DNA of 42,453 nt from Chromatiaceae bacterium (GTDB lineage: Bacteria; Pseudomonadota; Gammaproteobacteria; Chromatiales; Chromatiaceae). This document shows, piece by piece, positions 1-42,453 of the stretch (positions are counted from its first letter, which is position 1; every line of letters begins with the position of its first letter). Location of the stretch: positions 1-42,453 of the forward strand of contig JACDZG010000058.1 of NCBI GenBank assembly GCA_013426805.1, read 5' to 3'. Position numbers and translations under genes: made by a program. The notes beneath the pieces were generated by a model. That model saw only the letters and a program-made list of their open reading frames with translations. It ran no database searches and was not told the DNA's origin.

Positions 1-745
1 AGAGGTCGCCGATCCAACCCATGACCAGGCAATGCCAGGTGATCAGGAACTGGTGAATGGCGCGCCAATCCTCCTTGACCCGTTGGAAAGGCGGCAGGTC
101 TACCTGGTCGAGTGCGATGCCAGCGGCACTCAGGGCTTCCTCCTGCTCCAGCCGCTTGAGATTGGCAGCGCGGACACCGCCAAACCGTTGGTCGGCATCC
201 AGGTTGTCCTTGGCGAGGCCTTGCCCGATCAGGCGTTCGCGCGCCTGCCGCCATTGTCGCGCCGCGGCGCGGGCACAATCCTCGACCACGGAGCGATAGG
301 CGATCTTCTCCAGGGTCTGATAGAGGTACTGATCCTGGGCGGGTCCCCAGTAGGCCAGATTGATGTAGAGATGGTCATCGCCCTCCGGCAGTTGGGTCTC
401 CAGTACCAGGGTTGGCTCGGAGCGCAACCGCTCGTGCAGGGCCTTGATGCCGGCCGCACCCTGGAACTGGCCGTCTTTCCAGGCACCGTCGAGGAGTTCG
501 ATGGGGCGCACTCTGAGATTGAAGTTGTAGTGATTGGAGAGGAATTGCTGGAGTGCCTGGCGCACCGGCCCTTCCAGGTCGCGCGGGCCGTTGGCGGGCA
601 GAGAAAGAAAGACCCGCAGCGGGGTCGGCCCGTCGCAGCGGTGCGATTGCAGGATCTGGAAGGGGAAGAGCCGCAACGGCCAGTGGTCCAGGACTTTCTG
701 GTTCTCCTGTAGTTCCAGGGCGGTCTGGCGCTGCCGGGTCGCCAT
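1..745 (-). CDS. Conserved hypothetical protein, truncated at the window edge
   Basis: An open minus-strand frame runs from an ATG at 745 to the window edge without a stop, so the C-terminus is missing and about 248 residues are visible. The start is chosen because AGGA lies seven bases upstream; an in-frame GTG at 772 is an alternative, and a stop lies just before it. The product begins with a charged, probably helical stretch (ATRQRQTALELQENQK). It continues as a soluble mixed alpha/beta protein with conserved-looking patches such as RPIELLDGAWKDG, INLAYWGPAQDQYLYQTL and HQFLITWHCLVMGWIGDL. I see no signal peptide, membrane segment, P-loop or catalytic motif I can name. It is divergent from leuC, 75 bases away. 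The even amino-acid composition supports real coding, but the function is unknown. Confidence 0.7.
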   Translation of the reverse strand, partial: MATRQRQTALELQENQKVLDHWPLRLFPFQILQSHRCDGPTPLRVFLSLPANGPRDLEGPVRQALQQFLSNHYNFNLRVRPIELLDGAWKDGQFQGAAGIKALHERLRSEPTLVLETQLPEGDDHLYINLAYWGPAQDQYLYQTLEKIAYRSVVEDCARAAARQWRQARERLIGQGLAKDNLDADQRFGGVRAANLKRLEQEEALSAAGIALDQVDLPPFQRVKEDWRAIHQFLITWHCLVMGWIGDL

Positions 746-820
746 CGCCCATTCCTGTTTGAGTTTGCGCACCGCCCCGACTATTCTTAGAGGTTAAGAT
801 TTTGCTAGCGAGGCGGCGAT

Positions 821-2224
821 ATGGGTGCCAGGACCCTCTACGATAAACTGTGGGACGAACATGTGGTGCGGGTGGATGAGGACGGCACGGCGCTGCTCTA
901 CATCGATCGCCAGCTCGTCCATGAGGTGACCTCGCCCCAGGCGTTCGAGGGGCTGCGCCTGGCCGGCCGGCGCCCGTGGCGGGTGGCGGCGAATCTGGCG
1001 GTGCCGGATCACAATGTGCCGACGGCTAATCTTGCGGCGGGGATCACCGACCCGGTCTCGCGCCTGCAGGTGGAGACGCTGGACGAGAACTGCCGCAGTT
1101 TCGGCATCACCGAGTTCGCCATGGGCGATCCGCGTCAGGGGGTCGTCCATGTGATCGGTCCGGAGCAAGGCTTCACCCTGCCGGGCAGTACGGTGGTCTG
1201 CGGCGACTCGCATACCGCCACCCATGGCGCCTTCGGTGCATTGGCCTTCGGGATCGGGACCTCGGAGGTCGAGCATGTACTGGCCACCCAGTGCCTGCTG
1301 CAGCGCAAGTCCAAGGCGATGCTGATCAGCATCGACGGGGGTCTGGGGCCGGGTGTGACCGCCAAGGACATCGTGCTCGCCGTCATCGGCGTCATCGGCA
1401 CTGCCGGTGGCACCGGTTATGTGGTGGAGTTCGGCGGTTCGGCGATCCGCGCGCTCTCGCTCGAGGGCCGTATGACGGTCTGCAATATGGCGATTGAGGC
1501 GGGCGCGCGGGCCGGACTGGTGGCGGTCGACGAGAAGACCATCGAGTACATGCGCGGCCGTCCGCTGGCTCCCAAGGGCGACCTCTTCGAGCGCGCGGCG
1601 GCTCACTGGCGCACCCTGGTCAGCGATCCGGATGCCCGGTTTGATGAGATTATCCGGCTCGCCGCCGCTGAGATTCAGCCGCAAGTCACCTGGGGGACCT
1701 CCCCCGAGCAGGTGGTCGCGGTCGACGGCAAGGTGCCCGATCCGGCCGCCGAGCCGGACCCGGTGAAAGCCGGCAGCATGCGCCACGCCTTGAGTTATAT
1801 GGGACTCACGCCCGGCACGCCGATCACCGAGATTCGTCCGGACAAGGTCTTCATCGGTTCCTGCACCAACTCGCGCATCGAGGATCTGCGGGCGGCAGCC
1901 GCCGTGGTCGCGGGCCGTCAGGTGGCCGCCAGTATCAAGCTGGCGCTGGTGGTTCCGGGGTCCGGATTGGTGAAAGCGCAGGCCGAGGCCGAGGGGCTGG
2001 ATCGCATTTTCACCGCGGCCGGTTTCGAATGGCGTGAACCCGGCTGCTCCATGTGTCTGGCCATGAACGCGGACCGGCTGGAGCCGGGTGAGCGCTGCGC
2101 CTCGACCTCGAATCGCAATTTCGAGGGTCGCCAGGGGCCGGGCGGGCGCACCCATCTGGTCAGCCCTGCCATGGCGGCCGCGGCCGCGGTTACTGGTCAT
2201 TTCGTCGACGTGAGGACTCTCTGA
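821..2224 (+). CDS. leuC: 3-isopropylmalate dehydratase large subunit
   Basis: LeuC and LeuD together isomerise 2-isopropylmalate to 3-isopropylmalate in leucine biosynthesis, in the cytoplasm. The 467 residues match the usual family length (about 466). The aconitase-type [4Fe-4S] cluster ligands are visible as Cys348 in GSCTNSR and Cys409/Cys412 in PGCSMC. The motif [13 protein letters not shown] and the C-terminal [12 protein letters not shown] are also typical. The start gives [10 protein letters not shown], which aligns with the N-terminus of other LeuC proteins, and a purine-rich stretch (gaggcgg) precedes it. The stop is followed immediately by the ATG of leuD, so the two subunits are translationally coupled. 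Identification is secure. Confidence 0.98.
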
Positions 2225-2860
2225 ATGGAGCCGTTCAAGAACTTCACCGGGCGTGTGGTGCCGCTGGATCGGGCCAACGTGGACACTGACGCCATCATCC
2301 CCAAGCAGTTTCTGAAAAGCATCAAGCGCAGCGGCTTTGGGCCCTATCTATTTGATGAATGGCGTTATCTGGATCACGGCGAGCCGGGCATGGATTGTAC
2401 CAACCGGCCGCTCAACACGGCCTTCGTCCTCAACGATCCGCGCTACGCCGGTGCTGAAATCCTGCTGGCGCGCGAGAATTTCGGTTGCGGGTCCTCCCGT
2501 GAGCACGCCCCCTGGGCTTTGGCGGACTTCGGCATCCGGGTCATCCTGGCCCCGAGTTATGCCGACATTTTCTTTAGCAATTGCTTTAAGAATGGGATAC
2601 TACCGATTGTTCTCGAAGCGGAAATAATCGACCGTCTGTTCGCTCAAGCTAAGGGTGCAGACGCGCTGCGGCTGGTGGTGGACCTGCCGCTGCAGACGCT
2701 GACCCTCGACAGCGTGTCCATCCCCTTCACCGTGGATGCCTTCCGCAAGCAGTGCCTGATCGAGGGTCTCGACGACATCGGCCTGACGCTCAAGCAGGTG
2801 GACAGCATCCGTGCCTTTGAAGCCCGCCGACGGGCCGAGGCGCCTTGGGTCTTTTTATAA
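2225..2860 (+). CDS. leuD: 3-isopropylmalate dehydratase small subunit
   Basis: LeuD is the swivel-domain partner of LeuC in the isopropylmalate isomerase. The 211-residue length fits the bacterial family (about 200-215). Recognisable motifs are [20 protein letters not shown] near the N-terminus, the substrate-loop sequence [16 protein letters not shown] around residues 80-95, and [16 protein letters not shown]. The ATG directly abuts the leuC stop, and the end of leuC carries a GTGAGG element that can act as the ribosome binding site. It is followed by a 105-base structured spacer before leuB. Confidence 0.98.
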
Positions 2861-2863
2861 CTT

Positions 2864-2948
2864 TAAACCGCGCCAGCTCCAGCAATCGTCGCGTCTGCCG
2901 GGGCCGATCTCATCCACAAGCATCGCATACCGCGCTGGGCGCGGTTTA
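2864..2948 (+). promoter_or_regulatory. Mutually exclusive hairpins in the leuD-leuB spacer
   Basis: Three complementary arms can be read directly. TAAACCGCGCC at 2864-2874 is the exact reverse complement of GGCGCGGTTTA at 2938-2948. A third arm, ACCGCGC at 2929-2935, can instead pair with GCGCGGT at 2939-2945 across a three-base loop. The long-range and local stems therefore compete for the same 3' arm, which ends six bases before the GGAG of leuB. This is the layout of an attenuator or translational switch, but there is no U-tract and no recognised riboswitch class. The inverted repeats are certain; the regulatory role is inference. Confidence 0.4.
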
Positions 2949-2965
2949 GTATTGGAGATAATGAG

Positions 2966-4045
2966 TTGACGAAGAAGGTTTTAGTGCTGCCCGGCGACGG
3001 CATCGGCCCGGAGATCGTGGGCGAGGCGGTCAAGCTGCTCAAGGCGCTCCAGGCGCAGGGTGCCATCGCGGTCGAGCTTGAGCACGGGTTGGTGGGCGGC
3101 GCGGCCTATGACGCATTCGGTGATCCATTGCCCGCGCAGACCCTGGAGGCCGCCCGCGCCGCGGATGCCGTCCTGTTGGGGGCGGTCGGCGGACCCAAGT
3201 GGGAGCCCTTGCATATCTCCAAGCGCCCGGAGAAAGGACTTTTGGGCCTGCGTGCCGGTCTGGGGCTCTTCGCCAACCTGCGCCCGGCGATTCTGTATCC
3301 GCAGTTGGCCGGGGCCTCGAGCCTCAAGCCGGAGGTGGTCTCCGGGCTGGACATCATGATCGTGCGCGAACTGACCGGAGACATCTATTTCGGCCAACCG
3401 CGCGGGGTGGAGACCCTGGCCTCCGGCGAGCGCCGCGGGATCAACACCATGGTCTACACCGAGTCCGAGATCGAGCGCATCTGCCGCGTGGCCTTCGACC
3501 TGGCCCGCAAACGCGACCGGCGGGTCTGTTCGGTGGATAAGGCCAACGTACTGGAATGCACCGAGTTGTGGCGCGAGGTGGCGACCCGCGTGGGGGCCGA
3601 CTACCCGGATGTCGCGCTGAGTCACATGTACGTGGACAATGCGGCCATGCAACTGGTGCGGGCACCCAAGCAGTTCGATGTGATGGTGACCGGCAATCTG
3701 TTTGGTGACATCCTGTCGGACTGTGCTTCCATGCTCACCGGCTCGATCGGCATGTTGCCCTCGGCGTCCCTGAACGCCGCCGGGCAGGGCATGTATGAAC
3801 CGATTCACGGTTCCGCTCCGGACATCGCGGGCCAGGGGGTGGCCAATCCGCTGGCCACCCTGTTGTCGGTGGCCATGATGCTGCGCTACTCGCTGGGGGC
3901 GCCGGAGGTGGCGCAGCGGATTGAAGCGGCGGTTTCCGTGGTGCTTGATCAAGGGCTACGGACCCCTGATATCCTATCGGCCGGGATGCGCCGGGTCGGG
4001 ACAGTGGAGATGGGGGATGCGGTAGTGGCGGCCTTGCCGACTTGA
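2966..4045 (+). CDS. leuB: 3-isopropylmalate dehydrogenase
   Basis: LeuB oxidatively decarboxylates 3-isopropylmalate with NAD+, the third leucine-specific step. The 359 residues show the family signatures: [10 protein letters not shown] at the N-terminus, [23 protein letters not shown] (active-site Arg and Tyr), VDKANVLE (catalytic Lys), the metal-binding run [12 protein letters not shown], and [10 protein letters not shown] in the NAD-binding loop. The start is a TTG: GGAG at 2954-2957 is eight bases upstream and the product then begins [11 protein letters not shown], as expected. The nearby ATG at 2961 is out of frame and hits a stop after two codons. It is the last leu gene of the cluster, and asd follows after 41 bases. 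Confidence 0.97.
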
Positions 4046-4086
4046 ACCTGGTTCGACCGATGTAGTAAAGTAGCGGATGTAATGAG

Positions 4087-5202
4087 ATGAATCGTGTAGG
4101 TTTTATCGGCTGGCGTGGCATGGTGGGGTCGGTCCTCATGGATCGGATGCGGGCGGAACAGGATTTTGACCTGATCGACGCGCCGCGTTTTTTCAGCACC
4201 TCCCAGGTCGGCCAGCCGGGACCGGAGCTGGGTTGCGCCGGAGGTCCTCTGCTTGACGCCGGTGCGATCGACGCGCTGGGTGAGATGGATATCCTGGTCA
4301 CCTGTCAGGGCGGGGACTACACCAAGGAGGTGCATCCCAAGCTGCGCGCCGCCGGGTGGGATGGCTACTGGATCGACGCCGCCTCGGCCCTGCGGATGCA
4401 GCCCGATGCCACCATTATCCTGGACCCGGTGAACCGCGAGCTGATCGACACCGCCCTGGCGGCCGGCCGGCGCGACTTCATCGGCGGCAACTGCACCGTG
4501 AGCCTCATGCTGATGGCCATCGGCGGCTTGCTGCGCGCGGGCCTGGTGGAATGGATCAGCGCCATGACCTACCAGGCCGCGTCCGGTGCCGGTGCCAAAC
4601 ACATGCGCGAGTTGCTGCAGCAGATGGGCGCGCTCCACGACTGCGCGGCACCACTGCTCGCCGATTCGGCCTCGGCGATCCTGGAGATCGACCGCGCGGT
4701 GACCGCGACCCTGTGCGATGCGGCCTTGCCGACCGCCAGCTTCGGCGCGCCGCTGGCCGGCAGTCTCATTCCCTGGATCGATACCCAACTGGAGAACGGC
4801 CAGAGTCGCGAAGAGTGGAAAGGGCAGGCCGAGACGAACAAGATCCTCGGTCTCGATCACCAGCCCATCCCGGTCGACGGGCTGTGCGTGCGGGTCGGGG
4901 CGATGCGCTGCCACAGTCAGGGACTCACCATCAAGCTCAACCAGGACTTGTCCCTGGAAGAGGTACAGCGGATCATCGCCGCCGCCAACGACTGGGTGCG
5001 GGTAATTCCCAACGAGCGGGCGCGGACCGTCCGTGAGCTGTCGCCGGCCGCGGTGACGGGACGGCTGGAGGTGCCGGTCGGACGTCTGCGCAAGATGAAT
5101 CTCGGGGAGCGCTATCTGGCGGCCTTCACGGTCGGCGATCAGTTACTTTGGGGTGCGGCCGAGCCGTTGCGGCGAATGCTGCGCATCCTTCTCGAGCGCT
5201 AG
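4087..5202 (+). CDS. asd: Aspartate-semialdehyde dehydrogenase
   Basis: Asd reduces beta-aspartyl phosphate to aspartate semialdehyde with NADPH. This is the branch point to lysine/diaminopimelate, threonine and methionine. The 371-residue protein is the gammaproteobacterial type. It has an N-terminal nucleotide loop [10 protein letters not shown], the catalytic Cys136 in [16 protein letters not shown], the substrate-binding stretch [16 protein letters not shown], and a conserved [10 protein letters not shown] near residue 275. It follows leuB closely and precedes fimV, an order shared with Pseudomonas. metZ at the far end of this cluster uses the same pathway downstream. Identification is secure. 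Confidence 0.98.
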
Positions 5203-5236
5203 GTCAGGATCGGCCGGCCGCGGCCGTGGTGTACCC

Positions 5237-5266
5237 TTGGTGAAAGGCGGGGGATTCAGATATAGT
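5237..5266 (+). promoter_or_regulatory. Possible sigma-70 promoter upstream of fimV
   Basis: TTGGTG at 5237-5242 and TATAGT at 5261-5266 are separated by 18 bases, within the 190-base asd-fimV spacer. The -10 element matches consensus at five of six positions; the -35 matches only three. The placement, about 130 bases before the fimV start, is reasonable for a separate fimV promoter. This is a motif-level guess. Confidence 0.3.
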
Positions 5267-5393
5267 TCGGTCCGTAAGGTGAAGTCATGTTCTGAGTTCG
5301 CGCCGGGTTCGCGGATTTCGCCCGGTATCGACTTCCCGCTACGGGTTGAGCGGATCGCCCACGCAGCCGTTTATTGGTGAACGAGGGAGTAGG

Positions 5394-8300
5394 ATGTCTC
5401 GCAAGTTTTACCTGGCGTCGATGCTGGTACCGGCCTTGGTCGTGACCAATGCGTATGCCTTGGGTGTGGGTGGAATGCGCCTGCAATCCGCGCTGAATCA
5501 GCCCTTTGTCGGAGAGATCGAGCTTCTTGACGTGAAGTCGGACGAACTCGATACGATCAAGGCGCAGATCGCCCCGCAAGCCGAGTTCAACAAGGCCGGT
5601 GTCGAGCGCTACCACCACCTGGGCAAGCTGCGGCTGAGTCCACAACTCTCTGCGCGTGGCAGACCGGTCATCCGCGTCACCAGCCGGGAACCCATCCGTG
5701 AGCCCTACATGGACTTCCTGGTCGAAGTCGTGTGGCCGAATGGGCGCCTGGTCAAGCAGTTCACCCTCCTGCTGGATCCGGCGGTCACCGCCTCGCGGTC
5801 CGCTCCGCCGATTGAGCAGCCTATGGCGAGTGCTCGGCCGACGCGCGCGCCGGCCGCCGTGGCTGCGGTTGAACAGCCACGGCCGGCTCGCACCAAGAAG
5901 GCCGCCTCGCCGCCGCTCGAGGCCGCGCCGCCGGTTGCCGCAAGCAGCGATGGGTTCCCGAAGCGTTTCGGTCCGATTCGTCCAGGTACCGGACTCTGGC
6001 GTTTGGCGCGCGCTCGAACCCCCGCGGGTGCCACGGTGTCGCAAACCGCCATGGCGCTCTATCGGAACAATCAAGATGCCTTCATCCGCGGTGACATCAA
6101 TCGGCTGATCGCCGGCAAAACGCTGACCATACCGAGTGCGGACGAATTGTTCGCCCTCGGGCCGGACGCCGCCAACCGGGAGTTCGCGGCCGCGCTGAAG
6201 GGTGATCAGGTGCGCCGCACCCCGCTGACCGACCCGACCGCGCCCCCGCAGCCGGCTCTGGCCGGCGAGTCGCGACTGAAGATTGCCGGGACCGCTCCCG
6301 CGAGCGAAGCGCGCGCGGCGACCACTGGCCCGGGAAAAGCGGGGATGGAGGAGGAGCTTCTGCTGGTTCGCGAGGCGAGCGAGAGTACCCGACAGGAAAC
6401 TGTGGAAATGCGAGGGCGTATTCGGGAACTTGAGTCCCAGCTCTCGGAGATCCAGCGACTGCTGCAGTTGCGTAACGCGGAGCTTGCCCGCATCCAGGGC
6501 GGGGAGCAACCGGCGCCGGGCGTGCTGAACGCGGGTCAGCCCGCTCGGCCCCCGGGGGGACCGGCGGCGGTCACGGGAGACGCACCGGCGGCGGGTGGTC
6601 CGGCGGCGGTCACGGCAGGCACGTCGGTACCGGGTGGTCCGGCCGCGGTCACGGCAGGTACACCGGTGCCGGGAGCGACCGTGGCGCCGACGGCCCCGCC
6701 GGACATGATCGCGTCACTTGGGGCGGCGGGTGGTTTACCCCCGGATGATGCTGCTGCCGGCGGAGTACCTGGTGAGCTGCTCGACGGCAGTCCTGCGGCG
6801 CTTGATATGCTGCCGCCGGGTACCGCGGTCGGGGGGAGTGCCGCCCCGGGAGACACCATCTCTTTGCCTATGGCACCGATAACTGCATCGACTGCCGCGT
6901 CGACCAAATCAACCCCAGCATCCACGCCGGCTGCGCTTTCTCCGCAGATCAATCAGTCAGGGATGCCGATGCCGGCCAGCACTGCGAGTCCGGTTGCCGG
7001 TTCCGAGCATGATTCCGCCTGGCGTGCGCTGTTGCTGCCGCTGGCCGGTGTCGCTGCCGCGACTGCCCTGGGTATCAGCGTGCTGATGTGGCTGCGCTCC
7101 CGCCGCCGCATCGGGCGCGATTCGAGTGTGGAGTTCGATTCGCGCGAGGTCCCTGAAAATCTGATGCTGGCGTCGACGCGTAAGTCGATGTCGCCACTCG
7201 CCGGCCAAAGTTCCAGTTCGGATTTGCGCGAGTCGGCGGTGCCGGGTGCACTCGATTCCCCGTCCGCGGGATTTGCGCCATTTGGTCGGATCGAGCCGGA
7301 AACGGACGAGGCCGATGTCATCTCCGAGGCTGACATCTACATCGCCTATGGCCGCTATCACGAGGCTGAAGAACTCCTGCGGGATGAACTCAAACGCAGC
7401 CCCGACCGCCTGGATCTTCAGTTCAAGCTTGCGGAAGCCTTCTACGGTGCCAAGAACTCGCAAGCGCTGGGTGATCTGCTGCGGCAGGTCCAGGCTGCCG
7501 GCGGCGATCAGGTCAATCCGGAGCGTTGGAAGCGTTTGGTCGATATGGCCGCTGCCGTGCAGCCGGTCGGCGTTGACGCTAGTTTCGCGGCGACATCGGC
7601 GCGCGCCGCGCCTGATGCTGAGCGTCCCGAGTCGTCAATCGAACGTTTTCTCGGTTCCAACGCCCGCACGCTTGGCGACGCCTACGCCGCACCTTCCGCG
7701 TCGAGTATCGACCGCCCCGGGCCCGGGGCGGAGCTGCTGCCCGATTCCGTCGGCGGCAATTCCGATGATGTCTACTCCCTCGATATCAGCGATGCACGCA
7801 AGCCGTCAGCCGACCTGGCGTTGCGCGCGGCGCCCCATCCTGCGGCGGACGTTGATCCGGCCCGAGAGGTTCGCCCGGCAGCGGATCTGCTGTCCGGTTG
7901 GTCTCCGTCCGGGTCTGACGGCAAGGTCGCGACACCGGCGGAGCATCCGTCGGCAAGCACGCCTGCCCGCCTGCCGGACAGCGACCTGCTGCAGCTTGAG
8001 GTGCCGCCGAGTGACGAGAACGATCGGCTGTTTTCCGGCGGGTTATCGGACCTTGAGCTGACCATTGAGGACCTGCGGTCGGCCAGTGAACTCGACCTCC
8101 GGACGTTCGATGACACAGCGTCCGGGGTCAGTCAGTCGGGCACCACGGCTGACCAGTCCGTGCCGGCGGCGGGGCTGGCAGGGCCGAAAGGCGAAACGCT
8201 CGGGCTTGGCGCATCGAAGGGAGTCGGTACCGTACTGCCGGTGCTCTTCGGTATTCAGGACGACAGTGCATCGAGCGATTTGCTGTCATCTCAGTGGCAG

Positions 8301-8468
8301 ATGGATCCGGGGCTCTGGGATGAGACGGCGACGAAACTCGATCTGGCTCGCGCTTACGTCGAGATGGGCGACCAGGATTCGGCCAAGGGCATCCTCGAAG
8401 AAGTACTGGGCGAGGGCAACGAGGAGCAGCGCAGCGAGGCCCAGGTGTTGCTGCGGCGTATCGGTTGA
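5394..8468 (+). CDS. fimV: FimV/HubP-type polar peptidoglycan-binding hub protein
   Basis: FimV is an inner-membrane protein that binds peptidoglycan at the cell pole and organises type IV pili and other polar machinery. This copy has 1,024 residues from the ATG at 5394, which has GGGAG upstream. In order it shows a signal peptide ending near residue 22; the conserved FimV N-domain (GMRLQSALNQPFVGEIELLDV to about residue 130); a LysM-like segment at about 195-248 (PGTGLWRLARAR to NRLIAGKTLTIPS); a coiled coil at about 317-370; and a low-complexity linker with three 13-residue repeats. A single membrane helix at about 541-562 follows, then an acidic cytoplasmic region with a TPR-like segment (ADIYIAYGRYHEAEELL). 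It ends in the FimV C-terminal domain LDLARAYVEMGDQDSAKGILEEVL. The asd-fimV-truA order is conserved in Pseudomonas. Confidence 0.95.
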   Translation: MSRKFYLASMLVPALVVTNAYALGVGGMRLQSALNQPFVGEIELLDVKSDELDTIKAQIAPQAEFNKAGVERYHHLGKLRLSPQLSARGRPVIRVTSREPIREPYMDFLVEVVWPNGRLVKQFTLLLDPAVTASRSAPPIEQPMASARPTRAPAAVAAVEQPRPARTKKAASPPLEAAPPVAASSDGFPKRFGPIRPGTGLWRLARARTPAGATVSQTAMALYRNNQDAFIRGDINRLIAGKTLTIPSADELFALGPDAANREFAAALKGDQVRRTPLTDPTAPPQPALAGESRLKIAGTAPASEARAATTGPGKAGMEEELLLVREASESTRQETVEMRGRIRELESQLSEIQRLLQLRNAELARIQGGEQPAPGVLNAGQPARPPGGPAAVTGDAPAAGGPAAVTAGTSVPGGPAAVTAGTPVPGATVAPTAPPDMIASLGAAGGLPPDDAAAGGVPGELLDGSPAALDMLPPGTAVGGSAAPGDTISLPMAPITASTAASTKSTPASTPAALSPQINQSGMPMPASTASPVAGSEHDSAWRALLLPLAGVAAATALGISVLMWLRSRRRIGRDSSVEFDSREVPENLMLASTRKSMSPLAGQSSSSDLRESAVPGALDSPSAGFAPFGRIEPETDEADVISEADIYIAYGRYHEAEELLRDELKRSPDRLDLQFKLAEAFYGAKNSQALGDLLRQVQAAGGDQVNPERWKRLVDMAAAVQPVGVDASFAATSARAAPDAERPESSIERFLGSNARTLGDAYAAPSASSIDRPGPGAELLPDSVGGNSDDVYSLDISDARKPSADLALRAAPHPAADVDPAREVRPAADLLSGWSPSGSDGKVATPAEHPSASTPARLPDSDLLQLEVPPSDENDRLFSGGLSDLELTIEDLRSASELDLRTFDDTASGVSQSGTTADQSVPAAGLAGPKGETLGLGASKGVGTVLPVLFGIQDDSASSDLLSSQWQMDPGLWDETATKLDLARAYVEMGDQDSAKGILEEVLGEGNEEQRSEAQVLLRRIG
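6558..6674 (+). repeat. Three tandem 39-bp repeats inside fimV
   Basis: Units 6558-6596, 6597-6635 and 6636-6674 each encode a 13-residue Gly/Pro/Ala-rich segment beginning GGPAAVT or GPAAVT. The repeats keep the reading frame and lie in the flexible periplasmic linker. Copy number could vary between strains without disrupting the protein. Confidence 0.8.
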
Positions 8469-8547
8469 ACCATCTCGCCTCCAGCCGGCCCTGCTGCCAA
8501 CCGCGCGCGGGGCGCAGCAGCGGCGATCCGGACACTGAGCGTGCGCG

Positions 8548-9345
8548 ATGACCGCTGATCCGCAGTCAAGTCGGCGGATCGTGCTGGGAGTCGAGTACGA
8601 CGGTTCCGGCTATTGCGGCTGGCAGACCCAGGCGCAGGGACGCACGGTCCAGGAGACCCTGGAAGCGGCGGTCTCGAGGGTCGCTGACCATCCGGTCCGC
8701 ATCCACTGTGCCGGACGCACCGACGCGGGTGTCCATGCACTCGAGCAGGTCGTTCATTTCGATACCGTTGCCGATCGCACGGAGCGCGCCTGGGTGCTCG
8801 GGACCAACGTCAACCTCCCGCGGGACTGTGCCGTGTGTTGGGCGCGACAGGTGCCCGATTCCTTTCACGCCCGCTTTTCCGCCGGCGCTCGTCATTATCG
8901 CTACCGCATCCTGACCCGTAACACCCGTTGCGCACTGGAGCGTGATCGCGCCCTGTGGGTCCATCAGCCGCTGGACCTCGAGCGAATGCAGGCGGCGGGT
9001 ACCGCGCTGCTGGGTGAGCACGATTTCAGCAGTTTCCGCGCGGCAGGCTGTCAGGCCAAGAGCCCGGTGCGCCGGCTGCACTACCTGGACCTGCGGCGGG
9101 ATGGCGAGGTGATCGATCTGGCGATCGGAGCGAACGGTTTCCTGCAGCATATGGTGCGCAATATTGTCGGCGTCTTGATCGCCATTGGCCGCGGCGAGGC
9201 ATCCGTAGACTGGACCCGGGAATTGCTTGTGGTGTGTGATCGAACTGTCGGCGGGGTGACGGCGCCGCCGCAGGGACTGTTTTTCGTACGCGCGGACTAC
9301 CCGGTGGAGTACGCGCTGCCTCAGGCGGCCGGCGGCGGTCGGTAG
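8548..9345 (+). CDS. truA: tRNA pseudouridine(38-40) synthase
   Basis: TruA converts uridines 38-40 in the anticodon arm of many tRNAs to pseudouridine. The 265-residue protein contains the catalytic Asp59 in [18 protein letters not shown]. Other family stretches include [32 protein letters not shown] and [22 protein letters not shown]. The length matches the family (about 260-270). It follows fimV after 79 bases and precedes trpF, the same order as in Pseudomonas. The spacer contains a weak CTGCTGC/GCAGCAG stem (8491-8497 and 8514-8520) without a U-tract. Confidence 0.97.
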
Positions 9346-9400
9346 TTTGTGTTCGGCGCTGTCGGCGATCGAATGCGCAGAAAAAGTCGGTGCAATAACG

Positions 9401-10048
9401 ATGCGAACCCGGGTTAAGATCTGCGGTCTCACTCGGCCGGAGGATGTGTGTGCCGCGGTAGCGGCGGGTGTCGATGCCATTGGTCTGGTGTTCTATCCGC
9501 CGAGTCCGCGGGCGGTGACGCCCGCTCAGGCGCGTGCACTGTGCCGACTGGTATCGCCATTCGTGACGATGGTCGGACTCTTCGTCGATGCGTCTGCGAC
9601 GGCGGTCCGCCAGGTTCTTGAGCAGGTCCCGCTCGAACTCTTGCAGTTTCATGGCGACGAACCGCCCGAACTGTGCGGGAGTTTCGGCCGACGCTGGATC
9701 AAGGCCGTGCGGATGCGTCCGGGGCTCGATCTCATGGCCCAGGCCGCGCGCTATGAAGCTGCTGCCGGGCTCCTTCTCGACGCCTACGACCCGGGCCTGC
9801 CCGGTGGGACCGGTGCCACCTTCGATTGGGCGCGCATTCCGCCTGAGCTGGCTTCGCGTATCGTCCTCGCCGGAGGACTTGATCCAGGGAACGTGGCTGC
9901 CGCGATTCGTCGGGTACGTCCTTACGCGATCGATGTGAGCGGCGGCCTGGAGGCCGCCAAAGGCGTTAAAGATCCGGCGAAAATTCATGCTTTTATGCAA
10001 GGGGTACGCGATGGCGACACAACCGGCGACGACGGCCGAGACGATTGA
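9401..10048 (+). CDS. trpF: Phosphoribosylanthranilate isomerase
   Basis: TrpF isomerises N-(5-phosphoribosyl)anthranilate in tryptophan synthesis. The 215-residue product begins [16 protein letters not shown], where KICG holds the catalytic Cys of the (beta/alpha)8 barrel. The catalytic Asp lies in [15 protein letters not shown], and a phosphate-binding AIDVSGGLE is near the C-terminus. Upstream in-frame starts exist, but ATG 9401 gives the standard N-terminus. The end of trpF overlaps trpB by 38 bases in another frame, giving an unusual acidic tail ([11 protein letters not shown]). No trpC or trpD is nearby, so the tryptophan genes are split as in Pseudomonas. Confidence 0.96.
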
Positions 10049-11279
10049 TGACCGACGTGCGCGGGCGGACGTCCGGGCGCGAACACCCTATCACTGGCCA
10101 GACGCGGACGGTCATTTCGGCCCCTATGGCGGCCTGTTCGTGCCCGAAACACTGATGCAACCGCTCACCGAGCTGCGCGAGGCCTATGAGCGCTATCTGG
10201 GCGATCCGCAGTTTCAAGCCGAACTCGACGCCGATCTGCAGGATTACGTTGGCCGGCCCTCGCCGATCTATCTCGCCGCGCGCTGGAGCCGCGAACTCGG
10301 CGGCGCCCGGATCTTCCTGAAGCGCGAGGACCTGAACCACACCGGCGCTCACAAGATCAACAACACCGTGGGTCAGGCCCTGCTCGCCAGGCGCATGGGT
10401 AAGACCCGCATCATCGCCGAGACAGGCGCCGGCCAGCATGGGGTGGCCAGTGCGACCGTGGCGGCGCGCTTGGGGTTGGAGTGCGTGGTTTACATGGGCG
10501 AGGTCGATGTGGCGCGGCAGGAGGCCAATGTCTACCGCATGCGGTTGCTCGGTGCCCGTGTGGTGCCGGTCAAGTCAGGCTCACGCACCCTCAAAGATGC
10601 GCTGAACGAGGCGATGCGCGATTGGGTCACCAATATCGACAACACCTTCTACATCATCGGCACCGTTGCTGGCCCGCACCCCTATCCGGCCATGGTACGG
10701 GACTTTCAGTCGGTGATCGGGCGCGAGGCCCGGGCGCAGATGCTGGCGCGCACCGGACGTCTGCCCGACGCCCTGGTCGCCTGTGTCGGCGGCGGGTCCA
10801 ACGCCATCGGTCTCTTCTACCCGTTCATCGAGGATACGGAGGTGGCCATGTACGGGATCGAGGCCGCCGGTGACGGACTTGAAACCGGCCGCCATGCCGC
10901 GCCGCTCAACGCCGGCCGACCCGGGGTGCTGCATGGCAATCGCACCTATCTCATGGAGGACAGCAACGGCCAGATCATCGAGACCCACTCGGTCTCCGCC
11001 GGTCTGGACTATCCGGGGGTCGGTCCGGAGCATGCCTGGCTCAAGGACTCCGGGCGCGCCCGTTATGACGCCATTACCGACCAGGAAGCTTTGGCCGCCT
11101 TCCACTGCCTGACTCGCACCGAGGGCATCATCCCGGCCCTGGAGTCGAGTCATGCCCTGGCCTACGCGGCCAAGCTCGCCCCCACCATGCGCCGCGAGCA
11201 GAGCATTCTGGTGAACCTGTCCGGTCGTGGGGACAAGGATATGCACACCGTCGCCAAGCACGAGGGCCTGATCCTGTGA
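10011..11279 (+). CDS. trpB: Tryptophan synthase beta chain
   Basis: TrpB condenses indole with serine to make tryptophan, using pyridoxal phosphate, in an alpha2beta2 complex with TrpA. The 422-residue protein has the PLP lysine at Lys115 in HTGAHKINN, the phosphate-binding loop GGGSNAIG, and the C-terminal [16 protein letters not shown]-type N-terminal sequence ([15 protein letters not shown]) is present. The ATG at 10011 has AGGGG about six bases upstream and lies inside the end of trpF. The trpB stop overlaps the GTG start of trpA, so the two subunits are coupled. Family length is about 395-410; the small excess is an N-terminal extension. Confidence 0.98.
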
Positions 11280-12091
11280 GTCGTATCGCTGCCCGTTTCG
11301 AGTCCCTGCGCGCGCGCGGACGCACTGCCCTGATTCCATTCGTCACCGCCGGTGATCCAAACGCCGCGACCACCGTTGCGCTCATGCATGCGATGGTCAC
11401 CGCCGGGGCGGATCTGATCGAGCTGGGCGTGCCCTTTTCCGACCCCATCGCGGATGGTCCGGTGATTCAGCGCGCGACCGAGCGCGCACTCGCCAACGGC
11501 ATCGCTCTGAGCGATGTGATCGCCATGGTGCGCGCGTTCCGCGCCACGGATGCGCAGACCCCGGTCGTGCTGATGGGCTACCTCAATCCAATCGAGGTTA
11601 TGGGCTACGCACAGTTCGCCGCGCAAGCCGCGGCGGCCGGCGTCGATGGCGCGCTGGTGGTGGACGTACCGCCGGAGGAGGGGCACGACCTGGTGGGCGC
11701 ACTGCGCGCCCAGGGGCTCGATCTCGTCTATCTGCTGGCCCCGACCTCGACCGAGCAGCGCATCCGCCGCATCGGCGCGGCGGCCTCCGGCTTCGTCTAC
11801 TACGTTTCGGTCAAGGGAGTGACCGGTGCCGGCCATCTCGACCTGGTCGGTGTCGCCGACCGGGTGGGTGTGATCAAATCATTGATCCCGCTACCGGTCG
11901 GAGTCGGATTCGGCATCAAGGATGCGGCGACTGCGGCCCAGGTCGCGCGCCTTGCCGACGCGGTGATTGTCGGCAGCGCTATTGTCAGTCAGATCGAGGA
12001 TCTCGTCGCCACGCCGGAGCGGATTCCTGCCGTGATCGGCGATTTTCTGTCCGGCCTGCGCGCCGCGATGGACGGAGCCGATCGTGGCTAA
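11276..12091 (+). CDS. trpA: Tryptophan synthase alpha chain
   Basis: TrpA cleaves indole-3-glycerol phosphate and channels indole to TrpB. The 271 residues show the TrpA signature [21 protein letters not shown], containing the catalytic Glu and Asp, and the phosphate loop [24 protein letters not shown] at the N-terminus is also characteristic. The start is GTG overlapping the trpB TGA (GTGA). The stop overlaps or sits just before the accD N-terminal region, indicating an operon trpF-trpB-trpA-accD. Confidence 0.98.
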
Positions 12092-12128
12092 GAAAGTGAT
12101 CGATACCGAGGATTTACGCGAAAAGACC

Positions 12129-12989
12129 ATGAGTTGGTTTGAAAAGCTGATGCCGAGCCGCATCCGCACCGAGGCGAGCCATAAGCGTGCCGTACCGGAA
12201 GGGATCTGGGCCAAATGCCCTGGCTGCAACGCGATCCTCTATCGCGCTGAACTCGAGCGCAACCTTGAGGTCTGCCCCAAGTGCAACCACCACAACCGCA
12301 TCCGCGCGCGGCGGCGGCTGGACTGCTTTCTCGATGCTGAACCGCGCGAGGAGTTGGGCGTCGAGATGGAATCGGCTGATCCGCTTAAGTTCAAGGATCT
12401 CAAACGCTACAAGGATCGTTTGATCGCGGCCCAGAAACAGACCGGCGAGAAGGATGCGCTAGTGGTGCTGCGCGGTCGGCTGAAAGGCGAGCCGGTGGTT
12501 GCCGCCGCTTTCGAGTTCGAGTTCATGGGGGGGTCCATGGGTTCGGTGGTCGGGGAGCGCTTCGTGCGCGGCATGGACAGCGCCCTGGAAAACGGCGCCG
12601 CCCTGGTGTGTTTTTCGGCCAGCGGCGGGGCGCGCATGCAGGAGAGTCTGTTCTCGCTCATGCAGATGGCCAAGACCAGCGCGGCCCTGGGGCAGTTGCG
12701 GGCGCGCGGTCTGCCCTTCATCTCGGTGATGACCGATCCGACCATGGGCGGCGTTTCGGCCAGCCTGGCGATGCTCGGTGACATCAACATCGCCGAACCC
12801 GGTGCCCTGATCGGTTTCGCCGGCCCCCGTGTCATCGAGCAGACGGTGCGCGAGAAACTCCCGGAGGGTTTCCAGCGCAGTGAATTCCTGATGGAGAAGG
12901 GCGCCTTGGACATGATCGTCGACCGTCGTGACCTGCGTGAACGCGTCAGCGATCTGCTGGCGATTCTGGCGCGTCGGCCGCGGCCCTGA
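12129..12989 (+). CDS. accD: Acetyl-CoA carboxylase carboxyltransferase subunit beta
   Basis: AccD pairs with AccA to transfer the carboxyl group from biotin to acetyl-CoA, the first committed step of fatty acid synthesis. The zinc ribbon is seen as CPGC followed by CPKC near residues 32-54. The crotonase-like core includes [28 protein letters not shown] and [17 protein letters not shown] favour ATG 12129 because [13 protein letters not shown] matches the usual AccD N-terminus. An in-frame GTG at 12084 overlaps the trpA stop, has a GGAG upstream and would add 15 residues, so it remains possible. folC follows by nine bases, and the accD-folC order is widely conserved. Confidence 0.96.
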
Positions 12990-12997
12990 GCAGCGCA

Positions 12998-14269
12998 ATG
13001 CCTATGAAGACCCTGGAGGAATGGCTCGCCTGGCAGAGCACATTGCACCCGCATCGCATGGAACTTGGACTGGAGCGGGTGGCCGACGTGTGGTCACGGC
13101 TTGGCGCGCCTGGCCTGGGTGGTCCGGTCATCACCGTCGGCGGGACCAACGGCAAGGGGTCCTGTGTGGCCTTGATCGAGGCCATGGCGCAGGCCGCGGG
13201 CTATCGCACGGCCTGCTACACCTCGCCGCATCTGTTGCGTTACAACGAGCGGGTGCGCATCAATGGTGAGGCGGTGACGGATGAGGCACTGTGCGCGGTC
13301 TTTGCCCGGGTTGAGGACGCCCGCGGCGCGACGCCGCTGACCTATTTCGAGTTCGGTACCCTGGCCGCGCTCGACCTGTTCGCGGCCGCCGGGCCGGATC
13401 TGGTTGTATTGGAAGTAGGTCTGGGCGGGCGGCTCGACGCGGTGAATCTGATCGACGCGGATTGTGCGGTGGTGACCTCGATCGGTCGCGACCACATGGC
13501 CTGGCTGGGTGAGACCCCGGATGCCATCGCCGCGGAGAAGGCTGGTATTTTCCGGTCCGGGCGTCCGGCGATCATCGGTCAGCCGGATGCCCCCGAGCGG
13601 CTTCGCGCTCAGGCGCAACATCTGGGCGCACCGGTGTTCCAGGTGGGCCGCGAACTTGCTGCGGAGCGTGATGCGGAGAGCGGCGGCTGGATCTGGCGGG
13701 GGAGCGATGGCGAACGCCTGGCCTTGCCGATACCGGCCATGCGCGGCGCCCATCAGATCCACAATGCCGCCGCCGCGCTGGCGGCGCTACGCAGTCTGCG
13801 CGCGCGGCTGCCGCTGCCGGTGCAGGCGATTCGGGCCGGTCTCGGGCGGGCCCGGCTGCCCGGTCGGTTTCAAGTGGTCCCCGGCACGGTCACCTGGATT
13901 CTGGATGTCGCGCATAACCCGCAGGCCGCCGCGGCCTTGGCGGAGAATCTGCGCGGGTTTCGCGGTACCGGGCGGGTGCGGGCCGTCTTCGGCGTGCTGG
14001 CCGACAAGGAAGCGGAGGCGGTTGCGGCACCACTGAAGCCGCTGGTTGATGCCTGGTATCTCACCGCGAGCCGGGACGCGCGCGCCATGCCGGCCGCCCG
14101 GCTGGCGGAGTGTTTGCGCGACGTCCTTCACGGGGCGCAAAGCGCGGTATGGGCCAGTGTTCCGGAGGCCATCGATGCCGCCCTGGCCGCGTCTGCGCCC
14201 GGCGATTGTTTGCTGATTTACGGTTCGTTCACGATCGTCGGTGAGGCGCTCGCGCGGCAGATCGAGTGA
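12998..14269 (+). CDS. folC: Bifunctional folylpolyglutamate/dihydrofolate synthase
   Basis: FolC adds L-glutamate to dihydropteroate and to reduced folates using ATP. The 423-residue Mur-ligase-type protein has the P-loop GGTNGKGSCVAL, the folate-binding YTSPHLLRYNERVRINGE, the Mur-ligase metal and substrate segments EVGLGGRLDAVNLID and GRDHMAWLG, and the C-terminal domain start DVAHNPQAA. The length fits bacterial FolC (about 420-435). A second in-frame ATG at 13004 is a possible start. It sits between accD and the SPOR-domain gene as in many gammaproteobacteria. Confidence 0.97.
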   Translation: MPMKTLEEWLAWQSTLHPHRMELGLERVADVWSRLGAPGLGGPVITVGGTNGKGSCVALIEAMAQAAGYRTACYTSPHLLRYNERVRINGEAVTDEALCAVFARVEDARGATPLTYFEFGTLAALDLFAAAGPDLVVLEVGLGGRLDAVNLIDADCAVVTSIGRDHMAWLGETPDAIAAEKAGIFRSGRPAIIGQPDAPERLRAQAQHLGAPVFQVGRELAAERDAESGGWIWRGSDGERLALPIPAMRGAHQIHNAAAALAALRSLRARLPLPVQAIRAGLGRARLPGRFQVVPGTVTWILDVAHNPQAAAALAENLRGFRGTGRVRAVFGVLADKEAEAVAAPLKPLVDAWYLTASRDARAMPAARLAECLRDVLHGAQSAVWASVPEAIDAALAASAPGDCLLIYGSFTIVGEALARQIE

Positions 14270-14283
14270 GTCGCCCATGCTGC

Positions 14284-14350
14284 TATACTGCGCGGCCAGA
14301 GCAGCGGCGCGTCCAGGCCCGGGGAGGTGTCGCCTAACGGCGAGCCCGGG
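14284..14350 (+). promoter_or_regulatory. Possible -10 box and structured leader before the SPOR gene
   Basis: TATACT at 14284-14289 resembles a -10 element. Downstream, CCCGGG at 14318-14323 and 14345-14350 enclose a perfect TCGCC-TAAC-GGCGA hairpin (14330-14343), giving a compact two-part stem in the leader, about 50 bases before the start codon. No convincing -35 element or U-tract is visible. The hairpin is certain as sequence; its function is not. Confidence 0.25.
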
Positions 14351-14398
14351 TGTATGCCGTCCAGTCTTGGTCTGTTCGCCGCGGGAGAGATAGGATCT

Positions 14399-15007
14399 AT
14401 GCGAGAAGGTGCCAAAAAACGGTTGATCGGTGCGCTGGTGCTCGTCACTCTGGCGGTCATCTTCGTGCCCATGTGGTTCGAGCCCGAGTCCTCTCTGGAC
14501 ACCCTGCCGCCGATTCAGGAGTCCATGTCGCGCGCTCCGAGCTTCGATCCGAAAGTGCAGACGGAAGTCTTTCTGCGGCCGGAGGACTCCGGGGTCGGTG
14601 GGCTCGATGAGACACAGTTGACTGTCTCCGAGCCCCTGGCGCTGCCCGGAGTCCCCGGGTCGGGCGGGGCAACAACACCCCGGCCGGCCGACGCCGGGAC
14701 AACCAAGGCACCCACCACGGCGGAGACGACGGCCAATGCCGCGGTGTCGCCGCGCGGCGCCAACGACGGCCTGCCCTCCTGGGTGATCCAGGTCGCCAGT
14801 GTCGCCACACCGGAAGGCGCGGCCGACCTGGAGCGTAAGTTACGGGCGGGTGGCTTCACGGCCTTCGTGGAAAAGGCGACTGTCAACGGCAAGGTGTATT
14901 ACCGAGTCCGGGTGGGTCCGGAACTGGATCGCGCCCGCGCCGAACAGACCGCCGCGCGGCTGCGTGAGCGCCACAAGGTCAATACACTGATCACGAACTA
15001 TCCATAA
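14399..15007 (+). CDS. dedD: SPOR-domain cell-division protein, DedD-like
   Basis: This 202-residue protein is a bitopic inner-membrane protein. It has a short cytoplasmic tail (MREGAKKRL), one membrane helix at about 9-27 (LIGALVLVTLAVIFVPMWF), a Pro/Thr/Ala-rich linker, and a C-terminal SPOR domain from about 125 (SWVIQVASVATPEGAADLERKL to YYRVRVGPELDRARAEQTA). SPOR domains bind denuded septal peptidoglycan, so a septal role is expected. Position between folC and cvpA matches dedD in other gammaproteobacteria. ATG 14399 is chosen because it gives the standard charged N-terminus and a GGGAGAGATAGGA stretch precedes it. Confidence 0.9.
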   Translation: MREGAKKRLIGALVLVTLAVIFVPMWFEPESSLDTLPPIQESMSRAPSFDPKVQTEVFLRPEDSGVGGLDETQLTVSEPLALPGVPGSGGATTPRPADAGTTKAPTTAETTANAAVSPRGANDGLPSWVIQVASVATPEGAADLERKLRAGGFTAFVEKATVNGKVYYRVRVGPELDRARAEQTAARLRERHKVNTLITNYP

Positions 15008-15042
15008 GGGGCGCGATCGCGTGCCTGCGCTGGGGAACCGCT

Positions 15043-15534
15043 ATGAACTGGGTCGATATTGCGATCGTTGCGATCATCCTGGTGTCCGCGCTGATCGGAT
15101 TGGCGCGCGGGCTGATCCGCGAGGTGTTGTCGCTGGCCGTCTGGCTTGCCGCACTCGGGGTCGCTTATCTCTATCATAAGGGGGTCGCGGATGCGCTGAC
15201 CGCACAGATCGCCCAGCCGAACGTGCGGGTCGGCGTCGCTTTTGTCGGGCTGATCCTGGTCGTTTTGATACTGGGCTCCATCATCGGGGCACTCCTGACG
15301 GCGCTGATCGATAAGACCGGGCTGACCGGTCTGGACCGGCTGCTGGGGCTGATTTTTGGTGCGGGACGCGGGGGCGTGGTGGTCGCCATGGCGGTGTTCC
15401 TGGCGGCCCTGACCCCGTTGCCGGAGGAGTCCTGGTGGCAGGAATCCGGGGTCATCGTTCAGTTTCAGCAGGCCGCCGAATGGCTTTTGGGTCTGGTCCC
15501 GTCGGACATCCAGGAGCAGTTGAAGCGGGTCTGA
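15043..15534 (+). CDS. cvpA: CvpA family membrane protein
   Basis: CvpA is a small inner-membrane protein linked to colicin V production and envelope homeostasis; its biochemical role is unsettled. The 163 residues contain four hydrophobic segments (roughly 5-22, 28-46, 63-87 and 100-122). The family motif GLARGLIREVLSLAVWL is near residue 20, and a short Trp-rich amphipathic tail follows. It lies 35 bases after dedD and directly upstream of purF, the classic cvpA-purF arrangement, though here a 179-base spacer separates them. Confidence 0.94.
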   Translation: MNWVDIAIVAIILVSALIGLARGLIREVLSLAVWLAALGVAYLYHKGVADALTAQIAQPNVRVGVAFVGLILVVLILGSIIGALLTALIDKTGLTGLDRLLGLIFGAGRGGVVVAMAVFLAALTPLPEESWWQESGVIVQFQQAAEWLLGLVPSDIQEQLKRV

Positions 15535-15713
15535 GTGTTTCTGCACCGGGTCCCGATCGACCGGCGATTGCCCGGACGCCAAGGCGCCCCGGCGATGGCA
15601 TCGGCGGTGGGCCGTGGCGCGGCATGGTTGCGGTGAGCCCCGTTCTCGGGTAGTTTTCTGCGCTTCCTGTTTTTCGGCGTCCGTCTGCGGTAGACGCGCG
15701 AGTGAGGTCTCCA

Positions 15714-17228
15714 ATGTGCGGCATCGTCGGCATCGTCGGCAAGGGGCTGGTCAATCAGGCGCTCTATGACGCCCTGCTGGTGCTCCAGCACCGCGGCCAG
15801 GACGCGGCGGGGATCGTGACCTGCGAGGGTGAGCGGCTGCATTTGCGCAAGGACAAGGGGTTGGTGCGCGATGTGTTCCGCACCCGCAACATGCTCCAGT
15901 TGCGCGGCACCATGGGCGTGGGTCATGCGCGCTACCCGACCGCCGGAGCCGCCAGTTCCGCCGAGGCCCAGCCCTTCTACGTCAATTCTCCTTACGGCAT
16001 CGTGTTGGCCCACAACGGCAATCTGACCAATGCCGAGGAGTTGAAGCGCGACCTCTTTGTCGACGACCTGCGACACATCAATACCGACTCGGATTCGGAG
16101 GTGCTGCTCAACATTTTTGCCCACGAGTTACAGGTTCAGGGCAAGTTGCGCATCGATGAACAGGATATCTTTCGAGCCGTGTCCGGAGTGCACCGGCGCT
16201 GTCGCGGCGGCTATGCCGCGGTGGCGATGATTCCGGGTTTCGGTGTCTTTGGTTTTCGCGATCCCTTCGGCATCCGTCCGCTGATCTACGGCCAGCGGGA
16301 GACCGATGAGGGCACCGAGTACATGATCGCCTCGGAGTCTGTGGCTCTGAACACCCTGGGGTTCACCCTGATTGCCGACGTGGCCCCCGGCGAGGCGGTC
16401 TTCATCAGCGTGGACGGCGAACTCCATACGCAGCAGTGTGCCGCCTCGCCGGTTCTCTCCCCCTGTATTTTCGAGTTTGTCTATCTGGCGCGGCCGGATT
16501 CCATCATCGACAACATCTCGGTGCACAAGGCACGCTCGCGGATGGGTAAACGGCTGGCTGCCAAGATCAAGCGCGAATGGGCCGCCCACGACATCGATGT
16601 CGTCATCCCGATTCCGGACACCAGTCGTACCGCCGCGCTGCAACTCGCCAATCACCTGAACCTCCCCTACAGCGAAGGCTTCATCAAGAATCGCTACATT
16701 GGCCGCACCTTCATCATGCCCGGTCAAAAGGTGCGTAAACAGTCGGTTCGGCAGAAACTCAACGCCATCGATCTGGAGTTCAAGAAGAAGAATGTCCTGC
16801 TGGTGGATGACTCCATCGTGCGTGGCACCACCTCCCAGCAGATCATCCAGATGGCACGCGAGGCTGGCGCCAATCGGGTCTATTTCGCCTCCGCCGCGCC
16901 GCCGGTGCGCTTCCCGAATGTTTACGGTATCGACATGCCGTCCGCCGTCGAACTGGTCGCGCACGGGCGTACCGCCGACGCTGTGGCCGCGTTTCTGGGT
17001 GCCGACGGACTCATCTATCAGGATCTGGATGATCTGATTCAGGCCGTTCAGAAGCGGGGCAAGAGCCACGTGGATCGTTTCGACTGCTCGGTCTTCGACG
17101 GGCACTATGTGACCGGAGATGTGACCGCGGATTACCTCCAGCATCTCGAGACCAACCGCAACGACCATGCCAAGGAGGTTCACTCCTTGTACAGCGAGAA
17201 TGTCATTGGCTTGCACAATACCGCCTGA
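15714..17228 (+). CDS. purF: Amidophosphoribosyltransferase
   Basis: PurF makes 5-phosphoribosylamine from PRPP and glutamine, the first step of purine synthesis. The ATG at 15714 is chosen because it places the catalytic nucleophile Cys at position 2 (MCGIVGIVG), as needed for the Ntn-type glutaminase domain; a more upstream GTG at 15702 would bury it. The glutaminase half includes [15 protein letters not shown] and AHNGNLTN. The transferase half carries the PRPP loop [14 protein letters not shown]. Length (504 residues) equals the E. coli enzyme. metZ starts seven bases downstream. Confidence 0.98.
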
Positions 17229-17235
17229 AGACGCT

Positions 17236-18447
17236 TTGAATCCTGATTTGCCGGACGCCGGATCGGCGACCGGCTTCGCCACCCGCGCGGTGCGTGTCGG
17301 GCACCACCGTACCCCAGAGGGGGAGCACGCCGAACCCATCTTCGCCACTTCGAGCTTCGTCTTCGGCAGTGCCGCCGAGGCCGCCGCACGCTTTTCCGGA
17401 GAGCAAGCGGGAAACATCTACTCGCGCTTTACCAATCCGACGGTGCGCGCCTTCGAGGAGCGGCTGGCCTCGTTGGAGGGCGGGACGTCCTGCGTGGCCA
17501 CGGCCTCGGGCATGGCTGCCATCCTCGCGGTATGCATGGGCTTGCTCAAGGTTGGGGACCATATCGTCTCCTCGCGCAGCGTCTTCGGCAGCACCACCAT
17601 GCTGTTCAATAAGTATTTGGCCCGGTTCGGCATCGCCACCAGCTATGTGCCGTTGAGCGATGCGTCGGCCTGGGCCGCGGCGATCCGCCCGCAGACCCGG
17701 CTGCTGTTCTGCGAGACGCCGTCCAATCCGCTGACCGAAATCGCCGATCTGCGTGCCTTGGCACAACTCGCGGGTGCGCACGGCTGCCTGCTGGCGGTCG
17801 ACAACTGTTTCTGTACCCCGGCCCTGCAGCGTCCGCTCGAACTGGGTGCGGATCTGGTCATCCATTCGGCGACCAAATATCTGGACGGGCAGGGACGCTG
17901 CATCGGCGGTGCTGTGGTCGGTGACCGCAAGCTGGTCGGTGAGGAGGTCTTCGGCGTTCTGCGCACCGCCGGGCCGACCATGAGCCCATTCAACGCCTGG
18001 GTTTTCCTCAAGGGGTTGGAGACCCTGGAACTGCGGATGCAGGCGCATTCGCGCGCGGCGGCGGATCTCGCCTGCTGGCTGAGCGAACAGTCAGCCGTCG
18101 AGCGGGTCTACTATCCGGGATTGCCGAACCACCCGCAGCACCATCTGGTGGGCGTGCAGCAGCGGGGCGGCGGCGGCATCGTCGCGTTCGACGTACGCGG
18201 CGGCCGAATTGGGGCCTGGCAGGTGATCGACGCCACGCGCATGCTCTCCATCACCGCCAATTTGGGCGATGTGAAGACCACCATCACCCACCCGGCCACC
18301 ACCACCCACGGGCGTCTGAGCCCGGAAGAGCGGGCCGCGGCGGGGATCGGCGAGGGGCTGGTGCGGATCGCCGTGGGGTTGGAGTCGAGCGCGGATATCC
18401 GGACTGATCTGGCGCGGGGGCTGGCGCTGGTGGAGCAGGATGAGTAA
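17236..18447 (+). CDS. metZ: O-succinylhomoserine sulfhydrylase
   Basis: MetZ is a PLP enzyme of the Cys/Met metabolism family. It forms homocysteine directly from O-succinylhomoserine and sulfide, a plausible choice for a sulfide-rich lifestyle. The PLP lysine is Lys214 in HSATKYLDGQGR. Other family segments are YSRFTNPTVRAFEERLASLEGG, SGMAAILAV, LLAVDNCFCTPALQRP, and SLGDVKTTITHPA-like sequence near residue 345. No ATG gives a full-length start; the TTG at 17236 gives 403 residues, matching Pseudomonas MetZ, with GAAG just upstream. MetB-type gamma-synthases share the fold, but placement next to purF favours metZ. Confidence 0.93.
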   Translation: MNPDLPDAGSATGFATRAVRVGHHRTPEGEHAEPIFATSSFVFGSAAEAAARFSGEQAGNIYSRFTNPTVRAFEERLASLEGGTSCVATASGMAAILAVCMGLLKVGDHIVSSRSVFGSTTMLFNKYLARFGIATSYVPLSDASAWAAAIRPQTRLLFCETPSNPLTEIADLRALAQLAGAHGCLLAVDNCFCTPALQRPLELGADLVIHSATKYLDGQGRCIGGAVVGDRKLVGEEVFGVLRTAGPTMSPFNAWVFLKGLETLELRMQAHSRAAADLACWLSEQSAVERVYYPGLPNHPQHHLVGVQQRGGGGIVAFDVRGGRIGAWQVIDATRMLSITANLGDVKTTITHPATTTHGRLSPEERAAAGIGEGLVRIAVGLESSADIRTDLARGLALVEQDE

Positions 18448-18498
18448 CGAGGCTATCATTATAGTCGACCCGCTCTGATGACAACGGAACCCAGCACT

Positions 18499-19374
18499 AT
18501 GCCCAAGATCCGCCGCGAGCCCGCCGTTGGCCCCTTTCGCGTCGACCAGTTGCGCGAGGGTGACCGCTATGAGCTCTCCAACGGCCATCCACTCTACTGT
18601 GCGCCGGCGCGGCGCGAGCACGCCGCGCCCAATCTGATCGGGGCCGCCGTCATCGACAGCGATCCGGCGGTCGAGTGGGCCGGCGTGGATGCCGGCTTCA
18701 CGCCCGCGCCGGGCACCCTGCGCGCCCCTGATGTGGCCGTGGCTGCCGCCGCCGGGGCGGACGCGGACGGCTGGATTCCCGGCGCGCCGCCGCTCGCCAT
18801 CGAGTATGCCGGTCGCGGTCAGGACCAGGCGGATCTCAAGGTCAAGATTGCCGAGTTGCTGGCGGCCGGAACCCGTTACGTGTGGGTGGTGCGGGTGCAG
18901 GGTCCGCGGCGGGTGGAGGTCCACGAGGCCGGCCAGCCGCCGCGCCTGGTCGGGGCGGGCGAAGTGTTGGCGGCGCCGGGCATCCTGCGCAATCCGATCC
19001 CGGTCGAGGCCCTGTACGATCGTGCCGCGGGGCATCGGGCAACGCTGCGCAATCTGCTGCAGCGGGAGGGTTACGACAGCCTGGAGGCGGTCCGCACGGA
19101 AGGTCACAAGGAAGGGCGCACGGAAGGGCGCAAGGAAGGTCACAAGGAAGGGCGCAAGGAAGGTCATAAGGAAGGTCGCAAGGAAGGGCGCCAAGAGGGA
19201 CGCGAGGAAGGCATGGCCGAGGCCATTCTCGCCTTGTTACAGGGCCGGGGCATCCCGGTGGACGCGCCGCTTGAGACCCGCGTGCGCGCCTGTCGGGAGC
19301 GCGACACCTTGCACTGCTGGCTGCTGCGGGCGGCCCGGATCGAGCGGGGTGAGCAGCTGTTCGACGCGCCGTGA
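18499..19374 (+). CDS. Uma2-family putative nuclease with KEGR repeats, copy 1
   Basis: The 291-residue product resembles the Uma2 (DUF820) family, predicted PD-(D/E)XK-type nucleases abundant in cyanobacteria and purple bacteria, with unproven function. Visible core elements are DRYELSNGHP near the N-terminus, LRAPDVAV (candidate catalytic Asp), LAIEY (candidate Glu) and KVKIAELLAAGTRYVWVV. The usual ExxSPSD loop is replaced by EYAGRGQDQAD, so activity is uncertain. After the core come ten tetrapeptide repeats (mostly RKEG and HKEG) and a C-terminal helix region (MAEAILALLQGRGIPVD). The start at 18499 is preferred to 18478 because GGAA precedes it at the spacing seen in copy 2. A near-identical paralogue follows 448 bases downstream. 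Confidence 0.8.
   Translation: MPKIRREPAVGPFRVDQLREGDRYELSNGHPLYCAPARREHAAPNLIGAAVIDSDPAVEWAGVDAGFTPAPGTLRAPDVAVAAAAGADADGWIPGAPPLAIEYAGRGQDQADLKVKIAELLAAGTRYVWVVRVQGPRRVEVHEAGQPPRLVGAGEVLAAPGILRNPIPVEALYDRAAGHRATLRNLLQREGYDSLEAVRTEGHKEGRTEGRKEGHKEGRKEGHKEGRKEGRQEGREEGMAEAILALLQGRGIPVDAPLETRVRACRERDTLHCWLLRAARIERGEQLFDAP
19093..19212 (+). repeat. Ten 12-bp tandem repeats encoding (R/H)(K/T)EG
   Basis: Ten in-frame 12-base units, consensus CGCAAGGAAGGN with CAC or CAT variants in the first codon, encode consecutive tetrapeptides. The paralogue at 20417-20500 has only seven units, which accounts exactly for the 12-residue length difference between the proteins. Confidence 0.9.
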
Positions 19375-19471
19375 TCAACCGTGCGGCGCGGTCAATCAAC
19401 AGTGCCCGAGCAGTCTTGACCCCGCATCCCGACAGGACTAGGTTGACCTCGATCGCCAACCGGAGTGGACC

Positions 19472-19735
19472 ATGACGACCATTGCCTTCGACACCTATAA
19501 ATTCATCCGCACGCTCAAGGAATCCGGCCTTCCGGAGAACCAGGCGGAGGCCATCGCCGAGGCCTTCCGCAACGCCCATGTCGAGGCTGAGCTAGCGACC
19601 AAGTCCGACCTCCTGGCGCTGGAGCGGGCGCTCAAGGCCGAAATTCGCGAACTGGAGTACCGCCTGATCATCAAACTCGGGGCCATGATCATGGCCGCCG
19701 TCGCCGCGGTGGCAGCCTTGGTCAAGCTCCTCTGA
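19472..19735 (+). CDS. Small coiled-coil, single-pass membrane protein (DUF1640-like)
   Basis: This 87-residue protein has an N-terminal helical segment (FDTYKFIRTLKESGLPENQAEAIAEAF), a charged coiled-coil run from about 39 to 65 (ELATKSDLLALERALKAEIREL), and a C-terminal membrane helix (LGAMIMAAVAAVAALVKLL). This layout matches the DUF1640/CCDC90-like family known in bacteria and mitochondria, whose bacterial role is unknown. GGAG eight bases before the ATG supports the start. It lies between the two Uma2-like copies and was not duplicated with them. Confidence 0.8.
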   Translation: MTTIAFDTYKFIRTLKESGLPENQAEAIAEAFRNAHVEAELATKSDLLALERALKAEIRELEYRLIIKLGAMIMAAVAAVAALVKLL

Positions 19736-19822
19736 CGCAGCCGTTCCACCGCCGGGACGAAGCCTATGGCATCAGGCTATCATCACCACCGAGGTGCCCT
19801 GATAACCACGGAGCCCAGCACC

Positions 19823-20662
19823 ATGTCCAAGATCCGCCGCGAGCCTGCCATTGGCCCCTTTCGCGCCGACCAGTTGCGCGAGGGTGACCGCTATGAGCTG
19901 TCCAACGGCCATCCACTCTACTGTGCCCCGGCGCGGCGCGAGCACGCCGCGCCCAATCTGATCGGGGCTGCCGTCATCGACAGCGATCCGGCGGTCGAAT
20001 GGGCCGGCGTGGATGCCGGCTTCACGCCCGCGCCGGGCACCTTGCGCGCCCCCGATGTGGCGGTGGCTGCCGCCGCCGGGGCGGACGCGGACGGCTGGAT
20101 TCCCGGTGCGCCGCCGCTGGCCATCGAGTATGCCGGTCGCGGTCAGGACCAGGCGGATCTCAAGGTCAAGATTGCCGAGTTGCTGGCGGCCGGAACCCGT
20201 TACGTGTGGGTGGTGCGGGTGCAGGGTCCGCGGCGGGTGGAGGTCCACGAGGCCGGCCAGCCGCCGCGCCTGGTCGGGGCGGGCGAAGTGTTGGCGGCGC
20301 CGGGCATCCTGCGCAATCCGATCCCGGTGGAAGCCCTGTACGACCGCGCGGCGGGGCATCGGGCGACGCTGCGCAATCTGCTGCAACGCGAGGGCTATGA
20401 CAGCCTGGAGGCGGTGCGCACGGAAGGGCGCAAGGAAGGTCACAAGGAAGGGCGCAAGGAAGGTCGCAAGGAAGGGCGCCAAGAGGGACGCGAGGAAGGC
20501 CTGGCCGAGGCCATTCTCGCCTTGTTACAGGGCCGGGGCATTCCGGTGGACGTGCCGCTCGAGACCCGCGTGCGTGCCTGCCGGGAGCGCGACACCTTGC
20601 ACCGCTGGCTGCTGCGGGCGGCCAGCGTCGTGCGGGGCGAGCAACTGTTCGACGCCGAATAA
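19823..20662 (+). CDS. Uma2-family putative nuclease with KEGR repeats, copy 2
   Basis: This 279-residue paralogue is nearly identical to the 18499-19374 product across the Uma2-like core. It has the same candidate catalytic residues (LRAPDVAV, LAIEY, DLKVKIAEL) and the same replaced loop. It differs mainly in having seven instead of ten KEG-type tetrapeptide repeats and a few changes in the last 30 residues (for example RWLLRAASVVRGEQLFDAE). The ATG at 19823 is preceded by GGAG at nine bases. An in-frame ATG at 19766 would add 19 residues (including HHHRG) not shared with copy 1, so I reject it. Both copies look intact. Confidence 0.8.
   Translation: MSKIRREPAIGPFRADQLREGDRYELSNGHPLYCAPARREHAAPNLIGAAVIDSDPAVEWAGVDAGFTPAPGTLRAPDVAVAAAAGADADGWIPGAPPLAIEYAGRGQDQADLKVKIAELLAAGTRYVWVVRVQGPRRVEVHEAGQPPRLVGAGEVLAAPGILRNPIPVEALYDRAAGHRATLRNLLQREGYDSLEAVRTEGRKEGHKEGRKEGRKEGRQEGREEGLAEAILALLQGRGIPVDVPLETRVRACRERDTLHRWLLRAASVVRGEQLFDAE
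20417..20500 (+). repeat. Seven 12-bp tandem repeats encoding (R/H)(K/T)EG
   Basis: Seven in-frame 12-base units with the same consensus as the array at 19093-19212. The two arrays end with identical RQEG and REEG units, so the variation lies in the middle of the array, as expected for slippage. Confidence 0.9.
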
Positions 20663-20720
20663 CGCCCTTGATCGCGGCCACATCCTTGTGGAAGGATTCC
20701 GATTGCGCCGAGAACCCGCT

Positions 20721-21299
20721 TCAGCGCATGCCCAAGGGCGAGACGCCGATCAACCAGAGATGGGCTCCGCCCATGAAGGCCCCATACAGTAGCAGACCCA
20801 AGCCCAAGGCGAGCCAATCGTTCGCCTTGCCGGGCGGGGCGCCTTGCACCGGGGGCGCGGTGCGCCACATGAACGAGATACGATCGGCCAGTGACCAGGC
20901 CAGGAAGGAACCGAACAGCACCACATCCGCCAGGTTGCCGTTGGCAATCAGGTGGGCCAGCGCCCAGAGAATGACGGCCAGCAGCATGGGGTGTTTGGCC
21001 CAGGTCTGGATGCGCCCCGGCAGGAAGGCGGCGAACAACAGGGGAAAAACCGGCACCAGGATCAGCAATGCGAGGTGTGCGGTCCAGACGGGCGGGGCGT
21101 ACACTGTGAACGGTTCCTGGCGGGCCAGCCCGTAACCCCAGGGGATCAGCAGAAAGCCGGTCAGGTTCAACACCGAGGCGAGCCCCTTGTAAGGGACCTC
21201 ACCGATGCGCACTTGAAGGGACTCGCGCCATGTCGGGGCGAGAAAGGGGAGCGAATGTACACCGAGAAAGAGGATGAGACCGATGATCAGGATCGCCAT
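20721..21299 (-). CDS. NnrU family membrane protein
   Basis: The 192-residue product is almost entirely membrane-embedded, with about five to six helices (for example AILIIGLILFLGVHSLPFLA, LASVLNLTGFLLIPWGYGLA, and HPMLLAVILWALAHLIANG near residue 115). The pattern KHPMLLAVILWALAHLIANG is typical of NnrU (PF07298), first noted near denitrification genes and distantly like isoprenylcysteine methyltransferase-type membrane proteins. No denitrification genes occur here. The ATG at 21299 is chosen because GGAG precedes it by nine bases and the protein starts directly with a membrane helix. It is transcribed away from the ABC operon. Confidence 0.88.
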   Translation of the reverse strand: MAILIIGLILFLGVHSLPFLAPTWRESLQVRIGEVPYKGLASVLNLTGFLLIPWGYGLARQEPFTVYAPPVWTAHLALLILVPVFPLLFAAFLPGRIQTWAKHPMLLAVILWALAHLIANGNLADVVLFGSFLAWSLADRISFMWRTAPPVQGAPPGKANDWLALGLGLLLYGAFMGGAHLWLIGVSPLGMR

Positions 21300-21418
21300 G
21301 GAACAGGACTCCGTTGGTACGTTGGCGGGCATGCCGCGATGAGAGGTGCACAAATCCTAACTGAATCCGCGGCCGCGCGCTGGGTCTGCTGTCGCCTGGA
21401 TGGGTGCGGGAGTGCGCG

Positions 21419-22312
21419 ATGGACGCGCTGATCGAGGCCCGCGACCTGGTCCGGACCTACCCCGGACCCAACGGCGGTGTGCGTGCGGTCGATGGGGTCA
21501 GTTTTCGGGTCGAGCCCGGCCGCTGTTTCGGTTTACTGGGTCCGAACGGGGCGGGCAAAACCACGACCCTGGAGATGCTGGAGGGGATCCAGACGCCGAA
21601 TGCGGGTCAGGTGCTGTTCCGCGGCGCGCCCCTGGGTCACGCCTACCGGGAGTCCATCGGCATCCAGTTCCAGGCGACCGCGCTGCAGGATTTTCAGACC
21701 GTGGCCGAGACCCTGACGATGTTCGCGAGCCTCTATCGCCGCACGGCCCCGCGCGATGAGGTGATCCGGCTCTGCAATCTGGACGAGATCCTGGACCGTG
21801 ACACCCGCAAGCTCTCGGGTGGTCAGCGGCAGCGCCTGCTGCTCGCCGTGGCCTTGGTCAACGATCCGGAACTGGTCTTTCTGGACGAACCGACCACCGG
21901 GCTTGATCCGCAGGCGCGGCGCAACTTCTGGGCGCTGATCGAGACGGTGCGCCGCCGCGGCACCACGGTCCTGCTGACCACCCACTATATGGAAGAGGCC
22001 GAACGCCTGTGCGATGAGGTGGCCATCGTCGATCGCGGGCGCATCATTGCCCAGGGTCTTCCGGGTGTTCTGATCGGTGAGCATTTCCCGGCCGCGGTGA
22101 TCCGTTTGCCGGCATCGGCCTGGCCGGACGGCGTGCCCCTGCCGCCAACGGCGACCAGTCGCGGGGGAGAGATCGAACTGTTTGCGGATGCGGCGGCGCC
22201 GGTTCTCAAGGAATTGGAACAGCTCGGCGCGGATCTGTCGGCGCTGCGGGTCGCCACCCCGAACCTGGAGGATCTGTTTCTGAAGCTGACCGGGCACGCC
22301 TTGCGGGCCTGA
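21419..22312 (+). CDS. ABC transporter ATP-binding protein
   Basis: This 297-residue cytoplasmic ATPase would power the ABC-2 permease encoded next. All nucleotide-binding motifs are present: Walker A GPNGAGKTTT, Q-loop region FQATALQDFQTV, signature LSGGQRQRLLLA, Walker B LVFLDEPTTGLDP and the H-loop LTTHYMEEAERL. A C-terminal extension after about residue 215 resembles that of multidrug and daunorubicin-type exporters. ATG 21419 is chosen for its GGGAG six bases upstream. The substrate cannot be deduced. A 120-base spacer with competing inverted repeats separates it from the permease. Confidence 0.93.
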   Translation: MDALIEARDLVRTYPGPNGGVRAVDGVSFRVEPGRCFGLLGPNGAGKTTTLEMLEGIQTPNAGQVLFRGAPLGHAYRESIGIQFQATALQDFQTVAETLTMFASLYRRTAPRDEVIRLCNLDEILDRDTRKLSGGQRQRLLLAVALVNDPELVFLDEPTTGLDPQARRNFWALIETVRRRGTTVLLTTHYMEEAERLCDEVAIVDRGRIIAQGLPGVLIGEHFPAAVIRLPASAWPDGVPLPPTATSRGGEIELFADAAAPVLKELEQLGADLSALRVATPNLEDLFLKLTGHALRA

Positions 22313-22342
22313 GCCCGCGGCCGATGGCGTGATTCTCAGGCG

Positions 22343-22377
22343 ATTGCCGTCACCTTGCGGCAATTGCTTGACGGCAA
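22343..22377 (+). promoter_or_regulatory. Competing inverted repeats between the ABC ATPase and permease genes
   Basis: ATTGCCG at 22343-22349 is complementary to CGGCAAT at 22358-22364. The overlapping TTGCCGTCA at 22344-22352 is perfectly complementary to TGACGGCAA at 22369-22377. The two stems share their 5' arm and cannot form together. Neither is followed by a T-run, so a simple terminator is unlikely. An operator-like site or a regulatory or stabilising RNA element is possible. Confidence 0.4.
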
Positions 22378-22432
22378 GACGCCAGGTCGCAGCCCGGTGC
22401 CGCAAACCCATCCATGAACAGGAGCCCCACGC

Positions 22433-23476
22433 ATGTGGCGCCGCATCTTCGCTGTTTTCGTCGCCCGTAACCGGGAGTTCTACCGGGACCATGCCGGACT
22501 CGGGTGGAATATTTTCATGCCGATCCTGATGGTGCTGGCGTTTGCCTTCATCTTCAGCGGCGACCCGCAGGATCAGTTCAAGGTCGGGGTGATCACCGCC
22601 GACGGGACCTTGCCGCAGTCCCCAACCGGGTTGCTGGCGCTGGATCATGTCCAGTTCGTTCCCTTGACCGATCCGCGGGGCGCGGTCCTGAAGGTGGAGC
22701 GTCACCAACTCGACCTCCTGGTCGATCGGCGCACGGCCCCGCTGACCTATTGGGTCAATCCGGAGTCACCGCGCGGTTATCTGGCCGAACGCTTGCTGCT
22801 GGGCGCCGAGCGTGGCGCAAGCGTCGAGACTGCCGGGCAAGGAACAGGACCAGCGCGCCGGACCGTCAGCGGGGCGGCCGTCAGCTACACCGATTGGGTG
22901 TTGCCTGGGGTCCTGGCCATGAACGTGATGTTCTCCAGCCTCTGGGGCGTGGGCTGGGTGATCGTGCGCTACCGCAAGAACGGTGTGCTGCGGCGGCTCA
23001 AGGCGACGCCGCTGAGCCCCTTTGAGTTCCTGGCTGCTCAGGTGCTCTCTCGACTGTTGGTGGTGATGAGTGCGAGTCTGGTGGTCTATACCGGCGCCGC
23101 CTTGCTGCTCGACTTCCCCATGCGCGGATCTTACGCGGCGCTCGCCCTGATCTATGTCGGCGGGGCCCTGTGCCTGATCAGCCTGGGGCTGATCGTCTCC
23201 GCGCGGTTGCGCACGGAGGAATTGGCCGACGGCATCCTGAACCTGATTTCCTGGCCCATGCTGTTGCTGTCCGGAGTCTGGTTCTCGATGGAGGGCACCA
23301 GTGCGGCGGCTCGTTTGCTGTCGCAACTGTCGCCCTTGACCCATATGGTCGACGCGGCCCGGCGGGTCATGATCGATGGGGCGATGGTGGCGGACGTGCT
23401 GCCGCAGATCTTGATCCTGGCGGGTCTGGCCCTGGCTTTTCTCTCGCTGGCGGCCTGGTTGTTCCGCTGGGAGTAG
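22433..23476 (+). CDS. ABC-2 type transporter permease
   Basis: The 347-residue inner-membrane protein has the ABC-2 layout. An N-terminal helix (LGWNIFMPILMVLAFAFIF) is followed by a large extracytoplasmic domain to about residue 155. A cluster of five helices then occupies the C-terminal half, including NVMFSSLWGVGWVIVRY, LLVVMSASLVVYTGAALLL, ALALIYVGGALCLISLGLIV, LISWPMLLLSGVWFSM and ILILAGLALAFLSLAAWLF. The cytoplasmic segment RKNGVLRRLKATPLSPFEFLAAQ is characteristic of exporters of this class. It works with the upstream ATPase. The cupin gene starts seven bases after its stop, so all three form one operon. Confidence 0.92.
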   Translation: MWRRIFAVFVARNREFYRDHAGLGWNIFMPILMVLAFAFIFSGDPQDQFKVGVITADGTLPQSPTGLLALDHVQFVPLTDPRGAVLKVERHQLDLLVDRRTAPLTYWVNPESPRGYLAERLLLGAERGASVETAGQGTGPARRTVSGAAVSYTDWVLPGVLAMNVMFSSLWGVGWVIVRYRKNGVLRRLKATPLSPFEFLAAQVLSRLLVVMSASLVVYTGAALLLDFPMRGSYAALALIYVGGALCLISLGLIVSARLRTEELADGILNLISWPMLLLSGVWFSMEGTSAAARLLSQLSPLTHMVDAARRVMIDGAMVADVLPQILILAGLALAFLSLAAWLFRWE

Positions 23477-23483
23477 GTGCAGG

Positions 23484-23825
23484 ATGTTGCCGCGTACCGG
23501 AAACCTCTTCGCCCTGCTGCCGGGGCCGGCGACGGGCGAAATCTTTGAAGAGTTGCTGCGACTGGAACTGCCCGCGGGGCGGGTCTGGATCGAGCGCATC
23601 GTCAGCAGCCCATTCCCGGAACCGGTCCTGTATGACCAGCCGCAGTCCGAGTGGGTCATCCTGCTCCAGGGTGAGGCGCGGCTCTGGATCGCGGGCGAGG
23701 AACGGATGCTGGTCAGCGGCGACTATCTCTTCATCCCCGCCCACACCCCGCATCGGGTGGTCGAAACGTCCGCCGAGCCCCAGTGCATCTGGTTGGCAGT
23801 GCACCTTGAGGGCGGCGGATCCTGA
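23484..23825 (+). CDS. Small cupin-domain protein
   Basis: A 113-residue single cupin fold. The two cupin motifs can be seen as SEWVILLQGEARLWIAGEE (about 53-73) and GDYLFIPAHTPHRVVE (about 79-95). The first motif keeps the Glu but lacks the usual HxH, so metal binding may be partial or changed. The second keeps the His pair. Short SEWVILL-type cupins of this sort are common, with no assigned reaction. Tight coupling to the ABC exporter suggests a sensing or accessory role, but that is inference. Confidence 0.85.
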   Translation: MLPRTGNLFALLPGPATGEIFEELLRLELPAGRVWIERIVSSPFPEPVLYDQPQSEWVILLQGEARLWIAGEERMLVSGDYLFIPAHTPHRVVETSAEPQCIWLAVHLEGGGS

Positions 23826-23828
23826 TCG

Positions 23829-24023
23829 CTAGGCGAACTCTTCGTCCCGACCGATTTCCCAGTTACTCTGGTTGATCAGCGCCTCCACGGAGCGGGCCAG
23901 GCGGTATTTCGGCTCCATCTCAAAGGGTTGACCCTTGTCCCAGCACTCCGCGGCCTCGTCGGCGACGAGCGGCAGGCCCTGTCTGCAGATTTCCCACAGG
24001 GTACTGGTTTGTGTGTTAGTCAT
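23829..24023 (-). CDS. Small acidic protein of unknown function
   Basis: This 64-residue soluble protein (MTNTQTSTLWEICRQG at the start, NWEIGRDEEFA at the end) is convergent with the cupin gene; their stop codons are three bases apart. An excellent GAGGAGG ribosome binding site six bases before the ATG strongly supports translation. It is acidic, has two Cys and three Trp residues, and no signal peptide or membrane helix. I do not recognise a family. Its upstream region is an AT-richer, gene-free stretch with several hairpins. Confidence 0.7.
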   Translation of the reverse strand: MTNTQTSTLWEICRQGLPLVADEAAECWDKGQPFEMEPKYRLARSVEALINQSNWEIGRDEEFA

Positions 24024-24411
24024 TTCGGCCTCCTCGAGCTTGTTTTTTTGGATGGGGGTTGAACCCCCTGCATGTTCATCGCGCCCCGTCTCGCGCCGCC
24101 TGAGGTATGCTCAGGATGTCACGTCGACCTTAGGCGATTTTCCGGTAATCGCCAAACTGCATCAGAAGGCATCCTGCAATGCGATGGACACCGGTATCAT
24201 AGGCTGCATTGAGAATTCTGCTTGCGGAAATCGCGAATTAGTTGCCCCAGCGCAAAGAAAAGACAAAAAGAGCGTCGAAAACATCAGTTCTGATGGCTTT
24301 AACTTGCAGAAAACTATAAGGATATTAGCAAATTGTCGAGCTTCTTCCGGGTGAGGGGGGAGGCGCGTTGCGGATCGGTAGCACCAGCCGCTCGCCACGG
24401 CTCGGCTGACC
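24024..24411. other. Gene-free AT-richer spacer with several hairpins
   Basis: No convincing coding sequence is seen on either strand over these 388 bases; open frames here have unnatural composition. The stretch from about 24160 to 24340 is visibly AT-richer than its surroundings. Perfect short stems occur at 24054-24068 (GGGGG/CCCCC, beside a seven-T run), 24099-24115 (CCTGAG/CTCAGG), 24133-24153 (GGCGATT/AATCGCC) and 24385-24408 (CAGCCG/CGGCTG, possibly the end of the oxyR transcript). The region may hold the leader of the 64-residue gene, a small RNA or a decayed element. I cannot choose. Confidence 0.4.
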
Positions 24412-25344
24412 TCAGGCGGAAGCGAGTCGACGAACCGTATTCGGTAGGTGTTCCCGCACCACTTGGGCAAAGACTTCCAGGGCGGCGCGGCGCGGAAAGC
24501 TGCGGCGGTACACCAGCGCGATGCGCCGGAAGGCGTCCGGCAAGGCGAGTGGACGGGCGATGATGCCGCTGTCGGTCATCCAGCCGCCGCGGATGGCCAG
24601 GGCCGGCACCAGGGTGCAGCCAAAGCCGGCGCCGACCAACTGCAGCAAGGTCTCCAGGCTGGCCGCCCGCAGATCCGCCATCTCGCCATGGGTGGGGCGC
24701 TCGGTCAGGCGGCACACGTCCATGACCTGGTGAGTGAGACAATGACCGTCGGCGAGCAAGAGCAGGTCGATGGACTTGAGGTCCTCGGCATCGATCTCGT
24801 CTTTTTCGTAGAGCGGGTGATTGCGTGGATGGGCCAGCCAGAAGGGCTCGTCGAACAGCGGCATGGCGTCCAGATCCGCATCGTCCGGGGCGGTGGCAAG
24901 CAGGGCGGCGTCGATTTCGTGGCGCTGGAGCCGGCCCAGCAGCGACTCGGTGATCTCCTCGGACAGGACCAGGCGCAGTCCTGGATAGGTGCGTTTGAGC
25001 GGCACCAGCACCAGGGGCATCAGGTACGGGCTCAAGGTGGGGATGGCGCCGACGCGCAAGGGTCCGGCCAGTGGGTCCTGATGGGCGCGCGCGACCTGCT
25101 CGATGGTTTCGGCCTGTTCCACCGCCAGTCGGGCATGGGCCAGGATGGACTCACCGACCGGGGTGATGTCGACCGACCGGTTGGTGCGCTCAAAGATCAC
25201 GACACCGAGTTCATCCTCCAGCTTCTTGATCTGTCCGCTCAAGGTTGGCTGACTGACGAAGCAGCGCAGGGCCGCACGCCCGAAGTGGCGCGTCTCGGCG
25301 ACGGCGAGGATGTATTTGAGGTCACGCAGGTTCACGTGGTGCAT
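24412..25344 (-). CDS. oxyR: OxyR-type LysR family peroxide sensor
   Basis: The 310-residue protein has a LysR winged helix-turn-helix at about 5-63 (LKYILAVAETRHFGRAA, FVSQPTLSGQIKKLEDELGV) and a substrate-binding-like domain. The redox pair is visible as Cys202 in DGHCLTHQ and Cys211 in MDVCR. This is the same nine-residue spacing and motif as Cys199 and Cys208 of E. coli OxyR, so peroxide sensing by disulfide formation is expected. ATG 25344 yields the usual length; an upstream extension is composition-poor. It is divergent from cheD across 259 bases, where I see no clear OxyR site. Typical targets such as catalase or ahpC are not adjacent. Confidence 0.9.
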   Translation of the reverse strand: MHHVNLRDLKYILAVAETRHFGRAALRCFVSQPTLSGQIKKLEDELGVVIFERTNRSVDITPVGESILAHARLAVEQAETIEQVARAHQDPLAGPLRVGAIPTLSPYLMPLVLVPLKRTYPGLRLVLSEEITESLLGRLQRHEIDAALLATAPDDADLDAMPLFDEPFWLAHPRNHPLYEKDEIDAEDLKSIDLLLLADGHCLTHQVMDVCRLTERPTHGEMADLRAASLETLLQLVGAGFGCTLVPALAIRGGWMTDSGIIARPLALPDAFRRIALVYRRSFPRRAALEVFAQVVREHLPNTVRRLASA

Positions 25345-25603
25345 GATAACCCAATTCTCTCGTGGTTGAACCCGGCCCGAGCAAACGCGCGCAGGAGCCC
25401 ACCACGGCAATCGCCGCGTCGGGTGCCCGCGCCCTGCCGCTGACCAATTGCGCGGACACCGAGAGGGCGCTATGTTCGTGGGTGTCGGGTACCGGCGCCC
25501 GAGCGCGCCCCCCGGCACAAGAACATTTTTCGAGTTCGCAAGGCGACGTGCGCGTTCCCGCCGACGAACGTGCAGTCAGTGAGGGCAAACCGAGGCAATA
25601 CTG

Positions 25604-26197
25604 ATGCAGTTGCAACCCGCGCCGCGAGGCTTCGAGCACATCAACCGCTATTTCGATGCGGTGAATCACCGGTATGCGGCCAAACTGCTGCCGGGGCAGT
25701 TTTATGTCAGCCGCAGCGAGACCATCGTTACCGTCGTCGGCACTTGCGTGGCCGCGTGTATCCGTGATCGTTCGCAGGGTCTCGGGGGCATGAACCATTT
25801 TATGGAACCGCACGTGACGACGGGGGCGGTGTCGAGCCCTGGAGAGGATGCCATGTTCGACCTGTTCAGAGCACTGCTCGACGCCGGGGCGCAGCGACAC
25901 CATCTGGAGGCCAAGCTGTTCGGTGGCTCGCGCATTCTGAGCAATGACTGTATGGTTGGAGAGCGCAGCATCGCCTTCGCGCGTCTCTTCCTGCGCCAGG
26001 CGAACATTCCGATCATCGAGGAAGACTTGGGCGGCCCGTTCGCGCGCAAGATCGATTACCAACCGGCCGACGGCCGAGTGCGCATCAAGCACCTGAGAGA
26101 TATCCGCAACGATACCATCTTGGAACGGGACCGGCATTTCGTGGAGAGTTATCGTCGGCCCCCAGGCCCCGGCGACCGCGACGACCTGTGCGGGTGA
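25604..26197 (+). CDS. cheD: Chemoreceptor glutamine deamidase CheD
   Basis: CheD deamidates specific glutamines in methyl-accepting chemotaxis proteins and can bind CheC. The 197 residues carry the catalytic Cys48 in [10 protein letters not shown] and His65 in GGMNHFM, the two residues of the papain-like active site. Other family segments include EAKLFGGS and NVxF-type sequence replaced by [20 protein letters not shown]. CheD is usually encoded next to cheR and cheB. Here it stands alone between oxyR and transaldolase, about 7.5 kb from the cheY-cheA pair in the window. Confidence 0.93.
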
Positions 26198-26274
26198 CTT
26201 GGGGCGGGTGCTACAGCATTCTGCTGCGACTTGACACCAGACCACCAGACCACCAAACCATAAGGATCCGCTGG

Positions 26275-27234
26275 ATGAACACGCTCGAACAACTCAAGAC
26301 CATGACCACCGTGGTTGCCGATACCGGGGACTTCGAGTCCATCGCCGAGTATCAGCCCCAGGATGCGACCACCAACCCGTCGCTGCTCTTCAAGGCCGCG
26401 CAGTTGCCTCACTACCGGGAACTGGCGGTGGACGCGGCGACCTTCGGCAACGCACGCGGCGGCGCTGATCCGCAGGCCCGGTCCCGGTGGACCATGGACC
26501 GACTGGCGGTCAATTTCGGCAAGCAGATCCTGGAAATCGTCCCCGGCCGGGTCTCCACCGAGATCGATGCCCGCTTGTCATTCGATACCGAGGCGACCAT
26601 CCTGCGCGCCCAGGGGCTGGCCGAACTCTATCGGCAGGTCGGTATCGACCCGGCGGCGCGGGTGCTGTTCAAGGTCGCTTCCACCTGGGAGGGCATCCGC
26701 GCCGCCGAGCGGTTGGAGGCCCAAGGCCTGCACTGCAACCTCACGCTGCTGTTCGGTTTCGCCCAGGCGGTCGCCTGCGCCGAGGCCGGCGTGACCCTGA
26801 TCTCGCCCTTTGTCGGGCGCATTCTCGATTGGTACAAGGCCGCGAACAAGGTTGACGGTTATCCGGCCGCAGCCGACCCAGGGGTCCTCTCGGTCACCAA
26901 GATCTTCAATTATTATAAGCGTCACGGCTACCGGACCGTGGTGATGGGCGCGAGTTTCCGCAACCTCGACGAGATCCTGCAACTGGCCGGCTGCGATTAC
27001 CTGACCATCGCACCCCAACTGCTGGGCGAACTGGCCGCGCGGCAGGGCGATTTGCCCCGCAAGCTCGATGCGGATCAGGCCCGGTCCATGGATATCCCCA
27101 AGGTCAGCTACGACGAACGCGCCTTCCGCTGGGCGATGAACGAGGACGCCATGGCCACCGAGAAGCTTGCCGAGGGCATTCGGCTGTTTGCCGCCGATAC
27201 CCGCAAACTCGAACAGTTCGTCGAGACCAGCTGA
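26275..27234 (+). CDS. tal: Transaldolase
   Basis: Transaldolase moves a dihydroxyacetone unit between sugar phosphates in the non-oxidative pentose phosphate pathway. The 319-residue TalB-type enzyme has the Schiff-base Lys133 in [12 protein letters not shown], the N-terminal signature DATTNPSLL, and the phosphate-site stretch [12 protein letters not shown] 26275 is chosen because AAGGA lies eight bases upstream and the product starts [19 protein letters not shown] as in E. coli. The leader contains a short run of ACCAGACC-type repeats (about 26236-26260) of unknown significance. Confidence 0.97.
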
Positions 27235-27237
27235 ACG

Positions 27238-27269
27238 GGCGGGCGTCGGCGCGCAGCGCGCCGCCCGCC
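27238..27269 (+). terminator. GC-rich hairpin after transaldolase
   Basis: Three bases after the tal stop, GGCGGGC pairs with GCCCGCC and, inside it, GGCGCG pairs with CGCGCC across a CAG loop, with one three-base bulge. The stem totals 13 pairs. No T-tract follows, so it may act as an RNA 3'-end stabiliser or weak terminator. Confidence 0.5.
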
Positions 27270-27381
27270 GCCCCATCCTGCGCCTTGAGCAGCGCTCTGC
27301 CGGATCGTGCGGACATCTGTTTTCAAGCACCTGCGGCCCCCTTGGGGCACCTGCCCGAGCGACCTTGCCCTGACGGCTTAC

Positions 27382-27397
27382 CCCCTATATACTGTGT
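27382..27397 (+). promoter_or_regulatory. NrdR box 1
   Basis: The 13-base core CTATATACTGTGT differs from the NrdR consensus (acaCwAtATaTwGtgt) at one core position. It lies 66-51 bases before the nrdD start. NrdR represses ribonucleotide reductase operons when ATP or dATP is sufficient. Together with the second box this is a strong regulatory call. Confidence 0.8.
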
Positions 27398-27412
27398 CTA
27401 GAAGTCTCGCCG

Positions 27413-27428
27413 ACACAAAATATAGTAT
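27413..27428 (+). promoter_or_regulatory. NrdR box 2
   Basis: ACACAAAATATAGTAT matches the NrdR consensus at all but two positions. Its start is 31 bases from the start of box 1, about three helical turns, the spacing typical of cooperative NrdR pairs. It sits 20 bases before the nrdD start, so bound NrdR would block transcription. Confidence 0.8.
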
Positions 27429-27447
27429 CTCACCGGGAAACGCCGCC

Positions 27448-30435
27448 ATGAGGACCGCACCGAACACGCTCGCGAGCCTGCCCACCCGCGTCCTCAAACG
27501 CGACGGGCGGGAGGTGGTTTTCGATGCGGCCAAAATCGAATCCGCCATCCTGCGGGCCGGCCAGGCGAGTGGGGAGTACGGTGACATGGAGTCGCGCCTC
27601 CTGACCGCCCAAGTGGTCAAGGTGCTGGCGCACCGCTTCGGCAACGGGCGGCTGCCGGATATCGAGGGCATCCAGGATGTGGTGGAGCAGACACTGATCT
27701 CCGCCAACCATTTCGAGACCGCGCGCTCCTACATCGTCTATCGCGAACAGCACTCGCGACTGCGTGACCACGAGCGCACCCTGGTGGACGTGGCTGCCTC
27801 CATTGATGAGTACTTGGACCGTTCCGACTGGCGCGTGGCCGCCAACGCCAACCAGGGGTATTCGCTCGGCGGGCTGATTCTCAACACCTCGGGCAAGATG
27901 ATCGCCAACTATTGGCTGTCGCATGTCTATCCGCCGCAGATCGGCGAGGCCCATCGTGAGGGCGACATCCATATCCACGATCTGGACATGCTGTCGGGCT
28001 ACTGCGCCGGCTGGTCATTGCGCACCCTGCTGCACGAAGGTCTGAACGGGGTGCCGGGGCGCGTGGAGGCGGGGCCGCCGCGGCATATGTCGAGCGCGGT
28101 GGGCCAGATCGTGAACTTTCTGGGGACTTTGCAGAACGAATGGGCGGGCGCCCAGGCCTTCTCCAGCTTCGATACCTACATGGCCCCCTTCGTGCGAGCC
28201 GACCGGCTCGGTTATGCCGAAGTCAGGCAGTGCATCCAAGAGCTTATCTATAATCTCAATGTCCCGTCGCGGTGGGGGACTCAGTGTGTCGATGCGCAAA
28301 CAGAGTGTCTGACTGAACACGGCTGGAAGCACTACGACCAGCTTCAGTCCGGCGAGCGCATCGCGACCTTCGATTGGCGCAACAATCGCCTGGAGTATTT
28401 GGAGCCGCTGGCCGTGAAGGCCTATGACTTCGACGGTGATATGTACGTCCTGCGCAACCGTACCCAGGAGCAATGGATCACCCCGGGGCACAAAGTCCTG
28501 CGCAAGGTCTTCAACAGCGATAACCGGTGGGTTCTGGAAGACATCGAAGCGGTCGCGGCACTCAAGTCCCCGGTCATCATCCCGAACGCCTGGGAGACGG
28601 ATTCGACGGTTGAGATCGACGACCGGGTGGTGATGCTGCTGGCCTGGGTAGTCGCCGAGGGGAACTTCGATTTCAGCGCCGGGCGTCGCCGCATCAGCCT
28701 GTTCCAATCGACCGGCAATCCGGAGAATGCCGCCGAGATCGCGTGGCTGCTCGACGAACTGGGGCTCTCCTACCACCTGTTGGAGAGGACCGGAACCTAC
28801 GCGAATTATCCCGTCTACCGTTATCGCCTGAATAAGGAAGGCAGCGACTTCGTGCTGGACCATCTGGAGCGCAAATGCGTTCCGGCGGTCGTCCGCACCC
28901 TCTCGGTCCGCCAGATCCGGCTCTTCCTGGACACCTATATCAAGGGCGACGGCAGCGTCGAGCCGAACGGCCGCACCCGGATCTACACCAACGACCGGGA
29001 CAATCTGGATGCACTCCAAGAGCTTTGTACCCTGGCCGGTTACGGAAGCAGCGTCGACACGCGGGAGGACTCGGGCGTCCATGTCTTAAACCTGGTCCGC
29101 AATCGCGAGACCTATATCCAGCTCATCGAACGTCGGCTCTACCAGGGCAAGGTCTGGTGCCCGACGACCCGTAACGGCACCTTCGTCGCACGCCGCAACG
29201 GCAAGACCTTCATTACCGGCAATACGCCCTTCACCAATCTGACCTTCGACTGGGTCTGCCCGGACGACCTGCGCGACCAGGTGCCGGTGATCGCCGGGGT
29301 GGAGCAGCCCTATACCTACGGGGACCTTCAGGTCGAGATGGACCTGATCAACCGGGCCTATATCGAGGTGATGACGGCGGGGGATGCCAAGGGCCGGATC
29401 TTCACCTTCCCGATCCCGACCTACAACATCACGCCGGACTTTCCCTGGGAGAGTGAGAACGCGGACCGGCTCTTCGCCATGACCGCCAAGTACGGTTTGC
29501 CGTACTTCCAGAATTTCATCAATTCCGAACTCTCGCCCAACATGGTCCGGTCCATGTGCTGTCGCCTGCAACTGGATCTCCGCGAGTTGCTCAAGCGCGG
29601 CAACGGGCTCTTCGGTTCAGCCGAGCAGACCGGCTCGGTGGGTGTGGTCACCATCAACTGCGCGCGGTTGGGCTATCTCCACGCGGGCGACGAGACCGCC
29701 CTGCTGGCGCGGCTCGACCGCTTGCTGGATCAGGCGCGCAACAGTCTGGAGATCAAGCGCAAAGTGGTTCAGCGTCACCTCGACGCCGGGCTCTTTCCCT
29801 ATACAAAACGCTATCTCGGGACTCTGCGTAATCACTTCTCCACCATCGGGGTGAACGGCATCAACGAGATGATCCGCAATTTCACCCACGATGCCGAGGA
29901 CATCACCACCGCCGCCGGACAGGCGCTGGCGATCCGCCTGCTCGACCGGGTGCGCGCACGGATGGTCGAGTTCCAGGAGTCCACCGGTCATCTCTACAAT
30001 CTGGAGGCGACTCCGGCCGAGGGGACGACCTATCGCTTCGCCCGCGAGGATCAGAAGCGCTATCCGGGCATCCTCCAGGCCGGCACGGCGGAGACGCCGT
30101 ATTACACCAACAGTTCGCAGTTGCCGGTGGGTTTCACGGATGACCCCTTCCAAGCCCTGGAGATGCAGGAGCCGCTCCAGTCCCGTTACACCGGCGGGAC
30201 CGTGCTGCATCTTTATATGAGCGAACAGGTCTCCAGCGTCGCGGCGTGCAAGCGGCTGGTGCGCCGTGCGCTGACCCAGTTCCGGCTGCCCTATATCACC
30301 GTCACCCCGGTTTTTTCCATCTGTCCCAAGCATGGATACATTGCCGGCGAGCACGAGTTCTGCCCGCTGTGCGATCAGGAACTGATCGCCAGAAAACGGG
30401 GGAAAGAGAAAACAGCGGCAGAAGACGTCGCATGA
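27448..30435 (+). CDS. nrdD: Anaerobic ribonucleotide reductase large polypeptide with intein, lacking the glycyl-radical domain
   Basis: NrdD reduces ribonucleoside triphosphates to deoxyribonucleotides without oxygen. The open frame has 995 residues: an N-terminal ATP-cone (VLKRDGREVVFDAAKIESAI), the start of the catalytic barrel, a 313-residue intein at 280-592, and the rest of the barrel. The active-site region SMCCRLQLD has Cys704/705 (precursor numbering). The polypeptide ends soon after a metal-binding motif (Cys959, His962, Cys972, Cys975 in CPKHGY and CPLC). In most NrdD proteins the glycyl-radical loop follows that motif; here it is encoded separately at 30497-30691. After splicing the protein would be 682 residues. 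ATG 27448 is chosen because it lies just after the NrdR boxes and gives a normal N-terminus. Confidence 0.95.
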   Translation: MRTAPNTLASLPTRVLKRDGREVVFDAAKIESAILRAGQASGEYGDMESRLLTAQVVKVLAHRFGNGRLPDIEGIQDVVEQTLISANHFETARSYIVYREQHSRLRDHERTLVDVAASIDEYLDRSDWRVAANANQGYSLGGLILNTSGKMIANYWLSHVYPPQIGEAHREGDIHIHDLDMLSGYCAGWSLRTLLHEGLNGVPGRVEAGPPRHMSSAVGQIVNFLGTLQNEWAGAQAFSSFDTYMAPFVRADRLGYAEVRQCIQELIYNLNVPSRWGTQCVDAQTECLTEHGWKHYDQLQSGERIATFDWRNNRLEYLEPLAVKAYDFDGDMYVLRNRTQEQWITPGHKVLRKVFNSDNRWVLEDIEAVAALKSPVIIPNAWETDSTVEIDDRVVMLLAWVVAEGNFDFSAGRRRISLFQSTGNPENAAEIAWLLDELGLSYHLLERTGTYANYPVYRYRLNKEGSDFVLDHLERKCVPAVVRTLSVRQIRLFLDTYIKGDGSVEPNGRTRIYTNDRDNLDALQELCTLAGYGSSVDTREDSGVHVLNLVRNRETYIQLIERRLYQGKVWCPTTRNGTFVARRNGKTFITGNTPFTNLTFDWVCPDDLRDQVPVIAGVEQPYTYGDLQVEMDLINRAYIEVMTAGDAKGRIFTFPIPTYNITPDFPWESENADRLFAMTAKYGLPYFQNFINSELSPNMVRSMCCRLQLDLRELLKRGNGLFGSAEQTGSVGVVTINCARLGYLHAGDETALLARLDRLLDQARNSLEIKRKVVQRHLDAGLFPYTKRYLGTLRNHFSTIGVNGINEMIRNFTHDAEDITTAAGQALAIRLLDRVRARMVEFQESTGHLYNLEATPAEGTTYRFAREDQKRYPGILQAGTAETPYYTNSSQLPVGFTDDPFQALEMQEPLQSRYTGGTVLHLYMSEQVSSVAACKRLVRRALTQFRLPYITVTPVFSICPKHGYIAGEHEFCPLCDQELIARKRGKEKTAAEDVA
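28285..29223 (+). other. Intein with LAGLIDADG homing endonuclease in NrdD
   Basis: The 313-residue insert begins with Cys1 (CVDAQTECLTEHGW, block A) and has the TPGH motif with His69 (block B). It ends with ARRNGKTFITGN, followed by Thr as the first residue of the downstream extein. The penultimate residue is Gly rather than the usual His. Two LAGLIDADG-type motifs are present, LLAWVVAEGNF (acidic Glu125) and FLDTYIKGDGS (acidic Asp222), so the endonuclease looks intact. Removing the insert restores RWGTQ-TPFTNLTFD, a continuous and highly conserved NrdD active-site sequence, which fixes the boundaries. Insertion at a conserved active-site coding sequence is typical of inteins. Confidence 0.95.
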
Positions 30436-30496
30436 ACGCGACGAGGCGCGAGCAGTATCCATCGGAATAACCGACAAATCTGAAGAGACTAGGACC

Positions 30497-30691
30497 ATGA
30501 AAGAATCGAGCATACTGACCCTGAATCAGGAAGAGCGCACCCGTTGTGAAGTCTGGACCCGGGTCATGGGCTATCACCGCCCGGTCGCCGCCTTCAATCT
30601 CGGCAAGCGCGCCGAACACGCGGATCGCTGCTACTTCACCGAGACTCCGCGTGGAACGCCCTTGCGTGTCCAGCACCAAGCCGCTGCCTGA
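30497..30691 (+). CDS. nrdD: Separate glycyl-radical domain of class III ribonucleotide reductase
   Basis: This 64-residue protein carries CEVWTRVMGYHRPVAAFNLGK, which is the glycyl-radical motif normally found at the C-terminus of NrdD; the radical would sit on Gly25 in RVMGY. It starts at its own ATG with purine-rich GAAGAG and AGGA upstream, 61 bases after the stop of the large polypeptide and in a different frame. The activase gene nrdG starts 17 bases later, so the order is catalytic barrel, radical domain, activase. I infer a two-chain enzyme in which this subunit docks into the barrel. A sequencing frameshift is unlikely because the spacer does not encode linker sequence. The product has its own tail (TETPRGTPLRVQHQAAA). 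Confidence 0.9.
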   Translation: MKESSILTLNQEERTRCEVWTRVMGYHRPVAAFNLGKRAEHADRCYFTETPRGTPLRVQHQAAA

Positions 30692-30708
30692 CGCTGACGG
30701 ATGGCGGT

Positions 30709-31380
30709 ATGGGCGTCGATGAATCATCAGGGATCGTCGCGACATTGCCGGCCCGCATCGGGTCCGAGCCGTTGCGCGTGGGCGGTCTGACGCCGCTGAC
30801 CACGGTTGACTACCCCGGTGAACTGGCAGCCGTGGTGTTCTGTCAGGGATGCCCCTGGCGCTGTCGCTACTGCCACAATGCCCATCTGCTGCCCAGCGTT
30901 GCCGCGGGTCTGATCCGCTGGGCCGAGGTCTGCCGATTCCTGGAAGCACGGCGGGGACTGTTGGATGCGGTGGTCTTCAGCGGGGGTGAGCCGACCTTGC
31001 AGTCGTCCCTGAAGGGGGCGATGGCACAGGTGCGCGCACTCGGCTTCAAGATCGGGCTGCATACCTCGGGCGCCTATCCGGCGCGGCTCAAGGCGTTACT
31101 CCCGCTGCTCGACTGGGTGGGGTTGGACATCAAGGCCCTGCCGGACGATTACCCGGCCATCACCGGTGTCCCCAAGTCCGGAGAGCGGGCCTGGGAGAGC
31201 CTTGAAATCCTGCTCGCGGCCGGGGTGCCGTTAGAGGTGCGGACCACCATTCTGCCGGGTCATGAGGGGGATGCGGTGCTGGCATCGCTCAAGACGCGGC
31301 TCGCGGCGCTGGGTGTCAAAACGCATCAGATCCAACAATGCCGGATGGAACGGGTGCGCGATCCGACACTGAGCGCGTAG
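30709..31380 (+). CDS. nrdG: Anaerobic ribonucleotide reductase activating protein
   Basis: NrdG is a radical-SAM enzyme that installs the glycyl radical on NrdD. The 223-residue protein has the [4Fe-4S]-binding CPWRCRYC (CxxxCxxC) near residue 47, the SAM-binding FSGGEPTLQ, and the barrel strand GLDIKAL. The N-terminal VGGLTPLTTVDYPGELAAVVFCQGC is typical of the NrdG type found with the nrdD family here. It follows the separate radical-domain gene by 17 bases and ends convergent to the ferritin-like gene. Confidence 0.95.
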   Translation: MGVDESSGIVATLPARIGSEPLRVGGLTPLTTVDYPGELAAVVFCQGCPWRCRYCHNAHLLPSVAAGLIRWAEVCRFLEARRGLLDAVVFSGGEPTLQSSLKGAMAQVRALGFKIGLHTSGAYPARLKALLPLLDWVGLDIKALPDDYPAITGVPKSGERAWESLEILLAAGVPLEVRTTILPGHEGDAVLASLKTRLAALGVKTHQIQQCRMERVRDPTLSA

Positions 31381-31381
31381 T

Positions 31382-31421
31382 CGCGCCCGCGGATGTCTTA
31401 CCAGCGGGCGCGCATCCGCGG
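31382..31421. terminator. Overlapping bidirectional hairpins between nrdG and the ferritin-like gene
   Basis: CGCGCCCGC (31382-31390) pairs with GCGGGCGCG (31404-31412). The overlapping CCGCGGATG (31387-31395) pairs with CATCCGCGG (31413-31421). Both stems are perfect nine-base repeats and compete, since their 5' arms share four bases. They fill the whole gap between two convergent stop codons. No U-tract exists on either strand, but a bidirectional 3'-end structure is the likely role. Confidence 0.55.
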
Positions 31422-31422
31422 C

Positions 31423-31713
31423 TCAGGCGTGATGGGCGATCGGCTTGTCGGTGAACAGATAGTCCTTGAGTTCCTTGTCGAAGGTCGGGTCCTGGCGGCG
31501 GATCCATTCCAGCACCATGGCCGCGTGTTCCTTCTCCTCATCCCGGTTGTGGGCCAGGATGTCCCGCAGATCAGGGTCTTTGCAGACATCGACGCGCTGG
31601 TTGTACCAGTCGACGGCCTCCAGTTCTTCCATCAGGGAGCTGATGGCCCGATGCATATCCTTGGTTTCGTCGGACAATTCATCGACCGGCTCGTGATAAC
31701 CCTCGTTCGACAT
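31423..31713 (-). CDS. Encapsulated-ferritin-like (EncFtn) ferroxidase, orphan
   Basis: The 96-residue protein closely resembles the encapsulated ferritin of Rhodospirillum rubrum. MEELEAVDWYNQRVD holds Glu30, Trp36 and Tyr37, and HNRDEEKEHAAMVLEWIRR holds Glu60 and His63, equivalent to the ferroxidase residues Glu32, Trp38, Tyr39, Glu62 and His65. EncFtn forms a ring of dimers and oxidises Fe(II) inside an encapsulin shell. Here the protein ends at PIAHHA soon after the second helix and lacks the C-terminal extension that carries the encapsulin-targeting peptide, and no encapsulin gene is adjacent. The start at 31713 has GGAG eight bases upstream. It is convergent with nrdG. Confidence 0.88.
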   Translation of the reverse strand: MSNEGYHEPVDELSDETKDMHRAISSLMEELEAVDWYNQRVDVCKDPDLRDILAHNRDEEKEHAAMVLEWIRRQDPTFDKELKDYLFTDKPIAHHA

Positions 31714-31775
31714 GGCATGGTCTCCGGACTTGCAGTGGATAAAATCGGCAGGCACCAACAGTGGCCTCCTGGCGG

Positions 31776-33335
31776 TCATTGTCGGTGTCCGACCGGTTCA
31801 AGGCAACCGGGTTCGCCGGCGCATTCGCCGTGCGATCGTCGCAGGGGACCGAAACGCGTCGCGAGCAGGGACTCGGGGCGGCCGGTCCAGGCGGTCAGGT
31901 ATGCCGTACCGGTCTGGCGCAGGAGGGCGCAGCCGTCCTTGGGGAGCAGCAAGGGAATCGGCCAGGGTCCGCGAAACACCAGTGCGGCGATGGGTGCGGT
32001 CCAGTTGTCGATGATCGCCATCCAGGGCCATTGCAGGTCGTACGGTGCTTGGGGACCGAACACCAGGCAGGTGCCGTCGGCACTGGCGGTGGCATTGATG
32101 AGACCGCGGGTCGCGGTCCACCAGGCGGCGGACTTGGCCAGGGTCAGCAGGACGATGGCCAGCACACAGGCGGCGAAGGGACCCGCGTAGCGTCGGCCCG
32201 ATCCATGCCCCCGAGCCGCGTGCCGGTCAGTCGATGCGCGCGCCGCCCACAGCGCCAGTCCCATAAAGAATAGCCCAAAGGGGTAGATGAGCGCGGCCTT
32301 GAGCTTGACCCCGTCGCCGGCCAGAATCTCGGCACCGACCCAGACGGCGAGGCCGGGCAGCAGCAGCCACACCGGCCACGTGCCCGCGGATCGGTCAGTG
32401 TCGCGAGTCAGCAGCGGGACCAGCAACAGCGCCGCCGCGCAGACCGCCACCATCAGGGCAACCTGGCCTGGCGTCGTCGGCAGCAGGTAGTAGCCGACCT
32501 GGGACGCATCGGCGAAGGAACGCTCGTAGCTGTTGCTGCCGATCAGGGTCCAGGCAAGCCGCAACATGCCGGAAACGGCCAGGCCGGCCGCGATCACCGA
32601 CCAGGCGCGCTGCACCCGCGGCGCGTCGTCGGCCGAGCGGGCGGCGCTGACCGCGGCGGCCGCGAGGAACAACGCCAGGCCAAACGCCAGCGGATGCAGC
32701 AGCAGCAGCAGCGGTGCCAGCGCGGCCCCGTAGCACCAGGTCGCCGGGTGCCGTGGATACAGGCCGGCGAGCAGGACATAGGGCCAGGCCAGATAGAGAC
32801 AGAGCAGCAGCTCCGAGACAGCCGAGAAATTGATCTGATTGAGGGTGAAGAACAACGCCGGGAACAGGATCAGAGCCGGGGCGCGGCGCCGTGTGACCAT
32901 CCAGCATCCGAGCAGCGAAAGGACGGGCAGCGCGGCGTAGCTCAGTGAAAAGCAATGACGCAACAGGTTGATATCGGCACTCAGCCAGGTTGCCGCCAGG
33001 GTCGGGAGTTGCGGCAACACCGCGGCATAGCGGAAATTCGGGATATCGGGTGTCCCGTCGACGACAATGCGAAAGAAATAGTAGGCGCCGTCGCCATACA
33101 GCGGCAAACCGACTGCCGCGCCCACGCCATAGGCGCAGGCGATGAACAACAGGCCCAGTTCGACCGTGCGGCGTCGGCACTTGCCCGGTAGCAGTCGCCG
33201 CACCCGGTCCGACCCCGGCACCCGCGGATCGCGCGGCGGGGCGGGGGGAGAGAAGGTTCCAGGGTGTGACTCGGCCGGCAAGCGGGTCTCCAATAGGTCG
33301 CTGGTTGACGCGGGCAGCGCCGCTGGATATGTCAT
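31776..33335 (-). CDS. Polytopic membrane protein of unknown function
   Basis: This 519-residue protein has a Pro-rich cytoplasmic N-terminus of about 55 residues and then roughly ten hydrophobic segments (for example VELGLLFIACAYGVGAAVG, AAALAPLLLLLHPLAFGLALFLAAAAV, VALMVAVCAAALLLVPLL, FAACVLAIVLLTLA). A loop after the first helix reads PLYGDGAYYFFRIVVDG, with acidic residues placed like those of GT-C glycosyltransferases, but no family can be claimed. The start at 33335 (MTYPAALP) has a poor ribosome binding site. The cheY start lies 67 bases away on the other strand. The C-terminal tail (GECAGEPGCLEPVGHRQ) is soluble. Confidence 0.75.
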   Translation of the reverse strand: MTYPAALPASTSDLLETRLPAESHPGTFSPPAPPRDPRVPGSDRVRRLLPGKCRRRTVELGLLFIACAYGVGAAVGLPLYGDGAYYFFRIVVDGTPDIPNFRYAAVLPQLPTLAATWLSADINLLRHCFSLSYAALPVLSLLGCWMVTRRRAPALILFPALFFTLNQINFSAVSELLLCLYLAWPYVLLAGLYPRHPATWCYGAALAPLLLLLHPLAFGLALFLAAAAVSAARSADDAPRVQRAWSVIAAGLAVSGMLRLAWTLIGSNSYERSFADASQVGYYLLPTTPGQVALMVAVCAAALLLVPLLTRDTDRSAGTWPVWLLLPGLAVWVGAEILAGDGVKLKAALIYPFGLFFMGLALWAARASTDRHAARGHGSGRRYAGPFAACVLAIVLLTLAKSAAWWTATRGLINATASADGTCLVFGPQAPYDLQWPWMAIIDNWTAPIAALVFRGPWPIPLLLPKDGCALLRQTGTAYLTAWTGRPESLLATRFGPLRRSHGECAGEPGCLEPVGHRQ

Positions 33336-33402
33336 GGCATGGCGGCGGGCGCGCGAAGGGACTATAACCAGGTTTGTGCCATCGTCAATCCGCGGACTGT
33401 CT

Positions 33403-33765
33403 ATGTACCACATACTCGCCGTCGATGATTCCCGCGCCATGCGCGAACTGGTCGCCCTGACCCTGCGGGCAGGCGGTTATCAGGTCAGTTGTGCGTGCGA
33501 TGCCGACGAGGCGCTGGCGTTGGCCCGGCGGGAGCGTTTCGGTCTGGTGATCACGGACGTGAACATGCCTGGCTTGGATGGGATCGGCCTGATCCGTGCC
33601 CTGCGTGCGCTTCCCGCGTATCGCCACATCCCGATTCTGACCCTGACCACCGAGGATTCTCCCGAGCAGAAGGCCGGAGGCCGGGCCGCCGGGGCGACCG
33701 GCTGGATGGTCAAGCCATTCGAGCCTGAGCGCCTGCTCGCGGCCCTGCGGCGCGTGTTGCGATGA
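33403..33765 (+). CDS. cheY: CheY-like single-domain response regulator
   Basis: A 120-residue receiver domain without an output domain. The acidic pocket is in LAVDDSRAMR, the phosphorylated Asp52 is in LVITDVNMPGLDG, the switch Thr is in LTLTTE and the conserved Lys104 is in MVKPFEP. It is the expected phosphoryl acceptor of the histidine kinase encoded next, whose ATG overlaps this stop (ATGA). The ATG at 33403 is chosen because the product then starts directly with the first beta strand. It may bind the flagellar switch or act in another chemosensory output. Confidence 0.93.
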   Translation: MYHILAVDDSRAMRELVALTLRAGGYQVSCACDADEALALARRERFGLVITDVNMPGLDGIGLIRALRALPAYRHIPILTLTTEDSPEQKAGGRAAGATGWMVKPFEPERLLAALRRVLR

Positions 33766-35855
33766 GCCTCGATCTGCGTCAGTTTCACGGGATCTTCTTC
33801 GAGGAGAGCTTCGAGGCAATCGACACCATGGAGTCGATTCTGGTCGCCGCCGCCGGGCGGATCGTCGATATGGACGCCATCAACGCCTTATTCCGCGCGG
33901 CCCATTCGATGAAAGGCGGCAGCGCGACCTTCGGCTTCCAAGAACTCACCGACTTTACCCATCGGATGGAGACGCTGCTGGATCAGGTTCGCCACGGTCA
34001 GCGGCCCCTGGATACAACCTTGATTGAGGTCCTGCTCAAGGCGGTCGATACGGCGCGGACGATGCTCCGGGCCTTGCGCGCGGGCGACCAGCCGAGCCTG
34101 GAGGAACTGGCCGGCGCCGATCTGGCGCTGCGCGGTTTGTTGGAGCAGGCGGACCCGATCGCCGCGGCCCCCTTGGGCGATGCGCCGGGTCGGCCGGCAC
34201 CGGCGGCGGTGTCGGCGCGTGTGGAGCCGGACGCCGAATCAGACCGGCTCACGACAACGCCGCCCGCGGCCGGTTGGCGCATCCGCTTCCGACCGCAGCG
34301 GGACCTGCTGACCAAGGGGAATGACGTGGTCCTGATGGTGCGGGAATTGGCTCGGTTCGGTCCATTGCGGGTGCACGCCGAACTCGACCAGTTACCGACC
34401 CTGACGGATCTGGTGGTGCAGGAGTGCCATCTGTCCTGGACCTTTGATCTGGAAGCAGACCCGGGTGAGAACGACTTGCGTGAAGTGTTCGCCTGGGTGG
34501 CCGACGTGTGCGATTTGGACCTGATCCCATTGGCGGTCGCGGGAGCGCCGACAGGCGAGCCCGTTGTCGACCGGCCCGTGGAGCCGACGCAATCGGATCC
34601 GGAGCAGATCTCCGCTGCCGATCGCGCGACCGATTCGGCTCAGTACGCCGCCGATCCCGGTCAGCAACCGGCGGCGGTTCGCAACGGCTCGATCCGGGTG
34701 AGTACCGGAAAGATCGATGCCCTGGTCGATCTGGTCGGCGAACTGGTCATCACGCAATCCATGTTGCTGCGGCTCGCTGCCGCGGTGGGGCCGACGGGAG
34801 AGTCTCTGCGTCAAGGCATGGCTCAGTTGGAGCGCAACACCCGCGATTTGCAGGAGCACGTGCTGTCGATCCGGATGCTACCGATCGGCTATCTGTTCAA
34901 CCGCTTTCCGCGTCTGGTCCATGACCTGGCACAGACCCTCGGCAAGCCGGTGCAGCTCCGGATCGAGGGTGAGCAGACCGAACTGGACAAGCGCTTGACT
35001 GAACTGTTGGCCGATCCGCTCACGCACCTGTTGCGTAATGCCATGGATCATGGCATCGAACCACCGCAGGTACGCGCCGCGCGCGGCAAACCGCCGCTCG
35101 GCACCTTACGTCTGGCCGCTTCCCATCGGGGTGGTAGCGTGTTTATCGAGATCGGCGATGATGGGGCCGGGATCGACCAGCCGGCGGTCTTTGCCCGCGG
35201 TCGCGCTCTGGGCCTGATCACTGGGCCCGAGTCACCGGATGTCGAGCACCTGCTGCGGCTGCTCTGTCATCCCGGCCTTTCGACCGCCGACACGGTTACG
35301 GATCTGTCCGGGCGCGGGGTCGGTCTGGACGTCGTGGAGCGCAATATCCGGTCTCTGGGCGGGCGCCTGGAGTTGGCGACCGCGGTCGGGCAGGGGACGC
35401 GCTTCACCATCCGGATTCCGCTGACATTAGCCATTCTGGACGGCCAATTGATCCGCGTCGGCGCCCAGGTCTACATCCTGCCGCTGGTCTCCATTGTGGA
35501 AACGGTGCAGTTGGACCCCGCGCGGCTGCGCCTGCTGCCCGGCGGCCTGGAGGTCTACCGCGTGCGCGACCACCATCTGCCGGTGGTGCGGCTGGCGTCA
35601 TTGTTGGGTCAGTGCCCCGATGATGCGGCTCATGGGCGGCCCTTATTGGTGATCTGTGAGGTGGATGACGGTGACGTCGCGCTGCTCGTCGACGAACTGC
35701 TCGGTCAGCAGCAGATCGTCATCAAAGGTCTGGAGGGCAACTTCCGCAAGGTCCCCGGAGTCTCCGCCGCCACCGTGCTTGGTGATGGGCGGGTGGGGCT
35801 GATCCTTGACAGCACCGAACTGAAGCGCCTTGCCGGGGCGCGGGTCGGGGCCTAG
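33762..35855 (+). CDS. cheA: Chemotaxis histidine kinase CheA
   Basis: CheA autophosphorylates under receptor control and phosphorylates CheY. The 697 residues contain the P1 HPt domain with phospho-His48 in AAHSMKGGSATFGF; a P2-like domain at about 165-265 (WRIRFRPQRDLLTKGNDVVLMVREL); a variable linker; a P3 dimerisation helix pair (KIDALVDLVGELVITQSML); the HATPase domain with N-box HLLRNAMDHGIE, G1 GDDGAGI and G2 GRGVGLDVV; and a C-terminal CheW-like domain (ILDGQLIRVGAQVYILPL onward). All catalytic elements are present. No cheW, receptor, cheR or cheB follows; the convergent cpoB gene comes next, so the chemosensory operon is cut short here. Confidence 0.96.
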   Translation: MSLDLRQFHGIFFEESFEAIDTMESILVAAAGRIVDMDAINALFRAAHSMKGGSATFGFQELTDFTHRMETLLDQVRHGQRPLDTTLIEVLLKAVDTARTMLRALRAGDQPSLEELAGADLALRGLLEQADPIAAAPLGDAPGRPAPAAVSARVEPDAESDRLTTTPPAAGWRIRFRPQRDLLTKGNDVVLMVRELARFGPLRVHAELDQLPTLTDLVVQECHLSWTFDLEADPGENDLREVFAWVADVCDLDLIPLAVAGAPTGEPVVDRPVEPTQSDPEQISAADRATDSAQYAADPGQQPAAVRNGSIRVSTGKIDALVDLVGELVITQSMLLRLAAAVGPTGESLRQGMAQLERNTRDLQEHVLSIRMLPIGYLFNRFPRLVHDLAQTLGKPVQLRIEGEQTELDKRLTELLADPLTHLLRNAMDHGIEPPQVRAARGKPPLGTLRLAASHRGGSVFIEIGDDGAGIDQPAVFARGRALGLITGPESPDVEHLLRLLCHPGLSTADTVTDLSGRGVGLDVVERNIRSLGGRLELATAVGQGTRFTIRIPLTLAILDGQLIRVGAQVYILPLVSIVETVQLDPARLRLLPGGLEVYRVRDHHLPVVRLASLLGQCPDDAAHGRPLLVICEVDDGDVALLVDELLGQQQIVIKGLEGNFRKVPGVSAATVLGDGRVGLILDSTELKRLAGARVGA

Positions 35856-35895
35856 GCGGATTCGGGAGCGCGTCGTGATTGTCGAAAATCGCCTT

Positions 35896-35920
35896 AGCCT
35901 TGGATCGGCCGGCCAAGGCT
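35896..35920. terminator. Hairpin between convergent cheA and cpoB
   Basis: AGCCTTGG (35896-35903) pairs perfectly with CCAAGGCT (35913-35920) across a nine-base loop. A second small stem, TTTGG/CCAAA, lies at 35926-35938. Both sit in the 133-base gap between converging genes, a natural place for transcription to end in either direction. No strong U-tract is visible. Confidence 0.45.
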
Positions 35921-35988
35921 GAAGCTTTGGACTCCAAACGGGTTGGCCAGCGAGCCCCCCGACTCGCATCCCGCATCGTCACCCCGGC

Positions 35989-36879
35989 TTAGCGGACGGC
36001 CGAATCGCCTGCCTTCGGCTCCCGTGCGATCTTCGCCAGCCGTCCCTGGGCCAGACGCGCCTCGGTGCTGTCCGGGTACCTGGCGATGACTTGCTTGAGT
36101 GCCGTGCGCGCCTGGTCCCAGGCTTCCTGCTCGTACTGGATGTAGCCGATCTTCAGGAGCGCCCCCGGAACCTTGGCGCTGGTGGGGTGCAACTGCACCA
36201 GCCGGTCGAACTCGGCCAGCGCCGCCGGGTAGTTGCGCTGCACGTAATAGGTCTCGGCCAGCCAGTAACGGGCATTGTCGGTAAATTGGCCTTGCGGATA
36301 GGTCCGCAGAACCTCATTGAACGCCTCGACGGCCTGCGGATATTTGCGCTGTTTCAGGAGTTCAAAAGCGGTGCCGTAAGCATCGCGCTCACTGACGCCC
36401 GTGGTCTCCGGGCTGGGCAGGGAAGGGATGCCGACCGCGCGCGGGGAGGAGGGGACCGGTGCCGTTACCGGTGCCGGTTCCTCGCTGCCGACCGGGGGCT
36501 TGAGCTCCGTGCCGGCGGCATTGATCGCGCCGCCCGGTTGGGCGGCGGTTCCCACCTCTGACGCCTCGGGCGTCGCGGCGGTGTTGGCGGGGGCGGTGCC
36601 GTCCTTACCGGGTCCCAGGCGCGCATCGATGTCCATATACTGATCGCGCAACGTCCGCTGGAGCTTTTGGATCTCGAACTGCTGACTCTCCACGAGTCCG
36701 CGCAGCTCCTGCAACTCCTGCTGCAGTTGCTGCTGTTGGAGCATGAGTCCGGAGGCGCTTTGATTTTCCATGATCCGTTCGATGCGCGCCAGGCGGTCTT
36801 CAATGAGGGTATCGGCGGCATCGACAGCGGCCGCGCCAAGCGCGGTCATCAGGAGTAAGGCGTAAGGTACGTAACGCAT
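35989..36879 (-). CDS. cpoB: Cell-division coordinator CpoB (YbgF)
   Basis: CpoB is a periplasmic protein that links the Tol machine with peptidoglycan synthesis during outer-membrane constriction. The 296-residue product has a signal peptide (YVPYALLLMTALGAAAVDA), an N-terminal trimerising coiled coil rich in Gln and Leu (about 25-85), a Pro/Ala/Thr linker, and three C-terminal TPR repeats from about residue 180 (AYGTAFELLKQRKYPQAVEAFNEVL, RYWLAETYYVQRNYPAALAEF, LLKIGYIQYEQEAWDQARTAL). The start at 36879 places the signal peptide directly at the N-terminus; ATG 36897 would add six residues. It is the last gene of the tol-pal operon, 78 bases after pal. Confidence 0.94.
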   Translation of the reverse strand: MRYVPYALLLMTALGAAAVDAADTLIEDRLARIERIMENQSASGLMLQQQQLQQELQELRGLVESQQFEIQKLQRTLRDQYMDIDARLGPGKDGTAPANTAATPEASEVGTAAQPGGAINAAGTELKPPVGSEEPAPVTAPVPSSPRAVGIPSLPSPETTGVSERDAYGTAFELLKQRKYPQAVEAFNEVLRTYPQGQFTDNARYWLAETYYVQRNYPAALAEFDRLVQLHPTSAKVPGALLKIGYIQYEQEAWDQARTALKQVIARYPDSTEARLAQGRLAKIAREPKAGDSAVR

Positions 36880-36957
36880 AGTGTTTGTTTCGATCATTAG
36901 CGAGGTGTTGCCGCGACCCGACGAGCCGCCGGCCGTGCCGGTCGGTGGACCCGGATC

Positions 36958-37518
36958 CTAATACTGGATCACCACCCGTCGGTTCAAGCGCCAGGCGTTG
37001 TCGTTATGGCCGGGGTCGGCGGGGCGTTCCTCGCCATAGCTCAGGGTGGTCAGTTGTCCCTGGGTCACACCCTCGGCGAGCATGAGTTGACGCACCGACT
37101 CGGCGCGTTGATCGCCCAGCGCCAGATTGTATTCACGGGTGCCACGCTCGTCCGTATTGCCCTCCAGGGTGACGCGCTGGCTGGTCGTGCTTCCCAGATA
37201 GGCCGAATGGGTGCGGATCACGTCCAGATACTGGGGCTTGATCTCGGCGCTGTCGTAGTCGAAGTAAATGGTGCGCTGATAGAGCGGGTTGGAGGGGTCC
37301 TCCCAGGGGCCGCGATAGGTCGGCCGCTGGGGCTCCGGGTTGGGTGTCGGGCTGGTCGCCGCGGTCGGCGGGAGCAGCGGTCGCGTGCTGGTCGGCGCCG
37401 GTTGCGTATCCGGCGGTGGCGGCGCGGTCGTCGCACAACCGACGCACAACAAGGTGGCGGCCACGGCGGCAGTGCCGAGCATCCGCGGGCGGGAGAACAG
37501 GTTCAGAATCGGTATCAC
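36958..37518 (-). CDS. pal: Peptidoglycan-associated lipoprotein
   Basis: Pal anchors the outer membrane to peptidoglycan and interacts with TolB. From a GTG at 37518 the 186-residue precursor has a lipoprotein signal peptide ending in the lipobox LCVGC, a Pro/Thr-rich linker, and an OmpA-like domain from about residue 75 (IYFDYDSAEIKPQYLDVIRTHSAYL, TLEGNTDERGTREYNLALGDQRAESVR, YGEERP, NRRVVIQY). GTG 37518 is preferred because GAGG lies nine bases upstream and the signal peptide is complete; ATG 37482 would shorten the N-region. The tolB stop is 11 bases upstream, so translation is likely coupled. Confidence 0.96.
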   Translation of the reverse strand: MIPILNLFSRPRMLGTAAVAATLLCVGCATTAPPPPDTQPAPTSTRPLLPPTAATSPTPNPEPQRPTYRGPWEDPSNPLYQRTIYFDYDSAEIKPQYLDVIRTHSAYLGSTTSQRVTLEGNTDERGTREYNLALGDQRAESVRQLMLAEGVTQGQLTTLSYGEERPADPGHNDNAWRLNRRVVIQY

Positions 37519-37529
37519 GGGGGAGATCC

Positions 37530-38921
37530 TCACTTCATCATCGGCGACCAAGCCGGCTCGCGCACCTCGCCGGCGTCCTGGGACAGGCGCTGATTGCCGC
37601 CGCCTTCCACGGCGGCTGCCGCAAGCACCCCGCGTCCACCGGCAATCGTAGCGTAAATCACCATGCTGCCGTTCGGGGCGAAGCTCGGCGACTCGTCAAG
37701 ACTGCCGTTGCTCAAGACGCGGGTGTAGCCGCGCTGCAAGTCCAGCACGGCGATGCGAAACTGGCCGTTGACCCGGCTTACCATGGTGATCGATTTGCCG
37801 TCCGGCGCGTAGGAGGCGCGGGCGTTGTAGTCGCCCTCGGCGCTGATGCGCTCGGCCGCACCGCCGTTTGCGGCCATGCGGTAGATCTGCGGACTGCCGC
37901 CGCGGTCGGACGTAAAGACGATCTGACTGCCGTCCGGGGACCAGGCGGGCTCGGTGTCGATGGCGAAGTGATCCGTCAGTTGGGTCAGTTCCCGACTCAG
38001 CAGATCAAGGGCATAGATGTTGGCATTGCCGTCCTTGGACAGCGTCATGGCCAGCCGCTGACCGTCCGGGGAGAAGGCCGGCGAGCCGTTGATGCCCGGA
38101 AAACTGGCGACCAGATCGCGCCGGCCGCTGCCCAGATCCTGCACATAGATGGCGGCACGCCGGTTCTCGAACGAGACATAGGCCAGTCGCCGCCCGTCGG
38201 GTGACCAGGCCGGCGACATCAGCGGATCGTTGGACGAGACGATGGTTTGGGGGTTGTACCCGTCGGCATCGGCCACGCGCAGGGTGACGGTCTGGTTGTC
38301 GCCGCGGCCGTTGGAGGTGATGTAGGCGATCCGGGTGGCGGCCACGCCGGGCGCACCGGTGAGCTTCTCGTAGATCTGGTCGGCGATGCGATGCGCGGTG
38401 AGACGCAGACCGCCGGCGGTGGTGCTCAGGCTCGCCGAGCCGATCTGGTTGCCGCGAAACACATCATAGAGGACATAGCTCACCCGATAGCCTTCGCCCT
38501 CCTGCTCCACCCGGCCGATGACCAGGTTGTTCATATTCAGCAGGCTCCAGTCACGCAGGTCGACCTCCGCCGGGGTGCTGGGCATGGCGAGCATGTCGCG
38601 GGTGGGCATGGGCCGGAATTTGCCGCTGCGGGTCAGGTCGGCGGCGATCACGCCCGCCACGTCCTCCTTGGGGATCAGGCCATCGGACACGCCGAAGGGA
38701 ACTATCGCGATCGGCTGGGCGGCCTCGACGCCGCCCGTCACCTCGATGGTCAGCCGCGCCTGTGCCGCCATGGGGAGCATCAGGGCACTCACTGTACCTA
38801 AGGTGAAAATGGCGACGAGTCGCACCGCACGCCGCACCGTCACGCGCATGGACGTCGATAACGACGGTCGCCGGAACTGCGCGCGCGTGGAAGGATTGCG
38901 CCGGGTGTCGATGTCGGTCAT
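37530..38921 (-). CDS. tolB: Tol-Pal system beta-propeller protein TolB
   Basis: TolB is a periplasmic protein that contacts Pal, TolA and outer-membrane proteins during cell constriction. The 463-residue precursor has an N-terminal domain (IAIVPFGVSDGLIPKEDVAGVIAADLTRSGKF) and a beta-propeller with repeated SPDG-type blades (SPDGRRLAYVSF, SPDGQRLAM, SPDGSQIVFTSDRGG, APDGKSITM, APNGSMVIYAT). Start 38921 (MTDIDTRR) is chosen for AGAGG five bases upstream. It gives a long N-region before the signal helix; ATG 38849 (MRVTVRRAV) would give a more ordinary signal peptide but lacks a ribosome binding site. Gene order tolA-tolB-pal is standard. Confidence 0.96.
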   Translation of the reverse strand: MTDIDTRRNPSTRAQFRRPSLSTSMRVTVRRAVRLVAIFTLGTVSALMLPMAAQARLTIEVTGGVEAAQPIAIVPFGVSDGLIPKEDVAGVIAADLTRSGKFRPMPTRDMLAMPSTPAEVDLRDWSLLNMNNLVIGRVEQEGEGYRVSYVLYDVFRGNQIGSASLSTTAGGLRLTAHRIADQIYEKLTGAPGVAATRIAYITSNGRGDNQTVTLRVADADGYNPQTIVSSNDPLMSPAWSPDGRRLAYVSFENRRAAIYVQDLGSGRRDLVASFPGINGSPAFSPDGQRLAMTLSKDGNANIYALDLLSRELTQLTDHFAIDTEPAWSPDGSQIVFTSDRGGSPQIYRMAANGGAAERISAEGDYNARASYAPDGKSITMVSRVNGQFRIAVLDLQRGYTRVLSNGSLDESPSFAPNGSMVIYATIAGGRGVLAAAAVEGGGNQRLSQDAGEVREPAWSPMMK

Positions 38922-39015
38922 CAAAGCCTCTGCCTGATGGCTTATGTCGCGAGTCGTTGCGTTCATTTGCGGCGAATGCTCTGGCTGAAATCAATGGCCG
39001 GAAGTGGCGGTCGCA

Positions 39016-40293
39016 TCAGGGCGAAAACTTGAGATTGAACTCGCGGAACCGCTCGAAGGCGGGACCCGAGGGCACCGGGATCGGCGAGGCATTGTACACG
39101 GCTGCTATCACCGATTGATCGAAAGCGGTGTTGCCGCTGGATCGCACCACGCTGACCGAGTTCGGGACCAGGTCGCCGCCCGGCATCAGGCGCAGCGAGA
39201 CCACCGTGACCAGTTCGCCCATGAGGGTCGGCGGGCGCACCCAGAATTGCCGGACCTTGTCCCTGATCACCGGGATGTAGCGGTCCACCTCCTTGGCGAA
39301 CTGATCGGTGGATGACTGTGCGTCGGGATCGGACTCGCGCGTGCGCTGGGCCGCCGCCATCGCCGGACGCTGCCGTTCCTCCTGCTCCAGCAGACGCGCC
39401 TCCGCGTCGATCTGCTGCAAGGACTCCTCCTGCGCCAGGCGTCGCTCTTCTTCCGCGGCCATGCGCTCGGCTTCAGCCTGGAGCTTAAGCTGCCGCGCGG
39501 CCGCCTGACGCTGCCGTTCGACCTCGGCCAACTGCTCCTGTTCCTTGCGGATGCGTTCGCGTTCTGACGTCATGCGCCGCGCCGCGTCCTCGGCCTCGCG
39601 CTGGGCTGCCGCGGCCTTGGCGGCAGCGGCTTGCGCCTCGCGTTCTTCGGCCGCCTGCCGTTTGGCCAGGACCTCGGCCTCGCGGCGCGCCTGGGCCTGG
39701 GCCCGACGTTCGGCTTCCGCGGCCTGACGGCGTGCTTCCTCAGCCGCGCGCTCCTGAGCGGCGAGGTCGGCGGCGCGGCGGGCTTGGGCTTCCGCCCGCT
39801 GGCGGGCTTGCACTTCGGCCTGCCGCTTCGCCAGGGCCTCGGCCTCGCGCTGCGCTGCCGCCGCGCGCTCGGCCGCGACCGCCGCCTGACGGTCAGCCTC
39901 TTGTTCGGCCTCTTGTTCGGCCAGGCGTTGCGCATCCAGTTCCGCCTGGCGCTGCGTCGCTTGCTCGGCCTGCCGCTGCGCCGCCACGTCCGCCGCGCGT
40001 TGGGCAGCCGCGGTGTCCACGGCAGGCGGCGGGACCGGCGCGGGTGGCGTCGGGGCCCGCTCCTGGGGCTTCTTGTCGGCGGCCTTGCGTGGCTGATCGG
40101 CCTGGAGTCGGGAGGTCAACTCCTCCAGGGCGCGTTCTCCCAGAATGGTTGCCTGGACCACCTTGGGCTTCTGCCCACCCTCGCTCGGGTCCTCGATGAA
40201 CCGGACACTGACGAACAGCAGCACGGCGAACAGCAGGTGCAGCCCCAGCGACCAATAGAGTGCGCGCGGGTTGCGGCGCAGGACTTGCCACAT
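39016..40293 (-). CDS. tolA: Tol-Pal system protein TolA
   Basis: TolA spans the periplasm and transmits force from TolQR to TolB and Pal. The 425 residues comprise a membrane helix at about 14-34 (ALYWSLGLHLLFAVLLFVSVRF), a very long Ala/Gln/Glu/Arg-rich helical domain from about 60 to 330, and a C-terminal globular domain (YIPVIRDKVRQFWVRPP to TAFDQSVIAAVYNASPIP). The ATG at 40293 lies two bases after the tolR stop. The repetitive helix domain creates long open frames on the opposite strand, which are artefacts of its composition. Confidence 0.95.
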   Translation of the reverse strand: MWQVLRRNPRALYWSLGLHLLFAVLLFVSVRFIEDPSEGGQKPKVVQATILGERALEELTSRLQADQPRKAADKKPQERAPTPPAPVPPPAVDTAAAQRAADVAAQRQAEQATQRQAELDAQRLAEQEAEQEADRQAAVAAERAAAAQREAEALAKRQAEVQARQRAEAQARRAADLAAQERAAEEARRQAAEAERRAQAQARREAEVLAKRQAAEEREAQAAAAKAAAAQREAEDAARRMTSERERIRKEQEQLAEVERQRQAAARQLKLQAEAERMAAEEERRLAQEESLQQIDAEARLLEQEERQRPAMAAAQRTRESDPDAQSSTDQFAKEVDRYIPVIRDKVRQFWVRPPTLMGELVTVVSLRLMPGGDLVPNSVSVVRSSGNTAFDQSVIAAVYNASPIPVPSGPAFERFREFNLKFSP

Positions 40294-40295
40294 GG

Positions 40296-40736
40296 TCAGG
40301 GTGCAGCGCGCAACGGCGGGGCGGTGATCAGCCCCACGTTCGTCGCCCCGGCATACTGGGCCGCCACCATCGCCCACAGGACCTTCTCGTAGGGAACCTC
40401 CTTATCGGCGCGCACCAGGATCGGGGTCTCGGGTTGGTACTCCAGCACCGTGCGCACGCGTTCGGCGATGATGCGCTCGGTGGCCGGTTGGTGCTTATCC
40501 TCACCGATATCAATGTAATAGTCGCCAAACTGGTCGACGGTGATGATCACCGACTCCACGGTGGGGCTGGGAATGCCGCCGGCCTTGGCCTGGGGCAGGT
40601 TGACCTTGACGCCCTGGGTGATCAGCGGGGCGGTGACCATGAAGATCACCAGCAGCACCAACATCACGTCGATGTAGGGCACCACGTTGATGTCGGACAT
40701 GGGTCGGCGGCGGTGGCGGCGGACGCGTTTCAGCAT
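40296..40736 (-). CDS. tolR: Tol-Pal system protein TolR
   Basis: TolR forms the proton-driven motor with TolQ. The 146-residue ExbD/TolR-type protein has a basic N-terminus (KRVRRHRRR), one membrane helix containing the essential proton-carrying Asp (INVVPYIDVMLVLLVIFMV), and a periplasmic domain ending in the VLWAMVAAQYAGATNVGLIT stretch. It starts six bases after the tolQ stop and ends two bases before tolA. Confidence 0.97.
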   Translation of the reverse strand: MLKRVRRHRRRPMSDINVVPYIDVMLVLLVIFMVTAPLITQGVKVNLPQAKAGGIPSPTVESVIITVDQFGDYYIDIGEDKHQPATERIIAERVRTVLEYQPETPILVRADKEVPYEKVLWAMVAAQYAGATNVGLITAPPLRAAP

Positions 40737-40742
40737 GATCGG

Positions 40743-41417
40743 TCAGCCGCGGCCCTGGCGCTGCAACAGGGTGGAGAATTCCTCCATGAACTCCTCGTAG
40801 CGGTTGTTGAGCCGCTCCACCTGATCGGAGTAGCGATTATAGGCGATGACCGCCGGGATGGCGGCGAACAGACCGATCGCGGTCGCCACCAGGGCCTCCG
40901 AGATGCCGGGGGCGACCAGCGCCAGGGTCGCCTGATCGACATTTCCCAGCGCGTGGAAGGCGTGCATGATGCCCCACACAGTGCCGAACAGACCCACATA
41001 GGGGCTGGTCGAGCCGACCGTGGCGAGGAAGGGCAGATTGGTGTCCAGCCGGTCCATCTCCCGGCTCAGCGCCACCCGCATGGAGCGCTCGGCACCCTGC
41101 AGCACCGCCATCATGTCGTTGCCGTCGACCTTGCGCAGCCGGACATACTCCTTGAAACCGGCGCGGAAGATGGTCGCCAGCCCCAGGTTGCCCTTCTCGT
41201 CGGCGCTGAGATCCTTGTAGAGCGCACTGAGATCCCCGCCGGACCAAAAGCGCTCCTCGAAATCATTGGCGCTCTTGCGCGCCTGACCGAGCACCCGCCC
41301 GCGATCCAGGATCATGGTCCAGGACACGACGGACGCCAGCACCAGCACCAACAGCACCAACTGCACCACGAAACTCGCGTGCAGGATCAGGTTCAACAGG
41401 GAAAGATCGGGACTCAT
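40743..41417 (-). CDS. tolQ: Tol-Pal system protein TolQ
   Basis: TolQ is the pentameric, three-helix inner-membrane subunit of the Tol motor, homologous to ExbB and MotA. The 224-residue product has a first helix at about 13-35 (LHASFVVQLVLLVLVLASVV), a cytoplasmic loop, and two further helices. The conserved TVGSTSPYVGLFGTVWGIMHAF and AIGLFAAIPAVIAYNRY contribute to the ion path. ATG 41417 gives the standard N-terminus (MSPDLSLLNLILHAS). No ybgC gene precedes it, although ybgC usually heads this operon. Confidence 0.97.
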   Translation of the reverse strand: MSPDLSLLNLILHASFVVQLVLLVLVLASVVSWTMILDRGRVLGQARKSANDFEERFWSGGDLSALYKDLSADEKGNLGLATIFRAGFKEYVRLRKVDGNDMMAVLQGAERSMRVALSREMDRLDTNLPFLATVGSTSPYVGLFGTVWGIMHAFHALGNVDQATLALVAPGISEALVATAIGLFAAIPAVIAYNRYSDQVERLNNRYEEFMEEFSTLLQRQGRG

Positions 41418-41742
41418 CTGCGCTTCTCTTGCAAGTGGCTCTGGCGTTCGGTCCGGCACCGGCCGCCAGGTCGGCCTTGGTCAGGGCGCGGAGCTTAACC
41501 GGAAACCGGGGGCTTTGCTGGCGAGGATGGATCGAGCGGCCTTTTGTCAGGCGGTTACGGACAATCAGCGGCGCCGCCAGGGGCAACCTGGGGGTGTTCG
41601 TGCCGGATGGCACCAGTTCCTCGTGTTGAAACGCATTTTCGCACGTCCCGGCGGCTTTGCGTTACAGCGACGTGGCCCAATGCCGCGCGGTGTTGCATCC
41701 ACAGGCCATGATCGCCGTTCCGACCACAGGGATCGGCCGGAT
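41418..41742. other. Spacer upstream of tolQ with no recognised gene
   Basis: This stretch should contain the tol operon promoter for the minus strand. I find no confident -10/-35 pair and no coding sequence: open frames here on both strands have Arg- and Ser-rich compositions that look like noise. ybgC, expected at this place, is absent. Confidence 0.4.
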
Positions 41743-41790
41743 TTATCCACAGATGTCACAGATGAACACAGATGAAGAAGAACATCTGTG
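41743..41790. repeat. CACAGATG short repeats with an inverted copy and a DnaA-box-like sequence
   Basis: CACAGATG occurs at 41748-41755, 41757-41764 and 41767-41774, spaced nine to ten bases apart, and its inverse CATCTGTG at 41783-41790. The first copy is overlapped by TTATCCACA (41743-41751), identical to the DnaA box consensus. The spacing places the copies on one face of the helix. It marks the edge of a decayed gene, so it may be a repeat or recombination remnant rather than a functional site. Confidence 0.6.
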
Positions 41791-42054
41791 TCGGCGATAC
41801 CCGCCTGCATCCCTGGACTGAGGACGCCTGGCAGACGCGCGGGGCCGACGGCGTGCTGACCGGTCTGCTCGGACACTGGAGTCTGAACAGCCCGACACGG
41901 CTGGTGCTGATGCTCGACGAGGTCGATGCCCTGGATCGAACCGATGCCGGCGGGCACCCTGATGGACGCGGTACCGGAAGACGACCGCCAATATCTGGTG
42001 GATCTGGGTCTGCTGCGGCGCGATGACGGCGGCGGAAAACCGCATGTCCGGTAG
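41772..42054 (+). pseudogene. AAA-type ATPase remnant with internal deletion and frameshift
   Basis: The first part (to about 41936) encodes TRGADGVLTGLLGHW and LVLMLDEVDAL, an N-terminal ATPase segment with a Walker B-like DE pair. In another frame from 41935 to the stop at 42052 the sequence reads IEPMPAGTLMDAVPEDDRQ followed by YLVDLGLLRRDDGGG. This resembles the C-terminal region of AAA-like ATP-binding proteins that I recall as common in purple sulfur bacteria. The two pieces meet at GATCGAACC, so most of the protein has been deleted and the frames no longer match. No P-loop is left. I infer a dead gene. Confidence 0.65.
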
Positions 42055-42061
42055 TGCAGGA

Positions 42062-42089
42062 GGGGTGACGGGCGCCATCCCGTCACCCC
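42062..42089. terminator. Strong hairpin between the ATPase remnant and the CARDB gene
   Basis: GGGGTGACGGG (42062-42072) pairs perfectly with CCCGTCACCCC (42079-42089) across a six-base loop. It lies just past the stop of the minus-strand CARDB gene. There is no T-tract on either strand, but the 11-base-pair stem in a convergent position is a likely transcript 3' end. Confidence 0.55.
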
Positions 42090-42102
42090 GACCCGAGCCG
42101 CC

Positions 42103-42453
42103 TTATGGGCCGACCGTATAGACCGCTGTTTTCTGGTTATTGCCCTCGCGGGTCTCCCAGGTGCCGCAGTAGCTGTCCACGAAGGCACGCAGGGTCTTGG
42201 TCCCGCCGGCTCCCCCGAGCAGTCCGTCGACGGTCAGGGTGGTGCTGGCGCCCGCCGCCAGGGTACCGACACTGACAAAGCTGTCGCCATCCGTACGACA
42301 GGTCTGGGCCGTTGGTTGATCGGCCCAGAGATCCAGATAGCCCGCATTGCCGCTTCCCGAACCCTGGTTCTTGACCGTGACCGTCGCACTGAAGGTCGCG
42401 CCGGCGCTCGGGCTGGCGGGGGTCAGGACGATGCCGGTCACCACGAAATCGGG
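42103..42453 (-). CDS. CARDB-domain protein, N-terminally truncated by the window
   Basis: The last 116 codons of a gene that continues beyond the right edge. The visible part reads VTGIVLTPASPSAGATFSATVTVKNQG, a standard CARDB (Ig-like cell-adhesion-related domain in bacteria) opening, then LDLWADQPTAQTC, VGTLAAGASTTLTVDGL, and ends with TLRAFVDSYCGTWETREGNNQ. Two Cys residues could form a disulfide, consistent with an exported protein. The rest of the domain architecture cannot be seen. Confidence 0.75.
   Translation of the reverse strand, partial: PDFVVTGIVLTPASPSAGATFSATVTVKNQGSGSGNAGYLDLWADQPTAQTCRTDGDSFVSVGTLAAGASTTLTVDGLLGGAGGTKTLRAFVDSYCGTWETREGNNQKTAVYTVGP

Follow-up and report, generated by a model that had tools for sequence, protein, structure and literature searches.

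The class III ribonucleotide reductase NrdD of a Chromatiaceae bacterium is divided over two genes in the stretch of DNA analysed here (42,453 nucleotides, referred to as the window), one encoding a large chain devoid of the glycyl-radical loop and the other, of 64 codons, encoding this loop just upstream of the activase gene nrdG. This division is genuine, conserved across genomes and maintained by selection. Orphan copies of the small gene lie on virus contigs and plasmids, some of them with a host genome carrying a split nrdD. We consider it probable that the products form a two-chain class III reductase, whose small radical subunit docks onto the large chain, takes the radical from NrdG and is exchangeable, also for a subunit supplied by viruses.

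The features of the locus are compiled in Table 1. The nrdD open reading frame (ORF) is open from a GTG at 27307 to 30435 (1042 aa), or from the ATG at 27445 (996 aa). Regarding the features of class III NrdD proteins, the large chain contains the NRDD catalytic domain (PF13597, 550 bits), the ATP-cone (PF03477, 77 bits) and a zinc ribbon in front of the place of the C-terminal loop (CxxH x9 CxxC), and a dedicated activase NrdG is encoded adjacently; a glycyl-radical loop in the same chain is absent. The Pfam NRDD profile (562 positions) is matched by the large ORF at positions 2-158 and 156-529 and at positions 532-562 only by the separate 64-aa ORF. From the last zinc-ribbon cysteine there are 20 residues to the end of the chain, as had been claimed in an earlier note on this DNA, and the cysteines which it gave as Cys959-Cys975 fit exactly when counted from ATG 27445 (Cys1006-Cys1022 in the 1042-aa ORF). 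The S-M-C-C-R motif is, judged by its sequence, likely equivalent to the SCCR motif reported from Thermotoga maritima NrdD (PMC4493059). A class II identity (NrdJa/NrdJb type) for the large chain was considered and rejected, the class III NRDD match being far above all others. The intein in nrdD is absent from the description in the earlier note.

Table 1. Features of the split nrdD locus in the window
Feature	Position	Strand	Basis
nrdD, class III ribonucleotide reductase large chain without glycyl-radical loop	27445..30435	+	PF13597, TIGR02487, NF006126/PRK08270 1107 bits
ATP-cone domain	27487..27756	+	PF03477, residues 61-150 of the 1042-aa ORF
Intein, 313 aa, LAGLIDADG domain, between WGTQ and TPF	28285..29223	+	PF14528; NRDD profile interrupted at 156-158
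Cys-Cys of S-M-C-C-R motif	29557..29562	+	sequence
Zinc ribbon C-x2-H-x9-C-x2-C, end of large chain	30322..30372	+	sequence; match to T. maritima NrdD
AGGA ahead of small-gene ATG	30491..30494	+	sequence
Glycyl-radical subunit gene, 64 aa; Cys17 codon 30545-30547, Gly25 codon (GGC) 30569-30571	30497..30691	+	
nrdG (NrdG2 type), radical-SAM activase	30709..31380	+	TIGR02495 201 bits, cut-off 131

Between the end of the large-gene stop and the ATG of the small gene there are 61 bases, and the two reading frames are unlike (27307 mod 3 = 1, 30497 mod 3 = 2). The AGGA preceding this ATG is likely the ribosome-binding site of the small gene, and nrdG starts 17 bases past the end of that gene. These coordinates agree with the earlier proposal that the loop (RVMGY, with Gly25 as its glycine) resides in a gene of its own, with its own start and in another frame, ahead of nrdG. 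Alone, the small protein matches Pfam NRDD with 30.7 bits (E 1.7e-7); as this is over the cut-off of 26.2, the piece is not a chance match. A Pfam scan (E <= 0.001) of the 64-aa protein yielded PF13597 only and no pyruvate formate-lyase (PFL) type glycine radical domain, and a phmmer search of it against PDB gave nothing at E <= 0.1. In the source genome, a 7.6 Mb draft of 349 contigs, there is no other PF13597 match and one PF02867 reductase; thus, the further complete nrdD whose presence would have spoken against the earlier proposal was sought in this draft and not found. Within the window no other gene encodes the glycyl loop, which makes the small protein a required subunit there and not a spare.

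The arrangement is not confined to the window. Among the 80 best genome loci compared, nrdD is split alike in 79, the remaining one (L099) having no large gene. Within the 79 split loci the frame of the small ORF relative to the large one is 0, +1 and +2 in 21, 33 and 25 cases, respectively, and the spacing ranges from -68 to +549 bases; 78 have an in-frame ATG at most 40 codons ahead of the small core, and 78 have nrdG downstream within the fetched stretch. Of 199 sampled Pseudomonadota genomes 24 possess NRDD, eight of these in split form. Among 55 kin genomes (own included), 27 possess NRDD: 24 split, two one-chain and one cut by a contig end. Split loci were also found in Pseudomonas other than P. 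aeruginosa and on plasmid pHG1 of Cupriavidus necator, for which NrdDG is described as essential for complete denitrification (PMC2864759). The Cys17 site is occupied by Cys in 78 of the 79 split sequences, as compared to Thr or Val in all 16 one-chain sequences examined. Comparison of the small gene of the window with seven same-genus genomes gave dS of 0.18-0.58 and dN of 0-0.05, and 32 close, partly overlapping viral pairs gave pooled values of pS 0.325 and pN 0.062. Purifying selection acts on the small gene, and the large chain, too, shows strong conservation.

These data bear on two explanations in which the split would be apparent only. An assembly or sequencing error or a decaying nrdD, with a single gene interrupted by a frameshift that is either spurious or recent, would fit the small ORF of the window lying out of frame with the large one; it is vanishingly improbable in view of 79 split loci in three frame relations with overlaps and gaps of up to 549 bases, purifying selection on the small gene, the strong conservation of the large chain and the lack of another nrdD in the source genome. 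We therefore rejected frameshift error and pseudogene; a frameshift joining the two frames, raised as an objection in the earlier note, was looked for and not found, the split recurring in all frame relations. Its suggestion that the variant may be conserved and not an isolated case was right and even understated, considering that the small piece also occurs by itself on viruses and plasmids. Alternatively, programmed frameshifting, stop read-through or protein trans-splicing might join the frames into a usual NrdD, in line with the ORFs sharing a frame in 21 of 79 loci and with nrdD itself harbouring an intein, though a complete one. This is very improbable as well, since neither frame relation nor spacing is conserved, the stops between in-frame pairs vary (TGA, TAA, TAG), the small gene has its own nearby ATG in 78 of 79 loci, and viral contigs and plasmids bear it without an adjoining large gene. 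Recoding was rejected on the varied frames, spacing and stops.

Orphan small genes are found on viruses, prophages and plasmids. Of 80 viral stretches retrieved around the small protein, none contains the large NrdD or NrdG, and 33 extend at least 2.5 kb to both sides. Searching 40 of these viral records whole, none of them rated 90% complete, gave no catalytic NrdD and no NrdG over the cut-off (0/40 each); owing to the short flanks and incomplete records, these phages may have a large gene outside the sequence covered. The viral copies are surrounded by phage genes, and orphans occur in several differing phage settings with the key residues retained. An in-frame ATG at most 45 residues before the core is missing in 16 of the 80 viral ORFs. 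A large NrdD of the split type is present in 19 viral records, 15 of them with a separate small match downstream. All eight small proteins scanned, including that of the window, match phrog_4132 (profile of 179 positions, common part approximately 115-162), which PHROGs lists under 'unknown function'. A tblastn search of 50,697 phage records with four queries met four diverged records and no others; three of these hold one-chain NrdD and the fourth, ANMV-1, a stand-alone piece, so that no named proteobacterial phage with the small piece was found. The prophage genes listed in PMC12013270 include nrdD, named there without detail. Concerning cellular genomes, those of the window's family combine one large gene with copies of the small one that lie on prophages or plasmids; of 12 genomes chosen from the family, nine hold a single large nrdD alongside between two and five glycyl pieces. 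In Allochromatium vinosum one chromosomal small-gene copy looks decayed. One Cyanobium metagenome-assembled genome has an orphan small gene and no large gene.

Phages commonly redirect host nucleotide metabolism, and their small proteins could be decoys which block the host enzyme or titrate NrdG; the extra Cys-rich N-terminal module on some phage copies would suit such a role. Aligned on the glycine, all 57 distinct viral cores retain Gly25, Tyr26, Arg28, Pro29, Asn34, Lys37, Glu40 and Arg44, which makes decoys quite unlikely, even though the viral search patterns CEVWTRV and MGYHRPV impose part of this conservation, Asn34 to Arg44 lying outside them.

The number of times that the split arose is not settled by our trees, from which intein-bearing loci, loci without the NANQGYS anchor and loci with short large ORFs were omitted. 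With four of the one-chain rows L202-L214 kept and L221 left out, the tree requires three changes and has long branches. In the AU test, a single clade of all seven one-chain rows (L004 among them) was not rejected (p 0.72), the one-clade tree being 13.3 log units better; hence, a single split is possible. A single old split would agree with plain gene fission, yielding an obligate two-subunit enzyme for which neither repair nor exchange takes place; the copies on phages and plasmids would then be morons acquired by chance or would only raise gene dosage. The single-copy small gene of the window, which leaves no spare, points the same way. We regard plain fission as rather doubtful because some genomes combine a single large gene with between two and five small pieces, and because of the orphans in several phage settings with key residues retained. 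The extra copies and varied orphan settings suggest selection for an additional small subunit acting in trans.

For the exchangeable two-chain enzyme which we favour, the large chain would retain the ATP-cone, the barrel, the thiyl-radical cysteines and the zinc ribbon, and the glycyl-radical loop would be provided by the small subunit, which is made from a separate gene lying between nrdD and nrdG. The subunit would dock at the place of the C-terminal loop of one-chain NrdD, NrdG would generate the radical on Gly25, and the radical would then pass to the active-site cysteine. Upon cleavage of the glycyl radical by oxygen only the 64-residue subunit would be lost, to be replaced by a fresh copy. 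Copies on phages, prophages and plasmids would most likely keep or restore the dNTP supply of the host during infection. Exchange of damaged copies, enzyme activity, docking, activation in trans, with NrdG acting on a free or docked small subunit as proposed in the earlier note, and the phage benefit are what we infer. A fold predicted for one tethered chain places Gly726 (= Gly25) at most two residues from T4 Gly580 and T. maritima Gly621 in those rows that reach the loop, seven of the 21 class III rows stopping before it. This fold, of moderate quality (pLDDT 67, falling below 50 at the glycine; pTM 0.58; 11-row alignment), was made on a single tethered chain, and docking is therefore not an independent result of it. 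Going further, and with somewhat less confidence, we lean towards a cartridge system, a durable catalytic chain with a disposable glycyl subunit of 60 residues. The cartridge by itself would be carried by phages, prophages and plasmids (phrog_4132), and apparently by a virus of archaea as well, and would serve to re-arm the enzyme of the host or to boost it.

In open-licence PMC literature we found no description of a split class III reductase or of a phage-borne glycyl subunit. One-chain NrdD of the T4, T. maritima and E. coli type shares the large domain, zinc ribbon, glycyl loop and nrdG activase with the split type but has loop and ribbon in a single chain. The NrdD of Neisseria bacilliformis reportedly uses thioredoxin. 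A stand-alone protein of 144 aa with the loop SRIVGYLRP, annotated as 'anaerobic ribonucleoside triphosphate reductase' (AJP62049.1), is encoded by ANMV-1, a virus of an uncultured archaeon. It has a Cys at the place of Cys17, as in the split type, and there is no further NRDD in the 38,465-base record; however, it also holds part of the zinc ribbon (NRDD 519-562), and its similarity is remote (47% over 34 residues). NrdJa and NrdJb of P. aeruginosa likewise make up a ribonucleotide reductase from two polypeptides, but this is a class II enzyme whose split is termed exceptional, and the text available of that report mentions no split class III enzyme (PMC4860495). Phages phiAS4 and Lactococcus phage 949 have nrdD in two or more coding pieces; as described in PMC3653736, these are breaks in single phages (an unknown event and an intron), neither a conserved cut separating the zinc ribbon from the glycyl loop nor an independent gene for the loop.

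Closest are the PFL spare parts YfiD/GrcA of E. coli and Y06I of phage T4, which likewise are small separate glycyl-radical proteins with a phage-coded version and rely on the parent enzyme's radical-SAM activase (PMC8683613), as we would expect for the small protein of the window. Unlike these, it has a class III ribonucleotide reductase as parent enzyme and in sequence matches NRDD (PF13597), not the PFL type. The small stand-alone protein with a glycyl-radical loop is thus common to both systems, whereas the full-length parent enzyme alongside is absent here, the only NrdD of the genome having no loop; the loop is likewise missing from the large chain of those orphan-bearing genomes that were inspected. 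As the bacterial large chain of the split type is devoid of the glycyl domain, the small protein counts as a subunit, beyond any role in repair. The comparison with spare parts made in the earlier note accordingly fits the virus and plasmid copies and fails for the window gene. According to the part of PMC8683613 (2021) concerned, only two PFL spare parts were validated and others were speculated upon. If our reading is true, a spare part would exist for a non-PFL glycyl radical enzyme, now directly testable for ribonucleotide reductase, and it would be a case of the 'spare' having replaced the built-in domain. The two-component system would open glycyl radical formation, docking and oxygen damage to study on a small protein, and phrog_4132 would gain a likely function; the finding would also suggest that, by means of a single tiny gene, viruses infecting anaerobic hosts support the dNTP supply. 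By analogy, the best reading is that an exchangeable, virus-supplied radical subunit may do for this reductase what YfiD and Y06I do for pyruvate formate-lyase.

The class III ribonucleotide reductase operon in the window consists of three genes: a large nrdD, a 64-codon gene and nrdG (table). The NRDD profile (PF13597, 562 positions) matches from position 2 to 529 in the large ORF and from 532 to 562 in the small ORF, and the break separates the zinc ribbon from the glycyl-radical loop. The numbers of the earlier note, which had claimed such a split from the sequence, are correct once the large chain is counted from the ATG at 27445. Another complete nrdD in the genome, which would leave this locus as a decayed copy, was looked for by a profile search of the whole genome; no second NRDD match was found. 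A single PF02867 reductase is present. At the intein site of the window the NRDD match is interrupted in many Chromatiaceae and uninterrupted in the same-genus locus L017.

Features of the nrdD operon in the window and the stand-alone gene of ANMV-1
Feature	Position	Evidence or remarks
large nrdD	ATG 27445, stop ends 30435	ORF and NRDD match
intein in large nrdD	28285-29223	313 aa, LAGLIDADG domain, between WGTQ and TPF; interrupts NRDD match
small 64-codon gene	30497-30691	ORF and NRDD match
nrdG	30709-31380	ORF and profile match
ANMV-1 stand-alone gene	L277:3180-3614	144 aa, annotated 'anaerobic ribonucleoside triphosphate reductase'

Relatives were sought in one genome per species, using eight aligned small proteins as the query, and the best 80 of at least 583 genome loci were compared in detail. 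In 79 of these 80 the large nrdD is a separate ORF ending directly upstream of the small gene; the remaining locus, on a Cyanobium MAG contig, is without large nrdD. This contig (L099, G290:C347) carries an orphan small gene only and may be a phage contig binned in. Among the 79 split loci the small ORF stands in frame 0 (21), +1 (33) or +2 (25) relative to the large one. Counted from the large-gene stop, the first ATG that is in frame and at most 40 codons from the core, which includes Gly25, lies at -68 to 549 bases, with a median of 32. Such an ATG is present in 78 of 79 loci. Because frame relation and gap vary so widely, neither a sequencing error at one base nor a signal for recoding can account for the split, and the frameshift error joining both frames that the earlier note had considered is not borne out. 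The co-occurrence beside nrdG, which it had proposed as a check, holds in these genomes, nrdG lying downstream in 78 of 79 split loci.

The best 80 loci are those nearest to the query and therefore no measure of the frequency of the split, for which two less biased samples were used. Among 55 kin genomes, the window's own included, 27 have NRDD: 24 split, 2 one-chain (loop within nrdD itself) and 1 cut by a contig end. Among 199 evenly drawn Pseudomonadota genomes of at least 90% completeness, NRDD occurs in 24, of which 8 are split and 16 one-chain. The loop VTRRVCGYLG, that of E. coli, occurs in 13 of these 16 one-chain NrdDs. One Chromatiaceae genome (G031) holds a one-chain NrdD (L004) with the linker CGEATEVW as in distant one-chain forms; it is either a retained old state or a re-fusion.

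The small gene is under selection. Between the window and seven same-genus genomes, the 36-codon core gives dS of 0.18-0.58 and dN of 0-0.05; viral cores, pooled over 32 close pairs that share members, give pS of 0.325 and pN of 0.062. Cys17, eight residues before the glycine (codon 30545-30547 in the window), is found in 78 of 79 split small proteins and 55 of 57 distinct viral cores; all 16 one-chain enzymes examined have Thr or Val at this place. Judged from these alignments, Cys17 marks the split form.

The operon is also found on plasmids. A tblastn search gave 29 plasmid records with a match, of which eight were examined. Five carry large gene, small gene and nrdG in order (Cupriavidus necator H16 pHG1, Sulfuricurvum, Azospira, Sulfuricystis, Bradyrhizobium), the small gene being annotated as nrdD. 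For C. necator H16, PMC2864759 reports that complete denitrification requires its NrdDG. On Thiothrix fructosivorans pTfr153 (L039:2287-3962) tblastn finds the large nrdD in two frames and without its N-terminal part, followed by the small gene and nrdG; the annotation lists only the latter two. The plasmids of Allochromatium vinosum and A. tepidum carry, over their entire length, the glycyl piece only. A further, chromosomal copy in A. vinosum (L237) appears decayed. Highly similar proteins (L034:4060-5201 on the plasmid, annotated as CHAP-domain; L237:3601-4733 on the chromosome) precede both A. vinosum orphans, and orphan plus preceding protein form a duplicated cassette.

On viral contigs the same alignment found 173 relatives. 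None of the best 80 stretches contains a large NrdD or NrdG. Because only 33 of the 80 reach at least 2.5 kb on both sides, 40 records picked for length and variety, none rated 90% complete, were searched at full length. All 40 have an NRDD match in the glycyl part (35 over cut-off), and none has NrdG over cut-off. Only the 177-kb contig G087 has a second NRDD match elsewhere (15 bits) and a weaker radical-SAM match. This radical-SAM region (G087:C1:110012-112086; 55 bits to NrdG2) adjoins an ORF that weakly matches NRDD 503-529 and is present in addition to the record's orphan small gene. The genes around the orphans identify these records as phages. A scan of 84 flanking ORFs assigned six to terminase family phrog_2 and further ones to portal, tape measure, DNA pilot and DNA polymerase families; one terminase family is matched in 9 of the 40 whole records, and ten selected near neighbours comprise two endolysins, three terminases, two minor head proteins, two tape measures and one DNA polymerase. 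The family phrog_4132, listed in PHROGs as a phage family without assigned function, is matched by each of the eight small proteins scanned and in none of 14 control genomes, six of them with NRDD. A contig end truncates two of the 80 viral ORFs. In 16 of the 80 the 45 residues ahead of the core contain no in-frame ATG; these ORFs begin farther upstream, have a start codon other than ATG or go untranslated. An extra N-terminal Cys-rich module is seen in ten viral proteins (L121, L127, L129, L131, L140, L141, L144, L145, L155, L163) and in L240, L255 and L256; in three of five such proteins scanned the NRDD match begins at positions 513-522, in the zinc-ribbon part.

A large NrdD of the window's type is coded by 19 viral records. 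The small match is separate and downstream in 15, a contig edge intervenes in one and none lies within the stretch in three; NrdG is present in three (L272, L273, L274). By this ORF layout, virus-coded NrdD of the window's type is also split. In 12 records (L258-L268, L275) the large ORFs of about 570-590 aa match from about query residue 100-113 onward and appear to lack the ATP-cone; a separate small match lies downstream, with no nrdG within the stretch. Of 50,697 phage records searched by tblastn with four queries, four matched, three with a one-chain NrdD. The fourth is ANMV-1 (KP703175.1), a virus of an uncultured archaeon from methane-seep sediment. Its protein comprises no more than the glycyl loop and a part of the zinc ribbon (NRDD 519-562), with Cys at the Cys17 place, and no other NRDD occurs in its 38,465 bases. 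Though only distantly similar to the other small proteins, it shows that the stand-alone piece also occurs outside phages of proteobacteria.

Orphans and split operons meet in the same hosts. Most of the genomes of the window's family with more than one match in a DNA search, twelve in all and excluding G297 and G031, were searched with NRDD. In every one a single large nrdD is present; glycyl pieces number two to five in nine of them, two of the pieces scoring slightly below cut-off, and one genome (G293) has five. In G298 two orphans adjoin Mu-type portal genes. One orphan region of G348 matches an IMG/VR virus record without a difference over 9129 bases, and another lies near a phage capsid gene on the chromosome that bears the split operon. 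G376 contains the A. vinosum plasmid orphan at 100% identity and a split operon on its chromosome.

Beside the observed anatomy, conservation, selection, orphan copies and their joint presence with split hosts, we infer docking, charging in trans, exchange and a benefit to the phage. According to the literature, the glycyl radical is cleaved by oxygen. If the loop sits on a separate subunit that is cheap to make, oxygen damage would cost 64 residues and not the about 680 of the costly large chain. The activase NrdG, encoded by the adjacent gene, would install the radical on the small subunit within the complex, and a phage could restore or increase the activity of the host enzyme by bringing a small gene of its own, no longer than a few hundred bases. 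The available part of PMC4860495 describes the P. aeruginosa class II split as exceptional and makes no mention of a split class III reductase; searches of the open PMC literature yielded no description of one or of a phage-borne glycyl subunit for it. According to the excerpt of PMC8683613, YfiD and Y06I are the only validated spare parts, other enzymes having been speculated about. What we describe is thus a known enzyme class joined to a known repair idea, a combination not found described in the open PMC literature, and T4 Y06I has, by the same excerpt (PMC8683613), the analogous role for pyruvate formate-lyase.
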